From: Lentzea guizhouensis
Lineage (GTDB): Bacteria; Actinomycetota; Actinomycetes; Mycobacteriales; Pseudonocardiaceae
Direction of reading: 5' to 3'
Length of the DNA: 64,000 bases
Assembly (NCBI RefSeq): GCF_001701025.1
Contig: NZ_CP016793.1
Location: 7,130,001-7,194,000 of the forward strand
The notes under the pieces were generated by a model. It did no database searches. It was not told the DNA's origin and was given only the letters and a program-made list of their open reading frames with translations. Positions 1 through 64,000 of this stretch are shown piece after piece. Positions within the stretch are counted from its first letter, which is position 1. Each line of letters opens with the position of its first letter. The position numbers and the translations under genes were made by a program.

Positions 1-2
1 AC

Positions 3-188
3 GTGGGGGAGCGCACCGACGGCTCCACCTACCCGACGGGTCACTGGGCGGAGGAGCTGGCCGCGCCGCACGAGAAGTTCACCCGTGCGGGCTTCACCGT
101 CGACTTCGCCTCGCCCGGCGGCGTTCCGCAGTCGCTCGACGCGCACAGCGCCGACCCGGAGGTCGCGACGAGCACTGCCGTGCTTTGA
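3..188 (+). pseudogene. DJ-1/PfpI-family protein, N-terminal remnant
   Basis: The reading frame is open from the window edge and ends at a TGA at 186-188. The translation (GHWAEELAAPHEKFTRAGF, then FASPGG) resembles the N-terminal part of type 1 glutamine-amidotransferase-like DJ-1/PfpI proteins, which are normally around 220 residues with a catalytic Cys near the middle. Here the match stops after about 60 residues and no other frame continues it before the next gene, so the nucleophile region is missing. It is either a truncated relic or a frameshifted gene. The upstream end is outside the window. Confidence 0.55.
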
Positions 189-287
189 CCGCGCGAGTAC
201 GGTTGACCCCATACAAGCGTGCATAACGCGGTCATACACGGGATCTCCGTCTGCGGCTGGCCCGCTCTGACTGACGGAGGCGCTCGG

Positions 288-692
288 ATGAGCAGCCAAG
301 CACGTCACCTGCACCCGCTGTCCACGGCGTCCGCGATGAAGCTCCTCGGCGACGCCTCCTTCGGCCGCATGGTCTTCTCCCACCAGGCCCTGCCCGCCGT
401 CCGGCTGGTCAGCCACGTCGTCGACGAGGACTCGGTCATCATCCGCACCGGCGTCGCCGTGCCGCCGCTGCACCTGGTGCTCACCTACGAGGCGGACGAG
501 ATCGACTCCGGCACCATGCTGGGCTGGTGCGTGGTCGTGACCGGCATGGCCGAGCGGGTCGTCGACGCCGACGAGGTGACGCGCTACGAGCGGCTGCTGC
601 CGCCGTGGCCCGACTGCGACACCGACCAGCTGCTGCGCGTGCGGGCGCAGTTCGTCGACGGCTACGAGCTGCTGGCCGGCATGGCGGCCTGA
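288..692 (+). CDS. Pyridoxamine 5'-phosphate oxidase-like flavin-binding split-barrel protein
   Basis: This 134-residue protein has the look of the FMN/F420-binding split-barrel (PNPOx-like) family: an N-terminal helix with the pattern AMKLLGDASFGRMVFS, then a beta-rich core (LPAVRLVSHVVDED, SVIIRTG) and VVVTGMAERVVD. Such proteins bind FMN or deazaflavin and act as small reductases or stress proteins in the cytoplasm. ATG at 288 is preferred to an in-frame start at 219 because GGAGG lies at 276-280. It stands alone between a truncated DJ-1 gene and a sigma-factor gene; the substrate cannot be told from sequence. Confidence 0.8.
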   Translation: MSSQARHLHPLSTASAMKLLGDASFGRMVFSHQALPAVRLVSHVVDEDSVIIRTGVAVPPLHLVLTYEADEIDSGTMLGWCVVVTGMAERVVDADEVTRYERLLPPWPDCDTDQLLRVRAQFVDGYELLAGMAA

Positions 693-739
693 CCCGCGGG
701 TGCTCGGCGTCCCTCTCACCTCTGACCAGGAACGTCAGT

Positions 740-775
740 CAGCCGCCGAAGCAACCTGAACGGTTTCGGCGGCTG
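740..775. terminator. Hairpin between split-barrel gene and sigma-factor gene
   Basis: A perfect 11-bp inverted repeat (CAGCCGCCGAA at 740-750 and its complement at 765-775) with a 14-base loop lies 48 bases after the upstream stop and 46 bases before the sigma-factor start. It may end the upstream transcript or act as a leader structure for the sigma gene. No T-tract follows, as is usual in high-GC actinomycetes. A GGAAC element at 729-733, just before the hairpin, looks like an ECF -35 box, but no convincing -10 is evident. Confidence 0.5.
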
Positions 776-821
776 TTGGCAACTACGGGGTGGAAGGGCG
801 AAGAGAGACCCGAGGAGCTTC

Positions 822-1376
822 ATGTCGTCAGACGCGGAACTGATCGGCAGATCGCTGCGCGGAGACACCGATGCCTTCGTGGAAGTGATCAGCCGCCACG
901 AGACCGCGATCGGGAACTACCTGGCGCGCCGAGTGGGGCGTCAGGCCGCCGAGGACGTGCTCGGGGACGTGTGGGTGGCCGCCTACGAGTCCCGTGCGAC
1001 CTATGACCGTTCGTACCCCGAAGCCAGGCCTTGGTTGTACGGCGTCGCGCTGAACAGGTTGCGGCGGCATTGGCGGTCCGAGCCGGCCGAGGAGCCGGCG
1101 CCGGACATCACCCGCGTGGCCCACGACTGGGACCCCTGGCCGGCGGTGGACGCCCGCGTGGACACGCAGGCCCTGCTGCGCAGCGCTCTGGCCCGGCTCA
1201 AGCCGGAGGAGCGGGAGGTGCTGGGCCTGGTCGCCTGGGAGGACCTGACCGTCGCGGAGGCCGGGAGGGTGCTCGACATCCCGGCCGGCACGGCTCGCCG
1301 CCTGTTGCACCAGGCGCGCAAGGCGTTGCGAGAGGCCCCTGAGGTGGCCGCGCTGCTGCAAGTCCCGACAACGTGA
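822..1376 (+). CDS. ECF-type RNA polymerase sigma factor
   Basis: This 184-residue protein has region 2 near residues 15-75 (AFVEVISRHETAIGNYL, then RPWLYGVALNRLRRHWR) and region 4 near residues 125-175 (LKPEEREVLGLVAWEDL, then AEAGRVLDIPAGTARRLLH). There is no region 1 or 3, as in extracytoplasmic-function sigma factors that direct RNA polymerase to stress or envelope promoters. GAGGAG sits just ahead of the ATG at 822. The next gene overlaps or abuts its stop and encodes a membrane-anchored protein of a type often found beside such sigma factors, which suggests a regulatory pair. Confidence 0.88.
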   Translation: MSSDAELIGRSLRGDTDAFVEVISRHETAIGNYLARRVGRQAAEDVLGDVWVAAYESRATYDRSYPEARPWLYGVALNRLRRHWRSEPAEEPAPDITRVAHDWDPWPAVDARVDTQALLRSALARLKPEEREVLGLVAWEDLTVAEAGRVLDIPAGTARRLLHQARKALREAPEVAALLQVPTT

Positions 1377-1387
1377 GAAGACATCCC

Positions 1388-2434
1388 ATGGACGAAATGG
1401 ACCTGATGAAGAAGCTGAGTGATGTGCCGTCGCCGAGTCCCGAGGCCTACGACCGCGCCCGCGGTGCGCTGCAGGCGGCGATGACCGAACCCGAGGCGAC
1501 GGTCGTGCGGCCGAAGCGCTGGTTCTCCTGGACCAAGGCCGGCATCGCCACCCTGGGGGCGGCCGCCGTCGCGGCGGCCGTGGTCATGGGCACGACGGGC
1601 GGCGACGTCCCGGCCGCGCCGGCTCCCGCTCCCGAGGCGGCCCCGCAGGTGGTCGAGTCCCCGCTGGTGAAGCTGGCCTCCGAGCTCAAGGCAGCCCCGC
1701 AGACCGGTGACTCGTCGTTGGTCATCACCACGAAGCCGGCGCCGGACGGCGGCAAGTACGTCGCCTACACCGTCTACACCGACAAGGGCCAGACCTACGT
1801 CGGCGACTCGGTGCAGACCCTGGCGGCATGCGCCGCCAGGAACGACGACCAGTCCGGCGAGCACAACGCGAAGAGCATGGCGGCCGCCCGCCTCGCCGCG
1901 AACGGCGACGTGGAGAAGGCGAAGTTCGAGATGACCACCGTCAGCGGCAACGCGCTGGGACTGGACATGAGCCCCGCCGAGGCGGACAAGGCGTGGAAGG
2001 AAGCCTACGAGCGGAACGCCGAGATGTTCCGCAAGATCGGCAAGGAGGTGCCGCCCTTCAAGCCGCGCCCGACGGGCAAGGACTTGGAGAACCGCATCAA
2101 CAACCACCTGTGGTTCAACACCACGTTCACGCTGTTCCAGGCGGCTGCCAACGCGGAGGTCCGCTCGGGTGTGCTGAAGCTGCTCGCGGCCATGCCCGAC
2201 GTGACCATCGGCAAGAGCGTCGTCGAGGGCCAGCAGGTGCTGACGCTGACCGCCGACCCCGCCATCGTGGGCGGCGACGGTTCGCAGGTCCTCACCATCA
2301 ACGCCGACAACGGCTTGCCGATCAGCTCGGAGGTCGTCCCGAACAAGGACTCGGCGACCCCGTCCAAGCCGTCGATCGTCACCTACCAGTCGTCGCGGGT
2401 GAACCTCGCCGACGTCATCGCGGGCAAGATCTGA
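1388..2434 (+). CDS. Membrane-anchored CU044_5270-like partner of the ECF sigma factor
   Basis: This 348-residue protein starts with a short cytoplasmic segment (DEMDLMKKLSDVPSPSPEAY), has one membrane helix near residues 50-70 (GIATLGAAAVAAAVVMG), then a Pro/Ala linker and a large extracytoplasmic domain. It resembles actinobacterial CU044_5270-type proteins encoded next to ECF sigma factors and probably controls or senses for the preceding sigma. ATG at 1388 is preferred because GAGAAG lies at 1375-1380; a GTG at 1373 overlapping the sigma stop is the alternative. The regulatory role is inferred from context; no zinc-binding anti-sigma motif is visible. Confidence 0.7.
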   Translation: MDEMDLMKKLSDVPSPSPEAYDRARGALQAAMTEPEATVVRPKRWFSWTKAGIATLGAAAVAAAVVMGTTGGDVPAAPAPAPEAAPQVVESPLVKLASELKAAPQTGDSSLVITTKPAPDGGKYVAYTVYTDKGQTYVGDSVQTLAACAARNDDQSGEHNAKSMAAARLAANGDVEKAKFEMTTVSGNALGLDMSPAEADKAWKEAYERNAEMFRKIGKEVPPFKPRPTGKDLENRINNHLWFNTTFTLFQAAANAEVRSGVLKLLAAMPDVTIGKSVVEGQQVLTLTADPAIVGGDGSQVLTINADNGLPISSEVVPNKDSATPSKPSIVTYQSSRVNLADVIAGKI

Positions 2435-2443
2435 TCTCCCGGG

Positions 2444-2478
2444 GGTGGGAGGGCCGGATCTCCACCGGCCCTCCCACC
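2444..2478 (+). terminator. Strong hairpin terminator after the sigma operon
   Basis: A perfect 14-bp inverted repeat (arms 2444-2457 and 2465-2478, 7-base loop) begins ten bases after the stop of the CU044_5270-like gene. It is a typical high-GC intrinsic or road-block terminator without a T-tract. Confidence 0.8.
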
Positions 2479-2959
2479 GTTGTGCGGTCAGCGCGGGAAC
2501 GGCATCCAGTTGCCGTTGATCCACGCCGGGTAGCCCGCGTCGACTCCGCGAACCGATCCGGGGCAGTTCCGGCTCCCCGAACGCGACCGACTGGGTTCGA
2601 GCTGAACTCCGGTCGACAACGCGCGGTCGGCGAAGTGCGGCTGTACTTCCGCGACGACCGGGTGCTGATGACCCACGCCGGTGGGTTCAGGACGGGGTTG
2701 ACCGAGGTCGAGGTCTGCTGAACGAAGTCGGACCGCGCTGCGGGAATGCACGCGTCCGAGGCGTTTGGAAGGAGATGTCTGTTTCTTCCGCACGTACGGT
2801 GACCACCACACTCCCGGATCAGTGGCTCCCTGAGCCCGTCGGGCTGAACGGGTAGACGAGGCCGTTGCAGCCGCTGAACCGTTGTTACGTTCGAGTGGAA
2901 CGTCTATTTCTCATCGGGCGCGAAATGTGCGTCCGAATCCCACTCGGAGTGGCACTCGC
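2479..2959. other. Non-coding stretch with possible gene relics
   Basis: About 480 bases hold no convincing gene. A plus-strand frame ending at 2721 gives a protein-like tail (VGEVRLYFRDDRVLMTHAGG) without a plausible start, and a minus-strand frame ending at 2488 gives a tail reading YPAWINGNWMPFPR. Neither was recognised. The last part, about 2890-2950, is less GC-rich and probably carries the promoter of the biosynthetic operon that follows. Confidence 0.4.
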
Positions 2960-4138
2960 ATGGCGACGAATCGAATCGGCGGGCAGTTGTGGGACGTGGT
3001 GGTCATCGGCGCGGGTCCGGCCGGGACGACGGCGGCCAGGGTGGCGGCGCAGGCCGGGTGCGAGGTGCTGCTGCTGGAACGCGCCGCCGTGCCGCGGTAC
3101 AAGACCTGCGGCGGCGGGCTGATCGGCTGCTCGCAGGCGGCGCTGCCGACCGGGCTCGGCGTCGCGGTCCACGACGAGATCGACGCCGTCACGTTCTCCC
3201 TGCGGGGACGACGCGAACGCACCCTCGACTCCACCGCGGGGACGCGCTGCAGGATGGTGTTCCGCGACGAGCTGGACGCCGCGCTCACCAAGGTGGCCGC
3301 CGACGCCGGTGTGGTGGTGAGGGACCGGACCGTGATGACGGCGCTGGAGGACGCGACCGGCGAGGTGGCCGTGCACGCGGGTCGGGAACGGATCCGCGCG
3401 CGGGCGGTGGTGGGCGCCGACGGCAGCGCCAGTCGCGTGGGCAGGCACGTCGGCGTCCGCTGCGAGCAGGTGGACCTCGCGCTGGAGGTCGAGGTCCTCG
3501 TCGATCCGCGCGACGCGTCCCGGTGGCGCGGCCGGATGCTGATGGAGTGGGGGCCGCTGCCCGGCTCGTTCGGCTGGGTCTTCCCCAAGGGCGACGTCTG
3601 CACGGCCGGTGTGGTCGCGGCGCGCGGGCAGGGCGAGGCCACCAAGGCGTACCTGCGGGAGTTCCTGGAACGCCACGGCCTGGCCGACCAGACCACGTTG
3701 CACGACACGGGACATCTGACCAGATGCCGCCGGCCCGACTCGCCGCTGACCCGCGACCGCACGCTCGTCGCCGGTGACGCCGCCGGTCTGTGCGACCCGT
3801 GGTCGCGGGAGGGGATCTCCTTCGCGCTGCGCTCGGGTGCGCTGGCCGGGGTGGCGGCCGCCGCCATCGCGCAGGCCGGGCACACCGAGGACGTCGAGCG
3901 GGCCTGCGTCGACTACACCTACGCGGTGCGCGCCACGCTGGAGACCGAGATGGCGGCCTCCCGGCAGGTCATGAACGTCTTCACCAGGCGTCCCCAGGTC
4001 GTCCACACCGCGCTGACCGCCTTCCCGCCGGTGTGGCGCAGGGTCGACTCGTACCTCGGCGGTGACACCACGATCCCGGCCCTGCTGGGCACGCCGGTCG
4101 CCCGCGGCGCGCTCAAGGCGCTCGCGCTCTTCTCCTGA
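2960..4138 (+). CDS. Geranylgeranyl-reductase-family FAD-dependent oxidoreductase
   Basis: This 392-residue flavoprotein has an N-terminal Rossmann dinucleotide motif (VVIGAGPAGTTAA, about residues 14-26), the family signature YKTCGGGL near residue 50, and a C-terminal FAD motif AGDAAGLCDPWSREGI. Members of the family reduce prenyl double bonds of geranylgeranyl diphosphate, chlorophyll or lipids, or hydroxylate aromatic polyketides. It lies 35 bases ahead of a polyketide synthase and near a prenyl diphosphate synthase and terpene cyclase, so a tailoring or prenyl-reducing role in that pathway is likely. ATG at 2960 is chosen since the frame upstream shows no family similarity; its ribosome site (CGGAG) is modest. 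Confidence 0.82.
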   Translation: MATNRIGGQLWDVVVIGAGPAGTTAARVAAQAGCEVLLLERAAVPRYKTCGGGLIGCSQAALPTGLGVAVHDEIDAVTFSLRGRRERTLDSTAGTRCRMVFRDELDAALTKVAADAGVVVRDRTVMTALEDATGEVAVHAGRERIRARAVVGADGSASRVGRHVGVRCEQVDLALEVEVLVDPRDASRWRGRMLMEWGPLPGSFGWVFPKGDVCTAGVVAARGQGEATKAYLREFLERHGLADQTTLHDTGHLTRCRRPDSPLTRDRTLVAGDAAGLCDPWSREGISFALRSGALAGVAAAAIAQAGHTEDVERACVDYTYAVRATLETEMAASRQVMNVFTRRPQVVHTALTAFPPVWRRVDSYLGGDTTIPALLGTPVARGALKALALFS

Positions 4139-4173
4139 GCACAGATGCTCCTTCTTCTCTCCACAGCGAGGAA

Positions 4174-6901
4174 ATGCACGAAGGATCCAGTGTGGACCAG
4201 GACAGTGCCAGGCAGACGCCGGTCGCGATCATCGGGACGGCGTGCCGGGCTCCCGGCGGGGTCACCTCGGCGGAGGAGCTGCGGCGGTTGCTGCTGGACC
4301 GGCGCGACGTCGTGGCCGGTTCCGACCCCGGCGCGCGGTGGCCGGAGGGGGAACGGGTGGTGCCGGCAGACCTCGCGGACTCGGCGGCGCTGGGCAGCGG
4401 GTCCTTTCTGGACGGCGTGGACGAGTTCGACCCCGGTTTCTTCGGCGTGCCGGTGCGCGAGGCGGCCAGTGCGGACCCGCAGCACCGGTTGCTGATGGAG
4501 ACGACCTGGGAGGCGCTCGAGGACGCCGGGGTGCCGCCGCGGTCGCTGGCGGGCTCGCGGACCGGGCTGTTCATCGGCATCTCCGGCGCCGACTACGCCA
4601 AGCGGTTCACCATGGCCGACTTCGACGTCTGCCACGGCATCTCCGCGGTGCCCTCGGGTGCGCCCGGCCGGATCTCCTACATCCTCGACGTCAACGGGCC
4701 GTCGCTCGCGGTGGCCGGCGCCTGCGCGTCGTCGCTGGTCGCCCTGCACCTGGCGTGCCGCTCCCTGCATGAGCGGGAGTCCGACCTCGCGCTGGCCGGC
4801 GGGGTGACCGTGCAGCTGGAGTGGGGCGGGCTGGTCGGGTTCGCCCGCGCGGGTGCGTTGTCCTCGCGGGACGCTGCGCGGCCTTCGACGCGAGCGCGGA
4901 CGGGTTCGTGCGCGGTGAGGGCTGCGGCGTGGTGGCGTTGAAACGGCTGGCCGACGCGCAGCGACGGGACCGCGTGCCGGCGGCGTCACCGGCACGGCGA
5001 CCAACCACGCCGGACGGGTGCAGGGCATCACCCAGCCGTCACCCGCCGCCCAGAGCGCGGTGGTGCGCGCGGCGGGCGTCGGTCCGGGCGACATCGGCTA
5101 CGTGGAGGCCCACGGCACCGGCACGAAGGTCGGCGACCCGATCGAGTTCGCCGCGCTGACCGACGCGTACGGCGGGTCCGGCGGTCCGTGCGCGCTGGGG
5201 TCGCTGAAGACCGACATCGGCCACCCGGAGAGCGCGGCCGGCGTGCTCGGGCTGATCAAGGCCGCGCTGGCGGTGCACCGGGGTGTCATCCCGGCCAACC
5301 TGCACTTCACCCGGTGGAACCCCGCGATCGACGCCGGGGGAACGCGGTTCGTCGTCCCCGTCGACACCACCCCGTGGGACGGCGGCGGTCGTCCGCGCCG
5401 TGCCGGGGTCTCGGCGTTCGGCGTCACCGGCATGAACGCCCACGCAACTGTCGAACAGGCACCGCTCGCACCGCCTCGCAGCCGGCACACCCGGCGTGAC
5501 CAGGCGGTGGTCTGCGCGGAGTCGGCCGCCTCCGCGGGAGGCCTGGCCGCGACGGCCCGGCGGCTGGCCGACCACGTCGAGTCCACATCGGACGCGGTGA
5601 CGGACGTCGCGCACACCCTGGCGGCGCACCGAAGTCACCTGTCCACGCGGGCCTGCGTGGTGACAGCCGACCGCGCCGGGCTGGTGGACGCGTTGCGCGC
5701 GGTGGCCGACGGGCACGAGCACCCGGACGTCGTCACCGGGCCGACCAACGATCCCGGTATGCCCGTGTGGGTGTTCTCCGGGCACGGCTCGCAGTGGCCG
5801 GGCATGGCGCGTGACCTGCTGGACCGCGATCCCGCGTTCACCCGCGTGGTCGACCGGCTCGGCGCGGTGGCGTCGGCCGAGGGCGTCCCGGTGCGGCGGC
5901 TGCTGAGCACCGGTGAGCCGCTGGAGCGGATGGACCTGGTCCAGCCGGTGGTCTTCACGGTGCAGACGGCGCTGGCGGAGATGTGGCGGACCGCGGCCTG
6001 CGCCCGGCCGCCGTGGTGGGCCACTCGATGGGTGAGGCCGCGGCCGCTGTGGCGGCGGGCGTCCTGACCCCGGAGGAGGGGCTGCGCATCACGATCGCCC
6101 GCTCGTCGTTGCTCCGACGGGTCGCCGGCGGCTGCATGGCCGTGGTCGCGCTGCCCGTCGAGCAGGTCGAGACCGAGATCGCCGCCGTCCCGGACGTGTC
6201 GGTGGCGGTGGTGACCGCACCCGCGTCCACCGTCGTCGCCGGTACCGCCGCGGCCGTCGAGGACCTGCTGCGCGGCTGGCGCGAGCGCGGGGTGTTCTGC
6301 AAGCCGGTCAACGTGGTCGTCGCCGCGCACTCACCGCAGGTCGAGCCGATCCTGACCGACATCGCCGAGCGGACGGCGTGGCTCCCGGGCGCACCGGCGG
6401 AGGTGCCGTTCTACTCCACGGCGTCCGACCCGCGTGAGCCGGTGGTGCTCGGCAACGCCTACTGGGCGCGGAACCTGCGCGCGCCGGTCCGCTTCGACCG
6501 CGCCTGCCGGGCGCTGGTCGAGGACGGGCACCGGGTGTTCCTGGAACTGTCACCGCACCCGCTGCTGACGCTCCAGCACCGGGGAGACCGCCCGGCACGA
6601 GGCGGGCCCCGGCCTCGACCCGCGTTCGGAGCCACCGGGCCCGGCCAGGCTGCTGATGGTGCAGGAAGCGCTGGTGCACGTCCTGGCCGCGTTGCTGGGC
6701 ATGCAACCCGGAGCGGTTGCGGCGCATGCGAATTTCACCGACCTGGAACTGGACTCGTTGCTCGCCGTCGCCTTCACCCGCAAGCTCCGCACCGACCTGG
6801 ACGTGGCGGTCGCCCCGGCGGAGGTCTGGGCGCACCCGTCACCCGCGGAGCTCGCCGGCCACGTCGACTCGGTCCTGGGCACGCTCGTCGGCTCCGGATG
6901 A
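4174..6901 (+). pseudogene. Type I polyketide synthase, KS-AT-ACP, interrupted by frameshifts
   Basis: Joined across frames, the product would be about 905 residues: ketosynthase (4200-5460), acyltransferase (5760-6560) and acyl carrier protein (6655-6900). KS residues are present (Cys in GACASSLVALH near 4722; HGTGT near 5110; KTDIGH near 5208), as are the AT serine motif GHSMGE (about 6018-6035) and the ACP serine in LELDSLL. The frame moves near 4863, 4980, 5988 and 6570. At 4863 and 5988 one missing G restores the reading, so sequencing error is a live alternative to decay. No reductive domains are present. RBS GAGG lies just before the ATG. A single-module iterative PKS within a terpenoid locus is unusual. 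Confidence 0.75.
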
Positions 6902-6907
6902 CGCGGA

Positions 6908-6938
6908 CCGGCCGACCGGGGGACTCCCGGTCGGCCGG
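6908..6938. terminator. Bidirectional hairpin between PKS and small secreted protein gene
   Basis: A perfect 13-bp inverted repeat (6908-6920 and 6926-6938) with a 5-base loop starts seven bases after the ACP stop. It lies between two convergent genes and can serve both. Confidence 0.85.
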
Positions 6939-6953
6939 CCCGCTGGGTGATGG

Positions 6954-7259
6954 TCAGGGAAGGGGCAGGGCGTCGATCGTGTTGACCCACAGGACGTTCT
7001 GGTCGTCACACCGCCACTGGCTCCACCGGCCCGCGGCGACCCCGCCGGCACCCGCCGCCTCGCAGAGCAGGACGTGTTCGAACTTGCGGTAGCGCTTCCA
7101 CGCCGACAGGCGGTCGGTGGCGGCGTCCGATGTCGTCACGGCGGGTTCGGCCGCGAGGCGGGAGGCGGCCTCGGGTGCGGCGGTCGCCGGTGCGGCGGTG
7201 AGGATCGCGGACGTGCAGGCGACGGCGATCGCGGTGAGCACGGACGGCAAGCGGTGCAT
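6954..7259 (-). CDS. Small secreted protein of unknown function
   Basis: This 101-residue protein has a clear Sec signal peptide (basic start MHRLPS, hydrophobic stretch, then ILTAAPATAAP as the probable cleavage region near residue 28). The mature part is about 70 residues with two Cys (LLCEAAG and QWRCDDQ) that could form a disulphide. GGGAGA precedes the ATG at 7259. It lies just 26 bases downstream of the terpene synthase gene on the same strand and is probably co-transcribed with it. The family was not recognised. Confidence 0.6.
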   Translation of the reverse strand: MHRLPSVLTAIAVACTSAILTAAPATAAPEAASRLAAEPAVTTSDAATDRLSAWKRYRKFEHVLLCEAAGAGGVAAGRWSQWRCDDQNVLWVNTIDALPLP

Positions 7260-7285
7260 GGTGGTCTCCCTGTCGTGGATGCCGG

Positions 7286-8362
7286 TCACAGTTCGTCCCA
7301 CCACCAGGCGGTGGCGGGTACGGGCAGCGGGTCCGCGGTGGTGTCGCACGGACCCGAGGTCCAGCTGGCTTCGGCGCGCGGAGCGGGAACGGCCGATCGG
7401 GAGCCGTCGACCGAGGTGTAGCGGGGGACGTTGAACGCCCAGTCGATGTTGCCGCGGATGGCGTGGCCCAGGCACACCAGGTACTCCCGCAGCGCGGGAC
7501 TGCACGGGCGGGCGAGGACCTCCTCGCGCAGCACCAGAAAGCGGGTCATCACGCGGTCGCGCAACGCCCGTGCCCTGCCGACGGCGACGTCCTCGCTGAT
7601 CCCGTGCTGGTGCGCCAGGACGGTGACGATGTTCTGCCGCGCCTCGCCGTCCCGCCTCTCCTTGGCGACGGAGTGCAGGTCGTTGTCCCAGGAGGCGATC
7701 AGGACCATCATCTCGGTCAGCGCGCGGACCGCCGGGGAGTCCATCTCCGCAGCGGGCACCTCGGTGCCGTTGGCGATCTCCAGCAGCGCGATCGTCGGTG
7801 CCCCTCCCGCGCTGTGGCTGCGCATGGTGGTGTACTCGGCGAGATCGGGCATGCGGCCGTCGGCGTGGTCGGCGATCTGCCAGGCGACCGCGTAGAGCCA
7901 CGCCCGGTGCGCGTGGACGAACCGCTGCACCTGCGTCGGCGTGGCGCACTCGTGCATGCTGCGGCCGATGTCCTGCAGCGCAAGGACGAGCGGGTCGGCG
8001 ACCAGCGGGTGCCACGGTGTCTCCAGGGCGCGCTGGAGAACGCCCGCCATGCGCAGGAACTCGTGCGGCCGGGTGCTGAACGCGCCGGAGTCGCAGCGCA
8101 GGTCGTCGAAGATGAAGCCCCAGTACACCCACCGCACGGCGACCTGCAGACCGGCGTCGGTGGCCCGCGGCGCGAAGCGGGCGTAGAACTCGGCGCTGTT
8201 GGTGCCGACGAGCCGTCTGCGCTGCCTGTCGTCCGCCCACAGCCCGATGCGGTCCATCCAGGCGATGGCCTCGCGTTCGGCCTCTTCGGCGCGCGGGTGG
8301 ATCGCCGGCGGCAGCGGGCAGTAGAAACGCCGGTGCTCGACGGGGTGGTCGAGGGCGGTCAT
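7286..8362 (-). CDS. Class I terpene synthase
   Basis: This 358-residue protein carries both metal-binding motifs of class I terpene cyclases: FDDLRCD (Asp-rich, about residues 85-91) and NDLHSVAKE (NSE/DTE triad, residues 227-235), plus a C-terminal Arg-Tyr pair in NVPRYTS. It would ionise and cyclise a prenyl diphosphate in the cytoplasm. The first motif has two residues between DD and the Cys that precedes the distal Asp. ATG at 8362 follows a strong GAGGAG; the frame extends upstream to 8473 but that part is not family-like. The divergent neighbour makes a long-chain prenyl diphosphate, so a C20 substrate is possible but unproven. Confidence 0.85.
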   Translation of the reverse strand: MTALDHPVEHRRFYCPLPPAIHPRAEEAEREAIAWMDRIGLWADDRQRRRLVGTNSAEFYARFAPRATDAGLQVAVRWVYWGFIFDDLRCDSGAFSTRPHEFLRMAGVLQRALETPWHPLVADPLVLALQDIGRSMHECATPTQVQRFVHAHRAWLYAVAWQIADHADGRMPDLAEYTTMRSHSAGGAPTIALLEIANGTEVPAAEMDSPAVRALTEMMVLIASWDNDLHSVAKERRDGEARQNIVTVLAHQHGISEDVAVGRARALRDRVMTRFLVLREEVLARPCSPALREYLVCLGHAIRGNIDWAFNVPRYTSVDGSRSAVPAPRAEASWTSGPCDTTADPLPVPATAWWWDEL

Positions 8363-8717
8363 CGGTTCTCCTCGGAAAATATCTTTGAAGCGCAGAAGTA
8401 CCGGCTCGCGGTTTCGGGAAATTCCGCGCCGGCGGATACGGCCGAAGCTGCCGCAACCGGTAGATCGATTCAAGCGAGCTTTGTCGATTCATGCCAAAGA
8501 GGGGCCGTCGTGCACTCGAAGGAGTGCGTGATTTCTTGAAGAACAAGGGAAACTGGCTGCGTGCAGTCCGGAGTGGACACGTCCGGGCGTCCAACCCGGG
8601 CGCATTTCGCGGTTGGGCTCGCCGCGTGCCGATGGTCGATGCTAATTTCGGGGTGGTTCATTCCCTTCGGCTCTCGCTCTCGTTTGTCCGACGCTCATTT
8701 CCGGTTTTGGAGAGAAC
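8363..8717. promoter_or_regulatory. Divergent promoter region between terpene synthase and prenyl diphosphate synthase
   Basis: This 355-base stretch separates divergent genes and is less GC-rich than its surroundings. A 6-bp inverted repeat with a 4-base spacer (GCACTC at 8512-8517, GAGTGC at 8522-8527) lies near the middle and could be a regulator site. No gene of believable composition is seen. No dedicated regulator gene is encoded next to it. Confidence 0.45.
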
Positions 8718-9818
8718 ATGGCCACCGAACTCGTCGCCCCGCCGACACCCGCCGTCGCCGGTGGTCTGAGTCCCGGCCTGGTCCGGGAACGGGTGGACGC
8801 GGCACTGGCCGCGTTCCTGGCCGCGAAGACCGACTCGGCTCCGGACGCGTGCCTGCCGCCGCTGGTGACGCTGCTGCGCGACTTCCTGCGCGGCGGCAAG
8901 CGGCTGCGGCCGCTGTTCTGCCACTGCGGGTGGCTGGCCGGTGGCGGTGACCCCGGCGCCGAGCAGCCGGTCGTCGTCGGCGCGGCCCTGGAACTGTTCC
9001 ACGCCTTCGCCTTGGTGCACGACGACGTCATGGACGCCTCCGATCTGAGGCGTGGCCGGCCGACCGTGCACCGGGCCCTCGCCGCGCGCTACGACGGCAC
9101 CGGCGGCGAGCGGGCCGCCGAGCGGTTCGGGACCAGCGGCGCGATCCTGCTCGGCGACCTCTGCCTGGTGTGGTCGGACGAGCTGCTGGCCGCCGTCGAG
9201 GTCGAGGGCGGGCGCAGACGAGCCGTGCGCAGGCTCGTGGACACCATGCGCACCGAGCTGGTCGCCGGGCAGTACCTCGACCTGGCCGGCACGATCGGGT
9301 CCGACGGCGACGAGCTGCGGCGGGCGTGGCGGGTCGTGCGGCTCAAGACCGCGCGGTACACGGTGGAGCTGCCGTTGCGCATCGGTGCGGTGCTTTCCGG
9401 TGCCAGCGCACGGGTCCTGAACGCCTGCGGCGCCTATGGCCGGCCGGTCGGCGAGGCGTTCCAGCTGCGCGACGACCTGCTGGGCGTGTTCGGCGACCCG
9501 GCGGTGACGGGCAAGCCCGCCCTGGACGACCTGCGGGAGGGCAAGCGGACCGTGCTGATGGCCCTGGCGCGGCGGCACGCGACCGCCGCGCAACGCGCGA
9601 TCATCACCGCCCTGCACGGAAAACCCGACCTGGACCACGACGAGGCCGACCGGTTGCGCGCGGTCCTGCGGGACACGGGCGCCGTCACCCGCGTGGAGGA
9701 GCTGATCGAGAACCGGGCACGGCAGGCGCTGGCGGTGCTGGCGTCGGCGGCCATCGCGCCCCAGGTCAAGCCACGGCTGGCCGAGCTCGTCGTGTCCGCC
9801 ACCACCCGCACGCGGTGA
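8718..9818 (+). CDS. Polyprenyl (probably geranylgeranyl) diphosphate synthase
   Basis: This 366-residue isoprenyl diphosphate synthase has the first Asp-rich motif DDVMD at residues 102-106 and the second, DDLLGVFGD, at 252-260, plus GGKRLRP near residue 59, which binds isopentenyl diphosphate. It condenses allylic diphosphates with IPP to a C15-C20 product. It resembles short-chain actinobacterial trans-prenyltransferases of the GGPP type, but the chain length is inferred from context. GGAGAG precedes the ATG. It is divergent from the terpene synthase and leads into the ABC exporter genes, 20 bases downstream. Confidence 0.88.
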   Translation: MATELVAPPTPAVAGGLSPGLVRERVDAALAAFLAAKTDSAPDACLPPLVTLLRDFLRGGKRLRPLFCHCGWLAGGGDPGAEQPVVVGAALELFHAFALVHDDVMDASDLRRGRPTVHRALAARYDGTGGERAAERFGTSGAILLGDLCLVWSDELLAAVEVEGGRRRAVRRLVDTMRTELVAGQYLDLAGTIGSDGDELRRAWRVVRLKTARYTVELPLRIGAVLSGASARVLNACGAYGRPVGEAFQLRDDLLGVFGDPAVTGKPALDDLREGKRTVLMALARRHATAAQRAIITALHGKPDLDHDEADRLRAVLRDTGAVTRVEELIENRARQALAVLASAAIAPQVKPRLAELVVSATTRTR

Positions 9819-9838
9819 CCGAACTCGAAGGGAGCGCG

Positions 9839-10495
9839 ATGTCCACTGAGGACTTCGCCTTGCGCGCCGTGGACCTGCACAAGGCCTTCGGCTCGCACCA
9901 GGTCTTGCAGGGTGTCGAGTTCTCCCTGCGCCAGGGGGAGATCATGGGGGTGATCGGGGAGAACGGCGCCGGCAAGACGACCCTGCTGCGCGTGCTGTCC
10001 GGTGAGCTGAAAGCCGACCGCGGCAGCGTCGTGCACCAGGGCCGCCTCGGCTACTGCCCGCAGCGCATCGTCGTCAACAACGAGCTGACCGTCGAACAAC
10101 ACCTGCGCTACTTCCAGAGCGCCTACCAGCTCAGCAGCCTCACCCGTGCCGACGAGCTGGTGGAGCGCCTCGACCTCACCCGCTACCTGCGCCGCAAGGC
10201 CGGCGTGCTGAGCGGTGGCACCAAGCAGAAGTTCAACCTCGTCCTCGCGCTCATGCACGACCCCGGCGTGGTCCTGATGGACGAGCCGTACCAGGGTTTC
10301 GACTGGGACAACTACCTCACGTTCTGGTCGATCACCCGCGAGCTGCGCGAACGCGGCCAGTCCGTGCTGGTGATCTCCCACATCGCGCACGACGTCAAGA
10401 GGTTCGACCGCCTGCACCGGCTGCGGGCCGGCAAGGTCGTCGCCGAGAAGACCACCACGCGCCGCATCCCCACCGGCAGGAAGGTCACGTCGTGA
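9839..10495 (+). CDS. ABC transporter ATP-binding protein
   Basis: This 218-residue ABC ATPase has Walker A GENGAGKTT (about residues 41-49), signature LSGGTKQK, Walker B VVLMDEP and the switch His in VISHIAHD. It energises the membrane protein encoded next, whose GTG start overlaps its stop (GTGA at 10492-10495). Start ATG at 9839 follows GAAGGGAGCG; the frame is open much further upstream but overlaps the prenyltransferase gene. With the permease it probably exports the product of the neighbouring terpenoid genes or protects the host from it; that link is inferred from position. Confidence 0.87.
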   Translation: MSTEDFALRAVDLHKAFGSHQVLQGVEFSLRQGEIMGVIGENGAGKTTLLRVLSGELKADRGSVVHQGRLGYCPQRIVVNNELTVEQHLRYFQSAYQLSSLTRADELVERLDLTRYLRRKAGVLSGGTKQKFNLVLALMHDPGVVLMDEPYQGFDWDNYLTFWSITRELRERGQSVLVISHIAHDVKRFDRLHRLRAGKVVAEKTTTRRIPTGRKVTS

Positions 10496-11508
10496 AGCCG
10501 CCCTCCGCTCTGCTCGCCGACCTGCGCGCGGTGAGGAGCTCCCTCGACGGGCGCACCACGTGGTGGGCGAAGCTGCTCAAGGCCGCCGGCTTCGAGATCA
10601 CCCAGCACACCCGCAACCACCTCGCGCTCGGCCTGGTGGTGTGCTTCATCCCGCTCTGGCTCGGCATCGTCCACGCCGTCATCCCCAACAACACCGTCGA
10701 GTTCCACTCCCAGGTGCTCGGTCACGCGATGCGGGTCGACGCCAACGAGCTGGCCATGATCTCGGGCGCCATCAACGCGGTCACCCTGATCATCGGCTTC
10801 ATGCAGTTCGCGTCCGTGCGGCGCTCCAGCGACTTCGACCAGCGGCTCGTCCTGGCCGGCCACCCGAGGTCGTGCATGCTGGTCGCCAAGCTCGTGGCGC
10901 TGGTCCTCATGGCCGTGGTGACCGCGCTCTACGCCACGGTCGTCATGGACCTGTTCTGGGAGCCGCGCCAGGTCGCGCTCATCGGGTTCAGCCTCTTCAC
11001 CAGCGCGCTCACCTACGGCGGGCTCGGCATGGTCCTCGGCCTGGCGCTGTCGACCGAGCTGGCCGGCATGTTCGTCATCATCATGGTGAGCCTGGTCGAC
11101 GTGATGGTGCAGAACCCCATCATCAACCCGTCGGCCGACCTCGGCCCGGTCCGCCTGCTGCCGACCTACGGTTCGATGCAGGCGGCCGCGGTCGCCGGGT
11201 TCACCGACGAGGGCGCCGTCGGCCACGCCCTGCTCGGCCTGGTGTGGCTGCTGGCCTTCAGCCTGGTGGGTGCCACCGCGTTCCACTGGCGGACCAAGGA
11301 CCACGCCGCCCACACCACGGCGTCCGCCCCGCAGACCGCGACGGTCGTCGTGACCACCCGCGCCGACGGGACCCTGGTGATCGAGTCGACGGCCGGGCCG
11401 ATCATGGTGTGCTCCGAGCCGCCGGGCTGCACGTGCGAGAAAACCGTGCCACGGCAACGTGTGCGCAGACCGGCCGCGACGAAGCTGACCGTGTTCGAAG
11501 CGCCCTGA
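10492..11508 (+). CDS. ABC transporter permease
   Basis: This 338-residue protein has six likely membrane helices: about 45-65 (LALGLVVCFIPLWLG), 85-105, 130-155 (LVALVLMAVVTALYATVV), 160-185, 195-215 and 245-265. A hydrophilic tail of about 65 residues contains a Cys pair (CSEPPGCTCE). Translation is coupled to the ATPase by a GTGA overlap. The C-terminal codons and stop lie in a 20-bp tandem duplication (11485-11524), so the natural end may have been slightly different. It is the membrane half of a type-2 exporter. Confidence 0.8.
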   Translation: MKPPSALLADLRAVRSSLDGRTTWWAKLLKAAGFEITQHTRNHLALGLVVCFIPLWLGIVHAVIPNNTVEFHSQVLGHAMRVDANELAMISGAINAVTLIIGFMQFASVRRSSDFDQRLVLAGHPRSCMLVAKLVALVLMAVVTALYATVVMDLFWEPRQVALIGFSLFTSALTYGGLGMVLGLALSTELAGMFVIIMVSLVDVMVQNPIINPSADLGPVRLLPTYGSMQAAAVAGFTDEGAVGHALLGLVWLLAFSLVGATAFHWRTKDHAAHTTASAPQTATVVVTTRADGTLVIESTAGPIMVCSEPPGCTCEKTVPRQRVRRPAATKLTVFEAP

Positions 11509-11533
11509 CCGTGTTCGAAGCGCCCTGACCGTG
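11485..11533. repeat. 20-bp tandem duplication over the permease stop codon
   Basis: The unit CTGACCGTGTTCGAAGCGCC occurs at 11485-11504 and again at 11505-11524, followed by nine bases of a third copy. Each copy boundary creates a TGA in the permease frame, so the first boundary supplies the present stop. The centre of the unit, TTCGAA, is a palindrome. Confidence 0.9.
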
Positions 11534-11534
11534 A

Positions 11535-13006
11535 TCACGTCCGGTCGGCCGTCCGGGGCGTGGAACCGGCCCACCACCCGGCGGCGAAGACCACGAAGGA
11601 GCACCCCAGCGCCAACGCCAGCCCGAGGTCGGTGGCGAAGTCGAGCCCGGCCGGTCGGCCGACCGTCCAGCCGAGCACCGGTCCGAGGTGCGCGAGCCCG
11701 GCGAGGACGGCGGCTGCGGCCACCACCGCCGCGCGTGGCCGTGGAACCGTCGCCTGGACGAGGGTGAGGCCGACGGCGACACCGGTCAGGCACAGCGCGT
11801 AGACCAGGCCAGGGCCGGTCTCGTCGGCCGTGGCGAAGAAGAACCCCACCCAGCCGCCGACGACGAGTGCCGACGCGGGCAGCACGGCGAACGGCAGCAG
11901 CACCTTCGGCCGGGCCCGCGCCCGGCCGACCGCGACGGCCATGCCGACCAGCAGGGCGAGCACGACGACCAGCCCGGCCTGGACCAGGTGGTCACCGATC
12001 ACCTGACCGAACCCGGTGAGCGGGGTGGGGCGGATGTCCAACCCGGCGACCACGACCGGCACGCTGCGCCAAGCGCCGTCGGTGCCGCGGACCGCCATGC
12101 CCTCCGCACCGTTGGCCACGAACACCTCGTGCCCGCCCGGCGCCGCCCGGACCAGGACGTCCACGCTCGCGATCTTGGAGCTGCGGTCGACGCCGCTCGG
12201 GATGAGGTGCCGCCGTTCGACGAACTCCCACCGGGCGGCGGGCACCTCCCAGACCGTGCGCCAGGTCTGCCCGCCGTCGGTGGTCTCGTCGACACCGAGC
12301 AACCGGCCACCGCGCGGTGGCTCCTCGTCGTAGCTGAGCTCGCCGCCGCCGTGCACGCGGTAGCACTGCGTGATGGCACCCGGCACGCAGGCTTCGAGCT
12401 GCGGCCGGCGTTCCGACGGTGCTTGAGCCAGGGGCGTCCAGTCGCCGACGCCGGTGGGAGAGCTGAAGAACCGTTCGTCCACGCCGATCACCACCTGGCC
12501 GCCGTCGCCGGCCCGGACCGACTCGACCGCCGGCAATGAGACGTGCGGCGCCGAGGTGGCGGCGACCGCCAGCACCGCGAACGGCAGCGACACGACCAGC
12601 CGCACCCGGTGGGCCAGGCCGTCCGGCAACGGGGAGCGGCCGCGCCCGCGCCAGGTCCACCAGGCGAGCCCGCGGCACGCGACGAGGTCGGCCGGATCGG
12701 CCAGGACGACGGAGGCCCGTTGACCACCGACCACGCCGACGCGACCTCGGCGCCCGCACCGGTCGTCTTGACCCACGCGAACCCGGCCCCGGTCAGCGCG
12801 ACCGCGACGGCCGCCGCGTGCCGTCCCACCGGGAACAGCAGCGCCAGCACCGCCGGCGCGACCACCAGACCGGCGAAGTCGCTGAGCTTGCCGGTCACGA
12901 GCCCCGGCCACGCCTGTTTGAGCACGTGGTCGTTGACCAGCAGGACCGCGGTGGCCGCGATCGTGACCGGATGCGCCACCCAGCGCAGGAAACCCCCAGC
13001 TCGCAT
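11535..13006 (-). pseudogene. Polytopic membrane protein with extracytoplasmic BNR-like domain, frameshifted
   Basis: The N-terminal half lies in one frame (start near 13006, with helices such as IAATAVLLVNDHVLK and FAGLVVAPAVLALLFP). After AWSVV, near 12720, the natural continuation (ASVVLADPADLVA) is in another frame; one extra C in AAC-GGG would restore it. The rest has a large outside domain with a BNR-like piece (DGGQTWRTVWEVP) and three or four further helices. Total length would be about 490 residues. The family was not recognised. Start could also be GTG at 13054. It may be a real pseudogene or a one-base consensus error. Confidence 0.55.
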
Positions 13007-13114
13007 GGCCTGAGCCTGCGTGGTGGTGATCACGACCGGGACTCGGCCCGGCACCGGATCGGCTTTGCGTGCTCGGAGCGCGATCGGCCGGTGCTCCGGG
13101 TTCCAGGTCCGCTG

Positions 13115-14134
13115 CTAACGCGGCGGTGCCGTCGAGTTGCGGGTCACCAGCCGCACGTCCAGCACCAGCGGGTCCGCCGGCCGTTCGCCGCCCTCGACCA
13201 GCGCGAGCAACCGGTCCACCGCGTGGGTCGCCTTGCCCACGATGTCCTGTGCGATGGTCGTCAGCTTCGGCGTGATGTACGCGCTGATGTCCAGGTCGTC
13301 GAAGCCGACCACCGACACCCGGTCCGGCACGCCGACCCCGGCCTCCAGCATGCCCTCGATGATGCCGATCGCCAGGATGTCCGCCGTGGCGAACACGGCG
13401 GTCGCGTCCGGGTGGGCGTCGAGCAGGCGCCTGCCCAGTGCGACGCCGTTCTCGTGCGTCGTGTTCAGCGTCTCGACCGGACAGTCCGCAGTGGACAACC
13501 CGGATTCCTCGAAAGCCTTCTGGAAACCCAGGAAGCGCTCGTGCACGACACCGACGTCGGTGAACGACGGACCCGCGAACACGATCCTGCGGTGGCCCAG
13601 CGAGAGCAGGTGCGCAGCCGCCAGGCGGGCGCCGGTGAAGTCGTCGGAGCGCACGCCCGTGGTGAGCGGGTTGGCGGAGTAGCTGTCGACGGCGAGCACC
13701 GGGGTGGCGCCGATGACGCGCCGGCGCAGGCCGGTGACCTCCTCGTCCAGGAAGCCCAGCAGCACCGCGCCGTCGAGGCTCCACGAGCGCAGCGCCTCGC
13801 CGATCTCCGAGGTGTCGGAGACGCCGCGCAGCAGCAGGTGGTATCCGCGCTTGCGGAGCCTGCGCTCGATCTGGCCGATGATCGCGATGTTGTGCGGGCT
13901 GATCGCCAGGCTGTCCTCGGTGGCCGCGGGCACCAGCAGGCCGACCAGCCGGGACTGGTTGGCGGCGAGGCTGCGGGCCGACGCGCTGGGCACGTAGCCG
14001 CGTTCGTCGATGATCCGGCGGACCCGCTCGACGGTCTCCGCAGAGACCCGCGCGCTCTTGCCGTTGATCACGTTGGACACGGTCATCGTGCTGACGCCGG
14101 CCGCCTCCGCGATGTCCTTCAAGGTGACTCGCAA
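13115..14134 (-). CDS. LacI-family transcriptional regulator of the alpha-glucan locus
   Basis: This 339-residue repressor has the LacI helix-turn-helix and hinge at its N-terminus (LKDIAEAAGVSTMTVSNVIN) and a periplasmic-binding-protein-like sugar domain (GLLVPAATEDSLA to SVVGFDDLDISAY). TTG at 14134 is chosen because it directly precedes the helix-turn-helix and follows GAGGGG. It is divergent from the GH13 gene, and an AGCGCT-centred palindrome lies between them. It most likely represses the glucosidase, importer and alpha-1,3-glucanase genes until a malto- or nigero-oligosaccharide binds. Confidence 0.88.
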   Translation of the reverse strand: MRVTLKDIAEAAGVSTMTVSNVINGKSARVSAETVERVRRIIDERGYVPSASARSLAANQSRLVGLLVPAATEDSLAISPHNIAIIGQIERRLRKRGYHLLLRGVSDTSEIGEALRSWSLDGAVLLGFLDEEVTGLRRRVIGATPVLAVDSYSANPLTTGVRSDDFTGARLAAAHLLSLGHRRIVFAGPSFTDVGVVHERFLGFQKAFEESGLSTADCPVETLNTTHENGVALGRRLLDAHPDATAVFATADILAIGIIEGMLEAGVGVPDRVSVVGFDDLDISAYITPKLTTIAQDIVGKATHAVDRLLALVEGGERPADPLVLDVRLVTRNSTAPPR

Positions 14135-14197
14135 GAGCTGCCCCTCTGATTTCCGTCGTTGACACCGTCTGTGCCGCAGGCTAGCTTTCCACACCAC

Positions 14198-14229
14198 GCA
14201 GATTTAGCGCTATACCTAACTTGATCTGC
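14198..14229. promoter_or_regulatory. LacI-type operator between regulator and GH13 gene
   Basis: TAGCGCTA at 14205-14212 is a perfect 8-bp palindrome with the central CG typical of LacI-family operators. It is framed by a longer inverted repeat (GCAGAT at 14198-14203, ATCTGC at 14224-14229). Both lie in the 146-base divergent region, so binding could control both directions. Confidence 0.55.
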
Positions 14230-14280
14230 AGTGATCGGCGAGCTGTCGCGCGCCGAAAATCGAACGAGGGGATTCGCACC

Positions 14281-15954
14281 GTGACGACGGACCCGCCGCC
14301 CTGGTGGCGCACCGCGGTGATCTACCAGGTCTACCCGCGCAGCTTCGCGAACGGCGACGGCGCCGGCGACCTCGCCGGGGTGCGCGCCCGCCTCGGCCAC
14401 CTGCGCGACCTCGGGGTCGACGCCATCTGGTTCACCCCCTGGTACCTCTCGCCGATGGCCGACGGCGGCTACGACGTCGCCGACTACCGCAGGATCGACC
14501 CCGCCTTCGGCACGCTGGCCGACGCGGAGGCGCTCATCGCCGATGCGGCGGCGTTGGGCATCCGCACGATCGTCGACGTGGTGCCCAACCACGTCTCCAG
14601 CGACCACGCCTGGTTCCAGGCCGCGCTGGCCGCCGGTCCCGGATCGCCCGAGCGCGAACGGTTCTGGTTCCGCGAGGGTCTCGGTGAGCACGGCGAGCTG
14701 CCCCCGACGAACTGGCGGTCGAGCTTCGCGGGCGGCACCTGGACCCGCGTGCCCGACGGGCAGTGGTACCTGCACCTGTTCGCGCCCGAGCAGCCCGACC
14801 TCAACTGGAACCACCCCGACGTGCGGCGCGAGCACGAGGACGTGCTGCGGTTCTGGTTCGACCGCGGTGTGGCGGGCATCCGGGTCGACTCGGCGTCCAT
14901 GCCGGTCAAGGACCCCGCGCTGCCCGAGGTGCCGGAGACCTACGCCGCCGGCGAGCACCCGTTCGTCGACCGCGACGAGCTGCACGACATCTACCGCTCG
15001 TGGCGTGCCGTGGCCGACTCCTACGCCGAGCCGCGGGTGCTGGTCGGCGAGGTGTGGCTGGACGACCAGAAGCGCTTCGCCCGCTACCTGCGCCCCGACG
15101 AGATGCACTCGGCGTTCAACTTCGACTTCATGGGCCGGCCCTGGGACGCCAAGGAGCTGCGCGACTCCATCACGTCCACCGTGGACGCACACGCCCCGGT
15201 CGGCGCGCCCGCCACCTGGGTGCTGTCCAACCACGACGTCACCCGCCCGGTGACCCGCTACGGGCGTGCCGAGACGTCGTTCTCGTTCCTGGCCAAGCAG
15301 TTCGGCGTGCCCACCGACCTGGAGCTGGGGGAGCGGCGGGCGCGGGCGGCGGCGTTGCTGACGGCGGCGCTGCCCGGCGCGCTGTACGTCTACCAGGGCG
15401 ACGAGCTGGGGTTGCCCGAGGTCGAGGACCTGCCGCTGGAGGTGCTGCAGGACCCGATGCACTTCCGGTCAGAAGGCGTCGACCCCGGACGTGACGGGTG
15501 CCGGGTGCCGCTGCCGTGGACTCGGAATGGCCGCTCGCACGGGTTCGGGCCGGAGGACGGGCAGCCCACGTGGCTGCCCCAACCGGCGGGCTGGGGCAAC
15601 CGGTCGGTGGAGGCGCAGCACGACGACCCCGCGTCGATGCTGTCGCTGTACCGGTCCGCACTCGCTCTGCGCCGCGCCGAACCGGGTCTGAGCGGGGAGT
15701 CGTTCGACTGGATCGACCTCGGCCCCGACACGATCGCCTTCCGCCGTGACGACGTGGTGTGCGTGGTCCACTTCGGACCGGACCCGCTCCCGCTGCCGCC
15801 CCACGAGGAGATCCTGCTGACCAGCGCCCCGCTCACCGGCACCGCGCCTGCCACCGCCACCGCCCTGCCCGCGACCGCCGCCGGGCTGCCTGCCACCGCC
15901 CCGTCTGCCGGGGCCTGCCTGCCCACCGACGCCGCCGCCTGGCTGCGCGTGTAG
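14281..15954 (+). CDS. GH13 alpha-glucosidase (oligo-1,6-glucosidase-like)
   Basis: This 557-residue enzyme shows the four GH13 regions: DVVPNH (about 99-104), GIRVDSA with the nucleophile Asp203, GEVW with the acid/base Glu257, and SNHDV with His318-Asp319. It lacks a signal peptide, so it acts inside the cell on imported alpha-linked oligosaccharides. The C-terminal 40 residues are a low-complexity Ala/Pro/Thr stretch. GTG at 14281 follows a GAGGGG site; the frame is open to 14221 but that part is not family-like. It begins the operon that continues with the sugar importer. Confidence 0.88.
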   Translation: MTTDPPPWWRTAVIYQVYPRSFANGDGAGDLAGVRARLGHLRDLGVDAIWFTPWYLSPMADGGYDVADYRRIDPAFGTLADAEALIADAAALGIRTIVDVVPNHVSSDHAWFQAALAAGPGSPERERFWFREGLGEHGELPPTNWRSSFAGGTWTRVPDGQWYLHLFAPEQPDLNWNHPDVRREHEDVLRFWFDRGVAGIRVDSASMPVKDPALPEVPETYAAGEHPFVDRDELHDIYRSWRAVADSYAEPRVLVGEVWLDDQKRFARYLRPDEMHSAFNFDFMGRPWDAKELRDSITSTVDAHAPVGAPATWVLSNHDVTRPVTRYGRAETSFSFLAKQFGVPTDLELGERRARAAALLTAALPGALYVYQGDELGLPEVEDLPLEVLQDPMHFRSEGVDPGRDGCRVPLPWTRNGRSHGFGPEDGQPTWLPQPAGWGNRSVEAQHDDPASMLSLYRSALALRRAEPGLSGESFDWIDLGPDTIAFRRDDVVCVVHFGPDPLPLPPHEEILLTSAPLTGTAPATATALPATAAGLPATAPSAGACLPTDAAAWLRV

Positions 15955-15970
15955 TTCCCCTGGAGAGACA

Positions 15971-17347
15971 ATGATGTCCCACCGTTCCAGAGTCTTCGCC
16001 GCCCTCGCGCTGCCACTCGCGCTGCCACTCGCGCTCACCGCCTGCGCGTCCACCCCCGACGACGAGCTCAACGCCGAGGGCAAGGTCGTCCTCACCGTCG
16101 CCATGGACGCCGGGCTGGACGGCAAGGCGGTCGAGGCGTTCAACGCCCGTGTCGCCCAGTTCGAGCAGGCCCACTCCGACATCGACGTGAAGCCCCAGGA
16201 GTACACCTGGACGGCGGCGACGTTCACCGCGCAGCTCGCCGGCGGCACCGTGCCGGACGTGCTGACCGTGCCGTTCACCGACGGCCGCGGCCTCATCGAA
16301 CGCCGCCAGATCGCCGACATCAGCGGCCAGGTCGCCACCCTGCCCTACGCCGGGGCGCTCAACCCGGCCATCGCCAAGGCGGGCCAGGCCGCCGACGGCA
16401 AGCAGTGGGCGGTCCCGATCGCCGCCTACGGCCAGGCCCTGCACTACAACCGCACGCTGTTCACCCAGGCCGGGCTCGACCCGGACAAGCCGCCGACGAC
16501 GTGGGCCGAGGTGCGCACCGCCGCCAAGCAGATCGCCGAGCGCACCGGCCAGGCCGGGTACGCGCAGATGACCCAGGGCAACACCGGCGGGTGGATCCTC
16601 ACCACGCTCGACTACGCGTTCGGCGGGCGCACCGAGAAGCTGACCGGTGACACCGCCGAGGCCACCATCGACACCCCGGAGATGACCGAGGTCCTCTCCA
16701 CGTTGCGCGCCATGCGGTGGGACGACAACTCCATGGGCGCGAACTTCCTCTACGACTGGGCGGGCATCAACCAGGACTTCGCCGCCGGCCGCATCGGCAT
16801 GTACGTCTCCGGCGGTGGCAACTACGGCAACCTGGTCACCCAGAACGGCCTCAAGCCCGCCGACTACGGCGTCGCCGCGCTCCCGCTGGCCGCCAAGCCC
16901 GAGGCCGGTGTGCTCGGTGGCGGCACGCTCGCCGTCGTCAGCCCGAACGCGGGCGAACGCGGCAAGGACGCCGCCGTGAAGTGGATCGACTTCTACTACA
17001 TGGGCAAGCTGACCGACCAGGACGCCGCCGTCGCCGACGCGAAGACCCTCGCCGAGACGAAGCAACCCGTTGGTGTGCCGGCGTTGCCGGTGGTGGACCG
17101 CGCCACCTACGACAAGCAGCAGGAGTGGGTCAAGCAGTACGTCAACGTGCCGCTGGCGCAGATGAAGCCCTACACCGACAAGATGTTCGACCAGCCGCTG
17201 GTCACCGAGCCCACCAAGTCCACTCAGGAGGTCTACAAGATCCTGGACACGACGGTGCAGAAGCTGCTCACCGAACGCGGCACGGACATCGCCGCGTTGC
17301 TCAAGGCGGCCGACACCGACGTGCAGAGCACGATCGGCCGGGGCTGA
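15971..17347 (+). CDS. Sugar ABC transporter substrate-binding lipoprotein
   Basis: This 458-residue protein has a lipoprotein signal peptide ending in LTAC (lipidated Cys about residue 25) and the fold pattern of extracellular family 1 solute-binding proteins (KWIDFYYM, NTGGWILTTLDYAFGG). It would capture oligosaccharides outside the membrane for the two permeases encoded next. The signal peptide holds a 12-bp slippage repeat at 16006-16029 (LPLALPLAL). GGAGAG precedes two adjacent ATG codons; 15971 is used, 15974 is equally possible. No ATPase gene is present, so it probably uses a shared MsiK-type ATPase encoded elsewhere. Confidence 0.88.
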   Translation: MMSHRSRVFAALALPLALPLALTACASTPDDELNAEGKVVLTVAMDAGLDGKAVEAFNARVAQFEQAHSDIDVKPQEYTWTAATFTAQLAGGTVPDVLTVPFTDGRGLIERRQIADISGQVATLPYAGALNPAIAKAGQAADGKQWAVPIAAYGQALHYNRTLFTQAGLDPDKPPTTWAEVRTAAKQIAERTGQAGYAQMTQGNTGGWILTTLDYAFGGRTEKLTGDTAEATIDTPEMTEVLSTLRAMRWDDNSMGANFLYDWAGINQDFAAGRIGMYVSGGGNYGNLVTQNGLKPADYGVAALPLAAKPEAGVLGGGTLAVVSPNAGERGKDAAVKWIDFYYMGKLTDQDAAVADAKTLAETKQPVGVPALPVVDRATYDKQQEWVKQYVNVPLAQMKPYTDKMFDQPLVTEPTKSTQEVYKILDTTVQKLLTERGTDIAALLKAADTDVQSTIGRG

Positions 17348-17350
17348 GCG

Positions 17351-18316
17351 GTGGTCCTCCAGTCCGAAGCTCCTGTGGCAGCGGTTGTCCCACCACCGCC
17401 GCCACAGGCACCACGACGCCGGTGCACGCCGGTCACCTGGGTCCGCCGCGGCGGGCTGACCAGCCTGCTGTTCCTGCTGCCGCTGCTGGTGGTCTTCGGG
17501 GTGTTCTCCTGGGCACCGATCGTGCAGTCGGTCGTGATGAGCTTCCAGCGCACGAACCTCGTCGGCCCGGTCACGTTCGTCGGCCTGGACAACTTCGCGC
17601 AGGTGCTCAACGACCCTCTGTTGTGGACGGCGGTCGGCAACACGCTGTGGTTCGCGGTGCTGGCACTGGTGTTCGGCTATCCGGTCCCGCTGGTCGCCGC
17701 CGTGCTGATCAGCGAGGTCCGGGCCCGGCGCGGGCTGTTCAGCGCGCTGGCCTACCTGCCCGTGGTGGTGCCGCCGGTGGTCGCCGTGCTGCTGTGGAAG
17801 TTCTTCTACGACGCGAGCCCGTCCGGGGTGTTCAACACCGTGCTCGGCTGGGTCGGCCTGGGACCGTGGCAGTGGCTGCAGAACCCCGCCAGCGCCATGC
17901 CGGCGCTGGTGCTGGAGGCGACCTGGGCGGCGGCGGGCGGCACGGTGATCATCTATCTGGCGGCGCTGGCCGGGGTGCCCGTCGAGCAGTACGAGGCCGC
18001 CGAGATCGATGGCGCCGGCATCTGGCGCAAGGTCTGGCACGTCACGCTGCCGCGGCTGCGGGGTGTGCTGCTGGTGACGTTCATCCTGCAGATCATCGGC
18101 ACCGCGCAGGTGTTCCTCGAACCGTTCCTGTTCACCGGCGGTGGTCCGGCGAACTCGACGATGACGGTCCTGTTGCTGATCTACGACTACGCCTTCGCCA
18201 GCAGCCTCGGCGGTGACTACGGCGCAGCGACCGCGTTGAGCATCATGCTCGCCGCCGTCCTGGCCGTGCTCTCGACGATCTACCTGCGCGTGACCCGGTC
18301 TTGGAGCGCGTCGTGA
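17351..18316 (+). CDS. Sugar ABC transporter permease (MalF-like)
   Basis: This 321-residue protein has six membrane helices following a Pro-rich cytoplasmic N-terminus, and the EAA loop EQYEAAEIDGAGIWRKVWHV that contacts the ATPase. It forms the membrane channel together with the next gene product. It starts with GTG three bases after the binding-protein stop and shares a GTGA with the next gene, so all three importer genes are tightly co-translated. Confidence 0.88.
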   Translation: MVLQSEAPVAAVVPPPPPQAPRRRCTPVTWVRRGGLTSLLFLLPLLVVFGVFSWAPIVQSVVMSFQRTNLVGPVTFVGLDNFAQVLNDPLLWTAVGNTLWFAVLALVFGYPVPLVAAVLISEVRARRGLFSALAYLPVVVPPVVAVLLWKFFYDASPSGVFNTVLGWVGLGPWQWLQNPASAMPALVLEATWAAAGGTVIIYLAALAGVPVEQYEAAEIDGAGIWRKVWHVTLPRLRGVLLVTFILQIIGTAQVFLEPFLFTGGGPANSTMTVLLLIYDYAFASSLGGDYGAATALSIMLAAVLAVLSTIYLRVTRSWSAS

Positions 18317-19173
18317 AGCGCGGGCTGATCTCCCCGGCGGAACGGGCGACCCCGGCGATCCGCCGGACGTTGCGCGCGGTGCAGGGCCTGCTGCTGGGAG
18401 CGTTGCTGCTCACCGGGCTCGGGCCGGTGCTGTGGCTCGCGAAGGCCGCGGTCACGCCCACCCAGGACACCCTGCGGACGCCGCTGGCGCTCTTCCCGGG
18501 CGGCCTCGACCTGGCCAACCTGGCCACCGCCTGGACCAGGGTCGAGATCGACAGGTACTTCCTGAACACCGTGGTGATCGCCGCCGGGTCGTGGCTGGTG
18601 CAGCTCGTCGTGGCCACCACGGCCGGCTACGCGCTGGCGGTCCTGCGGCCGCGCTACGGGCCGCTGGTCACCGCCGTGGTGCTCGGCACGCTGTTCGTCC
18701 CGGCGATCGTGCTGCTGGTGCCGCTGTACCTGACGGTCGTGCGCACCGGGATGATCAACACGTTCTGGGCGGTGTGGCTGCCCGCCGGTGCCAGCGCGTT
18801 CAACGTCGTGCTGGTGCAACGGTTCTTCGCGAACCTGCCGCGCGAGGTGCTGGAGGCCGCACGGGTCGACGGCGCCGGACCGGTGCGGGTGTTCTGGTCG
18901 GTCGTCCTGCCGCTGTCGCGCCCGATCCTGGGTGTGGTGTCGGTGTTCGCCGTCGTGGCCAGCTGGAAGGACTTCCTCTGGCCGCTGCTGGTGCTGCCCG
19001 ACCTGGCGGTGCAGCCGCTGTCGGTGCGGTTGCCCGCGTTGCAGCGCTACGTCGAGCTCGACGTGTTCCTCGCCGCGCTCGCCATCTCGTCGGTGATCCC
19101 GGTGGCGCTGTTCCTGGTGTTCCAACGGCTGTTCCTGCAGAGCGGCGCGCTCGAAGGAGCCGTCAAAGGCTGA
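18313..19173 (+). CDS. Sugar ABC transporter permease (MalG-like)
   Basis: This 286-residue second permease has about six helices and the EAA loop EVLEAARVDGAGPVRVFWSV. GTG at 18313 overlaps the preceding stop (GTGA); a TTG at 18301 is the alternative start. With the MalF-like partner it takes up the oligosaccharide released by the extracellular glucanase encoded downstream. No ATPase is encoded nearby. Confidence 0.87.
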   Translation: MKRGLISPAERATPAIRRTLRAVQGLLLGALLLTGLGPVLWLAKAAVTPTQDTLRTPLALFPGGLDLANLATAWTRVEIDRYFLNTVVIAAGSWLVQLVVATTAGYALAVLRPRYGPLVTAVVLGTLFVPAIVLLVPLYLTVVRTGMINTFWAVWLPAGASAFNVVLVQRFFANLPREVLEAARVDGAGPVRVFWSVVLPLSRPILGVVSVFAVVASWKDFLWPLLVLPDLAVQPLSVRLPALQRYVELDVFLAALAISSVIPVALFLVFQRLFLQSGALEGAVKG

Positions 19174-19208
19174 GCCCTGTCCCCATTTCGCCCTGGAGAA
19201 CAACAACG

Positions 19209-22133
19209 ATGTTGAAGAAACTCCCCGCGGCTCTCAAAGTCGCGGTACTGGCTGCTGCCCTCGTGGCGAGCGGAGTCGCCGCTGTGTCGGCTGCGCCCAC
19301 CACCTACCAGGCCGAGTCGGCCGCGCTGTCCGGCGGCGCACGGGCCGAGACCGAGCACGCCGGGTACACCGGTTCCGGCTACGTCGGCGGGTTCACCGAC
19401 GCCCACCGCGGTGCGGCCGCGGTCACCGTCACCACGAGCGGGTCGACGGCGGGCGCGAACCGGCTGGTCCTGCGTTACGCCAACGGAACCGGCAGCACCC
19501 GCACCCTCACCCTGGCCGTCAACGGCGGCACCCGGCAGCTCTCCCTCCCGGCCACCGCGGGCTGGGCGTCGTGGGGCACGGTGAGCCAGGACGTCACCCT
19601 GAACGCCGGCGCCAACACCCTCGCGGTGTCCTACGGCAGCGGCGACAACGGGAACGTCAACGTCGACAGCCTGTCGGTCGAGCCGGTGACCCCCGCCGCG
19701 GGGGTCGTGGAGGCCGAGACCGGCACGCTCTCCGGCGGCGCGCGAGTGGAGTCGGAGCACGCCGGGCACACCGGCAGCGGCTACGTCGGCGGTTTCGTCG
19801 ATGCCAACCGGGGCGCGGCGGCGACGTTCACGATCTCCAGCACCGCCACCCGCGCGAGCCTGACCCTGCGCTACGCCAACGGCACCGGCTCGCCGCGCAC
19901 GATGACCGCGACGGTGAACGGCACGGCCCAGCAGGTCTCGCTGCCCGCGACCGCGTCCTGGGCCGGGTGGGGCACCGCGACCGTCCCGGTCACCACCGCC
20001 GCGGGTGCCAACACCGTCGTGATCTCCTTCGGCGGCAACGACAACGGCAACGTCAACCTGGACAGCGTCGCCCTCTCCCCGGACACCACCGAGCCCACCC
20101 CCGGGGGGACCGTCGAGCTGGAGACCGGCTTTCTCGGCGGCGGCGCCGTCCCGGCCACCACGGCGGGCGCGACCGGTACCGGCGCGGTGTCGCTGCCCGG
20201 CACGAGTGCGCGGGTCATCCGGACGGTCAACCAGACCGCCGCCGGCACCGCCACGATCACGTTGCGGTACACCGCATCCGCTTCCGGCACCATCACCCCG
20301 TACGTCAACGGCGTCAAGGGCACACCGCTCTCGTTGACCGGCGGCAGCGGCTGGCGGACCACCACCCACACCGCCTCGCTGCGGGCGGGCCTGAACATCA
20401 TCGGCTACCAGAACGCGACCGGCGTCCAGCTCGACAACATCGCCGTGACCGGCTCGACCGCCCTGGCCGCCCGCGGCGCCACCGTCCCGTTCACCACCTA
20501 CGAAGCCGAAGCCGCGACCACCACCGGCACCAGGCTCAGCCCGGCCCGCCAGTACACCACCGAGGCCGCCGAGGCTTCCGGGCGCAGCGCCGTCAAGCTC
20601 ACCGGCACCGGCCAGCACGTGCAGATCACCCTCACCAAGCCCGCCAACGCCCTCACCGTCCGCGCGAGCACCCCCGACGGCACCACCGCGCCGCTGGCGG
20701 TCTACGCGAACGGCAGCAAGGTGGGTGACCTGCCGCTGACCTCCAGGTACAGCTGGATGTACGGCGCCTACCCGTTCGCGGAGGGCCCAGGAGGCGCCCG
20801 CCCGCACCGTTACTTCGACGACGCCCGCCTCCTGCTCCCGCAGACCTACCCCGCGGGCACCGTGATCCGCCTGGCCAAGGACACCGGCGCGAGCGCGTAC
20901 ATCACCGTCGACCTCCTCGACGCCGAGGTCGCCACCGCGACCACCGCGCCCTCGGGGTACGTCGACGCCCGCACCCACGGCGCCAACCCCGGTGACGGCG
21001 CCGACGACAGCACCGGCCTCCGCGCGGCCGTCGCCGCCGCTCAGGGCACCGCGGCCAAGGGCGTGTGGCTCCCCGCGGGCCAGTACAACCTGAACAGCAT
21101 CGTGAACGTCAGCGGCGTCGACGTCCGCGGCGCCGGCATCTGGCACACGGTCCTCAACGGCGCCAACCGCCGCGGCGGCTTCGCCATCACCGGCGCCGGC
21201 ACCACCATCGCCGACCTCACCTTCGACGGCGACGTCACCACCCGCGACCCCGACGACGCCCCGAACTCCGACTCGTTCGTCGAGGTCGAGTCCGGTTCGG
21301 GGGCGACGATCTTCAACGTGGCCACCAACCACGCCAAGACCGGCCTGTGGCTCAAACAGGCCGACGGCTTCTACGCGGCGGGCCTGCGGGTCCGCAACAC
21401 CATGGCCGACGGCCTCAACGTCAACGGCAACAACGGCCCCACCACCAATGTCCGCGTCGAGCAGAGCACCTTCCGCAACACCGGCGACGACGGCATGGCG
21501 ATGTGGTCGTGGAACCCCAACAGCGCCGTCAGCCGCAGCGTGTTCGCGTTCAACACCATCTCCCTGCCGATCCTCGCCAACGGCGCCGCGATCTACGGCG
21601 GCACCGACAACCGCATCGAGGACTCGCTGGTCACCGACACGGTGTTCAACGGCGCCGGCGTCATGGTCTCCAGCTGGCACGACGCCAAACCGTTCGGCGG
21701 CACCACGACCGTCCAGCGCACCACCCTCACCCGCGCCGGCACCCGCAACTGGGACTGGAACACCCACACCGGCGCCGTCTGGCTGTTCGCCGAGAAGTCC
21801 GACATCACCGGCGCCGTGGTGCTGAGGGACCTGGAGATCACCGACGCGAGCTACCACGGCGTGTTGTTCAGCTGGAACAAGGCGATCACCAACCTGACCG
21901 TCGACAACGTCCAGGTCAACGGGACCGGCGGCGCGACCGACGCGTTCACCGACGACAAGGGCGTCCCGGTGTCCAACGCCGGCTCCCACGGCCTGCACTT
22001 CAACCTGGTGACCGGCACCGGTCGGTTCGACCGGGTGACCGTGACGGGGGTGAAGGGCAGCGGCAGCCTGGGCATGGTGAACGACGAGAACCGGTACTCC
22101 GTGCAGCGCGGCACCGGCAACTCCGGCTGGTAG
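19209..22133 (+). CDS. Secreted multimodular alpha-1,3-glucanase (GH87-like, mycodextranase/mutanase type)
   Basis: This 974-residue enzyme has a signal peptide (cleavage near AVSA-APTTY, residue 28) and two similar CBM35/CBM6-like modules, about residues 30-160 and 165-295, each with an HAG-TGSGYVGGF motif and a NDNGNVNLDS-type end. Two further beta-sandwich regions follow to about residue 575, then a parallel beta-helix catalytic domain (575-974). The helix includes NTGDDGMAMWSW with the paired Asp residues 760-761, as in GH87 alpha-1,3-glucanases. It lies 35 bases behind the importer genes after GGAGAAC. It probably cuts fungal or bacterial alpha-1,3/1,4-glucan outside the cell to feed the importer. 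Exact linkage preference is inferred. Confidence 0.8.
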   Translation: MLKKLPAALKVAVLAAALVASGVAAVSAAPTTYQAESAALSGGARAETEHAGYTGSGYVGGFTDAHRGAAAVTVTTSGSTAGANRLVLRYANGTGSTRTLTLAVNGGTRQLSLPATAGWASWGTVSQDVTLNAGANTLAVSYGSGDNGNVNVDSLSVEPVTPAAGVVEAETGTLSGGARVESEHAGHTGSGYVGGFVDANRGAAATFTISSTATRASLTLRYANGTGSPRTMTATVNGTAQQVSLPATASWAGWGTATVPVTTAAGANTVVISFGGNDNGNVNLDSVALSPDTTEPTPGGTVELETGFLGGGAVPATTAGATGTGAVSLPGTSARVIRTVNQTAAGTATITLRYTASASGTITPYVNGVKGTPLSLTGGSGWRTTTHTASLRAGLNIIGYQNATGVQLDNIAVTGSTALAARGATVPFTTYEAEAATTTGTRLSPARQYTTEAAEASGRSAVKLTGTGQHVQITLTKPANALTVRASTPDGTTAPLAVYANGSKVGDLPLTSRYSWMYGAYPFAEGPGGARPHRYFDDARLLLPQTYPAGTVIRLAKDTGASAYITVDLLDAEVATATTAPSGYVDARTHGANPGDGADDSTGLRAAVAAAQGTAAKGVWLPAGQYNLNSIVNVSGVDVRGAGIWHTVLNGANRRGGFAITGAGTTIADLTFDGDVTTRDPDDAPNSDSFVEVESGSGATIFNVATNHAKTGLWLKQADGFYAAGLRVRNTMADGLNVNGNNGPTTNVRVEQSTFRNTGDDGMAMWSWNPNSAVSRSVFAFNTISLPILANGAAIYGGTDNRIEDSLVTDTVFNGAGVMVSSWHDAKPFGGTTTVQRTTLTRAGTRNWDWNTHTGAVWLFAEKSDITGAVVLRDLEITDASYHGVLFSWNKAITNLTVDNVQVNGTGGATDAFTDDKGVPVSNAGSHGLHFNLVTGTGRFDRVTVTGVKGSGSLGMVNDENRYSVQRGTGNSGW

Positions 22134-22150
22134 CTAGCGTTTCATCGTCC

Positions 22151-22198
22151 GCGGGTGTGTCCCGGTGCCACGACCTCACGGCACCGCGACACACCCGC
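22151..22198. terminator. Bidirectional hairpin between glucanase and MarR genes
   Basis: A 19-bp inverted repeat with one mismatch (22151-22169 and 22180-22198, 10-base loop) lies between two convergent genes, 17 bases after one stop and 9 bases from the other. Confidence 0.85.
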
Positions 22199-22207
22199 CA
22201 CCCCTGC

Positions 22208-22708
22208 TCAGCCCTCCAGCCACTCCGGCCGGGTCGAGGAAGCCGGGTCGAGCCGGCTCAGAATCCGCTCGTGGGCCGCGTGCAACTGGCTCAGCTGCTC
22301 CGCTTCCAACGGATCCACCACCAGCTCGCGCACCACGGCGACGTGTCCGGGGGCCGCCCGCTCGACGGCCGCCATCCCCGCCTCGGTCAGCACCGCGCAG
22401 CTCGCCCGGCGGTCGTGCGGGTCGGGCTCGCGCGCCAGCAGACCACGCCCCTCCAGCCGCTTCACGACGTTCGACAACCGCGACAGCGACGAGCTGGTCA
22501 GCTGGGCGAGTCGGCTCAGCCGCAGCGTGTGGCTCGGGATCTCCGACAGCATCGACAGCACGTGGTACTCGAAGAACGTCAGCCCGGCGTCGCGTTCCAG
22601 CTGCGCCTCCAGCGTCGCGGGCAGTCTGGTCAGCACACGCACCATGTCGAGCCACGCCAGTCGTTGCGAGGCGGTCAGCCAGCGCGGCTCCTCCGAGTCC
22701 TGGGTCAC
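22208..22708 (-). CDS. MarR-family transcriptional regulator
   Basis: This 166-residue winged-helix regulator has the MarR pattern FFEYHVLSMLSEIP, LAQLTSSSLSRLSNVVKRLE (recognition helix) and the wing DPHDRRASCAVLTEAG. It is divergent from a reductase gene, with 83 bases between, and a palindrome there is a good candidate operator. Proteins of this type usually release DNA on binding phenols, quinones or oxidants. That would fit the quinone-reductase-type genes it probably controls. Confidence 0.88.
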   Translation of the reverse strand: MTQDSEEPRWLTASQRLAWLDMVRVLTRLPATLEAQLERDAGLTFFEYHVLSMLSEIPSHTLRLSRLAQLTSSSLSRLSNVVKRLEGRGLLAREPDPHDRRASCAVLTEAGMAAVERAAPGHVAVVRELVVDPLEAEQLSQLHAAHERILSRLDPASSTRPEWLEG

Positions 22709-22721
22709 ACCACCAATTTAC

Positions 22722-22776
22722 TTGACGCTTGAACCTTTCGCTCCTAGCCTTCATCCCAGAAAGTTCAAGATTGAAC
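22722..22776 (+). promoter_or_regulatory. Promoter and MarR-type palindromic operator
   Basis: TTGACG at 22722-22727 and TAGCCT at 22745-22750 are spaced 17 bases and fit a sigma-70-like promoter reading towards the reductase gene. A perfect palindrome GTTCAA-GA-TTGAAC at 22763-22776 lies where transcription would begin, and a TTGAAC half-site occurs at 22729-22734 inside the spacer. Binding by the divergent MarR protein would block this promoter. The region is clearly AT-richer than its surroundings. Confidence 0.65.
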
Positions 22777-22791
22777 TATTTGGAGGCTGTC

Positions 22792-23412
22792 ATGAGGGTC
22801 GCGATCATCGGAGCGGGCAACGTCGGTTCGGGACTCGCCGGGGCTGCCGTCGCCGCGGGGCACCAGGTCACCATCTCCGCCGCCCACGAGGAGAACGCGG
22901 TCAGGCTGGCCGAGCGGGTCGGCGGCACCGCGGCGAGCACAGCAGACGCGGCGAAGGCAGCGGACGTGGTCGTGCTGGCCGTGCCCGCCGGGGTCGCGGC
23001 CGACGTGCTGGCCGAGATCGAGGACACCGGCGCGGTCGTCGTGGACGCCACGAACCCGCTCAACGAGAGCTTCAGCGACCTGACCACCGCGGGCACCAGC
23101 CACGCCGAGCACCTGGCCGCCGCCGCGCCGCGGGTGAAGCTGGTCAAGGCGGTCAACACGGTCCTCGCCTCCCGGCTGGGCAACGCCACCGAGGACGGCA
23201 GCCCGCTCGACGGTTACTACGCGGGCGATGACGAGGCGGCGAAGCAGGTCGTGGCGGAGCTGCTGTCCTCGCTGGGCTTCCGGCCGGTCGACGCGGGCGG
23301 GCTGCGGATGGCCCGGTCGCTGGAGGAGCTCGCGTTCCTCAACATCACCCTCAACGCGCGCCACGGCTGGAGCTGGCAGAGCGGCTGGCGGCTCGCCGGA
23401 CCGACGGCCTGA
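22792..23412 (+). CDS. NADPH-dependent F420 reductase-like oxidoreductase
   Basis: This 206-residue protein has an N-terminal Rossmann motif (AIIGAGNVGSGLA) with the NADP-type continuation ISAAHEE, and the F420-oxidoreductase/NpdG-like family pattern (VVVDATNPL, VKAVNTVLA, VDAGGLRMARSLEELAFL). It may pass hydride between NADPH and F420 or a related cofactor, or act as a small oxidoreductase. GGAGG precedes the ATG at 22792. It is divergent from MarR and 33 bases ahead of a quinone oxidoreductase, probably one operon. Confidence 0.82.
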   Translation: MRVAIIGAGNVGSGLAGAAVAAGHQVTISAAHEENAVRLAERVGGTAASTADAAKAADVVVLAVPAGVAADVLAEIEDTGAVVVDATNPLNESFSDLTTAGTSHAEHLAAAAPRVKLVKAVNTVLASRLGNATEDGSPLDGYYAGDDEAAKQVVAELLSSLGFRPVDAGGLRMARSLEELAFLNITLNARHGWSWQSGWRLAGPTA

Positions 23413-23445
23413 CACCGCGGCGACCACGCGTTCGGGAGGAGCACG

Positions 23446-24423
23446 ATGTTCGCGTCCTGGTACGACCGGCACGGGGCGGCCGCTGAGGTCCTGCGGGTCG
23501 GGGAGCTGCCCGATCCCGAGCCCCGTCCCGGTGAGGTGCGGGTCGCGGTGCGGCTGTCCGGGGTGAACCCCGGCGACACGAAGAAACGGCGGGGCTGGCT
23601 GGGTTCCTCGATGCCGTTTCCGCGGGTGATCCCGCACAGCGACGCCGCGGGTGTGGTCGACGCCGTCGGGGAGGGGATGAACCGCGACCGAGTCGGGCAG
23701 CGCGTGTGGGTGTACGGCGCGCAGTCCTACCGGGCGTTCGGGACGGCCGCGCAGTACGTCGTGGTGCCCGAGCACCTGGCGTTGCCGCTGCCGGACCACG
23801 TGCCGGACGAGCTGGCGGCGAGCCTCGGCATCCCGGGGATCACCGCGCACCGCACGGTGTTCGCCGACGGCCCGGTCGACGGCCGGACCGTCCTGGTGCA
23901 CGGCGTTCTCGGCGGTGTCGGGTCGCTCGCCGCGCAGCTCGCGCGCTGGGCCGGCGCGACGGTCCTCGGCACGGTGACCAGGACGAGCGACCTCGACCTC
24001 GTCGACCCCGAGGTCGTGGCGCACGCGGTCGCCCTCGACCATCCCGGGAGCGCGGCGGAGATCCGGGCCCACGCACCGAATGGTGTGCACCGGATCATCG
24101 AAGTGTCCCTGTCGGACAACGCGGACCTGGACACCGCCGTGATCGCGGACGACGGCGTCATCGCCGCCTACGGCACCCGGACCGACCGCACCGAACTGCC
24201 GTTCTGGCCGTTGTTGTTCGCCAACGTGACCGTGCGCCTGTTCGGCAGCGACGACTTCCCGCCCGCCGCGAAACGAGCCGCCGCCCGTGACCTCACCGCA
24301 GCGGCGGCCGCAGGTGCGGTGAGAGTCCACATCGGACAGCTCTTCCCGCTCGCCGAGATCGCCGCGGCGCACGAACGGGTCGACGCCGGCGGTCGAGGTC
24401 GCGTGCTGGTCACCCTTCCCTGA
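23446..24423 (+). CDS. NADPH:quinone oxidoreductase (zeta-crystallin-like MDR)
   Basis: This 325-residue medium-chain reductase has the GroES-like N-terminal domain (RLSGVNPGDTKKRRGW) and a cofactor domain with the glycine-rich motif VLVHGVLGGVGSLAAQLA. There are no zinc-binding Cys residues. It reduces quinones or enones with NADPH. GGGAGGAG precedes the ATG. It follows the F420-reductase-like gene under probable MarR control, which suggests an electrophile or quinone stress response. Its end overlaps the convergent kinase gene by 14 bases. A truncated homologue lies at about 46.6-47.0 kb. Confidence 0.87.
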   Translation: MFASWYDRHGAAAEVLRVGELPDPEPRPGEVRVAVRLSGVNPGDTKKRRGWLGSSMPFPRVIPHSDAAGVVDAVGEGMNRDRVGQRVWVYGAQSYRAFGTAAQYVVVPEHLALPLPDHVPDELAASLGIPGITAHRTVFADGPVDGRTVLVHGVLGGVGSLAAQLARWAGATVLGTVTRTSDLDLVDPEVVAHAVALDHPGSAAEIRAHAPNGVHRIIEVSLSDNADLDTAVIADDGVIAAYGTRTDRTELPFWPLLFANVTVRLFGSDDFPPAAKRAAARDLTAAAAAGAVRVHIGQLFPLAEIAAAHERVDAGGRGRVLVTLP

Positions 24424-25854
24424 ACGAGCTCACCGGCAGGGTGAGGCGGAAACACGCGCCCTCGCCCAGGACCGTGTCGAGCTCGACGTCACCGTCGTGG
24501 GCACGGGCCAGGGCGCGCGCGATCGCCAGTCCCAGCCCGGCGTTCGCGCCGCCCGCACGGTGGCGTGAGTGGTCGGCGCGGTAGAACCGGTCGAACACGC
24601 GCTCCGCCTGGTGGGCGGCCAACCCGGGACCCCGGTCGGCCACCTCGAGCACGGCGCGGCCGTTCGCCGTGCCCACGCCGATGCGCACGGGGCTGCCAGC
24701 CGGGGTGTAGGTGGCGGCGTTGCCGATCAGGTTCGTCACGACCTGGCGCAGGCTGTCCTCGTCGGCGTGCACGGGAGCGGGGCCGGGCGGTCCGCTCCCT
24801 CCGGGCCCGGTGAGCTCGACCGGCCGGGACGGGTCCAGCGCGAGCAGGTCGTGCCGGGCGTCGCCCGCCAGCGTGCGCAGGTCCATCGGGGTGGCGTCCA
24901 GCTGCGCCCGCGGTGCCTCGTCCAGCCGGGCCAGCAGGAGCAGGTCCTCGGTGAGGCTGGTGAGCCGGGTGGCCTCGCGGTCGATGCGGGCCATGGCTTC
25001 GTCCACATCGGACCGGTCCGGCATGCCGCCCATCCGGTACAGCTCGGTCGAGCCCTTGATGCCGAACAACGGCGTGCGCAGCTCGTGGCTCACGTCCGCG
25101 AGGAACGTCCGCATCCGCGCCTGGGCCGCCGCCCGGTCGGCGAACGCCTGTTCCAGCTGGCCCAGCATGGTGTTGAGCGAGGTCGCCAGGTGCCCGACCT
25201 CGGTGCTGGGCGGCGCGAGCACGGGCACCCGCCGGGTCAGGTCCCCGTCGGCGATGGCCGCGGCGGTGTGCTCGATCCGGCGCAACGGCCGCAGTCCCCG
25301 CCCCAGCGCGAACCAGCCGACCGCCGTCAGCAACGCCAGCACCGCCCACTCACCAGGCTCGTCGTGCGGAGCCGGGCGGTGGTGGCGTCGGCATCCAGAG
25401 ACGCCGCGACGACGACCGTCCCGTCCCACCCGGTGGTCGGCCGGCCGGGCACGCCAGCGCGAACCGTCCGCGGCCCGCAGCACGACGGGTTCGCCGTCGG
25501 CACCGTGCGCAGCTCGCCCGGCCCGGGCAGGACCGCGCCGTCCACCCGGCTGGCCCGCAGATCGCCCACCACGGCGCCGTCCTCGTCCAGGTACACCAGA
25601 TACGGTGCGCCGATCAGGCGCAGCGCCGGGTCGAGGAGGTCGGCGCGCGGGCTGGAACCCGCGGCGTCGAGCGGTCCCGTGGCGGGCACCCGCGAGAGGA
25701 TCTCGCCGAGCGAGTGCAGCTGGCCGTCGACCCGGTCCAGCTGGTAGCGCTCCAGCTGGTCGGACACCACCGCGCCGACCAGGCCCAGCCCCGCGAGCAA
25801 CAGGCCCGCGGTGAGCAGCAGCAGCCTGGTGCGCAGCGAGAGCCGGCTCAGCAC
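24410..25854 (-). pseudogene. Sensor histidine kinase, frameshifted in the second membrane helix
   Basis: The N-terminal part (first helix LLLLTAGLLLAGLGLVGAVV and an outside sensor domain) lies in one frame up to RLRTTSLV near 25345. The rest (helix EWAVLALLTAVGWFALG, HAMP, H-box DVSHELRTPLFG, N- and G-boxes NLIGNAATYTP and GLGLAIARAL) lies in another. The total, 1445 bases, is one short of a codon multiple. The GTG start at 25854 overlaps the response-regulator stop. It would sense an envelope signal and phosphorylate the neighbouring regulator. The break sits where a few residues of the helix also seem missing. Confidence 0.75.
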
Positions 25855-26479
25855 GCGGGTTCCCGCAGCACGTACCCGACGCCGTGCACGGTGTGGATCA
25901 GCTTGGGTTCCCCGACGTCGACCTTGCGCCGCAGGTACGAGATGTAGGTGTCCACGATGCCCGCGTCGCCGCCGAAGTCGTAGCGCCACACCCGGTCGAG
26001 GATCTGCGCCTTGGACACCACCCGCCCGGCGTTCTCCATCAGGTACCGCAGCAACCGGAACTCGGTGGGGGAGACGCGGACCGGCTCGCCGTCCCTGGTC
26101 ACGTGGTGGCCCCCCGGGTCCAGCACGAGCGGACCCGCGGTCAGCACGCCCTCCAGGTGCCCGGAGGTGCGCCGCAGGACCGCCCGGATCCGCGCGATCA
26201 GCTCCTCCAGGTCGAACGGCTTGGTCACGTAGTCGTCGGCCCCCAGTGACAGCCCGGTCACCTTGTCCGCCTTGCGGTCCCGCGCGGTGAGGAACAGCAC
26301 GGGCACCGGCCCGCGCCGCCCCTGCGGAGCAGCACCAGGTCCGGCGGCTCCTCGGCGGCAGCCGCCACCGCCTCGGCCCCGGTCGTCGCGGACGTCACCC
26401 GGAACCCCGCGAAGCGCAGCGTCGCCGACAACAGCTCGCGGACCGTGGCCTCGTCGTCGACCACCAGCAGCGTCGTCAC
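25848..26479 (-). pseudogene. OmpR-type response regulator lacking the phospho-acceptor segment
   Basis: The receiver start (TTLLVVDDEATVRELLSATL) is in one frame; the rest (PVPVLFLTARDRKADKVTGL, KPFDLEELIARIRAVLRR and the winged-helix DNA-binding domain) is in another. About 15 residues that normally hold the Asp and the following MLP-DG loop are absent between DLVL and PVPVLFLTAR near 26315-26345. GTG at 26479 overlaps the upstream stop (GTGA) and is preferred to ATG at 26509. If the sequence is right the protein cannot be phosphorylated normally and is broken; assembly loss of a short GC-rich piece is the alternative. Confidence 0.75.
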
Positions 26480-27757
26480 CCGACCCGGTTCTTCCACGCC
26501 GGCAACCATACGGAGACCAACCTGAGAAGCCCGCCGGCCAGCAGACCACCCGCGCACCCCACCGCCACCGCGGCCACCGGGTGCACCGCGGCCGACACGT
26601 CCAGCACCGTCAGCGAGAACCCGAACGCCTCCACACCGAGCCGCACCGACATCCGCGACACCCACCACGCCAGCAACCCGAGCGCCGCACCCGTTCCCGC
26701 ACCCACCAACAGCACCTGGCGCACCGGCCGGCCACCCCGCCCGCGCGCCGCGAGGCCGAACAGGAGCAGCAGTGCCACCACCACGTCAGGCCCACCGGCG
26801 AGGGCGGCGTGACACCGTCGAGGGCGCACGCGAGCGCGCCGTCCGCGTGGAGCGTCCACGGCAGTCCGAACCCGAGCAGCACCGCCCCGAACACGACCGT
26901 CGGGAACAGCAGCAGGCCACCGCCCGCCACTGCCGGATCGCCTACCACGAGCGCCGCGACCAGGCCCACCGCGGCCAGCCCGGCGACCGTCCACAACGGA
27001 CCGCGCAGGGCGAGCCGGAACCGGGCTGCCAACCAGCACGCGCCGACCACCGCGAGGGTGAAGCCGACCGCACCGAGCACCACCGGCCCGACCGGTGCGG
27101 AGAACGTGACGCCGAGCGAGCCGACGGACCCGCCACGGCCCAGAGGGCCGATCGAGGGGAGTCCGCAGACACCGGAGAAACCACCCGTCGAACCGCCGCC
27201 ACCTGATGGCTTCGCGGTGCCCTGCGCGAAGGCGGCGACCGCGGCCACGCCGGCGGGGAGGGCGACGACCGCCGCCGCTCCGCGCACGAGCAGCCCTCGC
27301 AACGACGCGTCCTCCAGCGGCCGCCGGTCACGGTCGGCGGCTGGATGCGCCAGCCGGGGATGCGGCTGGCGGGGGATGCCGCTGGGCTCCGGTGGCGCAG
27401 CAACCCCAGCACCAGCGCACCGACCAGCGACCCCGACGGCACCACGTCCGCGTCGCCCCGCAACCCGAACGGCACCCACCGCCGGCCCCACGCCAGCACA
27501 TCACCGCCGAGCAGACCACCGCCCAGCGCACCACCGTCCGTCGCAGCGCCGCCCGGCACCGCGCCGAACTCCACCGAACCGCCGACCGCCATCGCGACCA
27601 CCGCCGCCGCCACCCGGCGACGTCGGCGTACCGACCCACGTCGAGCAACCACAACCGGCCACCGCGGTACCGCCCATGGCACCAGCGCGACCGCCGCCAC
27701 CAGACCGCGCCCCACCTCCCGCGCCACCAGGCCGCGCCCCACCTCCCGCGCCGCCAT
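26476..27757 (-). pseudogene. Streptophobe-like polytopic membrane protein, frameshifted
   Basis: Pieces in three frames make one membrane protein of about 425 residues: an N-terminal part (VAAAVVAMAVGGSV, DVVPSGSLVGALVLGLL), a middle part (LRGLLVRGAAAVVALPAG, GAVGFTLAVVGACWLAAR) and an end (VVVALLLLFGLAARG, LTVLDVSAAVHPVAAVAVG). The frame moves near 27360 and near 26800. The pattern fits the streptophobe family of actinobacterial membrane proteins, whose function is unknown. Its ATG overlaps the permease stop (TGATG) and its stop overlaps the regulator start. A 27-bp tandem repeat lies in its first codons. Confidence 0.6.
27696..27749. repeat. 27-bp tandem repeat at the start of the streptophobe-like gene
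   Basis: Two copies (27696-27722 and 27723-27749) differ by one base. On the minus strand they encode a nine-residue repeat, REVGRGLVA twice, at the very N-terminus. The length is a codon multiple, so the frame is kept. It suggests recent replication slippage. Confidence 0.85.
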
Positions 27758-28533
27758 CACACGTCACGGCGCTGGAAGACGACGAACGCGGCAGCCAGCA
27801 CCGCCGCCACCCCGAGGCACATCCCGCCCAGGTTCAGCCACGGGTCCGGGTAGGCCGGGTCCGGCACCGTCGCGAACACCGCCGCGGCCCCCTGCGTCGG
27901 CCAGTAGTCGAACACGCCCTGGACCCACGACGGGAACAGCCCCGCCAGGCCCGGCACCAGGAACACGATGCCCACCAGTGTGGTGAGCGCACCCGCCGTG
28001 GCGCGCATGATCGTGCCGAGCCCGATCGCCAGCAACGCGATCGCCGCCAGGTAGAGCCCGCCGCCCACGACGGCCGAGAGCACGCCGGGGTCGCCGAGCC
28101 GCGCGCTCGGCACCCCTTGGGCCGCGAAGAGCGTCTGCCCGATGAGGAAGGTGGCGAACATCAGCGCCTGACCCGCCACCACGGCGACCGCGGTGGCCAG
28201 CACCACCTTCGCCGCGAGCAGCCGGTGCCGGCGTGGAGTGACCGTCAGCGACGTCCGCACCAGCCCGGTCGCGTACTCGGAGGTCACCACGAGCGTTCCG
28301 AGCACGCCGATGACCAGCTGGGCCACCAGGTACGCGGTCAGGCTGCGCTCGGTCGGGTCCCACGCCAGCTTCTCGGCGGCCGACGCGCTCCCGTACTGCT
28401 CACCCACCTTGCTCGTGGCGAGGAACGTGACGCCCAGCCCCACCCCGAACAGGCAGGCGAGCGTGTTCCAGGTGGACTGCAGGCTGCGCAGCTTTACCCA
28501 CTCCGCGTGCAACGCATGGCCGAAGAACCTCAT
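27757..28533 (-). CDS. ABC-2 type transporter permease
   Basis: This 258-residue permease has six helices after a short cytoplasmic start (HALHAEWVKLRSLQSTW, typical of ABC-2 exporters of the bacitracin/lantibiotic-resistance type) and the conserved VTSEYATGLVRTSL segment. Start ATG at 28533 shares an ATGA with the ATPase stop. It is the only gene of this five-gene operon that reads intact. Together with the ATPase it would export or dislodge a membrane-active compound, under control of the two-component system in the same operon. Confidence 0.85.
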   Translation of the reverse strand: MRFFGHALHAEWVKLRSLQSTWNTLACLFGVGLGVTFLATSKVGEQYGSASAAEKLAWDPTERSLTAYLVAQLVIGVLGTLVVTSEYATGLVRTSLTVTPRRHRLLAAKVVLATAVAVVAGQALMFATFLIGQTLFAAQGVPSARLGDPGVLSAVVGGGLYLAAIALLAIGLGTIMRATAGALTTLVGIVFLVPGLAGLFPSWVQGVFDYWPTQGAAAVFATVPDPAYPDPWLNLGGMCLGVAAVLAAAFVVFQRRDV

Positions 28534-29443
28534 GCCGTCACCCCGTGGTACTCGACGCTGTCCGCGGTCAGCTCCATGAAGGCGTCCTCCAGCGACGGGA
28601 CCTGCGGCGTGAGCTCGCCCAGCACGGTGCCGTGGTAGGCGGCGAGCTTGCCGATCTCCACGCTCGCCAGCCCGGACACGACCAGCGCCGAGTCGGCCCC
28701 CTCCCGCACGGTTGCCCCGGCCGCGGTCAGCCGCAGCGCGAACACGTCCGGCTCGGCGGTGCGGACGAGCACCGTCCCCTCGCCCCGGCCGCGCATGAAC
28801 TCCGCCATGCCCGTGTCGGCGATGAGCCTGCCCCGCCCGATCACCACCAGGTGGTCGGCGGTCTGCGCCATCTCGCTCATGAGGTGGCTCGACACCAGCA
28901 CCGCCCGCCCTTCCCGGGCGAGCGACCTCATGAAGTCGCGGATCCACCGGATGCCTTCGGGGTCGAGCCCGTTGACCGGCTCGTCGAAGATCAGCACCCG
29001 CGGGTCGCCGAGCAGGGCCGCCGCGATCCCGAGCCGTTGCCGCATGCCGAGCGAGAACCCGCCCGCCCGTTTGGTCGCCACGGCCTCCAGCCCGGTGCGC
29101 GCGAGCACCTCGTCCACCCGCCGCCGCGGCAGGCCGTTGCTCACCGCCAGCGCCAGCAGGTGGTCCCGCGCCTGCGGCCACCGTGCACCGCGCCCGCGTC
29201 GAGCAGCGCACCCACCTCGGTCAGCGGCACCGGCAGGTCGCGGTAGCGGCGCCCGCCGACCGCCACCGAGCCGCTGGTCGGCGCCACCAGTCCGAGGACC
29301 ACCTTCATGGTCGTGGACTTGCCCGCCCCGTTCGGGCCGAGGAAGCCGGTCACCTGCCCGGCCTCGACGGTGAACGAGAGGTCGTCCACCACGGTGTCGG
29401 AGCCGTACCGTTTGGTCAGCCCCCGCACGTCGATCATCGTCAT
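28530..29443 (-). pseudogene. ABC transporter ATP-binding protein, one-base frameshift
   Basis: The N-terminal part has Walker A GPNGAGKST; after GALLDAGAVH, near 29185, the frame shifts. The rest (DHLLALAVSNGLP, signature SLGMRQRLGIAAALLG, Walker B VLIFDEP, HLMSEM) follows in another frame. One missing G in AGG-GCG restores a normal 304-residue ABC-2 ATPase, and the gene length is one base short of a codon multiple. This looks more like a consensus error or a very recent mutation than decay. It starts the operon at ATG 29443 and shares ATGA with the permease. Confidence 0.82.
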
Positions 29444-29547
29444 GGCACCGAGCCTGGCGAGGCCGTCTGACCGACCTCTGGGAGTTCCTGGGAGAACCCG
29501 GAGAACCGGCGCCATCGGCCGCGGTCATGGCACCGCTTTCCCAGGAA

Positions 29548-30381
29548 CTACCCAGAAGTGCGAGCCGGCACCGGTTCCTGTTCGCCCCGCACCGCCCGCA
29601 CGAACGCGTCGGCGGCGGGGGAGCGGTCCTCGGCCGTGACGACCACCGTCCGGCGCCGCTCGACCAGGCCGGGGTCGTTGACCGGAACCCACGTGACACC
29701 ACGCGGGACGACGTCGGCGGCCAGTCCGGGCAGGACGGACACGCCCAGCCCGGCGGCCACCAGCCCGAGCCGGGTCTGCCAGGTGCGGGCCTCGTGCCCG
29801 ATCACCGGCGCCGCCAACGTGGGCCACGCACCGAACTGCGGATCGCCTTCCTGGCCGGCGCCAACGATCCACACCTGCCCGGCGAGGTCGCGCACGTCGA
29901 CCTCCGCCTGCGAGGCGAACAAATGCCCGTTCGCCACCGCGACACCGAACCCGCGCCCGCCGGGCACGGACTCGGTCCGCAGCCCGGCGAGGTCGTAGTC
30001 GGGCAGGCCGTTGCCGACCGCGATCACCGCGACCTCGATCCGCCCCGCGCGGAGCCTGCGCAGCAACACCGGGCTGCCCGCCTCACCGAGCCGGACGGTC
30101 AGCGCGGGGTGGGCTTCCTTCAAGCGCCAACGCCTCAGCTCGGCGGCCTCCAGGCGCGACGGTCCCGCCGCGTGCCGCAGCAGCGCCTCGCAGGCGGCCG
30201 TGGGACGCACGCCGCGCGCCCACCGTTCGAACAACGGGCTGCCGACCGCCGTCTCCACCGCGCCCACCTGCCGGGAGACCGCGGACTGCGTGTACCCGAG
30301 GACGTCGGCCGCGGCGGTGAACGAGCCCCGCCGCGCGACCTCGACGACGACGCGCAACCCGGCCAAGGTCATCTCCGACAT
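29548..30381 (-). CDS. LysR-family regulator with an internal deletion
   Basis: This 277-residue protein has a normal LysR helix-turn-helix (RRGSFTAAADVLGYTQSAVS) and ligand-domain C-terminus. Between ALLRHAAGPSRLEAAEL and KEAHPALTVRLGEAG it lacks roughly 30 residues that usually form the linker helix and first strand of the effector domain (the part normally ending in VLVPRAL). The deletion keeps the frame. The protein may not fold or dimerise normally. ATG at 30381 is used; it lies 16 bases behind the SDR gene and is probably co-transcribed with it. Confidence 0.78.
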   Translation of the reverse strand: MSEMTLAGLRVVVEVARRGSFTAAADVLGYTQSAVSRQVGAVETAVGSPLFERWARGVRPTAACEALLRHAAGPSRLEAAELRRWRLKEAHPALTVRLGEAGSPVLLRRLRAGRIEVAVIAVGNGLPDYDLAGLRTESVPGGRGFGVAVANGHLFASQAEVDVRDLAGQVWIVGAGQEGDPQFGAWPTLAAPVIGHEARTWQTRLGLVAAGLGVSVLPGLAADVVPRGVTWVPVNDPGLVERRRTVVVTAEDRSPAADAFVRAVRGEQEPVPARTSG

Positions 30382-30397
30382 GCGAGCCAGTATCCGC

Positions 30398-31213
30398 TCA
30401 CACCTCGTGGTCCGCGGTGAAGGCGGACTCCTTCTGCCCCTCGAACCCCGCGAGCCTCTCGCGCACGGCACCGGTCACCAGCTCGTAGGCGTCGGAGTTG
30501 AGCAGCAGGCGCAACGGCGGCGCGTCGGACAGCGCGGCCTCGATGATCGCGTTGGCCACCCCGGACTGGCTCCCCGGCATCGACTCCAGCGCGGGCGGCG
30601 GGGTGTCCGCGGGCCCGCCGACGTACGGCTCGCTGAGCGGAACCCGTTGAGCCGCCTCGTAGAAGCTCGTCCTGACCATGCCGGGCTCGACCAGCACCGT
30701 GCTGATCCCGAACGGCGCGACCTCGGCCGCCAGCGCCTCGAAGTACCCCTCCACACCCCACTTGGTGGCGTGGTAGATCGCGAAACCGGGGAACGTGATG
30801 TGCCCGCCCATGCTGGACAGCTGCACGAACACCCCACCGCCCTGCTCCCGCAGCAACGGCACGGCCCGCCGGGCGAGCTGGACGGACGCGGTGAGGTTGG
30901 TGGCGATCGACTCCTCGACCTGCGCGTCGGTCAGGTCCTCGGCCGCCCCGAACACACCGCTGCCCGCGTTGGAGACCACGACGTCGATCCGGCCGTGCTC
31001 CCGGAAGGCCTCACCCAGCACCTCCTCGACCCGCGCCGTGTCGGTGACGTCGAGGGCACGGCGCCACAGCCTGTCGCCGTACCGCTCGGCCAGGTCGTCC
31101 AGCCGTCGCGGGTCGCGCAACGTCGCAGCCACGCGGTGTCCCCGCGCCAGCACCTGCTCGACCAGCTCTCGTCCGATTCCCCGGGAGGCTCCTGTGATGA
31201 AGAAAGTGGACAT
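30398..31213 (-). CDS. Short-chain dehydrogenase/reductase
   Basis: This 271-residue classical SDR has TGASRGIG near residues 7-14, NAG near 91, and the catalytic Ser and YHATK (SSMGG then Tyr-x3-Lys about residues 139-156). It uses NAD(P)H to oxidise or reduce a small alcohol or carbonyl. The C-terminal tail has the pattern found in SDRs next to LysR regulators in actinomycetes. It is followed on the same strand by the LysR gene. The substrate is unknown. Confidence 0.87.
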   Translation of the reverse strand: MSTFFITGASRGIGRELVEQVLARGHRVAATLRDPRRLDDLAERYGDRLWRRALDVTDTARVEEVLGEAFREHGRIDVVVSNAGSGVFGAAEDLTDAQVEESIATNLTASVQLARRAVPLLREQGGGVFVQLSSMGGHITFPGFAIYHATKWGVEGYFEALAAEVAPFGISTVLVEPGMVRTSFYEAAQRVPLSEPYVGGPADTPPPALESMPGSQSGVANAIIEAALSDAPPLRLLLNSDAYELVTGAVRERLAGFEGQKESAFTADHEV

Positions 31214-31265
31214 GACTTCAAGCTAGGACCGGGCTAGCCATGACCACCAGCGATGGTTTTGCAGT

Positions 31266-31292
31266 CGAGCCATGCGTGTCACGCATGGCTCG
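31266..31292. terminator. Near-perfect palindrome between GNAT and SDR genes
   Basis: Thirteen-base arms (31266-31278 and 31280-31292) flank a single T, giving a 27-base palindrome around CCATGCGTG. It starts ten bases after the GNAT stop on the minus strand and is most likely its terminator, folding with a 3-base loop. Such a compact palindrome upstream of the SDR gene could also bind a dimeric regulator. Confidence 0.7.
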
Positions 31293-31302
31293 GTCAGACC
31301 CG

Positions 31303-31821
31303 CTACAGGTCCAGCCACATGATCCGGAGACCGACCTCGCCCAGGACGGGGTGGCGGAACGCCCGAGGCGCGACGCCGAGGGTGACGAACGCGAGGCTCT
31401 CGTAGAGCCGGACGGCGGCCGCGTTCGTCTCCACGACGGCGTTGAACTGCACGGCCGCGAACCCGCTCCGCCGCGCCCAGGCGATCAGGTCGGTGGTGAG
31501 CGCCCGCCCGACACCGGCACCCCGCGCCCGGCGGGCGACCATCAGCGTCCCGGAGGCGATGTGGTTCCCCGGCCCCGGCCGGTTCGCGTACATGTTCGCC
31601 GTGCCGGCCACACCCCGGTCGTCGACGGCCACCACCACCCGTGCCGGTGCGGCGAGCAGCCACATCCGCTCGGCGTCGGACTCGCGCATCTCGGGGTCGT
31701 AGGGGACGGTCTGCTGTTCGGTGACGACGTCCTGGATGATCGGCCAGATCTGCGGCCAGTCGTCGGCGCGGGCCTCGCGGATCGTGAAGGTGGACGCGAC
31801 GGGGTGCGGAGGATGAGCCAC
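31303..31821 (-). CDS. GNAT-family N-acetyltransferase
   Basis: This 172-residue acetyltransferase has the acetyl-CoA loop RRARGAGVGRALTTDLIAWA (motif A, Q/RxxGxG/A) and the motif-B region ETNAAAVRLYESLAF. It resembles L-amino-acid or phosphinothricin-type acetyltransferases. GTG at 31821 is chosen close to the beginning of similarity (FTIREARADDW); the frame is open further upstream without family match. The substrate is unknown. Confidence 0.82.
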   Translation of the reverse strand: MAHPPHPVASTFTIREARADDWPQIWPIIQDVVTEQQTVPYDPEMRESDAERMWLLAAPARVVVAVDDRGVAGTANMYANRPGPGNHIASGTLMVARRARGAGVGRALTTDLIAWARRSGFAAVQFNAVVETNAAAVRLYESLAFVTLGVAPRAFRHPVLGEVGLRIMWLDL

Positions 31822-31877
31822 GCGCCCATCCTGCAGATCGTTCCCACCGGCCACCAACCATTTACCGGCAGCCCACC

Positions 31878-32579
31878 TCAGCCCGCGAGCGCCTGGGTGA
31901 TCTGACGGGTGGTCTGCGCGGCGACCCGGGGATTCACGGCGGCGTGAGCGACATACGCGTTCAACCCGGTCTCCAGAGCCCGGCCGCGGCCTCGGGTCCA
32001 CGTGGGATCGTCCACGTCGAGCGCGGCGCGGAACGTGGCTCGCGTCCCGGCCGACATGAGCGTGCAGGCGATGACCAGGTCACGCGCCGGGTCGCCGACC
32101 CCGAGCTCACCGAAGTCGATGACGGCGCTCAGCCTGCCGCCGGCCGTCAGCAGGTCCTCGGCCGGTTCGGCGTCGAACCGGTGCAGCGCGGCCAGAAAAC
32201 CGGCCAGCGCGCCGGCGGCCTCGTGCGACTCGGACAGGCCCTCGACCGTCGCCACCTCGCCGGGCAGCCAGCGGGACACGGCCCACGACCACGGGTAGCC
32301 GAAGTCCGGTTCGCCCACCGCCACCGGTTCCGGGACGGCCAGCGGCAGGTGCGGGGCGAGCCGGGGCAACCACTCGGCCTCCTTGCGCACCTGCGTGATC
32401 GCGCCGGTGTGGCGGGGCAGCCGGACGGTCAGCTCCTCGCCCAGCCGGTAGATCACGTGGTCGGAACCGGCCGGGTCCAGCAGGCGCAGCCGCAGGTCCG
32501 CCCACCGCGGGAACTGGGTGTCGACGCGCCGCCTCGCCAGTTCGGCGTCGATGGTCGGGGTGCCCGCCCGCCGGTCCAC
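31878..32579 (-). CDS. Aminoglycoside-phosphotransferase-like protein lacking the catalytic loop
   Basis: The protein has 233 residues, against about 295 for its family. The N-lobe (GEELTVRLPRHTGAITQVRKEAEWLP) and the end of the kinase core (GGRLSAVIDFGELGVGDPARD, with the Mg-binding DFG-like Asp) are present. The stretch between FLAALHRFDAEPAED and LLTAGGRLSAV is too short by about 60 residues and the HGDLHPxN-type catalytic loop is absent. The loss keeps the frame. As read, the protein should not transfer phosphate. Start GTG at 32579. It may be a recent in-frame deletion or an assembly artefact. Confidence 0.75.
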   Translation of the reverse strand: MDRRAGTPTIDAELARRRVDTQFPRWADLRLRLLDPAGSDHVIYRLGEELTVRLPRHTGAITQVRKEAEWLPRLAPHLPLAVPEPVAVGEPDFGYPWSWAVSRWLPGEVATVEGLSESHEAAGALAGFLAALHRFDAEPAEDLLTAGGRLSAVIDFGELGVGDPARDLVIACTLMSAGTRATFRAALDVDDPTWTRGRGRALETGLNAYVAHAAVNPRVAAQTTRQITQALAG

Positions 32580-32690
32580 CTGCGGGCTGAGGGTCGAGTC
32601 AGGTGTGGATCAGGGTGAACCCTGATGGCAGGACGCGCGGCCGCGGGCAATCTGGAGTTGTCAAGGAAATCCGCAGTTTCGGGGAGAGCG

Positions 32691-32987
32691 ATGAGCGAAA
32701 CCAGGTCCGAGTCCACCCGCAACCCCGTCGACTCCGTGGTCGACGCCGTGCGCGGGCTGGTCAGCGAAGGCATCAACCGTCGTGTGGTTGTGCGTGACAG
32801 CAAGGACGACGTGGTGCTGGAGGTGCCGGTGGCTCTCGGGTTGGTCGCGGCACTGGCCGCCCCGGTGGCCACGACGATCGGCGCCGGTGTCGCGCTGGTC
32901 GGCAAGTGCGGGATCTCGCTCGAGGACCGCAGGGGGCCCGTCAGCGAGCCCGCGACGACCGTCGAGGCCGACGCCGAGCGGGTGTAG
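32691..32987 (+). CDS. DUF4342-like small membrane-associated protein
   Basis: This 98-residue protein has a pattern seen in DUF4342 proteins: an amphipathic start (DSVVDAVRGLVSEGINRRVV), a short strand pair (VVRDSKDDVVLEVPV), then a hydrophobic segment (ALGLVAALAAPVATTIGAGVAL) and a Cys-containing end (VGKCGISLED). The function is unknown. ATG at 32691 follows GGGGAGAG. It stands alone with its own terminator. Confidence 0.7.
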   Translation: MSETRSESTRNPVDSVVDAVRGLVSEGINRRVVVRDSKDDVVLEVPVALGLVAALAAPVATTIGAGVALVGKCGISLEDRRGPVSEPATTVEADAERV

Positions 32988-32991
32988 TGGC

Positions 32992-33013
32992 CGGCCGCGG
33001 TTCGCCGCGGCCG
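32992..33013 (+). terminator. Hairpin terminator with TTCG loop
   Basis: A 9-bp perfect stem (arms 32992-33000 and 33005-33013, CGGCCGCGG and complement) closes on TTCG, giving a very stable UUCG tetraloop in RNA. It begins four bases after the DUF4342-like stop. Confidence 0.85.
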
Positions 33014-33207
33014 CAGATGCAGCCGGCGGCCGTCACCCCGTGGTGACGGCGCCGCGGCGCGTTCAGGGCGAGCTCACCACGTGGGACACACCGGCGCGCC
33101 CGAGGCGGGTTGACCTCCGGCGTGGCTGGGAACTCCGGGGCGGGCTCGGGCGAGACGCGCCGCGGCACGGCGGGGCGCGCGGCCGGTGAAGGTGACAGGA
33201 TTGCCGG

Positions 33208-34008
33208 GTGGACGTCGTCAGCAGGAACAACGTGGTCGTGACCGGCAACGAGACCGGGCCGGCGGTGCTGCTCGCGCACGGTTTCGGCTGTGACCAGAAC
33301 CTGTGGCGGCTGATCGTCCCCCCGCTCGCCGAGAAGTACCGGGTCGTGCTGTTCGACCACGTCGGCGCGGGCCGGTCGGAGCTGTCGGCGTGGTCGCCCG
33401 AGCGGTACGGCACCCTCGACGGGTATGCCGACGACGTGCTGAGGATCTGCCGCGAGCTGGAGCTGCGCGACGTCGTGCTGGTCGGTCACTCGGTCAGCGC
33501 GATGATCGCGGTGCTCGCCGCGAACCGGGAGCCGGAGCGGTTCGCGAAGCTGGTGCTGCTGACGCCGTCACCGTGCTATGTGGACGACGGCGACTACCGG
33601 GGTGGGTTCAGCCGCGCGGACATCGGCGAGCTGCTCGACGCGCTGGAGTCGAACTACCTCGGCTGGTCGGCGGCGATGGCACCGGTGATCATGGACAACC
33701 CCGACCGTCCCGAGCTGGGCGACGAGCTCGCGAACAGCTTCTGCCGCACCGACCCGGCGATCGCGCGGGTGTTCGCGCGGACCACGTTCCTGTCCGACAA
33801 CCGCGCCGACCTGGCCGCGGTCGAGGTGCCCACGCTCGTGGTGCAGTGCGCCCGGGACGCCATCGCGCCGCGCGAGGTCGGGCAGTTCGTCCACGACCAG
33901 ATCCGGGGCAGCGAGCTGGTGACGCTGGACGCGGTCGGGCACTGTCCACAGCTCAGCGCCCCGGAACCGACGGCGGAGGCGATCATGGCGTTCGTGAGCG
34001 GCCGGTGA
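33208..34008 (+). CDS. RsbQ-like alpha/beta hydrolase
   Basis: This 266-residue alpha/beta hydrolase has the oxyanion region LLAHGFGCDQNLW, the nucleophile motif VGHSVSAMI (Ser95), a late Asp (CARDAIAP) and the catalytic His in DAVGHCPQLS. The pattern GHSVSAMI with a Cys-rich first loop is that of Bacillus RsbQ, the partner needed by the phosphatase RsbP for energy-stress signalling. Its stop overlaps the start of a PAS-PP2C phosphatase gene (TGATG), exactly the rsbQP order. It probably binds or cleaves a small hydrophobic signal. GTG start at 33208. Confidence 0.82.
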   Translation: MDVVSRNNVVVTGNETGPAVLLAHGFGCDQNLWRLIVPPLAEKYRVVLFDHVGAGRSELSAWSPERYGTLDGYADDVLRICRELELRDVVLVGHSVSAMIAVLAANREPERFAKLVLLTPSPCYVDDGDYRGGFSRADIGELLDALESNYLGWSAAMAPVIMDNPDRPELGDELANSFCRTDPAIARVFARTTFLSDNRADLAAVEVPTLVVQCARDAIAPREVGQFVHDQIRGSELVTLDAVGHCPQLSAPEPTAEAIMAFVSGR

Positions 34009-35243
34009 TGTGCGCGTCGGGCGACCTGCCCGAGGCCGGCGACCGCGACGAGACCGGGCCGATCTTCTCGTCCCTGCTGGAGGACAGCGCGGAGGACCTC
34101 TACGACAACGCGCCGTGCGGGTACGTGTCGACCATGCTCGACGGCACCGTCGCGAAGATCAACGCGACGCTGCTGCGCTGGCTCGGCCACGAGCGCGCCG
34201 CGGTGGTGGGCCGCATGAGCTTCTCCGACCTGCTCACCGTCGGCGGCCGGATCTACTACGAGACGCACTTCGCGCCGTTGCTGCAGATGCAGGGTGAGAT
34301 CGGCGGTGTCGCACTGGAGCTGAAGACGGCCGGGGGAGGCCGGTTGCCGGTGCTGCTGACCTCGTCCGTCAAGACCGGTGCCGACGGGGAGGCGCAGCTG
34401 GTCCGGACCACGGTGTTCGACGCACGGGACCGGCGCGCGTACGAGCAGGAGCTGTTGCGTGCGCGTGACCAGGCGGAACGCGAACGCGACCGGGTGCAGA
34501 AGCTCGCCAGGACGCTGCAGCAGACCCTGCTGCCGCCGGTCCTGCCGGTGGTGCCGGGGATGCAGGCGGCCGCCTACTACCACCCGGCGTCGCTCGACGA
34601 GGTCGGTGGCGACTTCTACGACCTGTTCCCGCTGACCGGGGACTCGTGGGGGTTCTTCCTCGGCGACGTGTCCGGCAAGGGGGAGAACGCGGCCGTGGTG
34701 ACCTCGCTCGTCCGGTACACCCTGCGCGGGGCGGCGGCGTTCTACCCGGATCCCACGAGCGTGCTGGGGCACCTGAACACCGTGCTCTACCAGGCCTACC
34801 AGGACGCGTACCCGCGGTTCTGCACGGTCGTCTACGGCAGCATCCGCCCCGACGGCGACGGTGCCGTGATCACGCTGGCCGGTGGCGGGCACACACCGGC
34901 CGTGGTGCTCCGGGCGGACGGCGGCTCGTCGTTGCTGCACCTGCACGGCGGGCAGCTGGTCGGTGCGCTGCCCGAAGCTCGCTTCGTCGTCACGGATGTC
35001 CGCCTGGAGCCGGGCGACGCCATCCTCCTCTACACCGACGGCCTCACCGAGGCGCGGACCGGCGTGGACAGCTGGTACAGCGAGGAAGACCTGCGCGACC
35101 ACCTGAGCGGCCTGACGCCGGCCACGGCGCCCGAGGTGATCGACGCGGTGAACACCCTGCTGGAACGTCTCGGCGACGGCGTCGAGGACGACACCGCTCT
35201 GCTGGCGTTGAGCGTCCCCTCCCCGGAAGGCGGCCGAGCGTGA
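34008..35243 (+). CDS. RsbP-like PAS/PP2C serine phosphatase
   Basis: This 411-residue protein has an N-terminal PAS domain (about 30-150; DNAPCGYVSTMLDGTVAKINATLL), a short coiled coil (EQELLRARDQAERERDRV) and a SpoIIE/PP2C phosphatase domain with metal-binding Asp residues in GGDFYDLF, GDVSGKG, YTDGLTEAR and EDDTALL. It would dephosphorylate an anti-sigma-factor antagonist of the STAS type, and such a gene follows with a GTGA overlap. The PAS domain senses an energy or redox signal together with the RsbQ-like partner. Confidence 0.87.
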   Translation: MCASGDLPEAGDRDETGPIFSSLLEDSAEDLYDNAPCGYVSTMLDGTVAKINATLLRWLGHERAAVVGRMSFSDLLTVGGRIYYETHFAPLLQMQGEIGGVALELKTAGGGRLPVLLTSSVKTGADGEAQLVRTTVFDARDRRAYEQELLRARDQAERERDRVQKLARTLQQTLLPPVLPVVPGMQAAAYYHPASLDEVGGDFYDLFPLTGDSWGFFLGDVSGKGENAAVVTSLVRYTLRGAAAFYPDPTSVLGHLNTVLYQAYQDAYPRFCTVVYGSIRPDGDGAVITLAGGGHTPAVVLRADGGSSLLHLHGGQLVGALPEARFVVTDVRLEPGDAILLYTDGLTEARTGVDSWYSEEDLRDHLSGLTPATAPEVIDAVNTLLERLGDGVEDDTALLALSVPSPEGGRA

Positions 35244-35609
35244 ACGACGACGCCTTCTCGGTCACCGTGCGCCCGGTCGCGACCGGTGCGGTCCTCACCA
35301 TCCGCGGCGACCTCGACACGCACACCGCCGCCGAGGTCCACACCGCGATCAGCGGTCTCGCCCTGGGCAGCGGGCAGCTGCTGGTCGTCGACCTGGCAGG
35401 GATGCGGTTCTGCGACTCCAGCGGCATCTCGGCCTTCATCGCCGCCAGGAACCGCCGCCACCGCCACCGCCGAGACCGTCCTCGTGGGCGTGCCCCGTCA
35501 GGTCCTCCGGGTGCTCCGCATGATCGGCCTGGACGCGTTCTTCCCGGTCCACCCCAGCGTGGAGGACGCGCTGGCGGCACACGGGACAGACCGGCCTGGC
35601 AGCGGGTGA
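35240..35609 (+). pseudogene. STAS-domain anti-sigma-factor antagonist, frameshifted
   Basis: The first 75 residues (LTIRGDLDTHTAAEVHTAI, then DLAGMRFCDSSGISAFIAA) are a normal STAS domain with the phosphorylatable Ser in CDSSG. After ARNR, near 35457, the natural continuation (ETVLVGVPRQVLRVLRMIG) is in another frame. One base lost in a CCGCCGCCACCGCC slippage run explains it. As read, the last helix is lost, which may impair the protein. GTG at 35240 overlaps the phosphatase stop. It is the expected substrate of the RsbP-like enzyme. Confidence 0.78.
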
Positions 35610-35619
35610 GAGCGAGCCG

Positions 35620-36042
35620 TCAGGACACCGTCGCGCAGGGCATGACAGCCCACACGGACTTGCCCGCCGGGCGCCGGACCACGCCCCACTGCTCGGACAG
35701 CTGGTTCACGATCACCAGCCCGCGGCTGCGCACCGAGTCCGGTGTGGACGGTTGCATCCTGGGCATGACGGGCGACGCGTCCTCGGCCACGATGCTGACG
35801 ACGCAGGGCTCTGCCGACCTGCGGAGCTTCAGGCGTGCGGGGAACCGAGCGTGGTCGAACACGTTGGAGGCGAGCTCGGTGAGCACCAGGAGCACGTCGA
35901 CGAGATCGTCCTCGACCAGGTCCGCCAGGACGCACTCGGCCCACCGGCGCACCTTCGCGGTGTCGGGAACAGCGCTGACGAGCTCCAGCGTGCTCCACCC
36001 GTCCGCGCCGGTCGCGGCAGTTCGTTGCTCTGCTGGCATCAC
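35620..36042 (-). CDS. RsbW-like anti-sigma factor serine kinase (HATPase)
   Basis: This 140-residue GHKL ATPase has the N-box TELASNVFDHA and the G-box RSRGLVIVNQLSEQWG, typical of stand-alone anti-sigma/serine kinases of actinomycetes. It would hold a sigma factor and phosphorylate the STAS protein encoded in the convergent gene 10 bases away. Together with RsbQ-, RsbP- and STAS-like genes it makes a nearly complete partner-switching set; no sigma factor is encoded alongside. Confidence 0.85.
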   Translation of the reverse strand: MMPAEQRTAATGADGWSTLELVSAVPDTAKVRRWAECVLADLVEDDLVDVLLVLTELASNVFDHARFPARLKLRRSAEPCVVSIVAEDASPVMPRMQPSTPDSVRSRGLVIVNQLSEQWGVVRRPAGKSVWAVMPCATVS

Positions 36043-36080
36043 CGGGTGAGGTACCTCTGCTGAACCGGTCGAAACCCGGC

Positions 36081-36110
36081 GGGGCGGGTCACCCGGTGGT
36101 GACCCGCCCC
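36081..36110 (-). terminator. Hairpin terminator after the cold-shock gene
   Basis: A perfect 13-bp inverted repeat (36081-36093 and 36098-36110) with a CGGT loop lies eight bases after the cold-shock stop on the minus strand. Confidence 0.85.
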
Positions 36111-36117
36111 GATCCGG

Positions 36118-36321
36118 TCACAGAACGCGGACGGACCTGGCCTGCGGCCCCTTGTCGCTCTGGTTGATCTCGAACTCCACCGGCTGCTTGTCCGGGATGC
36201 CCTGGTAGGAGTACTCCTGCACCTCGGAGTGGTGCACGAAGACGTCCGGCCCGCCGCCCTCGGGGGCGATGAAGCCGAACCCCTTGCTGCCGTTGAACCA
36301 CTTCACGGTTCCTCGAGTCAT
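36118..36321 (-). CDS. Cold-shock protein (CspA family)
   Basis: This 67-residue single-domain cold-shock protein has RNP1 KGFGFIAP and RNP2 VFVHHSEV, with start GTVKWFNGSKG. It binds single-stranded RNA or DNA and melts secondary structure. ATG at 36321 shares ATGA with the preceding small gene, so the two are co-translated. Confidence 0.95.
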   Translation of the reverse strand: MTRGTVKWFNGSKGFGFIAPEGGGPDVFVHHSEVQEYSYQGIPDKQPVEFEINQSDKGPQARSVRVL

Positions 36322-36611
36322 CGACGAGCTCCTTCGATCGACCGGAACACGCCGAGTGCCTCCGGGAGGGTCACGGTCGCGAACTGCTCGTCCAGCGGGC
36401 GCGCGGGGAGCGGGGCCGAACGCGGTGCGAGGCCGGACAGGCCCAGCATCGACAGCAGGTCCAGGCAGTCGTCCGCGTCGCGGGAGTGCTCCGCGACCCT
36501 CCGGGCGGCCTGACGTTGTTGAACGGCCTCCGCCGCTTCCGCGGCGAGCCGGCCCTCCGCGAAGCTGACAGCGGCTCCCTTCGCACTTCCGTGCGGCACG
36601 GGCGGCGTCAT
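36318..36611 (-). CDS. Small hypothetical protein upstream of cspA
   Basis: This 97-residue protein is mostly helical: an Ala/Glu-rich centre (EGRLAAEAAEAVQQRQAARR) is followed by HSRDADDCLDLLSMLGL. Its stop overlaps the cold-shock start (ATGA), which supports it as a real gene and a regulatory or assembly partner in the same operon. The family was not recognised; similar short proteins with a DCLDLLSMLGL-type motif occur in actinomycetes. Confidence 0.65.
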   Translation of the reverse strand: MTPPVPHGSAKGAAVSFAEGRLAAEAAEAVQQRQAARRVAEHSRDADDCLDLLSMLGLSGLAPRSAPLPARPLDEQFATVTLPEALGVFRSIEGARR

Positions 36612-36659
36612 GAGCTCACCGGTCCCAGGGGAGCAAGGGCGTCGAAGCAGGGGAACGAG

Positions 36660-36779
36660 ATGTACGGGCGATCCGGCGGCAAGCCGGTGCTCCTGTCCCC
36701 GGCCGGAAAGAAGAGCACCGGACCGGATTGGACCGGGGACCGCGGCGGCTGGGTGCCGGCAGCTGGAACCCCGATGTGA
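36660..36779 (+). CDS. Possible 39-residue peptide
   Basis: ATG at 36660 follows GGGGAACGAG and opens a 39-codon frame starting MYGRSGGKPVLLSPAGKKS and rich in Gly, Pro and Lys, ending at TGA 36777-36779. It lies divergent from the cspA operon in an otherwise empty stretch. No family is recognised; it may be chance. Confidence 0.25.
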   Translation: MYGRSGGKPVLLSPAGKKSTGPDWTGDRGGWVPAAGTPM

Positions 36780-36888
36780 CCGAGCCTACCCCATGGCCCG
36801 TGCCCCGATCGGACGATCCGTCTACATCGGACTTCCCGTCGGCGGGACCGGGGCTCTGGTCAGCGGGGTGCGGCGGTCGTGAACGCGC

Positions 36889-37035
36889 TCAGCTCTCCGA
36901 CGAGGGTCGCTGGGCGGGTACCGGCTCCTGGAAGAGGTCGGTCCAGGACGGCTGTCGCGCATCAGGCGACTCCGTCGCCCGCGTGGTGTGCGTCTCGGGG
37001 TGGCTGAACAGGTCGTGCGGCATGTGCGATGTCAT
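36889..37035 (-). CDS. Possible small acidic peptide
   Basis: A 48-codon frame with start ATG at 37035 encodes [19 protein letters not shown] followed by a Pro/Ser/Gln-rich end ([13 protein letters not shown]). It follows a 75-codon gene on the same strand with about 80 bases between. No ribosome site of note and no family recognised. It could be a small regulatory protein. Confidence 0.35.
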
Positions 37036-37112
37036 GGACAACTTTCGGTTTCGGGGGCGGCGGATGCGCATTCATCCCCGAACCCGACGGTACACCTTCC
37101 ACGAGGACCGCC

Positions 37113-37340
37113 TCAGCGGTTCGACGAGGGAAACCGCCCGTCCGTGCTGCCGAGCGCGATGAGCTCGGTGTACTGGTCCTGCCACGAGCGCTCGGTGGCG
37201 AGCAGGTCGGCGAGCCGCTGGACCCACTCCGCGTCAACGGGTGGGGCGCCCGAGACCAGGTGCCGTTCGGTCTCCTGGCGGGCCTTGAGCCACTCGGACA
37301 GCGTCGGCTGGAGTGCGGGGCCGCCTCGTTCGTCGGTCAT
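37113..37340 (-). CDS. Small hypothetical protein
   Basis: This 75-residue protein, mostly helical, starts [20 protein letters not shown] and has the segment [19 protein letters not shown]. It is hydrophilic and without signal peptide. The codon pattern is normal for the window. It lies divergent from the xylanase gene, with about 320 bases between, and may be co-transcribed with the small frame downstream. Not recognised. Confidence 0.5.
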
Positions 37341-37661
37341 CGGGCGACAGTACTGCGCCCGGTCGCCAGGGGCTGTCCTGCGTCACAGGGGTGTGGGCAA
37401 CCAGCATCCGGGAATTGCGAAAACGGGATTCAGCGGAAAGTTTCGAAACATTATCGAAACTTCCTGGTGACCTTACGGAGTCGACTCGGCACTGCTAGTG
37501 TCGATAACGGTATCGACCCCGGTCGACCTGGATCTCCGCCGCATCCGGTCCGACAGCCGAGCAGGTCGGAACCCACGGCGGTCATCGCGAACGACGATTT
37601 CACGCGAATTGACATCTTTTGTTTTGCCGCCGTGCAACCTCAACGGCGAGGAGTACCGAAC
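37341..37661 (+). promoter_or_regulatory. Xylanase promoter region with two palindromic operator candidates
   Basis: This 321-base stretch is clearly AT-richer than its neighbours. It has a 9-bp inverted repeat AAGTTTCGA-N7-TCGAAACTT (37438-37446 and 37454-37462), whose left arm runs into the palindrome GTTTCGAAAC, and a second perfect repeat GTCGATA-N4-TATCGAC (37500-37506 and 37511-37517). GAAA/TTTC palindromes are known from Streptomyces xylanase promoters (from memory). GAGGAG lies at 37648-37653 before the start codon. Confidence 0.6.
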
Positions 37662-38351
37662 ATGGTCAGTTTTCGACCGTCGAGTCGTAAGAGCGGTCGT
37701 TTCTCCCTGCTCGTCAGCGGCGTCTGCTCCGTGCTCGTCATGGCGCTGACACCCGGCGTCGCCGGCGCTGACGTGGGCGCCGCCGCCACCTGCACGAGCC
37801 AGACGGGCAACAGCGGCGGTTACTACTACTCGTTCTGGACCGACGGTGGCGGCCGGGCCTGCATGGAGCTCGGCTCCGGCGGCAACTACAGCATGTCGTG
37901 GAGCAACGTCGGCAACTTCGTCGGCGGCAAGGGCTGGAGCAACGGGTCGCGGCGCACCGTGAACTACTCGGGCAGCTTCAACCCGTCCGGCAACTCGTAC
38001 CTGACGTTGTACGGATGGACGTCGAACCCGCTGGTCGAGTACTACATCGTCGACAGCTGGGGGAGCTGGCGCCCCACCGGCACCTACCGGGGCACGGTGA
38101 CCACCGACGGTGGCACGTACGACCTCTACCACACGATGCGCTACAACGCGCCGTCCGTCGAAGGCACCAAGACGTTCCCGCAGTTCTGGAGCGTCCGCCA
38201 GCAGAAGCGCGTCGGCGGGTCCATCACGACCGGCAACCACTTCGACGCGTGGAGCCGCGCGAACATGCAGCTCGGCAGCTTCAACTACTACATGGTCCTC
38301 GCGACCGAGGGCTATCAGAGCAGCGGCAGTTCCAACATCACGGTGAGGTGA
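37662..38351 (+). CDS. Secreted GH11 endo-1,4-beta-xylanase
   Basis: This 229-residue xylanase has a signal peptide (basic start, hydrophobic core [16 protein letters not shown], cleavage near residue 36) and the GH11 jelly roll. The nucleophile is Glu126 in [13 protein letters not shown] and the acid/base Glu216 in [11 protein letters not shown]. There is no carbohydrate-binding module, so it acts on soluble xylan. The start follows GAGGAG. It is the single gene of its transcription unit and is followed by a hairpin. Confidence 0.93.
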
Positions 38352-38371
38352 GCGTCCCGCTCATCGCTGCC

Positions 38372-38407
38372 ACGGGCTGTGCCACGCCGACGCGGGGCAC
38401 AGCCCGT
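38372..38407 (+). terminator. Hairpin terminator after the xylanase
   Basis: A perfect 12-bp inverted repeat (38372-38383 and 38396-38407) with a 12-base loop begins 20 bases after the xylanase stop. Confidence 0.8.
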
Positions 38408-38448
38408 TCGGCGTCCGAAGCCGTCCCGTCGTGACCGCTGACACCGAT

Positions 38449-38464
38449 TATGGTCTCTGCCATA
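38449..38464. promoter_or_regulatory. Short inverted repeat before the TetR gene
   Basis: TATGG-N6-CCATA lies 10 bases ahead of the TetR start codon in a locally AT-richer patch. It is a plausible autoregulatory operator but is short. Confidence 0.35.
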
Positions 38465-38474
38465 CTCCTGAGTG

Positions 38475-39053
38475 ATGAGCGAGAAAGATCGGCGGACCAC
38501 CAAGCAGCGGATGCTCGACAGCGCCGTGCTGCTGCTGCGCGAACGCGGCGCGGCCGGCGTGACGGTCGACGCGGTGCTGGCGCACAGCGGGGCGCCGCGC
38601 GGGTCCGTCTACCACCACTTCCCCGGCGGCCGGAACGAGATGGTCCTGGGCGCGGTGCGTCAGGCTGGCGACTACATCATCGCGATGGTCAGCGAGTCCG
38701 CGGCGAGCGGCGACGTGCAGCAGATGGTGGAGCGCCTGGTCACCTTCTGGAAGCGCGCCCTGACCAAGACCGACTACCGGGCCGGCTGCCCCGTCGCCGC
38801 CATGGCGCAGGACAGCCGAGACCTCGTCCCCGGCGCCGCGGACGTGGTGCGGGAGATCTTCGCCCAATGGCGGGCCGGTCTCGCCGAAGTGCTGTCCGCC
38901 GGTGGTTTCGCCGAACAACGGGCGCAGCGGCTCGCGACGCTGGTCGTGTCCGCGGTCGAAGGCGCCGTCATCCTCTGCCGCGCGCAGCGCGACCTGGGCC
39001 CGCTCGACGACGTGCTCGCCGAGATGACGCCCCTCCTCCAGCGTCGAGACTAG
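38475..39053 (+). CDS. TetR-family regulator
   Basis: This 192-residue regulator has the TetR helix-turn-helix (GVTVDAVLAHSGAPRGSVYHHFPGG in sense, residues about 33-57) and a C-terminal ligand domain with YRAGCPVAAMAQDS, as in LmrA/YxaF-type repressors. It lies 11 bases ahead of a molybdopterin oxidoreductase gene on the same strand and probably controls it and itself. ATG at 38475 is used; a GTG directly before it is possible. Confidence 0.87.
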   Translation: MSEKDRRTTKQRMLDSAVLLLRERGAAGVTVDAVLAHSGAPRGSVYHHFPGGRNEMVLGAVRQAGDYIIAMVSESAASGDVQQMVERLVTFWKRALTKTDYRAGCPVAAMAQDSRDLVPGAADVVREIFAQWRAGLAEVLSAGGFAEQRAQRLATLVVSAVEGAVILCRAQRDLGPLDDVLAEMTPLLQRRD

Positions 39054-39064
39054 GAGCCCGGCCC

Positions 39065-41305
39065 ATGTGGAAACCCAGCGCCTGCATCCTCTGCGAGTGC
39101 AACTGCGGGATCGAGGTCCTCGTCGGTGACGACGGCCGGTCGTTCGACAAGATCCGCGGCGACAAGCTGCACCCCGCCTCGGCCGGCTACACCTGCAACA
39201 AGGCGCTGCGCCTCGGCCTGCACCAGAACGGGAACACCGGCCGGATCACGCACCCGTTGCGGCGCAAGGAGGACGGCACGTTCGAAGAGATCGGCTGGGA
39301 CACCGCGATCAGCGAGATCGCCGCGCGCCTGGGCGCCATCAGGGACACCTGCGGCGGTGAGACGATCTTCTACTACGGTGGCGGCGGCCAGGGCAACCAC
39401 CTCGGCGGCGCGTACTCGCCCGCCACGCTGGCCGCGTTCGGCGCCCGCTACCGCTCGTCCGCCCTGGCGCAGGAGAAGACCGGCGAGTTCTGGGTCAGCG
39501 CCCGCATGCTCGGCAACATGACCCGCGCGGACTTCGAGCACTGCGAGGTCGCGCTGTTCGTGGGCAAGAACCCCTACCAGTCGCACGGCTTCCCGCGCGC
39601 CCGCTCGGTGCTCAAGGAGATCGCCAAGGACCCGGCCAGGTCGATGGTCGTGATCGACCCCGTGCGCACCGAGACCGCCGAACTGGCCGACTTCCACCTC
39701 CAGGTCCGGCCCGGCACCGACGTCTACCTGCTGACGGCGCTCGCCGCCGTGCTGGTGCAGGAGGACCTGGTCGCCGCCGACTGGCTCGCCGAGCACGCGG
39801 ACGGCCTCGACGCCGTCACCGCGGTCCTGCGGCAGGTCCCGGTGAGCGAGTACTGCGTCACCGCCGACGTCGACGAGACGCTGGTGCGCGCGGTCGCCGC
39901 CCGGATCGCCGCCGCGGACTCCGTCGCCGTGTTCGAGGACCTCGGCGTCCAGATGAACCGCGACTCCACGCTCGTGAGCTACGTCGAGAAGCTGGTCTGG
40001 CTGCTCACCGGCAACTTCGGCAAGCGGGGCGCCCAGTACGTGCCGTCCAGCCTGGTGCCGCTCGGCCGCGACCGCGGGTACCCCGACGGCCAGGGGCCGC
40101 GCAGCCCGGTCGTGGGCGCGAAGATCATCTCCGGTCTCGTGCCGTGCAACGTGATCGCCGAGGAGATCCTCACCGACCACCCGGCCCGCTACCGGGCGAT
40201 GCTGGTGGAGAGCGCGAACCCGGCGCACTCCCTGGCCGACTCGGCCACGATGCGCGAGGCGCTCGCGGCGCTGGAGCTCGTGGTCGTCATCGACGTGGCG
40301 ATGACCGAGACCGCGCGCCTGGCCCACTACGTGCTGCCCGCGCCGACCCAGTTCGAGAAGTTCGAGGCGACCTTCTTCAACTTCGACTTCCCGCGCAACG
40401 TCTTCCACCTGCGCCACCCCGTCGTGGCCGCACCGGAGGGCGTGCTGCCGGAACCGGAGATCCACGCCCGGCTCGTCGAGGCCTCCGGTGCGCTGACCGA
40501 GGAGGACTACGCGCCGTTGCGCGCGGCGGCCCAGGCCGGACGGGCGGAGTTCGCACAGGCGTTCCTCGGTGTCCTCGCGGACCCGGCGAAACGGCGGCTC
40601 GCGCCCGTCCTGCTGTACCGCACGCTCGGCCCGACGCTCCCGCACGACGCCTCGGCGGCGGCGGTGCTGTGGATGGCCGCGCACGAGTGCGCCCGCAAGA
40701 ACCCGGCCGGCGTGGAGAAAGCGGGCTACGGCACGGGTCTGGAGGCGGGTGAGCGGCTGTTCGAGGCGATCGTCAACGGCCCGCACGGCGTGCACATCAC
40801 CCACGACGACCACGACGCCTCGTGGCGGCGCCTGCTCCGCGGCCGGATCAACCTCGACGTGCCGGAACTGCTCAGCGCGGTGGCCGCGCTGCGCGACCGG
40901 GCGGTCCCGCAGCAGGACCCGGACTGGCCGTTCGTCCTGTCCGCGGGCGAACGACGGGCGTTCACGGCCAACACGATCATGCGCGACCCCAGCTGGCGGC
41001 GGCGTGACCCGGACGGCCGCCTGCGCATGAGCGTCACCGACGCGACCCGGCTCGGCGTCACCACCGGCGACCGGGTCCGGCTCACCACCCGGCGCGGCAG
41101 CGCGGAGGTGGCGGTGGACACGACGGACACCATGCGCGCCGGCCACATCTCGCTGCCCAACGGCCTCGGGCTCACGGTGCGGGAACGCACGGGCGTCGCC
41201 CCCAACGAGCTGACCGCCGCCGAGGACCGCGACGAGTGGGCGGGCACCCCGTGGCACAAGCACGTGCCGGCCAGGCTCGAACCGATCGGGCCGGAAGCGC
41301 TCTGA
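39065..41305 (+). CDS. Molybdopterin oxidoreductase with 4Fe-4S cluster
   Basis: This 746-residue enzyme of the formate-dehydrogenase/nitrate-reductase-like family has the cluster motif C7-x2-C10-x3-C14 and Cys44 (YTCNKA) at the N-terminus, two molybdopterin dinucleotide-binding halves (LFVGKNPYQSHGF, MLVESANPAHS) and a C-terminal beta-barrel (THRGSAEV-like, NDPSWRRRD). There is no Tat signal, so it is cytoplasmic. The substrate is not predictable; family members oxidise formate or reduce oxyanions. AGGAGCC precedes the ATG. It forms an operon with the TetR regulator. No partner Fe-S or maturation gene is nearby. Confidence 0.85.
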   Translation: MWKPSACILCECNCGIEVLVGDDGRSFDKIRGDKLHPASAGYTCNKALRLGLHQNGNTGRITHPLRRKEDGTFEEIGWDTAISEIAARLGAIRDTCGGETIFYYGGGGQGNHLGGAYSPATLAAFGARYRSSALAQEKTGEFWVSARMLGNMTRADFEHCEVALFVGKNPYQSHGFPRARSVLKEIAKDPARSMVVIDPVRTETAELADFHLQVRPGTDVYLLTALAAVLVQEDLVAADWLAEHADGLDAVTAVLRQVPVSEYCVTADVDETLVRAVAARIAAADSVAVFEDLGVQMNRDSTLVSYVEKLVWLLTGNFGKRGAQYVPSSLVPLGRDRGYPDGQGPRSPVVGAKIISGLVPCNVIAEEILTDHPARYRAMLVESANPAHSLADSATMREALAALELVVVIDVAMTETARLAHYVLPAPTQFEKFEATFFNFDFPRNVFHLRHPVVAAPEGVLPEPEIHARLVEASGALTEEDYAPLRAAAQAGRAEFAQAFLGVLADPAKRRLAPVLLYRTLGPTLPHDASAAAVLWMAAHECARKNPAGVEKAGYGTGLEAGERLFEAIVNGPHGVHITHDDHDASWRRLLRGRINLDVPELLSAVAALRDRAVPQQDPDWPFVLSAGERRAFTANTIMRDPSWRRRDPDGRLRMSVTDATRLGVTTGDRVRLTTRRGSAEVAVDTTDTMRAGHISLPNGLGLTVRERTGVAPNELTAAEDRDEWAGTPWHKHVPARLEPIGPEAL

Positions 41306-41381
41306 ACTCCGCGGCGGCGGAAAGCGTATTCCTCTGCAGAGCGCCGACCACCACGGCGCCGGCGCCGCCGGAGGAGCACGG

Positions 41382-42191
41382 ATGAACCCCGCCGCCCAGA
41401 TCGCCTTCCGCGTCGCCGTCGCGTTCGTGGTGCTCGGCCTGGGCGGTGCGTCCGTCGCCGCGGTCGTCGGCCTGGTGCTGAACAACGTGGGCACCGCGGC
41501 CGCGGCGAAGGTCTCGCTCTGCGCCAAGGACGCCGTCGCCCCGGCGGGCGGGAAGGACTACCTGGCCCAGAACAACGTCTGGGGCGCCGACACACCCCAG
41601 TGCGTCACCGTCGGCGACCAGTCGCTGCGGATCGACAGCGCCGGGCACGACGTGTCACCGGAGGGTGCCCCCGCCGCCACCCCGTCACTGGTCAGGGGCT
41701 GCCACTGGCACGAGTGCACCGACGTCGGCGACCTGCCGGTCCAGGTGTCGGCGATGCCCCGCATCACCAGCGACTGGGTGAGCAGGCAGGTCGACACCGG
41801 GATCTTCAACGCCGCCTACGTCGTGTGGTTCCACAGCGGCCCCGTCGCGAACGGCACCCCGGACAGCGCCGAGGTGGTGATCTGGCTGCGCAGCCGCGGC
41901 GGTGTCCGCCCCGGTGGGACCCTGCTGGCCGGAGAGACGCCGATCGCGGGCGCCCGGTGGAACGTGTGGCTCGACCGCGACCAGGGCCGGGTGCGGATCA
42001 CCTATGAACGCGTCGGTGAGGTCACCTCCGTCCGCGGTCTCGACATCAGCGCGTTCACCCAGGACTCCGTCGGGCGCGGCCAGATCTCCCCGGACTGGTA
42101 CCTGATCGCGGTCGAGGCCGGGTTCAACCTGTGGCGCGGGGGAGCGGGCAACGAGATCCAGAACTTCTCCGTGGAGGTGGACGGCGGCTAG
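41382..42191 (+). CDS. Membrane-anchored GH12-like protein with substituted acid/base residue
   Basis: The 269-residue protein has one N-terminal membrane helix (residues 8-33) and no clear cleavage site, then a GH12-like beta-sandwich (LAQNNVWGADTPQC, SAMPRITSDW, FNAAYVVWF). Glu164 in SAEVVIWLRSRGG matches the nucleophile. The second catalytic position, normally Glu in a GFE-W-GG motif, reads Asn249 (EAGFNLWRGGAGNE). As read it should be inactive or strongly altered as a hydrolase and may act as a glucan-binding protein. GGAGGAGC precedes the ATG. It follows the oxidoreductase gene by 76 bases. Confidence 0.7.
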   Translation: MNPAAQIAFRVAVAFVVLGLGGASVAAVVGLVLNNVGTAAAAKVSLCAKDAVAPAGGKDYLAQNNVWGADTPQCVTVGDQSLRIDSAGHDVSPEGAPAATPSLVRGCHWHECTDVGDLPVQVSAMPRITSDWVSRQVDTGIFNAAYVVWFHSGPVANGTPDSAEVVIWLRSRGGVRPGGTLLAGETPIAGARWNVWLDRDQGRVRITYERVGEVTSVRGLDISAFTQDSVGRGQISPDWYLIAVEAGFNLWRGGAGNEIQNFSVEVDGG

Positions 42192-42425
42192 CTTGATCCT
42201 GTCGGGGAGCCGGGTCACCGCTTCGCCGCCGGGATGAGCGAGGGACCCACCCCCGTCCCCAGCTGACGCGGGCCAGTGGTGCTTCGTCAGGTTCGCGGGA
42301 GGGGTGATTCGGACTTCGTTCGAAGCTCGATACCGGTGGTCACAGTGCGACAAGCCGAGTGTGGAAAAACGGCCGATGAAAACGCTTTCTGATCACTCCA
42401 GCTACCGCCGACAGTGGTCGTGGTC
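42192..42425. other. Gap between GH12-like gene and toxin gene
   Basis: These 234 bases lie directly downstream of the toxin stop, where an immunity gene is expected. No frame with gene-like composition and a start codon is seen on either strand, and no strong hairpin was found. Confidence 0.5.
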
Positions 42426-44114
42426 TCACTTGAGCCGCATGCCCTTGAGGGTCGTGCGGTCGGGGATGCCCCGGTCGGGGTGGATCTCGACCGGTTCGAA
42501 CAGCGGGTCGAACTTGCGCTTCACGTCCCTGGCCCAGTCGGCCTCGATGCCCTTCTCGCCGGTCTTGAGGTCGTAGACGGTGACGTTCTCGTGGCCGAAC
42601 TGGGGCAGGGGTGAGCCCGGTGCCCACTTCGGGTTCGGGATCTCCCGCTGCAGCACGACGTCCACCCGCCGCGACCCGTCGGTGCCCCACGGCACCTCGG
42701 CCTCCGGGTTCATCTGCGCCACCTGGCTGCGCAGCTGCCACCCGCTGCCGGGGTCGAGCAGCTTGTCGTGGTTCTCCGCGATCCACCTGCCGACCCGCTT
42801 GTCCGTCTCCGCGCCGATGATCTGCTGGTCGGTCATTTCCGGCCGGTAGTGGGGCCGCACGTTCGGCAGGTCGTGCATGACCTCGTTGCGCATGCCGTTC
42901 GCGAGGTCGACGAACGTCTCCTCCAGCTGGTGGTGGATCTCCTCGGCCGCCTCCTGGATCTTCTCGCGGTCCTTCTCGTCCGCCCGGTTCCAGCTCGGTT
43001 TGTTCGGGGGCGTCTCGAGGAGCTTCTTGAGGTTGAACGGTTCGGTCTTGCGGCCGGTCACCTGCTGCCGGTCGTGGGGCGGGCCGACCGGGCGTCCCAC
43101 CGAACCGGGTCTCGGCGTGGCCGGCCGCCCGCCGGGCGTCCACCCCGGTCTGCTGGTCGGGCGCACGCGGTTGAGCCAGTTGCCCAGGTTGGCTTCCTGG
43201 ACGTTCCTGGCGCCGCCCGCGTCGCCGCCACCGGACAACCCGCGGCTCGTCTCCGCGGCCGACCGGGAGCCCGCCGCGGTGGTCGTGCCTGAGTCCCCGG
43301 ACGATCCGCTGAACGAGGCCAGGACCAGGTCGGGATCGCCGGCGGCCACACCGGGCCCGCCCGGCGGCCGTGAGGCGGAACCCGCCGAGCCGGGATCCGG
43401 TGGCAGCGCCAGGGCTTCGCGCAACGTGGTCAACACGCCGCCGGCCGGTCCGGTGGCACCGGCCAGCTGCCGCGCGGTCTGCCGCAGCATCTCCTCCAGG
43501 GCCGCGACGGGCCGGGCGTAGCTCGCGACGAGTGACGCGGCCTCGGCGCGGATGTCGAAGGTGTTGCCGCCCTGCACCGAGCTCGCCAGCCGCACGTAGG
43601 AGATCAGCTCGCTGACGCAGCGGTCGAGCAGCGCGTCGGCCTGTGCCCGCGCGGAACCGACGGCCGCGCCCATCATCCGCGCCGCCGCACTCCCGGCGGC
43701 CAGCACCCGTGCGACACCGGCCAGTGCCTGGCTGATCACCCGGACCCGCTCGCGGTAGCGGTCACCGGCCGTTCCGGTCCAGTCGGCCTCACCCGCCTGC
43801 GCGGCACCGAGGAAGTCCCTGCCCACCTGCTCGACAGCGGAACCCGTGCGCTGCAAGGCATCGGTGAACGCGGCCACCGACCCGTCGACGACCATCCGGT
43901 CGACGGCGTGCTGCACCGGCTCGACCAGTGACGCGTAGCCCCCGAGCCCGGCGGCGACCAACCGCTGCACCGGCCGCGGCCCGGCGGAGGTGCCCGCGCA
44001 CCGGTGCGCAGCCCCGGCGACCCACTCGCCACCGGAGATCCCGGTCGCCAGCCGGTCAGCGGCCTCGACGCGCACGGCGACCTCCGCCGGCGACGCCACG
44101 GTCGCGGTGGTCAT
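42426..44114 (-). CDS. WXG-type polymorphic toxin with nuclease-like C-terminus
   Basis: This 562-residue protein has a helical N-terminal half with a WXG turn (DWTGTAG, Trp112) typical of proteins exported by ESX/type VII secretion, and a Pro/Gly/Ser-rich linker (about 270-370). Its C-terminal domain, about 190 residues, includes RRVDVVLQ (Asp485) and VTVYDLKTGEKG (Asp515, Lys517), a D-x(n)-D-x-K arrangement like restriction-fold nucleases. It is probably a contact or secreted antibacterial toxin. It ends the YbaB-WXG-toxin operon. The nuclease assignment is an inference from a short motif. Confidence 0.65.
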   Translation of the reverse strand: MTTATVASPAEVAVRVEAADRLATGISGGEWVAGAAHRCAGTSAGPRPVQRLVAAGLGGYASLVEPVQHAVDRMVVDGSVAAFTDALQRTGSAVEQVGRDFLGAAQAGEADWTGTAGDRYRERVRVISQALAGVARVLAAGSAAARMMGAAVGSARAQADALLDRCVSELISYVRLASSVQGGNTFDIRAEAASLVASYARPVAALEEMLRQTARQLAGATGPAGGVLTTLREALALPPDPGSAGSASRPPGGPGVAAGDPDLVLASFSGSSGDSGTTTAAGSRSAAETSRGLSGGGDAGGARNVQEANLGNWLNRVRPTSRPGWTPGGRPATPRPGSVGRPVGPPHDRQQVTGRKTEPFNLKKLLETPPNKPSWNRADEKDREKIQEAAEEIHHQLEETFVDLANGMRNEVMHDLPNVRPHYRPEMTDQQIIGAETDKRVGRWIAENHDKLLDPGSGWQLRSQVAQMNPEAEVPWGTDGSRRVDVVLQREIPNPKWAPGSPLPQFGHENVTVYDLKTGEKGIEADWARDVKRKFDPLFEPVEIHPDRGIPDRTTLKGMRLK

Positions 44115-44118
44115 GCCG

Positions 44119-44448
44119 TCAGCCCCGCCGACCCGGCCGCCGGGTCCGCGATCGCCCGAAGGCCGACCAGGTGTCCGTCTCCTGCCGCTCGTACTCGTCC
44201 GCCGTGGCCCGCAGCCGCGAACCGGTCTCCACCAACGAGTTCAGCGCGGCCACCACAGCATCGAGCCCGTCGGTCCCGAACCGGTCGAGCGCCGCGGCCG
44301 CCTCACCCGCCGCGTCACCGAACGCGGTCGGCGTCAACGCGACCGCCCCCGCCGTCTCCGCCGCCGCCCGCAGCTCGGCGACCAGACCCCCGACCTTGCG
44401 CGCCTGCTCCGCGAGAACCGCGGCCGAAACGGTGTAGCCCTCGCGCAT
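44119..44448 (-). CDS. WXG100/EsxA-like small helical protein
   Basis: This 109-residue two-helix protein starts MREGYTVSAAVLAEQARKV and has helices rich in Ala and Leu separated near residue 40; its tail (YERQETDTWSAFGRS) is basic. It resembles the small type VII-secretion partners (DUF2580/ESX-like) that precede toxin genes in actinomycetes and escort them. It lies four bases ahead of the toxin start on the same strand. No canonical WXG is visible in the turn. Confidence 0.65.
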   Translation of the reverse strand: MREGYTVSAAVLAEQARKVGGLVAELRAAAETAGAVALTPTAFGDAAGEAAAALDRFGTDGLDAVVAALNSLVETGSRLRATADEYERQETDTWSAFGRSRTRRPGRRG

Positions 44449-44609
44449 CTTCCGCCCCCGGCGTCAGATCCAGACCCGTCACCGCCAACAATGGCGCAAC
44501 CACAACCCGTGACGCGCCGAACGGGGTGAAGTTCGGCCGTACAGCGCAACACCGCTGCCGGGTTCAGCGGATTTCCGTTGTCCGGCAGCAAGTTTCGTCC
44601 GGCACGCGG

Positions 44610-45146
44610 TCACCGTTCGAAGATCTCCGGCCCGTCCCAGTCGTCCCCGTCCACCGAGGAGGGCCGCGCGGGCGGCGCTGATCGCGGCGGAGGAACGGCT
44701 GTCCGGGCCGGCCGCGGCTCGGCGGGCCGCTGCGGTCCGGGTTCGGGGAAGCGCTCTCGCGGCCGGGCCTCCCCGACGGGCCGCTGCGGCTCCGGCTCGG
44801 GTTCGGGTTCGGGAAAGCGTTTTCTCGTCTCGGCGAGGATCAACCGGGCCGCCGGGTCGTGCGCGCCGACGGTCTCGGCCATCGCCTGGTCCACCAGGGC
44901 CGGTATCCGGGCCTGAGCGCGGCGCACGCAGTCCATGACCTGCGCCGCGATCACCGGCAACGGCTCCCGCTGCCGTCCCTCCCGCAGCACCAGCCCGGTG
45001 AGCGCCCCGCTGGTGGACACCTCGACCTCGACCGTCCCGTCCCGCGACACCTCGCGGACCGACTGGGCGGACAACCGGTCCCGCAGCGCCTGGAGACGGC
45101 TCGCGTTCTCGGCGACCTCCCGCTCCCACTCCCGCGTCCCGCCCAC
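44610..45146 (-). CDS. YbaB/EbfC-family DNA-binding-like protein
   Basis: This 178-residue protein has the YbaB/EbfC core (LQALRDRLSAQSVREVS, VEVEVSTSGALTGLVLR, QVMDCVRRAQARIPALVDQA) followed by a long Pro/Arg/Glu-rich tail with a repeated PEPEPEP run. Such proteins regularly open WXG-toxin operons in actinomycetes; the role may be chaperone-like or regulatory. It lies 161 bases upstream of the small WXG-like gene. The 291 bases between it and the divergent transporter gene hold both promoters. Confidence 0.78.
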   Translation of the reverse strand: MGGTREWEREVAENASRLQALRDRLSAQSVREVSRDGTVEVEVSTSGALTGLVLREGRQREPLPVIAAQVMDCVRRAQARIPALVDQAMAETVGAHDPAARLILAETRKRFPEPEPEPEPQRPVGEARPRERFPEPGPQRPAEPRPARTAVPPPRSAPPARPSSVDGDDWDGPEIFER

Positions 45147-45437
45147 CGGTGGCCCCCTCCGCGCGTCACGGCATCGCGGTCGATGATTCCGGCGCGTGGA
45201 CGGCGGCGCCAGGCTCCGCGGAGCCGATCAGGGCGTAGACCGCACGGACCAGAGCATGTCGCTGGAGCCCGGTGAACCCGGACATGACGGATGACAGCAA
45301 TGTGCGGGTCCGTCGCTTTTGGCTGCGATGAACGATTCGCACACAACCCCGGCCGACCTCCGCCCGCGGCAAGTTGATGTACTTCCGCATACCGGCTGAG
45401 CACCTCCACCACGTCTCGGCCGTGCCTGGAGGGACCG

Positions 45438-46579
45438 ATGAACGAGCGCACGCGCGCGGTCCGGCTGGCACCGGTCCTGGTCGCATCGGTGTTCCTGGTG
45501 GCGCTCAACCTCCGCCCCGCGCTGACCTCGCTCGGCCCGCTGCTGCCGCAGATCGGGGGAGAGACCGGGCTCTCGGAGGGTGCGCAGGGACTGCTCGGAG
45601 CCCTGCCGCTGCTGGCGTTCGCCGCGATCTCACCGCTGGTGCAGCACCCGGCGCGCCGGTTCGGGGTGGAGCGCTCACTGCTGGCCGCCCTCGCGGTGCG
45701 GCGGCGCAGCTCGGGCTGTGGGCCGGCACCGCGATCGCGGGCTGCGCGATCGCGGTCGGCAACGTGCTCGTGCCGACCATCGTCAAACGCGACTACCGCG
45801 ACCACGTGTCGCTGGCGACGGGCGTCTACTCCGCCTGCATCACCATCGGAGCCTCGGTCGCCTCCGCCGTCGCGGTGCCGCTCTCGCACGCGGTGGGCTG
45901 GCAGGGTGCGCTGGCGTTCTGGGCGGTCCCCGGCCTGGCCGTCGCCGTGCTGTGGCTGCCGCGCCTGGACCGGTGGCCGGTCGTGGAACCGGCCGCGGCA
46001 GGCCCGCAGCCGGCGGTGTGGCGCCGGCCCGCCGCGTGGCTGGTGACGGCGTTCATGGGACTGCAGTCGACGACGTTCTACGTCATGGTCACGTGGTTCC
46101 CCACCATCGAGATCGCCGCGGGGGTGCCCGCCGGACAGGCCGGTGTCCACCTGTTCGTCTACCAGATGGTCGGGGTGGCCTCGGGCCTGGCGATCCCGCG
46201 TCTCATGCGGCACGGAGACGACGTGGTCACCGCCGCGGTCACCGCCAGCGTCCCGACGGTCGTCGGCGTGGCCGGCCTCCTGCTCGTCCCGGCGTGGAGC
46301 GTCGTGTGGGCGGTCGTCGCCGGGCTCGGCAGCGGCGCGTCGCTGGTCGTCGCGCTCACGCTGATCAGCCTGCGCGGCCACGGCCAGCACGGGACCACCC
46401 AGCTGTCCGGCATGGCGCAGTCGCTCGGCTACCTGCTCGCCGCGGTGGGCCCGGTGCTGGCCGGCTTCCTCGCCGAGCGCACCGGCACGTGGACGGCGTC
46501 CCTCGTCCTGGTCGGCGTACTCGCCGCCGTGCAGGTCGTCGTGGCGGTCGCGGTCGGCCGTGCCCCGGCGGCCGGGTGA
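45438..46579 (+). pseudogene. CynX/NimT-type MFS transporter with out-of-frame deletion
   Basis: The N-terminal part (FLVALNLRPALTSLGPLLPQ, RFGVERSLLAALA) is in one frame, the rest (QLGLWAGTAIAGCAIAVGNV and about eight further helices) in another. At the join, near 45700, about 12-15 residues of the third helix seem to be missing. The total length is not a codon multiple. Intact members export or import cyanate, nitroimidazoles or similar compounds. GGAGGGACC precedes the ATG at 45438. It could be a real loss or a collapsed GC-rich stretch. Confidence 0.75.
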
Positions 46580-46583
46580 CGGC

Positions 46584-47010
46584 TCACTGCGTCACGTCAG
46601 CGAGGATCTTCCCGACCGTGCCGGCCTCCAGTGCGCGATGGGCGTCGGCGGTGCGGTGCAGCGGGAAGCGGACCAACGGCAGGCCGTGGTCCGCGCCGAC
46701 CGGCAACGCCCCGTCGTGGAGAGCCGCGGTGACGTCCTCCGCCGCGGCCGCACGGACTTCCGGGCCCGCGGTGCAGAGCACCACGAACTGGAACCGGGTG
46801 TTCATGATCAGGTTCCGCCGCACGTCCAGGTCGACGGGCGTGCCGCCGTCGTTGGCGCAGGTCGCGATGGTGCCGCGGAAGCGCAGCACGGCGAGGTCGA
46901 GCTCGAGGTTCGCGCCGAGTGCGACCTCGACGACGATGTCGACGCCGTCCGGGGCGACCGCCCTGATCGCGGCGGCCGTGAAAGAATCGTCGCTCTCCTT
47001 GATGCGAAGC
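46584..47010 (-). pseudogene. Quinone oxidoreductase, C-terminal remnant
   Basis: An open frame of about 140 codons matches the C-terminal part of an NADPH:quinone reductase (APDGVDIVVEVALGANLELD, RRNLIMNTRFQFVVL, ADAHRALEAGTVGKILADVT). The first 180 residues, including the cofactor motif, are missing. It directly follows the SGNH hydrolase stop in the same frame. It looks like the end of a gene whose 5' part was replaced. The internal ATG at 46889 has no ribosome site, so expression is unlikely. Confidence 0.7.
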
Positions 47011-47033
47011 TGGCAGAACCCCGGTTCTGTTTG

Positions 47034-47771
47034 TCAGCAGCCCTGGAAGTGCTTGTCCGCGGACCACCCGGCGTTGGCCCACGCGCTGGGCTCGGCCGGC
47101 GTGAACCCGCCCGGCTGCTCGGCCAGCTCGTCCACCAGCCAGGCTGTGAAGCGCGCGGCGCCCTGCGGGCAGGTGTGGATCCCGTCGGCGCTGCGGTCGG
47201 CCTTCCCGTCCTTCACCTGCTGGTAGGTCTCGCCCCACACGGCGGTCGCGTCCAGGAAGAACGCCTGGCCGGGAGCCGTCTGCGCGACCGCCTTCGCGAC
47301 GGCCGGCGTGCGCTGCAGCTCGGCCAGGTGCGGCCGGTAGAAGTCGTCGGCGCGGATCGGCGGGGCGGAGACGAACGCGAGCTTCGAGCCGGCACCGGTC
47401 ACCAGGCCCAGCAGCTTCTCGTAGGCGGCCCGTTGCTCCTGCTCGGTTCCCCAGTCGTAGGTGGTGAGCTGGTAGACCACCACGTCCGCCTGCGCGGCGG
47501 TGATCCGTTCGGAGATCTTGGGCCAGTTCTCCTCGGCGAACGGGCCCACGACGTTGCCACCGCCCTCGGCGGCGATCGACTCGAAGCCGACACCACTGGC
47601 CTGGAACGCGGCGGCGAGCGGCAGTGCCTCGCCGACCGCGATGGAGTCGCCTGCGAACAGCACCGATGACAGCCCCGGACCTGTCGGTGCGGTGGCGGCC
47701 TGGTCCGAGCAGGCGGTGGCGGACAGCAGGGCAGAGGCGAGGACGAGCGTGGTGAGCCGTGAGCTGGTCAT
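47034..47771 (-). CDS. Secreted SGNH-hydrolase lipoprotein
   Basis: This 245-residue protein has a lipoprotein signal (VLASALLSATAC) and an SGNH/GDSL-like fold: block I FAGDSIAVGEAL with the nucleophile Ser, block II Gly (EGGGNV), block III Asn/Thr region (YQLTTYDWG) and block V DGIHTCPQGA with the catalytic Asp and His. It would be an esterase or acetylhydrolase on the cell surface. Start ATG at 47771. It is divergent from the response-regulator gene and is followed by the oxidoreductase remnant. Confidence 0.78.
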   Translation of the reverse strand: MTSSRLTTLVLASALLSATACSDQAATAPTGPGLSSVLFAGDSIAVGEALPLAAAFQASGVGFESIAAEGGGNVVGPFAEENWPKISERITAAQADVVVYQLTTYDWGTEQEQRAAYEKLLGLVTGAGSKLAFVSAPPIRADDFYRPHLAELQRTPAVAKAVAQTAPGQAFFLDATAVWGETYQQVKDGKADRSADGIHTCPQGAARFTAWLVDELAEQPGGFTPAEPSAWANAGWSADKHFQGC

Positions 47772-47883
47772 GGGCCCGACTCTGGCGACGCCGCGTCCCG
47801 GCCGCTCCGCCGCTTTGTCGCGGTTGTGTCGCAGGGACCTGCTCGTAGCCGGCGACCCGGCGGGGCTTGTCCATACTGGACGG

Positions 47884-48558
47884 GTGGCGGCCATTCTGCT
47901 CATCGAGGACGATCCGCTGGTCAGGCGCGGGCTGGAGCTCGCGCTGAGCAGGCACGGCCACGCCGTCCGGTCCGCTCCCACCGGCGAGGACGGCCTGCGG
48001 GAGTTCCGTTCCTCCACTCCGGACATCGTGGTGCTCGACCTGATGCTGCCGGGTGTCGACGGTGTCGAGGTGTGCCGGCGGATCCGCGCGCAGGGCGAGG
48101 TCCCGGTGATCATGCTGACCGCGCGGGGCGACGACTTCGACGTCGTCGGTGGCCTGGCCGCGGGTGCGGACGACTACGTGGTGAAGCCCGCGCAGCCGAC
48201 GGTGCTCGACGCCAGGATCAGGGCGGTGCTGCGGCGCACCACCGCCGTGACCGACGACGTCCGGCTGTTCGGTGAGCTGCGCATTGACACCGCCGGGCTC
48301 ACGGTGACGTTGCGCGGGGAGCCGGTGCCGTTGACGCCGACCGAGCTGCGCTTCCTGCTGACCGTGTCGCGGGCGCCCGGCCGCGTGCTCAGCCGGGAGC
48401 AGCTGCTGCTGGAGGTGTGGGAGCACGACTACCTCGGCGACTCGCGGCTCGTCGACAACTGCGTCCAACGGCTGCGCGCGAAGATCGAGGACGACCCGGC
48501 GGCACCCCGCTACGTGCAGACCGTGCGCGGCTTCGGGTACCGGTTCGGGCCGGTCTGA
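47884..48558 (+). CDS. OmpR-type response regulator (CseB/MtrA-like)
   Basis: This 224-residue regulator has a full receiver (acidic pair DD at 9-10, phospho-acceptor Asp52 in LDLMLPG, Thr79, Lys101) and a winged-helix domain (TPTELRFLLTVSRAPG, RLVDNCVQRLRAK, VRGFGYRF). GTG at 47884 directly begins the receiver. Its stop overlaps the kinase start (TGATG). With kinase and lipoprotein genes it forms a three-gene envelope-sensing unit like CseB-CseC-CseA or MtrA-MtrB-LpqB. Confidence 0.88.
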   Translation: MAAILLIEDDPLVRRGLELALSRHGHAVRSAPTGEDGLREFRSSTPDIVVLDLMLPGVDGVEVCRRIRAQGEVPVIMLTARGDDFDVVGGLAAGADDYVVKPAQPTVLDARIRAVLRRTTAVTDDVRLFGELRIDTAGLTVTLRGEPVPLTPTELRFLLTVSRAPGRVLSREQLLLEVWEHDYLGDSRLVDNCVQRLRAKIEDDPAAPRYVQTVRGFGYRFGPV

Positions 48559-49955
48559 TGCGCTGGTGGCCGCGAGGGCTGCGGCCGCGGTTGCTGGTCG
48601 CGTTCGTGCTGGTGACGGTGCTCGGCGCGGCGGCTGCGGCGTGGGCGGGCGCGGGATCGGCGAGCGCGGCCCTCGTCCGGTCGGCCGAACAGCGGCTCGC
48701 CGGGACGGTCACCGGCCAGATCACCGCGGTCACGCCGGGGCTGACCCACCCGCCGGACCAGGAGGCGCTGGAACGGTTGCGCACCGCCGTCGGGCCGGAC
48801 ACGGTCGTCACCTACGAGGGGCTCGTGTCGGCGGACGGACCCGACCGGACCACCGACGAGCTCCGCGCCGCCGTGCGCACCCGGCACCGGCTGGTCACCC
48901 AGCGCGTGACCGCGGAGGGCACGTCCTGGTTGCTCGTCGGCACGCCGGTGGTGATCACCGCACCCGACGGGTCGCGCACGCCGTCCGGGATCGAGGTCTA
49001 CGCCGCCCGCGACCTCACGGCCGTGGAGCAGGAGATCACCGGCATCGTCAGGACGGCGGTGCTCACCGCCGCGCTGGCGTTGCCGCTCGCGGTGGTGCTG
49101 GCGCTGCTGGCCGCGGCGAGCGTGCTGCGCCCGGTGCGCGACCTGCGGGACACCGCCCGGCGCCTGGCCGCGGGCGACATGGACGCGCGGTCCCAGCCGC
49201 AGGGCGCCGACGAGCTCGCCGACCTGACGGCGACCGTCAACACGATGGCCGAGTCCGTGCAGACGACGATGGCGGCGATGCACCGCATGCAGACCGACGC
49301 GCGGAGGTTCGCCGCGGACGTGTCGCACGAGCTGCGCACGCCGTTGAGCACCCTGACCGCCGTGGTGGAGGTGCTGGCGATGTCCGCCGACGGGATGGAG
49401 CCCGACGCGCGGGAGTCGGCGCGGCTCGCGATCATCGAGACCAAGCGGCTGGTCCGGCTGGTCGAGGACCTGATGGAGGTGTCCCGCTTCGACGCCGGCA
49501 CCGCGGTGCTGCGGCTGGAGGACGTGGACGTCAGCGCGGCCGTGCGGGCCTGTCTGCACGCCCGGCGCTGGCTCGGCGAGATGGAACTGGTGACGCCTCC
49601 GGTGGTGTGGGCGCGACTCGACCGGCGCCGCCTGGACGTCGTGGTGGCCAACCTCGTGGGCAACGCGCTGCGGCACGGCGCGCCGCCGGTGCGCGTGCGT
49701 GTGTCCGAAGTGGGCGGACAGGTGCTGGTCGAGGTGACGGACAGTGGACCGGGCGTGCCGGAGGAGGTGCTGCCGCACGTGTTCGACCGGTTCTACAAGG
49801 CTGACGCGGCCCGCACCCGCACGCCCGGCAGCGGCTTGGGGCTCGCGATCGCGCTGGAGAACGCACGACTGCACGGCGGCGGGATCACCGCGGCCAACCG
49901 GGCTGGTGGTGGCGCGCGGTTCGTGGTGCGGCTGCCGAAGGAGGGACGCGGGTGA
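48558..49955 (+). CDS. Sensor histidine kinase
   Basis: This 465-residue kinase has two membrane helices (about 12-32 and 165-188) around an outside domain, a HAMP domain (RPVRDLRDTARRLAAGDMD), the H-box with His257 (DVSHELRTPL), N-box (VVANLVGNALRHG) and G-boxes (DSGPGVPEE, GSGLGLAIALENA). It phosphorylates the regulator encoded before it. Its last codons (KEGRG-stop) overlap the first of three repeated micro-ORFs in a GTGA, and its tail resembles the end of each repeat. Confidence 0.88.
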   Translation: MRWWPRGLRPRLLVAFVLVTVLGAAAAAWAGAGSASAALVRSAEQRLAGTVTGQITAVTPGLTHPPDQEALERLRTAVGPDTVVTYEGLVSADGPDRTTDELRAAVRTRHRLVTQRVTAEGTSWLLVGTPVVITAPDGSRTPSGIEVYAARDLTAVEQEITGIVRTAVLTAALALPLAVVLALLAAASVLRPVRDLRDTARRLAAGDMDARSQPQGADELADLTATVNTMAESVQTTMAAMHRMQTDARRFAADVSHELRTPLSTLTAVVEVLAMSADGMEPDARESARLAIIETKRLVRLVEDLMEVSRFDAGTAVLRLEDVDVSAAVRACLHARRWLGEMELVTPPVVWARLDRRRLDVVVANLVGNALRHGAPPVRVRVSEVGGQVLVEVTDSGPGVPEEVLPHVFDRFYKADAARTRTPGSGLGLAIALENARLHGGGITAANRAGGGARFVVRLPKEGRG

Positions 49956-50005
49956 ACCGGGCCTGGCTCGCCGTGGTGGCGCTGTCGAGGGAGGAGCGCG
50001 GGTGA
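49952..50005 (+). CDS. Micro-ORF 1 of the repeat chain
   Basis: GTG at 49952 overlaps the kinase stop (GTGA). It encodes a 17-residue peptide, MNRAWLAVVALSREERG, and ends at 50003-50005, which overlaps the next GTG. Its N-terminus mimics the lipoprotein signal MNRIWLVVVLLL. Translation is plausible from GGAGGGA upstream but unproven. Confidence 0.5.
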   Translation: MNRAWLAVVALSREERG

Positions 50006-50055
50006 ACCGGGCCTGGCTCGCCGTGGTGGCGCTGTCGAGGGAGGGACGCGGGTGA
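50002..50055 (+). CDS. Micro-ORF 2 of the repeat chain
   Basis: GTG at 50002 overlaps the stop of micro-ORF 1 and its own stop (50053-50055) overlaps the next GTG. The 17-residue peptide is MNRAWLAVVALSREGRG, differing from copies 1 and 3 by Gly for Glu. A GGGAGGAG site lies 6-13 bases upstream. Confidence 0.5.
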   Translation: MNRAWLAVVALSREGRG

Positions 50056-50105
50056 ACCGGGCCTGGCTCGCCGTGGTGGCGCTGTCGAGGGAGGAGCGCG
50101 GGTGA
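50052..50105 (+). CDS. Micro-ORF 3 of the repeat chain
   Basis: GTG at 50052 overlaps the stop of micro-ORF 2; its stop at 50103-50105 overlaps the GTG of the lipoprotein gene at 50102. The peptide is MNRAWLAVVALSREERG. It is the last link of the coupled chain. Confidence 0.5.
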   Translation: MNRAWLAVVALSREERG

Positions 50106-50581
50106 ACCGGATCTGGCTCGTCGTGGTGCTGCTGCTCGTGGGCTGCGGGGTGCGACCGTCCGGCGTCACCGACGGCGGCGACCCACCGACCGGCGTCGCA
50201 CCCGGCGTGACGCTGTACTTCGTGGACGCGAACGGCGAGCTCCGGCCGCAGCTGCGCGACACCTCGCGCCTCGGCACCGTCTCGGAGGCGCTCGACCTGC
50301 TGCTCAGCGGTCCCGGCGGCTCCGGCCTGCGCACCGAGATCGCCTCGACCCCCACCACACGCGTGGTGGTCACCACTGCCCCGAACGTCATCCGCCTCCT
50401 GCTGCCGCTGACCGCCAGGGACGTGACACCGCGCGGCATCGACCAGATCGTGTGCACGGCACTGGGCGTGCACGTGCAGAGCGGGGGAGCCCGCACGATG
50501 AAGGTGCAGACCCGCTTCACCCAACCCGCGCCGGAGTCCGAAGTGGAGCGGACCTGCCCCCTGATCACCCCAGGCGGGTGA
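50102..50581 (+). CDS. GerMN-domain lipoprotein
   Basis: This 159-residue protein has a short lipoprotein signal (MNRIWLVVVLLLVGC, lipidated Cys15) and a GerMN-like domain (VTLYFVDANGELRPQLRD, SEALDLLLSGPGGSGLRTEI). It belongs with the kinase and regulator before it; lipoproteins of this kind (CseA, LpqB) tune the partner sensor kinase at the membrane. GTG at 50102 is the fourth in a chain of overlapping starts. Its end overlaps the convergent acyltransferase gene by 17 bases. Confidence 0.82.
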   Translation: MNRIWLVVVLLLVGCGVRPSGVTDGGDPPTGVAPGVTLYFVDANGELRPQLRDTSRLGTVSEALDLLLSGPGGSGLRTEIASTPTTRVVVTTAPNVIRLLLPLTARDVTPRGIDQIVCTALGVHVQSGGARTMKVQTRFTQPAPESEVERTCPLITPGG

Positions 50582-51752
50582 CGTCGACCTGCGGCGGCGC
50601 CGGAGCGGGCAGGAACACCCACAGCAGCACCAGCCCGACCATCGCCAGGACGAACGCGACCAGCCCGCTCCCGCCGACCGCCCAGCCCGCCCGGAACCGG
50701 ATCGGGTCCTCGACCAGGTACCTCGTCACCGCCGCCAGGGCGATGGACACCCCGAACGCCACCACGGTCCTGACCCAGCTGCTGGTCGCGGCGGCCAGCA
50801 CGAACACCGGCCAGTGCCACAGGTAGAGGCTGTAGGAGATCTCCCCGAACCACCGCAGTGGCCGCCACGACAACACCGGCACATCCGATGCCCGCGCGCA
50901 CAAGGCGATCAGCACCGCCGAAGCCAGCGAGTGCGCGAACAACCCGCCGGTGAACAGCCACACCGAGCTCGTGCCGTCCGCGAGCGCCCACATGGTGCCG
51001 ATCCCCGCCACCAGCAACAGCAGCACGACACCGGTCCACCGCCCGACCGCACGCCCCAACGCCTCCCGGACCGGAGGCGTCGCCACCACCGCGCCCAGCA
51101 ACAACGAGAACGCCCTCGTGTCCGTACCGGTGTAGGCGCGGGTGGGGTCGGCGGCGTCGAGCAACACGACCATCACCCCGAGCGAAGCGACCGAGACGAG
51201 CGCGGCGGCCACCGCGACCCGGTGCCCCGCACGCCGCCCACCCCGGGCGAGCAGCACCACGACGACCGGCCACACCAGGTAGAACTGCTCTTCGACCGCG
51301 ATGCTCCACAGGTGCTCGAACACCCGCCCGCCACCGAACCGGTCCCAGTAGCTCGCCGACTCCGCCAGCAGGTGCCAGTTCTGCAGGTTGGCCTGCACCC
51401 ACGGCCCGTCGTCGAGCGTCGTGCGCACGACGTCATCCGCCGCGAACCCCCACACCACCAGGGTCACGACGACGAGCACGGTCGCCAGCGCCGGGAACAA
51501 CCGGCGAACCCGCCTGCCCCAGAACGCGACGAGCGACACCGTGCCCGTCGCCGCCACCTCCCGCAGCAGCAGGCCGGTGATCAGGTAGCCGGACAACGCG
51601 AAGAACAGGTCCACGCCCAGGAACCCGCCGGGCAGCAGGTCCGCGTGGAACAACAGCACACCGAGCACGGCGACACCGCGCAGACCGTCCAACGAGGACA
51701 CATGAGGACCACGCCGCACCGGCGCTGTTCTTGCTTCCTGGAGCTCCGTCAC
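50565..51752 (-). CDS. Acyltransferase 3 family membrane protein
   Basis: This 395-residue protein with about ten helices has the family motifs SSLDGLRGVAVLGVLLFHA (catalytic-type His), GFLGVDLFFALSGYLITG, RRVRRLFPAL and HLWSIAVEEQFYLVWP. It lacks the SGNH domain found in longer OafA-type members. It would move acyl groups across the membrane onto cell-surface sugars or a secreted product. GTG start at 51752. Confidence 0.9.
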   Translation of the reverse strand: MTELQEARTAPVRRGPHVSSLDGLRGVAVLGVLLFHADLLPGGFLGVDLFFALSGYLITGLLLREVAATGTVSLVAFWGRRVRRLFPALATVLVVVTLVVWGFAADDVVRTTLDDGPWVQANLQNWHLLAESASYWDRFGGGRVFEHLWSIAVEEQFYLVWPVVVVLLARGGRRAGHRVAVAAALVSVASLGVMVVLLDAADPTRAYTGTDTRAFSLLLGAVVATPPVREALGRAVGRWTGVVLLLLVAGIGTMWALADGTSSVWLFTGGLFAHSLASAVLIALCARASDVPVLSWRPLRWFGEISYSLYLWHWPVFVLAAATSSWVRTVVAFGVSIALAAVTRYLVEDPIRFRAGWAVGGSGLVAFVLAMVGLVLLWVFLPAPAPPQVDVTRLG

Positions 51753-51886
51753 CTGACCGACTGTGCGGCGGGGAGATCGCCCCGAGGTCCTGGTCCTGTC
51801 GCAACCGTGTCGCAGCCGAGCCCGCTGCGCCCGGGAGCTGACGCGATCTCCGGCGCGAACAGCCGTCCGCCTGCTTGGATGTCCGG

Positions 51887-52546
51887 GTGACCGCCTACGA
51901 CGTGGCTCGTCTCCTGCCCGCCATCCCGGACCTGCGCGCCCTGTGCCGCACCCTGGCCGCGCTCGACGTCGTGCTCGACCCCGACAGCGACGTCCGTTAT
52001 CACCTTTATGACACCGAGTGGGCGCCCGGTGAGGAGCTGGCCTCCATGTACGACGGCGCGGGCAACGAGTACTCCGTCGTCTTCACGGCCGCAGGGGCCT
52101 TCGTGCGCGGTTTCGACCACGAGTCGTCGATGAGCCCCTACGCCAGCGACGACGACAAGCCGTGGCCCGGTGTCGTCGACTCCGTGCCGGACGTGTTCCG
52201 CGCGTGCGTGGAGGAACCGGCGTTCTGCGACGACCTCGTCCCGCGGGTCACGGTGTGCCTGTGGCGCGAGCACGGCGACAGTGCCTGGCGGCACGGCGAC
52301 ATCGCGTTCCCGGAGGGGGACGAGGACGGGGCCGACTGGATGTTCGCACTGCTGACCGCCGGCACGCCCGAGGCGTTCCAGGACTGGGCGCAGGACTACT
52401 ACGGCGAACCGGTCGACCTCGACGCGGTCCGGCACTTCTACGCCGGCCGGCCGCTCACCGCGGACGTCGTGACCGCGCTCAACCCCGCCGTCACCCCGGC
52501 CGCGATCGCCGACGAGCTCGCCGCACTCGGCCACCCGGTCCGCTGA
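51887..52546 (+). CDS. Conserved actinobacterial hypothetical protein
   Basis: This 219-residue soluble acidic protein (LYDTEWAPGEELASMYDGAG, FVRGFDHESSMSPYASDDD, WPGVVDSVPDVF) belongs to a family common in actinomycetes without known function. GTG at 51887 is the likely start; a TTG at 51875 is possible. No signal peptide and no membrane helix are present. Confidence 0.65.
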   Translation: MTAYDVARLLPAIPDLRALCRTLAALDVVLDPDSDVRYHLYDTEWAPGEELASMYDGAGNEYSVVFTAAGAFVRGFDHESSMSPYASDDDKPWPGVVDSVPDVFRACVEEPAFCDDLVPRVTVCLWREHGDSAWRHGDIAFPEGDEDGADWMFALLTAGTPEAFQDWAQDYYGEPVDLDAVRHFYAGRPLTADVVTALNPAVTPAAIADELAALGHPVR

Positions 52547-52639
52547 TCGTCAGGTCTTGGCCGTCCACTTCGGACACCATCGTCCGGATGTGGTCGTCGT
52601 TCATCGACGTCATCGGGCACGTCGACGCCCGGCGGCGTC

Positions 52640-53206
52640 TCACGATCGGCGCATGCGCAGGATCAGCTCCACCGCGTCCGGCGAGCGGACCGGCGACCCC
52701 AGCACCTCCTGCAGCAGCAGGCCGCGCATGGCCGCGATGGTGACCGTGGCGGTGGTCAGCGCCTCCTCGGTACCCAGCCCTTCGTCCCGCGCGAGCGAGG
52801 CCAGCGCCTTCGTCAGGTCGTCGAGCGAGTCGACGAGCTCCGGGAAGTCCTCCGGCCGGTACGCGGCCAGCCCCGCGACGTGGAAGAAGCCGCGGACCCG
52901 CGACAGCTGCTCCGGGCGGGTGTAGGTCTGCCAGATCGCCCGCACGAGCTCGTCGAACGTGCCCTGCCGCGCGACCTCGAACAGTGCCTCGTTGTCGCGC
53001 GCCCGCTGCGCCCGCAGCACCGCCGCCAGGACGCCGGCGAGCGACCCGAAGTGGTACCGCAGCAGGGCGTGGCTGGTCCCGGTCCGCGCGGCGATCTCGC
53101 GCAGCGACGTCTCCGGTGGTGGGAGGGCCTCACCGAAGGCGTCGAGGAGCCGGGCCAGCAGTCGTTCCCGGGCGTCGCCCTTGCGTTCCGAACTTGACAG
53201 GGTCAC
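52640..53206 (-). CDS. TetR-family regulator
   Basis: This 188-residue regulator has an N-terminal TetR helix-turn-helix (SLREIAARTGTSHALLRYHF) and a helical ligand domain. It is divergent from an amidohydrolase gene with only 40 bases between. That gap has a short AT-rich patch with CCATTGG. It probably controls the amidohydrolase-esterase pair. GTG start at 53206. Confidence 0.85.
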   Translation of the reverse strand: MTLSSSERKGDARERLLARLLDAFGEALPPPETSLREIAARTGTSHALLRYHFGSLAGVLAAVLRAQRARDNEALFEVARQGTFDELVRAIWQTYTRPEQLSRVRGFFHVAGLAAYRPEDFPELVDSLDDLTKALASLARDEGLGTEEALTTATVTIAAMRGLLLQEVLGSPVRSPDAVELILRMRRS

Positions 53207-53246
53207 GCCCGCAGTTTATCCATTGGAAAAGACGAGTGGAGGACCG

Positions 53247-54473
53247 GTGGCACGTTTTGAGGTGGTCGGCGCGACGGTCGTCGACGGATCGGGTCGTGAC
53301 CCCGCCGACGTCGACGTCACGGTCGAGGACGGGCGCATCGCCGCGCTCGGCACCTCCGGCGCCCACGGCGAGCGGCTCGACGCCGGCGGCCTGACGATGA
53401 CGCCCGGCCTGATCGACGCCCACGTCCACCTGGGCCTGTCGAGCCCGATCCAGCCGCAGTTCTCGTTCCAGCTCAGCGCCGCCGAGATCGCGGCGGACAT
53501 CTTCGCCACGGCCGGCGCGACGCTCGACGCGGGCTTCACGACCGTGCGCGACACCGGCGGCATCGACGGCGGCGTCGTCACGACGATCGCGAAGGGCAAG
53601 GTCAGGGGACCGCGCGTGCTGTCGTGCGGACCGGTGCAGTGCCAGATCGGCGGCCACGGCTACTACGGAGCCGCCTGGGAACCCACCGAGCTGTGGAACA
53701 GCCACCACATCCCGGGCCTGGCGGCACTGTCCACGATGTCCGGCAACGCGGACGAGCTGCGGGCCAACGTCCGCGAGGCCTTCCGCCGCGGTGCCTCGTT
53801 CCTGAAGCTCTGCGTGACCGGCGGCGTGGTCGGCGCGCACGACCGGCTGACCGACACCCAGTTCACCGTCGAGGAGATCGCCGTGGCGGTCCAGGAAGCC
53901 GCCGCCCGCGGCACCTACGTGACGGTCCACGCCCACAACAACGAAGGCATCCGCAACGCTGTCGAGGCCGGCGCGCGCTGCGTCGAGCACGGCACCGACA
54001 TCGACGAACCCACAGCCATCCTGATGGCCACGCACGGCGTCGCCCTCGTACCCACGTTCGCCGTCGTCGAACACCTGCTGCACGACCCGGCCCAAGCCGG
54101 CCTCGACGAATCGGCCCGTTCGCGCGCCCAGGGCGTGCGCGAACGGATGACGCGCGCCCTCGCCACCGCCAAGCAGGCCGGCGTGCGCATCGGCCTGGGC
54201 TCCGACCTCATCGGCCCGGCCCAGCACCGCCGCGGCGAAGAGCTCAGGCTGCGCGCCCACCTCGAAACACCGATGGACACCCTCGTGTCCGCCACCAAGA
54301 CCAACGCCGAGATCCTCGGCCTGAGCGGCCAGGTGGGCGTCATCGCCCCCGGCCTGCAGGCCGACCTCGTGCTCTGGAACGGCAACCCGCTCGAAGACCC
54401 GGCCCTGTTCGCCGACCCCGCCAACGCCATCGTCGTCGTCCAGTCAGGACGCGTTGTGAAGGACCTCCGATGA
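53247..54473 (+). CDS. Metal-dependent amidohydrolase (imidazolonepropionase/prolidase-like)
   Basis: This 408-residue enzyme has the amidohydrolase metal motif DAHVHLG (about residue 57), a probable carboxylated Lys (FLKLCVTGG), two metal His residues (VHAHN, VEHGTDID) and the final Asp (GLGSDLIG). It would hydrolyse a C-N bond in a cyclic or peptide-like compound. GTG at 53247 follows TGGAGGACC. Its stop overlaps the next start (ATGA), so it is co-translated with an esterase. Confidence 0.87.
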   Translation: MARFEVVGATVVDGSGRDPADVDVTVEDGRIAALGTSGAHGERLDAGGLTMTPGLIDAHVHLGLSSPIQPQFSFQLSAAEIAADIFATAGATLDAGFTTVRDTGGIDGGVVTTIAKGKVRGPRVLSCGPVQCQIGGHGYYGAAWEPTELWNSHHIPGLAALSTMSGNADELRANVREAFRRGASFLKLCVTGGVVGAHDRLTDTQFTVEEIAVAVQEAAARGTYVTVHAHNNEGIRNAVEAGARCVEHGTDIDEPTAILMATHGVALVPTFAVVEHLLHDPAQAGLDESARSRAQGVRERMTRALATAKQAGVRIGLGSDLIGPAQHRRGEELRLRAHLETPMDTLVSATKTNAEILGLSGQVGVIAPGLQADLVLWNGNPLEDPALFADPANAIVVVQSGRVVKDLR

Positions 54474-55321
54474 CCACCATGCTGCACGGCTGCCTCGCCG
54501 ACACCGACTACTTCGAAACCCGCTCCAGCGCCGGCCACGCCTACGGCATCTGGGTCACCACCCCACCCGGCCACGACCCCGCCACACCGCTGCCCGCCGT
54601 GTACGTGCTCGACGGCAACTGGGCCGTGGGCATGACGGCCCCGCTGATCGTGACCCAGCGCGACCCGATGCAGCGCATCCAGCCCTACCTGCAGGTCAGC
54701 GTGGGCTACGCGGGCGAGGAGGCGCAGCACTGGGACCGGCTGCGCAACAGGGACCTGGTGCCACCCGGCGAACCGGTCGCTCAGGAGTTCATCGACGCCG
54801 TGGAGATGGGAGTCGACACGGGGGCGATGACACGTGCCCAGGCCGATGCTTATCTGGCGGAACTGCGCGACAGTCGGGCCGATGCGTTTCTGGGCTTTCT
54901 GACCGAGGAGCTGCATCCGCGGATCGAACGGGACTACGGCACTGCTGCCGATGGTCACGGGCTGTTCGGGTACTCCTACGGCGGGCTGTTCAGCCTGTAC
55001 GCCTGGCTGTCCGGCAGCGGGCTCTTCGACAGTGTCGGGGCGGGGAGCCCAGGGGTGGTCAGTGAGGGGTCTCGGGTGTTCGCGCAGCTGCGGGAGATGG
55101 GGGATCGTCCGTTCGCTGCGAAGCTCCATGTGACGGTGAACGAGCAGGAGCTGCTTGGAGAGTTGGCTGTCTATCGGAACCTTGCGAGGAACACGGCTGA
55201 TGTTCTGCATCGGCTGGCTTCGCGTGGGGGTGCTGTTACCAGTGCGGTGTTGCGGGAGACGCATGTGACCGGGTTGCAGGCGTCGTTCTTGAGCTATCTG
55301 AGGACCTGCCGCGCGTTGTGA
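54470..55321 (+). CDS. Alpha/beta-hydrolase esterase (IroE/Fes-like)
   Basis: This 283-residue esterase has AVYVLDGNW near residue 44 and the nucleophile elbow GLFGYSYGGLFSLY (Ser in GYSYGG), as in ferri-siderophore or feruloyl esterase-like proteins. No signal peptide is present. From about 54840 to the end the codons shift from C-ending to many T- and G-ending forms (GCT, GTT, CTT, GAT), unlike its first third and the preceding gene. It is translated together with the amidohydrolase. The substrate is unknown. Confidence 0.82.
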   Translation: MTTMLHGCLADTDYFETRSSAGHAYGIWVTTPPGHDPATPLPAVYVLDGNWAVGMTAPLIVTQRDPMQRIQPYLQVSVGYAGEEAQHWDRLRNRDLVPPGEPVAQEFIDAVEMGVDTGAMTRAQADAYLAELRDSRADAFLGFLTEELHPRIERDYGTAADGHGLFGYSYGGLFSLYAWLSGSGLFDSVGAGSPGVVSEGSRVFAQLREMGDRPFAAKLHVTVNEQELLGELAVYRNLARNTADVLHRLASRGGAVTSAVLRETHVTGLQASFLSYLRTCRAL

Positions 55322-55333
55322 GCGGGTGCGGTG

Positions 55334-56545
55334 TCACTGGCCGCGGTAGACGTTGGTGCGGTGCCAGGAGAAGTACGGCTGCGAGCCGGTGCGGTGTGCG
55401 CTGCAGCTGCGTCCGAGCAGCTGCTCCAGGTGGTCACGCAGCCGGCCGCCGAGTCCGTCCTCGAGCCAGGACCGCACCCGTCCGGTGTCGTCCACGGTGA
55501 CGTGGCCCAGCTCGAACAGGCTGTCGCAGCCGAACCTGCACGCCAGCATGGCCACGTTGGCGAGGTCGTTGCGTTCGTCGTCGGTGCACACCGACCGCTT
55601 CTTGATGTGCGCCGCGACGAGGAAGTCCTCGGGGTAGTCGTGGCCGCACAGGTCGCAGGGTGCGGCGGTGCGGCCACGCAGCAGCAACCGGCGCAGTTCG
55701 CTTTGCTCCTTGCGGGTGGTGACCTGCGCGGTGCCGTCGAGCACGGGGAACCGGCGGATGCGCACCGGGAACTCCGGGGCGTGCAACGTGATGGTGGCCG
55801 GCCGGAGTGAGACGACGGTGCCGGGGATGGTCGCCAGCACTGCTCCGACGAAAGCGGAGCGGTGGCCGAGCTGCTCGACGTTCACGAGCACCGATCCCTG
55901 GGCGTGCAGCCTCTCAAGCCCGGTCTGGACATCGGCGACGTCGACCCATTGACCGCCGGGCGATCGTTCGGTGGTCACCCGCACCCGCTTGTGGTCGGGC
56001 GCTACCTCGGTGATGGTGTTCACGTTGCCGGTCACCGTCTCGATCGGATCGCCGATGAGGGACTGCAGCAGGGCCAACGCGTCCGGTGCCGTACCGCGGT
56101 CGGCCGGCTGCGCCAGGTCCGCGGCCAGCCGGTCGACGTCGTCTGCCGCGTACCCCGGCACCCGCAGCCTGAGCCGGATCTGCTTGGTGGCGTTGCCGTC
56201 GGGGTTCCTGCCGATCCGCCCCTGTGCGCGGCCCAGCTTCCTGCGCAACGCCTCGAGGTCCGGCTCCGCCGCCAGCACGACCGGGGAGTCGACGATCGAG
56301 CGTTGGGACTCGGGCAGGTCCCTGACCGCGGTCGAGTCGACGACCCCGCTCTGCAGCACCGCGCCGCGCTCGCGAAGCCGGCGCAGCAACAGCTCCAGAG
56401 CGAGGTTGTACTGGTGGTTGCGGCCGTGCGGGCTTCCGGCGACCTTGCCGCCCGCGCTCCTCATGACCAACGCGAGGTGGTCGCCGTCCGCCTCGATCTC
56501 GAACTCGGCGTTGAGCACGGCCCCGGCGTCGTCTGTTGCGCGCAT
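55334..56545 (-). CDS. HNH endonuclease with N-terminal reader-like region
   Basis: This 403-residue protein ends in a compact HNH domain: CDLCG, a DFLVAAHIKKRSVC stretch with the central His, and NVAMLACRFGCDSLFELGHV. The N-terminal 150 residues (EFEIEADGDHLALVMRSAGG, NHQYNLALELLLRRLRERG) have the look of type IV restriction enzymes such as ScoMcrA-like proteins, but the match is not certain. It may cut modified foreign DNA. It stands alone, without methylase. ATG at 56545 is used; the frame is open to 56638. Confidence 0.65.
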   Translation of the reverse strand: MRATDDAGAVLNAEFEIEADGDHLALVMRSAGGKVAGSPHGRNHQYNLALELLLRRLRERGAVLQSGVVDSTAVRDLPESQRSIVDSPVVLAAEPDLEALRRKLGRAQGRIGRNPDGNATKQIRLRLRVPGYAADDVDRLAADLAQPADRGTAPDALALLQSLIGDPIETVTGNVNTITEVAPDHKRVRVTTERSPGGQWVDVADVQTGLERLHAQGSVLVNVEQLGHRSAFVGAVLATIPGTVVSLRPATITLHAPEFPVRIRRFPVLDGTAQVTTRKEQSELRRLLLRGRTAAPCDLCGHDYPEDFLVAAHIKKRSVCTDDERNDLANVAMLACRFGCDSLFELGHVTVDDTGRVRSWLEDGLGGRLRDHLEQLLGRSCSAHRTGSQPYFSWHRTNVYRGQ

Positions 56546-56634
56546 GCCTTCATGATCGACGCTCGCCGTGCTCTCTGTCCGGAAATTCGGCTCGGCTGGA
56601 CGGTCCTGTTCCAGACGAGCCGAGCGCAGGACGA

Positions 56635-56787
56635 TCACTCCGAGGGAACGGAGGGGTTCATGAGACCGTTCAGGTGCACCGCCTCACCCGCCTTCAGCCT
56701 GGCCCTGGTCACCACCCAGAGCCGGTCCATGCCGGTGCGGATCAGCTTCCAGGACGGCTGTTGAGCGTTTGACGGCCCACGCGGCAC
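56635..56787 (-). CDS. Possible 50-residue protein
   Basis: A GTG-started frame encodes a basic, protein-like sequence (QQPSWKLIRTGMDRLWVVT, then KAGEAVHLNGLMNPSVPSE). It lies in the 311-base gap between the HNH gene and a TPR-like gene. No ribosome site is obvious and no family was recognised. Confidence 0.3.
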   Translation of the reverse strand: MPRGPSNAQQPSWKLIRTGMDRLWVVTRARLKAGEAVHLNGLMNPSVPSE

Positions 56788-56856
56788 GGCGCGGCAGCCA
56801 GTCCTGCTGCGCCATGCTGTGTGCTGAACCGTCGTAGACAGGCTCAGGGGGAACCG

Positions 56857-57315
56857 ATGTTCACCGACCCGACGATGATCCGCATCGGCGAAGCGGTCGA
56901 GCTGCACCACCACCGCGGTCAGCGTGACGCCGCCCGTGACCTGTTCGCGCAGATCTGGACCGACATCGGTGGTGAGCAAGGGGATCCGCTGCACGTGTGC
57001 GTACTCGCCCACTCCATGGCCGACGTGCAGGACGACGTGCGCGAGGAACTCGCCTGGGACCTGCGGGCACTGGCCGCCGCCGACTCGATCACCGACGAGC
57101 ACGCCGCCCGGGCCGGAGTGACGCTCCCGGTGACCGCCCTGTACCCGTCCCTGCACCTCAACGTCGCGGACTGCTACCGCAAGCTCGGCGATCTCACCCG
57201 CGCCCGCGAGCACCTCCAGCTGGCGAGGGACTCGGTCGGCGCGCTCGGCGACGACGACTACGGGCAGCTCATCAAGGGCGGCCTCGCACAGCTGGAGCAG
57301 CAGCTGGCCGACTGA
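56857..57315 (+). CDS. TPR-like hypothetical protein
   Basis: This 152-residue helical protein resembles tetratricopeptide proteins of actinomycetes (AVELHHHRGQRDAARDLFAQ, LHLNVADCYRKLGDLTRARE, EHLQLARDSVGALGDDDYG). It probably binds another protein. ATG at 56857 follows CAGGGGGAA; a GTG at 56821 is the alternative. It converges on a LysR gene 11 bases away. Confidence 0.65.
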   Translation: MFTDPTMIRIGEAVELHHHRGQRDAARDLFAQIWTDIGGEQGDPLHVCVLAHSMADVQDDVREELAWDLRALAAADSITDEHAARAGVTLPVTALYPSLHLNVADCYRKLGDLTRAREHLQLARDSVGALGDDDYGQLIKGGLAQLEQQLAD

Positions 57316-57326
57316 CCGTGCCGCCT

Positions 57327-58223
57327 CTACCGCTGGGCGGCCTCCTGCAGAGCGCGCAACGCCGCCCGGCACGCGGGGCGGTTCGTGCTGCTGTCGCGCC
57401 ACAACGCGAACACCCGACGGCGGGGTGCCGGCAGCAGTGGCACGAACCGGACGCCCTCGGGGGTGGGGCCGCGGCCGAGCCGGGGGATGATCGCGACGCC
57501 GAGGCCCGCCGCCACCAGGGCGAGCTGGGTCGAGTGCTCCGAGGCCGTGTGCTGGATGCGGCGGTCGATCCCGTTGCGGCGCAACGTCTTCTCCAGCCAG
57601 CCGTGGCAGAGCTCGTCGCTGGGCCACCCCACCCAGTCCTCGTCGCGCAGCTCGTCCAGCGGGATTGCGGACCGGCCGGCGAACGGATGCCGGTCGGGTA
57701 GCGCCGCGTCGAGGACGTCCTCCAGCACCGGGGCGGACGAGATGCCGGCGGGAACGGTGAGCGGCTCCTCCGGCCAGTCCTGCACCACCGCGATGTCGAC
57801 GTCGGCGTGGCGCAGCTGGGCGATCGCCTCGCCGGGTTCCAGTTCCACGAGTCGTGCCGACAGGTCCGGGTGCCGCTGCCGCAACGTGTGCAGCACCGGC
57901 GGCAGCAGGCCTCGGGCGGCGGTGGCGAACGCGGCGACCGAGAGCGTTCCGGCCACGGCGCCGCGGTGGCCGGCGAGGTCGGTCTCGACGAGCTCGACCT
58001 GCTGCAGCAGCCTGCCCGCGTGCTCGGCGAGCAGGTCGCCGACGTCGGTCAGCCGGATGCCGCGGCCCTGCCGTTCCAGCAGGCGCTGGCCGACCTCGCG
58101 TTCCAGCCTGGCCAGCTGCTGCGACACCGCCGAGGTGGTCACGTGCAGTGCCTCGGCGGCGCCGCGGACCGATCCCGTCGTGGACACCGCGTGCAGCGTC
58201 CGCAGGCGTTCCAGGTTCAACAC
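57327..58223 (-). CDS. LysR-family regulator
   Basis: This 298-residue full-length LysR protein has the helix-turn-helix near residues 18-40 (SVRGAAEALHVTTSAVSQQL) and a normal effector domain. It is divergent from an aldo/keto reductase gene with 97 bases between; that region has TAGC-GAT-GCTA at 58226-58236 directly ahead of its GTG start, a possible binding site. It likely controls the reductase. Confidence 0.87.
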   Translation of the reverse strand: MLNLERLRTLHAVSTTGSVRGAAEALHVTTSAVSQQLARLEREVGQRLLERQGRGIRLTDVGDLLAEHAGRLLQQVELVETDLAGHRGAVAGTLSVAAFATAARGLLPPVLHTLRQRHPDLSARLVELEPGEAIAQLRHADVDIAVVQDWPEEPLTVPAGISSAPVLEDVLDAALPDRHPFAGRSAIPLDELRDEDWVGWPSDELCHGWLEKTLRRNGIDRRIQHTASEHSTQLALVAAGLGVAIIPRLGRGPTPEGVRFVPLLPAPRRRVFALWRDSSTNRPACRAALRALQEAAQR

Positions 58224-58320
58224 ATTAGCGATGCTACGCGGTCGCAAGAAGAATGTTTCGATTGTCTTAGCGGATGCGAGAAGCCAGTGTTGGTGCCGGA
58301 ACAACCGACAAGGAGCTTTC

Positions 58321-59148
58321 GTGCACTCGACTCTCGTCCTCGGCGGCGACCTCCCGGTCCACCGCCTGGGTTTCGGCGCCATGCGGATGCCCGCGAACGA
58401 CCCGGCCGCGGCGCACGCCCTGGCCCGCCGCGCGGTCGGCCTCGGCGTCACCTTCTTCGACACCGCCGACTCCTACGACCTCGGCCGCAACGAGGAGCTG
58501 CTGGCCGAAGCACTGCACCCGTACCCGGACGACGTGGTGATCGGCACCAAGGCGGGTCAGTGCCACCCCGGCGACGAGTGGATCCCGCTGGGCCGTCCCG
58601 AGTACCTGCGGCAGCAGGCCGAGCTGAGCCTGCGCCGGCTGCGGGTCGAGCGCATCGACCTGTTCCAGCTGCACCGGGTCGACCCGGCGGTGCCGCTGGC
58701 GGATCAGATCGGTGCGTTGCGGCAGCTGCAGGACGAGGGCAAGGTCCGGCACGTCGGGTTGTCCGAGGTCTCCGTCGACCAGATCGCCGAGGCGCAGCGG
58801 ATCACCCCGATCGTCAGCGTGCAGAACCGGTACAACCTCGTCGACCGGCGCTGGGAGGACGTGCTGGTGCACTGCGAACGCAGCGGCATCGCGTTCCTGC
58901 CCTGGCTGCCGATCGCGCCCAGCGTGCGCCCGGACTCACCGGTGGCCGAGGTGGCCCGCCGGCTCGGCGCCACCGCGGCGCAGGTCGCGCTGGCGTGGCT
59001 GCTGCGCCGGTCCGAGGTCATGCTCCCCATCCCGGGCACGTCCTCCCCGCGGCACCTCCAGGAGAACGTCCGCGCGGTGGACGTCGAACTGTCCGAAGAG
59101 GACTTCGACCGGCTCAGCCCGTCTCCCGCTCCCACAACGACTCGGTGA
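58321..59148 (+). CDS. Aldo/keto reductase
   Basis: This 275-residue TIM-barrel reductase has the catalytic set Asp/Tyr (FFDTADSYDLG), Lys (VIGTKAGQ) and His (LFQLHRVD), and the NADPH-binding end (PIPGTSSPRHLQENV). It reduces carbonyls with NADPH. GTG at 58321 follows AAGGAGC. Its end overlaps the convergent ATPase gene by 35 bases. Confidence 0.9.
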   Translation: MHSTLVLGGDLPVHRLGFGAMRMPANDPAAAHALARRAVGLGVTFFDTADSYDLGRNEELLAEALHPYPDDVVIGTKAGQCHPGDEWIPLGRPEYLRQQAELSLRRLRVERIDLFQLHRVDPAVPLADQIGALRQLQDEGKVRHVGLSEVSVDQIAEAQRITPIVSVQNRYNLVDRRWEDVLVHCERSGIAFLPWLPIAPSVRPDSPVAEVARRLGATAAQVALAWLLRRSEVMLPIPGTSSPRHLQENVRAVDVELSEEDFDRLSPSPAPTTTR

Positions 59149-61069
59149 GCTGCGCGACCGCCTTGTCCCGGTGCCGCCGGTAGGTGTTGAACGACAGGTG
59201 CAGCGACTCCGCGACCCGCTCCTGAACGCCGACCGGCCGCAGGAACGTGCGGTCGAGCAACACGCGGAAGTCCGGCTTCAGCACCGCGACGGCGTCCTCG
59301 ACCAGGTCCCGCAGGGTCTCGGCGGGGGTGCGTCCGGCCCGCCCGTGCCGCCTGACCATCCGCGAGCGCACCAGCGGGTTCGACCGGAGCTCCGGCGTGT
59401 GCACCGAGCGCAGGGCGGACCGGACCGCCTCGGCGAACTCCGGAAAGGACAGCACCTCGTCGGGGACGGAACGCGTCGTCGTGCCCAACTGGCTGGCGTG
59501 CAACAGATCCGTGTACTCCGCGGGGCCGGTCCGGCGCCAGTCGTGGGCGAACACCGGGAACCGCGACCCGCCGGCGGTGTAGCCGGAGACCACCGGGAAC
59601 CCCAGGGAGCCCATGGCGGGAGCCCACAGCTCGCCGTCGGCGAACGCGCCCACGAAGCTCCACGCCGTGTCGTCGCCGATCATGACGATGTCCAGCATCT
59701 GCCACGCGACGAACAGCGTCAGCGACGGTGACGGGCGCTGCCCGTGGTCGCGGTCGAGGAAGAACCGCCAGGCCCGCACCCGGTCACCGGCCCGCGGCGG
59801 GCCGTACTCCGCGGCATGCGCCCACATCGCGTCCACGCCGGGATCCACCCCGAGGCCGGCCCCGGTCAGGTCCAGGCACGCGCCGAAGCCGCGGGGATCG
59901 CCGCTCTCGGTGCGGAAGACCCGGAACGCCCCCGGCTGGCGCTCCATCCAGTGCGCCACCAGCTCGGCCTGCTCGGGTCCCTGCCACCGGGTGGTCATGG
60001 CGAGGATCGGCGCCCGGTCGTCGTCGCGCAGCCCGTCGGCGTGGGTTCGCATCGTCGGCGGCAGCGACGCCAGCGCGGCGTGCCGGGACCGTGCGCCGTT
60101 GAGCACGACCGTCATCACCATCAGGTCCAGCCGCTCCCGCTCGGTCGCCGCCGCCCGGACCTGGTCGCCGGACACGTCCAGCTTCCTGCGGTACAGGGCG
60201 GCATAACGGCTCGGGTCGCGCCAGCGCAGGTCGGCGAGGAGCGCCTCGCGGACGATGTCGTGCGGGTGCAGCCCGTATCGCGACTCGTCGACGAACACCT
60301 GCGTCCGCAGCCACGCGAACAGCTCGCCGGCGTCGTCGCCGATCATCGCGCGCAGCAGGTCCTCGGTGGTGACGAGCACCAGCGCACACACCTCCAGGGC
60401 GGTGCGGTGGCGGGGACTCGGCACCTCGCCGACCAACCGCGCCAGCAGCGCGCCCACCCCGCCGGGCACGTCCGCCAGGGTGTGCGGCTCCGCACCCCGG
60501 CGCACGGCGTCCACCATCATCGACAGCGTGAGCGGGTGGCCGCTGCTGATCCGCAGCAACCTGTCGTGCGACTCCTCGGGAACGCCCTGGGTGCGCAGGT
60601 AGGCGAGTCCCTCCCGCGGCGACAGGTTGTCGAGCGCGACGATCCGCAGCAACGTCCGCCAGGCCGGGTCCGCGCGCCACCGCGGTCCTGGACCGCGCCG
60701 CCCGGCGACCACCACCAGGCAGGACTCCGGCAGTGACGGCAGGTAGTGGTCGCGGACCCAGTCGTCGACCGGCTCCAGCAGCTCGTAGGTGTCGATGAGG
60801 AGCACCTCGGGCGCGTCACCGGTGGGCACGGGCAGCGCGCCCCGGTCGAGGGCCAGGTGACGGGCGTCGACGCGGACCGGCGCGAAGCCCTTCTCGGCGG
60901 CCGTGTCCGCGAACACGTCGAGCAACGCGCTCTTGCCCACTCCGCCGGGCCCGTGCACGAAGAGCACGCCGGGGCTGCCCAGCGCGTCCAGGAACACGGC
61001 GATCTCCTCGTCCCGGCCCGTGAACGACGACCGCCGCAGCTCCCGCAGGGCGTGTCCGAGTGAAGGCAT
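59114..61069 (-). CDS. STAND-type AAA ATPase, probable signalling regulator
   Basis: This 651-residue protein has Walker A GPGGVGKSALL (residues 40-50), Walker B VLLIDTYELLE (about 89-99), a sensor region (LVVVAGRRGPGPRWRA) and a winged-helix-like part (ALEVCALVLVTTEDLLRAM). Its last 80 residues (ESLHLSFNTYRRHRDKAVAQ) resemble a helix-turn-helix of the LuxR type. It is probably an ATP-dependent switch regulator. ATG at 61069 is the first before the family-like sequence. It is divergent from the cyclase gene. Confidence 0.75.
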   Translation of the reverse strand: MPSLGHALRELRRSSFTGRDEEIAVFLDALGSPGVLFVHGPGGVGKSALLDVFADTAAEKGFAPVRVDARHLALDRGALPVPTGDAPEVLLIDTYELLEPVDDWVRDHYLPSLPESCLVVVAGRRGPGPRWRADPAWRTLLRIVALDNLSPREGLAYLRTQGVPEESHDRLLRISSGHPLTLSMMVDAVRRGAEPHTLADVPGGVGALLARLVGEVPSPRHRTALEVCALVLVTTEDLLRAMIGDDAGELFAWLRTQVFVDESRYGLHPHDIVREALLADLRWRDPSRYAALYRRKLDVSGDQVRAAATERERLDLMVMTVVLNGARSRHAALASLPPTMRTHADGLRDDDRAPILAMTTRWQGPEQAELVAHWMERQPGAFRVFRTESGDPRGFGACLDLTGAGLGVDPGVDAMWAHAAEYGPPRAGDRVRAWRFFLDRDHGQRPSPSLTLFVAWQMLDIVMIGDDTAWSFVGAFADGELWAPAMGSLGFPVVSGYTAGGSRFPVFAHDWRRTGPAEYTDLLHASQLGTTTRSVPDEVLSFPEFAEAVRSALRSVHTPELRSNPLVRSRMVRRHGRAGRTPAETLRDLVEDAVAVLKPDFRVLLDRTFLRPVGVQERVAESLHLSFNTYRRHRDKAVAQLTESLWERETG

Positions 61070-61202
61070 GCACCCGACAGTAACCACACCGCTGCCCACC
61101 GGTTCTGGGCACCGGGTGGGCACCGGCTGGGCTGTTGCGCACGGGCCGGCGCGGTGACGATCTTGGTGCAGTCCTGCTCCCCGAGAACGAAGGAAGCCCA
61201 CC

Positions 61203-62043
61203 ATGGACACCAGCCCCGCCGACTTCCCGAGCAACTGGGGACGTTGGGGTGACGCGGACCAGCTCGGCACCGTCAACCTGATCACCGCGGAGGCCCGTGC
61301 GCGGGGTGCCGCGCAGGTGCGCACCGGGTGTTCGGCGGGCCGATGGCCGCTCTGCGGGCGGACACCACGGGCGTGCAGACCATGATGTCGTTCACCGGCT
61401 CACCGCCGCTGGCGATGGCCGAGCTGATGCTCGTCACCACGCACCACCCCGAGGTCACCCACCTCGACGCTTTGTCGCACATGGTGGCCGACGGGCAGGT
61501 CTACCCCGGGATCCCGCAACCGGAGAGCTCCGGGCCCGCGGGCGTGACCCACGGTGCCGCGGACGTGTTCGCCGGCGGGATCGTGACCCGCGGTGTGCTG
61601 CTCGACCTGGCTCCCGGTGGACAGCTGCCCGACGGGCACCCGGTCACAGCCGGCGACCTCGACGTCGCGGCGGCACGGGTGGGCGTCGTGGTGGAGCCGG
61701 GTGACGCGCTGGTCGTGCGGGCGGGCTGGGACCGGTCGCCGAGCACGGCCGGGCGCTGCCGGGGATGACCTCGGGCGCGGTCCGGTGGATGCACGACCGC
61801 GGGATCTCCGTCTACGCCGGCGACATCGGCGACGCGCACCCGCCGGTGCAGGGCGACATCCCCGGCGCGCTGCACCGGTTGGGGCTGCTGCGCCTCGGCC
61901 TGCTGCTGGTCGACGGCGCCCAGGCCGAGGAGCTCGCGGCCGTCTGCGCGGAACAGGGGCGGCACACGTTCCTGTTCGTGGCCGCGGTTCCCCGCATCCT
62001 GGGCACCACCGGTCTGCCGGTCAACCCGCTGGCGGTCTTCTGA
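61203..62043 (+). pseudogene. Cyclase-family (kynurenine-formamidase-like) hydrolase, two frameshifts
   Basis: Pieces in three frames add to about 280 residues: the start (FPSNWGRWGDADQLGTVNLI), the metal-binding centre THLDALSHMVADGQVY, and the end (HGRALPGMTSGAVRWMHDRG, ISVYAGDIGDAHP). The frame moves near 61325 and 61745; at both places a few residues seem to be missing. Intact members hydrolyse amides or lactones with a manganese or zinc ion. AAGGAAG precedes the ATG. It may be a decayed gene or suffer from consensus errors. Confidence 0.72.
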
Positions 62044-63990
62044 TCAGCTCGGCACCTCGTCCAGGTACGCCTTCGCCTGCAACGTGAACAGCTCGGCGTA
62101 CCCGGCGCCGGCCGCCATCAGCTCCTCGTGCGTGCCGTACTCGGCGACCTTCCCGTGCTCCAGCAACAGGATCCGCTCCGCCTGCCGCACCGTGGAGAAC
62201 CGGTGCGAGATGTACAGCGTCGTCCGGCCCTCCGACAGCTCCCGCAGCCGCGCGAACAGGTCGTGCTCGGCCTGCGCGTCGAGGGCGGAGGTCGGCTCGT
62301 CGAGCACCAGGATCGGCGCCTCCCGGTGGAACGCCCTGGCCAGCGCGATCTTCTGCCACTCACCGCCGGACAGGCTGACACCCTGGTCGAACCAGCGGCC
62401 GAGCGGCGTGTCGTAGCCCTGGGGGAGCCGCTCGATCCGCTCGGCCGCGCCGGCGCGGCCGGCCGAGTCCTCGACGTGCGGCCGGTCCTCCAGCCGCGTC
62501 AGGTCGCCGAGGCCGATGTTCTCCGCGGCCGTGCCCTGGTAGGTCACGTAGTCCTGGAACATCGCGCTGATCCGCGTGCGCAGCTCGACGGGGTCGTACT
62601 CGCGGATGTCGACGCCGTCGAGCAGGATGCGGCCGCCGGTCGGGTCGTAGAGCCGGCAGAGCAGCTTGAACAACGTCGACTTGCCGGCACCGTTGCGGCC
62701 CACCACCGCGACCGTCTCACCGGGCCGGATCTCGAAGCTGACCTCGTGCAGCGCGGGTTCCTCCGCGCCGGGGTAGGCGAAGGTGACCGCGTCGAACTCG
62801 ATGTGTCCCTCCACCGTGGACGGCATCGGCCGCGGCGACGCCGGTGCCGTGATCTCCGGCTTGGTGTCCAGGAACCGGTACAGCGTGTCGAGGTACAGGT
62901 TGTTCTCGTACATCCCCGAGAACGCGGTGAACAGCCCGGACACCGACGTCTGCACGGAGGCGGCCGCGGCCGTGTACAGCGCCAGGTCGCCCAGCGTGAG
63001 CCGCCCGCCGACGGCCTCCAGCGCGATGTACAACGTGATCGCCGACCCCGCGAGCGTGCTCAGCAGACCCCAGGACGTCGAGCTGACGTTGCGGTTGACC
63101 GTCAGCTTCCGCGACCGCTCGTAGGAGACCGTGCCGAGCCGGCGGAACCGGTCGACGAAGTACGGGCCGAGCCCGAAGAGCTTCGTCTCCTTGGCGTAGG
63201 TGTCGGTGGTGACCAACGAGGAGAGGTAGTCCATCCGGCGTTTGATCGGCGACATCATGAACGTCAGCCAGAACGCGCGCGTGCCGTACTTCGACTGCGA
63301 GATGAACGCCGGGATCGGCGCCACGAGCGCGACCAGGGCCAGCAGCGGGCTGATCGAGACGAGCAGCGCGATCATGCTGCCGAACGTGACCAGCGTCCGC
63401 AGCAGCCCCAGCGCGGAGTTCATCATCGACAGCGGCCGGGTCGGTGCCTCCTGCGCGGCCTGGCGCATCATGTCGTACGACGTCGAGCCCTCGAAGTAGG
63501 CGAGGTGCAGGTCGCTGGCGTGTGCCATCACCCGGTGGCGGATGGTCAGCGTCATGCGTTCCTGCAGCAGCGACTGCGCGATCGACGTCAGCGCGCTGCT
63601 GACCGCACTCGCGGCGAGCACACCGAACTGCAGCAGCACGATGTTCGCGATGTCGGCCGTGGTGCCGGTCTTCTGGATCGCCGCGACGACGGAGTCCAGC
63701 AACAGCTTCGCGATGTACGCCGTGGCCGTGGGCAGGAGCCCCGACAGCACCGTGATGAGCGCCAGCAGGATCGTCAGCACCGGGCTGGCCTGCCACGTCA
63801 GCCTGGCCACCTTCGGCAGCCCGCGCACGGTGCCCACCACGGACGTCCGCACGCGCCGCAGCCGCGAGCGCAGGTCCTTCGGTCCGTCGTCCGGTTTCGC
63901 CTCGGGGATGTCGACCGGTCCGGTGAGCCCGCTGTCCGGCACCGTCGTGGCGCGCCGGCGCCGGCCGCGTCTGCCGAGCAAGAACTCCAC
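62044..63990 (-). CDS. ABC transporter, fused permease and ATPase
   Basis: This 648-residue half-transporter has a basic N-terminal tail of about 70 residues, six membrane helices (about 75-350) and an ATPase domain with Walker A VVGRNGAGKST, signature SLSGGEWQKIALARA, Walker B ILVLDEP and the switch His (YISHRF). It would work as a homodimer and export a peptide, lipid or drug. Its stop directly abuts the stop of the convergent cyclase gene. ATG at 63990 lies ten bases from the window edge. Confidence 0.9.
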   Translation of the reverse strand: MEFLLGRRGRRRRATTVPDSGLTGPVDIPEAKPDDGPKDLRSRLRRVRTSVVGTVRGLPKVARLTWQASPVLTILLALITVLSGLLPTATAYIAKLLLDSVVAAIQKTGTTADIANIVLLQFGVLAASAVSSALTSIAQSLLQERMTLTIRHRVMAHASDLHLAYFEGSTSYDMMRQAAQEAPTRPLSMMNSALGLLRTLVTFGSMIALLVSISPLLALVALVAPIPAFISQSKYGTRAFWLTFMMSPIKRRMDYLSSLVTTDTYAKETKLFGLGPYFVDRFRRLGTVSYERSRKLTVNRNVSSTSWGLLSTLAGSAITLYIALEAVGGRLTLGDLALYTAAAASVQTSVSGLFTAFSGMYENNLYLDTLYRFLDTKPEITAPASPRPMPSTVEGHIEFDAVTFAYPGAEEPALHEVSFEIRPGETVAVVGRNGAGKSTLFKLLCRLYDPTGGRILLDGVDIREYDPVELRTRISAMFQDYVTYQGTAAENIGLGDLTRLEDRPHVEDSAGRAGAAERIERLPQGYDTPLGRWFDQGVSLSGGEWQKIALARAFHREAPILVLDEPTSALDAQAEHDLFARLRELSEGRTTLYISHRFSTVRQAERILLLEHGKVAEYGTHEELMAAGAGYAELFTLQAKAYLDEVPS

Positions 63991-64000
63991 GCCGCCCCCG

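Follow-up and report, generated by a model that had tools for sequence, protein, structure and literature searches.

Lentzea guizhouensis is a soil actinomycete, and the window, meaning the whole stretch of its DNA that was analysed (64,000 nucleotides), carries an operon in which the genes for a response regulator, a histidine kinase and a lipoprotein follow one another. Direct reading of the sequence places three gapless 50-bp units (49952-50101) between the kinase gene and the lipoprotein gene. The features of the locus are:

47884..48558 (putative start), plus strand: OmpR-type response regulator gene (Response_reg and Trans_reg_C)
48558..49955, plus strand: sensor histidine kinase gene (HAMP, HisKA and HATPase_c; C-terminus VVRLPKEGRG, then stop)
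49922..49935, plus strand: upstream seed CGTGGTGCGGCTGC in the kinase tail, sharing 13 of 14 bases with 50122-50135 (12 of 13 from the second base)
49940..49944, plus strand: GGAGG before the GTG of the first micro-ORF, with equal spacing again at 49990, 50040 and 50090
49952..50001, plus strand: 50-bp unit 1, with micro-ORF 1 at 49952-50005 (product MNRAWLAVVALSREERG, then stop)
50002..50051, plus strand: 50-bp unit 2, with micro-ORF 2 at 50002-50055 (product MNRAWLAVVALSREGRG, then stop); 2 of 50 bases differ from units 1 and 3
50052..50101, plus strand: 50-bp unit 3, with micro-ORF 3 at 50052-50105 (product MNRAWLAVVALSREERG, then stop)
50102..50581, plus strand: lipoprotein gene (159 aa, MNRIWLVVVLLLVGCG...), whose GTG start overlaps the stop of micro-ORF 3 as GTGA
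50122..50135, plus strand: downstream seed CGTGGTGCTGCTGC in the lipoprotein signal peptide

The response regulator TGA (48556-48558) shares one base with the kinase ATG (TGATG). A convergent acyltransferase gene (50565-51752, minus strand) overlaps the 3' end of the lipoprotein gene tail-to-tail by 17 bp (50565-50581). The kinase has 82% protein identity to that of Umezawaea tangerina and about 76-78% to the Lentzea orthologs compared.

The lipoprotein contains LVGC in its N-terminus, presumably a lipobox-like motif, and matched no Pfam or NCBIfam profile. CseB, CseC and CseA constitute an envelope-stress system in Streptomyces to which CseA is linked as lipoprotein, and LpqB is the partner in the MtrAB-LpqB system; a CseA- or LpqB-type identity of the window's lipoprotein was considered and found no profile support. 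Compared with the NCBIfam profiles, the response regulator scores 270 bits for CseB, below the cut-off of 350, and 241.5 for MtrA (cut-off 300), while the kinase scores 277.1 for MtrB (cut-off 450), both again below.

Structure of the repeated region

The GTG starts at 49952, 50002, 50052 and 50102 are spaced by exactly 50 bp. With the kinase TGA at 49953-49955 and the TGA of the third micro-ORF at 50103-50105, there are four GTGA joints in series: one between the kinase and micro-ORF 1, two between units and one between micro-ORF 3 and the lipoprotein gene. Each micro-ORF has 18 codons, 17 residues and a stop, and the products (GTG read as M) have the consensus MNRAWLAVVALSRE(E/G)RG followed by a stop. 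Unit 1 equals unit 3, and the two deviating positions of unit 2 both match the kinase tail. Tandem Repeats Finder (TRF) detects a period of 50 (4.1 copies, score 337) and also a period of 100 (score 372), and the tandem identity of the array is 0.96. With a score of 337 and two identical units, the array exceeds chance.

A GGAGG lies 7 bases 5' of every GTG start (4/4). Matches to the GGAGG pattern begin at 7179940, 7179990 and 7180040 of the genome (G000), i.e. at 49940, 49990 and 50040 of the window, and the lipoprotein start forms the end of the last one. The anti-Shine-Dalgarno duplex energies over the starts are -12.3 to -13.0 kcal/mol, the lipoprotein start having -12.3 kcal/mol. The first-pass annotation had described three gapless 50-bp copies, each with a Shine-Dalgarno-like run, a GTG and an 18-codon frame, and four start/stop overlaps in series that include the kinase stop and the lipoprotein start; all of this is borne out by the direct reading, the TRF period and the duplex energies, and the span given for it (49951-50105) is correct to within 1 bp.

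No inverted repeats of at least 20 were found at 49800-50250 when repeat-mediated hairpins were sought, Rfam gave no match at 49500-50500 with gathering thresholds, and a promoter and terminator scan of 47700-50800, with sigma-70-type consensus only, found none. Elsewhere in the window, a perfect 20-bp repeat is present in 2.5 copies at 11485-11533.

Conservation of the junction

Orthologous junctions were collected from one genome per species where the kinase was at least 55% identical; duplicates, recognised by the same 120-base neighbourhood, were removed, loci that lacked a kinase match or lay in reverse orientation were left out of the count, and start codons were inferred from frame and position. 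A plain single -4 overlap is found in 45 of 46 distinct junctions, and a tandem array comparable to that of the window in none of the 46. The single exception (L114) is probably a miss of the script, as the tail PRNPEAR and its stop, ending in GTGA, lie just upstream. Two orthologs in reverse orientation have one GTGA junction each; that of G020 is additional to the 46, and that of G010 equals over the compared stretch a junction already counted (L087).

The highest tandem identity among the orthologous junctions is 0.78, for a 27-bp repeat in Streptomyces lycii, to be compared with 0.96 in the window. At this S. lycii locus (L078, about 2893-2975) the lipoprotein ortholog seems to carry an Arg/Val-rich N-terminal extension on the 27-bp repeat (MSRVSRVRWVRRVGRVGRAIRVGRAG...), which is another repeat expansion at an orthologous junction, in frame rather than chained.

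A search with the array DNA gave matches in 3 of 390 family genomes: the window's own, G400 and G340. The G400 match is a single-copy junction, identical over the compared stretch to that of U. tangerina. G340 was rejected as a relative of the array; the resemblance is gapped, lies inside a reading frame and has no RTGA joint, and is attributed to chance similarity. The -4 overlap is ancestral, with the array found in one genome only (46 junctions, 390 family genomes), because 45 of the 46 junctions are plain overlaps and only G400 and G340 matched besides the window's own genome.

Origin of the units

The unit is chimeric, being composed of the ends of both neighbouring genes: 28 of the 33 bases at its head agree with the lipoprotein start, and 23-25 of the 29 at its tail agree with the kinase tail. 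The units differ among themselves at 0-2 of 50 positions, and from the flanks at 4-6 of 29 and 5 of 33. When the three units are discounted, the upstream and downstream seeds are one 50-bp period apart. This direct repeat is probably older than the units, because the seeds in the present flanks resemble each other (13/14) more than either resembles the units (11/14 each). In U. tangerina, the closest repeat-free relative found, GTGGTGCGGTTG and GTGGTGCTGCTG stand exactly 50 bp apart across the junction and agree at 10 of 12 bases, a direct repeat of the GTGGTGC type.

These comparisons suggest an origin by slippage between the repeat in the kinase tail (GTGGTGC..CTG, V-V-R-L) and the repeat in the signal peptide (GTGGTGCTGCTG, V-V-L-L), 50 bp apart, which would have copied the junction together with its ribosome-binding site. 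Later expansion, probably with a 100-bp step of two units, would have given three near-identical units; a two-unit step is suggested because unit 2 alone differs, at 2 bases. The kinase gene has 84% DNA identity to that of U. tangerina and the units have diverged from the flanks by 14-21%; the first duplication may therefore be ancient, and the presence of three units a recent condition.

Since a period of 50 leaves a remainder of 2 on division by 3, each copy becomes a full 18-codon frame running from the previous stop to the next start. A direct repeat at 50 bp provides what slippage of this kind requires and accounts for the period, the register of the frames and the signal-like character of the peptides, with no need for design. 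The micro-ORF products were earlier said to mimic the lipoprotein signal sequence; the likeness holds, but it seems to reflect ancestry, as a duplicated lipoprotein start fused to a duplicated kinase tail, and not mimicry. The period was likewise read as 54 minus 4. This spacing is right, and its cause appears to be the 50-bp direct repeat, which is already there in the repeat-free U. tangerina.

A general frame bias of such seeds, as a rule, was examined in 45 orthologs that have the -4 overlap and was rejected. Offsets with remainder 2 average 4.00/12 in 12-mer identity, against 3.65 for remainder 0 and 3.67 for remainder 1, and 12-mers in which 9 or more bases match number 178 of 30,240, 93 of 31,050 and 125 of 30,195, respectively. 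The best offset per locus has remainder 1 in 23 loci, 2 in 16 and 0 in 6. Seeds with at least 10 of 12 matches show no register preference (remainders 2, 1 and 0 in 6, 6 and 5 of 45 loci), so remainder 2 was no foregone conclusion and does not follow from a general tendency.

Junction duplications in other genomes

The 390 family genomes were surveyed for two GGAGG-N7-RTGA sites 36-66 bases apart. There are 167 matches in 92 genomes and 4 with a reversed-pattern control, which does not model gene junctions, so that the contrast says only that the sites are non-random. Forty-seven of the 167 matches were examined, the window included, and the rest belong to a 38-bp family (see below), were unfetched or are repeats (L187, L188, L191). 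At least 0.74 identity across the period, a cut set after the values had been seen, was found in 12 of the 47 loci, several of which look orthologous (e.g. G063 and G067) and are non-independent. Remainders 2, 0 and 1 occur in 6, 4 and 2 of these 12, which gives no clear sign that the frame is under selection.

Some of the 12 are not gene junctions. Flanking open frames of 60 codons or more, on either side, are found with remainder 2 in the window, G097, G113 and G199, with remainder 0 in G253 and with remainder 1 in G063 and G067, which seem to represent a single event. The remainder-2 case in G015 belongs to a longer chain that precedes a T2SSE gene.

Three single-unit duplications consist of a downstream start and an upstream tail: one with period 59 between two ABC transporter genes (L174, G199), one with period 53 before a YcaO gene (L131, G097) and one with period 41 between genes for a HisKA_3 kinase and a LuxR-type regulator (L135, G113). 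In the same genus as the window, G003 has two 113-bp units between hydrolase and ABC transporter genes (L152; joints at 2014, 2127 and 2240), with a substructure of 57 + 56 bp and chained ORFs of 38 codons. The duplications in G097, G113, G199 and G003 are independent junction duplications with the make-up of the array, and they support its reading as a duplicated junction.

In G253 (L176, 66), G134 (L141, 66) and G190 (L173, 63) a junction or start region is duplicated with a period that is a multiple of 3. Such duplications put two starts in frame and may lengthen the N-terminus of the downstream protein. Three genomes of the window's genus have a micro-ORF of 17-21 codons with -4 overlaps, with periods 59 (L178, G008), 50 (L179, G018) and 62 (L186, G021). 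The similar flanking ends make this apparently one orthologous junction, at which the micro-ORFs differ in sequence and length. Junction duplication thus appears to be recurrent, with chained micro-ORFs as one outcome.

Many of the survey matches belong to a tandem unit of 38 bp encoding a 13-residue peptide, typically MTADVLxPAEAAx followed by a stop (38 + 4 = 42 bases). These units have -4 overlaps and a Shine-Dalgarno-like run at each joint, are placed directly before long open frames in several genera and form chains of up to five joints (G331, G082). The loci are:

L153, L171 (G331); L154-L156 (G082); L157, L170 (G328); L159 (G151)
L160 (G160); L161 (G240); L163 (G280); L164 (G283)

A pattern related to this family is present in 82 of 390 family genomes, a number that includes ordinary genes with similar first codons, and its one match in the window's genome is probably such a gene. 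A tighter pattern was found in 2 of 200 genomes of the order; the two belong to the window's family, which contributes 29 of the 200, and none of the 171 genomes of other families has it. The 38-bp family resembles mycobacterial interspersed repetitive units (MIRUs) in layout and is separate from the array between the kinase and lipoprotein genes.

Discussion

The most probable reading, with a probability of about 0.62, is that the array is a lineage-specific duplication of a -4 junction by slippage, likely acting as a termination-reinitiation relay with a modest effect. Ribosomes ending the kinase would stop and start again at one GTGA after another until the lipoprotein start is reached, aided by the GGAGG of each unit, and the 17-residue peptides would be by-products. 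The first-pass annotation had suggested that ribosomes could pass along the four overlaps, and we infer translation of the micro-ORFs and such a relay from the layout, which makes the passage plausible. Each transfer would lose some ribosomes and each Shine-Dalgarno sequence may load some, with the lipoprotein output most likely modestly lower or near a plateau. The array would be tolerated because the frame register leaves the coupling unbroken. A 2025 review states in its treatment of coupling that the -4 overlap is the commonest spacing and that coupling is most efficient between -4 and +3 (PMC12548453).

The strong Shine-Dalgarno sequence of each unit also allows independent initiation, so that extra copies need not shift output much and a modest effect is likelier than a steep rheostat. 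In a simple model with output = e x input + d at each joint, going from zero to three units lowers the output from 0.60 to 0.13 with e=0.6 and d=0, and from 0.90 to 0.78 with e=0.6 and d=0.3. With e=0.9 the output does not change when d=0.1 and rises from 1.20 to 1.69 when d=0.3. The model is flat or rising when transfer is efficient and de novo loading takes place, and this was counted against the relay explanation.

The predicted cost of opening the four start regions is 5.8, 13.2, 12.6 and 14.5 kcal/mol with 60-base flanks, and 5.2-11.2 kcal/mol for the starts of four orthologs, values that shift with the flank chosen. For the lipoprotein start the opening energy goes from 4.1 (no unit, 100-base flanks) to 14.5 kcal/mol, strongly dependent on the flank and weak as evidence, and a unit-less construct is predicted to be more open than unit-bearing ones with both flank sizes. 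The high predicted cost at three of the four starts fits a dependence on an arriving ribosome.

It is unlikely that the units are a functionless spacer, translated by chance or untranslated, while free 30S subunits initiate the lipoprotein at its own Shine-Dalgarno sequence. The strength retained by that sequence (-12.3 kcal/mol) and the restriction of the array to one genome agree with such a spacer, but the costly start structure predicted with 60-base flanks (14.5 kcal/mol) points to help from an upstream ribosome, and the -4 overlap is conserved throughout the operon family.

A selected translational rheostat, in which slippage adjusts a copy number that differs from strain to strain and fixes the ratio of kinase to lipoprotein, is quite unlikely. 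It would suit an array in a signalling operon with its frames, Shine-Dalgarno sequences and overlaps all intact and with units so homogeneous that expansion or homogenisation has continued, and the model gives a steep fall with e=0.6 and no de novo initiation. When d=0.3 the fall is slight, however, and extra copies were found in none of the 46 ortholog junctions.

An assembly artefact, with one junction at the true locus, is very improbable. Short tandem repeats can be miscounted, but the genome is a single contig of 9,997,872 bp, and a simple stutter would produce neither the 2 deviating bases of unit 2 nor the differences between units and flanks. Least probable is that a mobile MIRU-like element inserted itself at the start codon of the lipoprotein gene and then expanded in tandem, for although the layout fits the insertion of MIRUs at start codons with -4 coupling, as the review describes it in its account of MIRUs (PMC12548453), and a dispersed family of chained 38-bp micro-ORFs is present in related genera, the unit is composed of two flanking gene ends and is found nowhere else in the 10-Mb genome, where the best other matches reach E 0.0034, 83% over 39 bases and 75% over 66. 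An interspersed element was accordingly rejected, there being no second site in this genome.

The preferred reading of a duplicated junction can be widened, and this extension is doubtful: junction-duplication relays would be a recurrent actinomycete route to chained coupled micro-ORFs in which the number of units sets downstream translation, with the array between kinase and lipoprotein as a natural case of three steps and the 38-bp family as a mobile counterpart. Slippage over a -4 junction would give complete micro-ORFs whenever the period leaves a remainder of 2 on division by 3. No description of such relays was found in the literature searched.

The array is a natural serial test of translational coupling, with a near-identical -4 junction four times per transcript. 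Ribosome density along it would give the transfer efficiency per junction, which bears on re-initiation by terminating ribosomes. Slippage over an overlapping junction would be a simple route to micro-ORFs that does not break the operon, and the findings suggest that layouts of the MIRU type can arise more than once in bacteria other than mycobacteria.

Comparison with known systems

MIRUs have reportedly been described in a two-component-system operon by Supply et al. in 1997, to go by the title of the paper, to which both PMC12548453 and PMC2734929 refer. This operon is said to be senX3-regX3. The array shares with MIRUs the tandem units of about 40-100 bp between genes, here three of 50 bp, and the small ORF per unit with -4 spacing, here three 18-codon frames with GTGA joints, the coupling of which would follow from the layout. 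In the passages of the 2025 review that deal with them, MIRUs are short, seemingly mobile repeats that insert at start codons with -4 coupling and likely have minimal impact on genes, and their small ORF is coupled to the neighbour with -4 spacing (PMC12548453). Another account, in its part on these elements, gives units of 40-100 bp at 41 sites in M. tuberculosis H37Rv and lists differential translation within an operon among the proposed roles (PMC2734929). On the other hand, MIRUs are dispersed and appear mobile and foreign, whereas the unit of the array is at one site in the genome and is made of the lipoprotein start and the kinase tail. The layout is MIRU-like, yet by these descriptions the array is not a MIRU, because it is neither dispersed nor foreign to its site.

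Gene pairs coupled by a -4 (NTGA) overlap have the same overlap geometry and Shine-Dalgarno sequence as all four junctions of the array, and the NTGA stop/start overlap is kept in the orthologs. The usual pair has one junction, in contrast to the four in series with three micro-ORFs between them found here.

Coupled upstream short ORFs and the leaders of bicistronic designs are also alike in that a short ORF hands the ribosome to the next start, as the array would do. According to section 11 of the review, it is a short translated ORF that delivers the ribosome to the next start in coupled leaders (PMC12548453). Unlike the leaders of bicistronic designs, which precede one gene, the array is a chain within an operon and is fed by a full-length gene.
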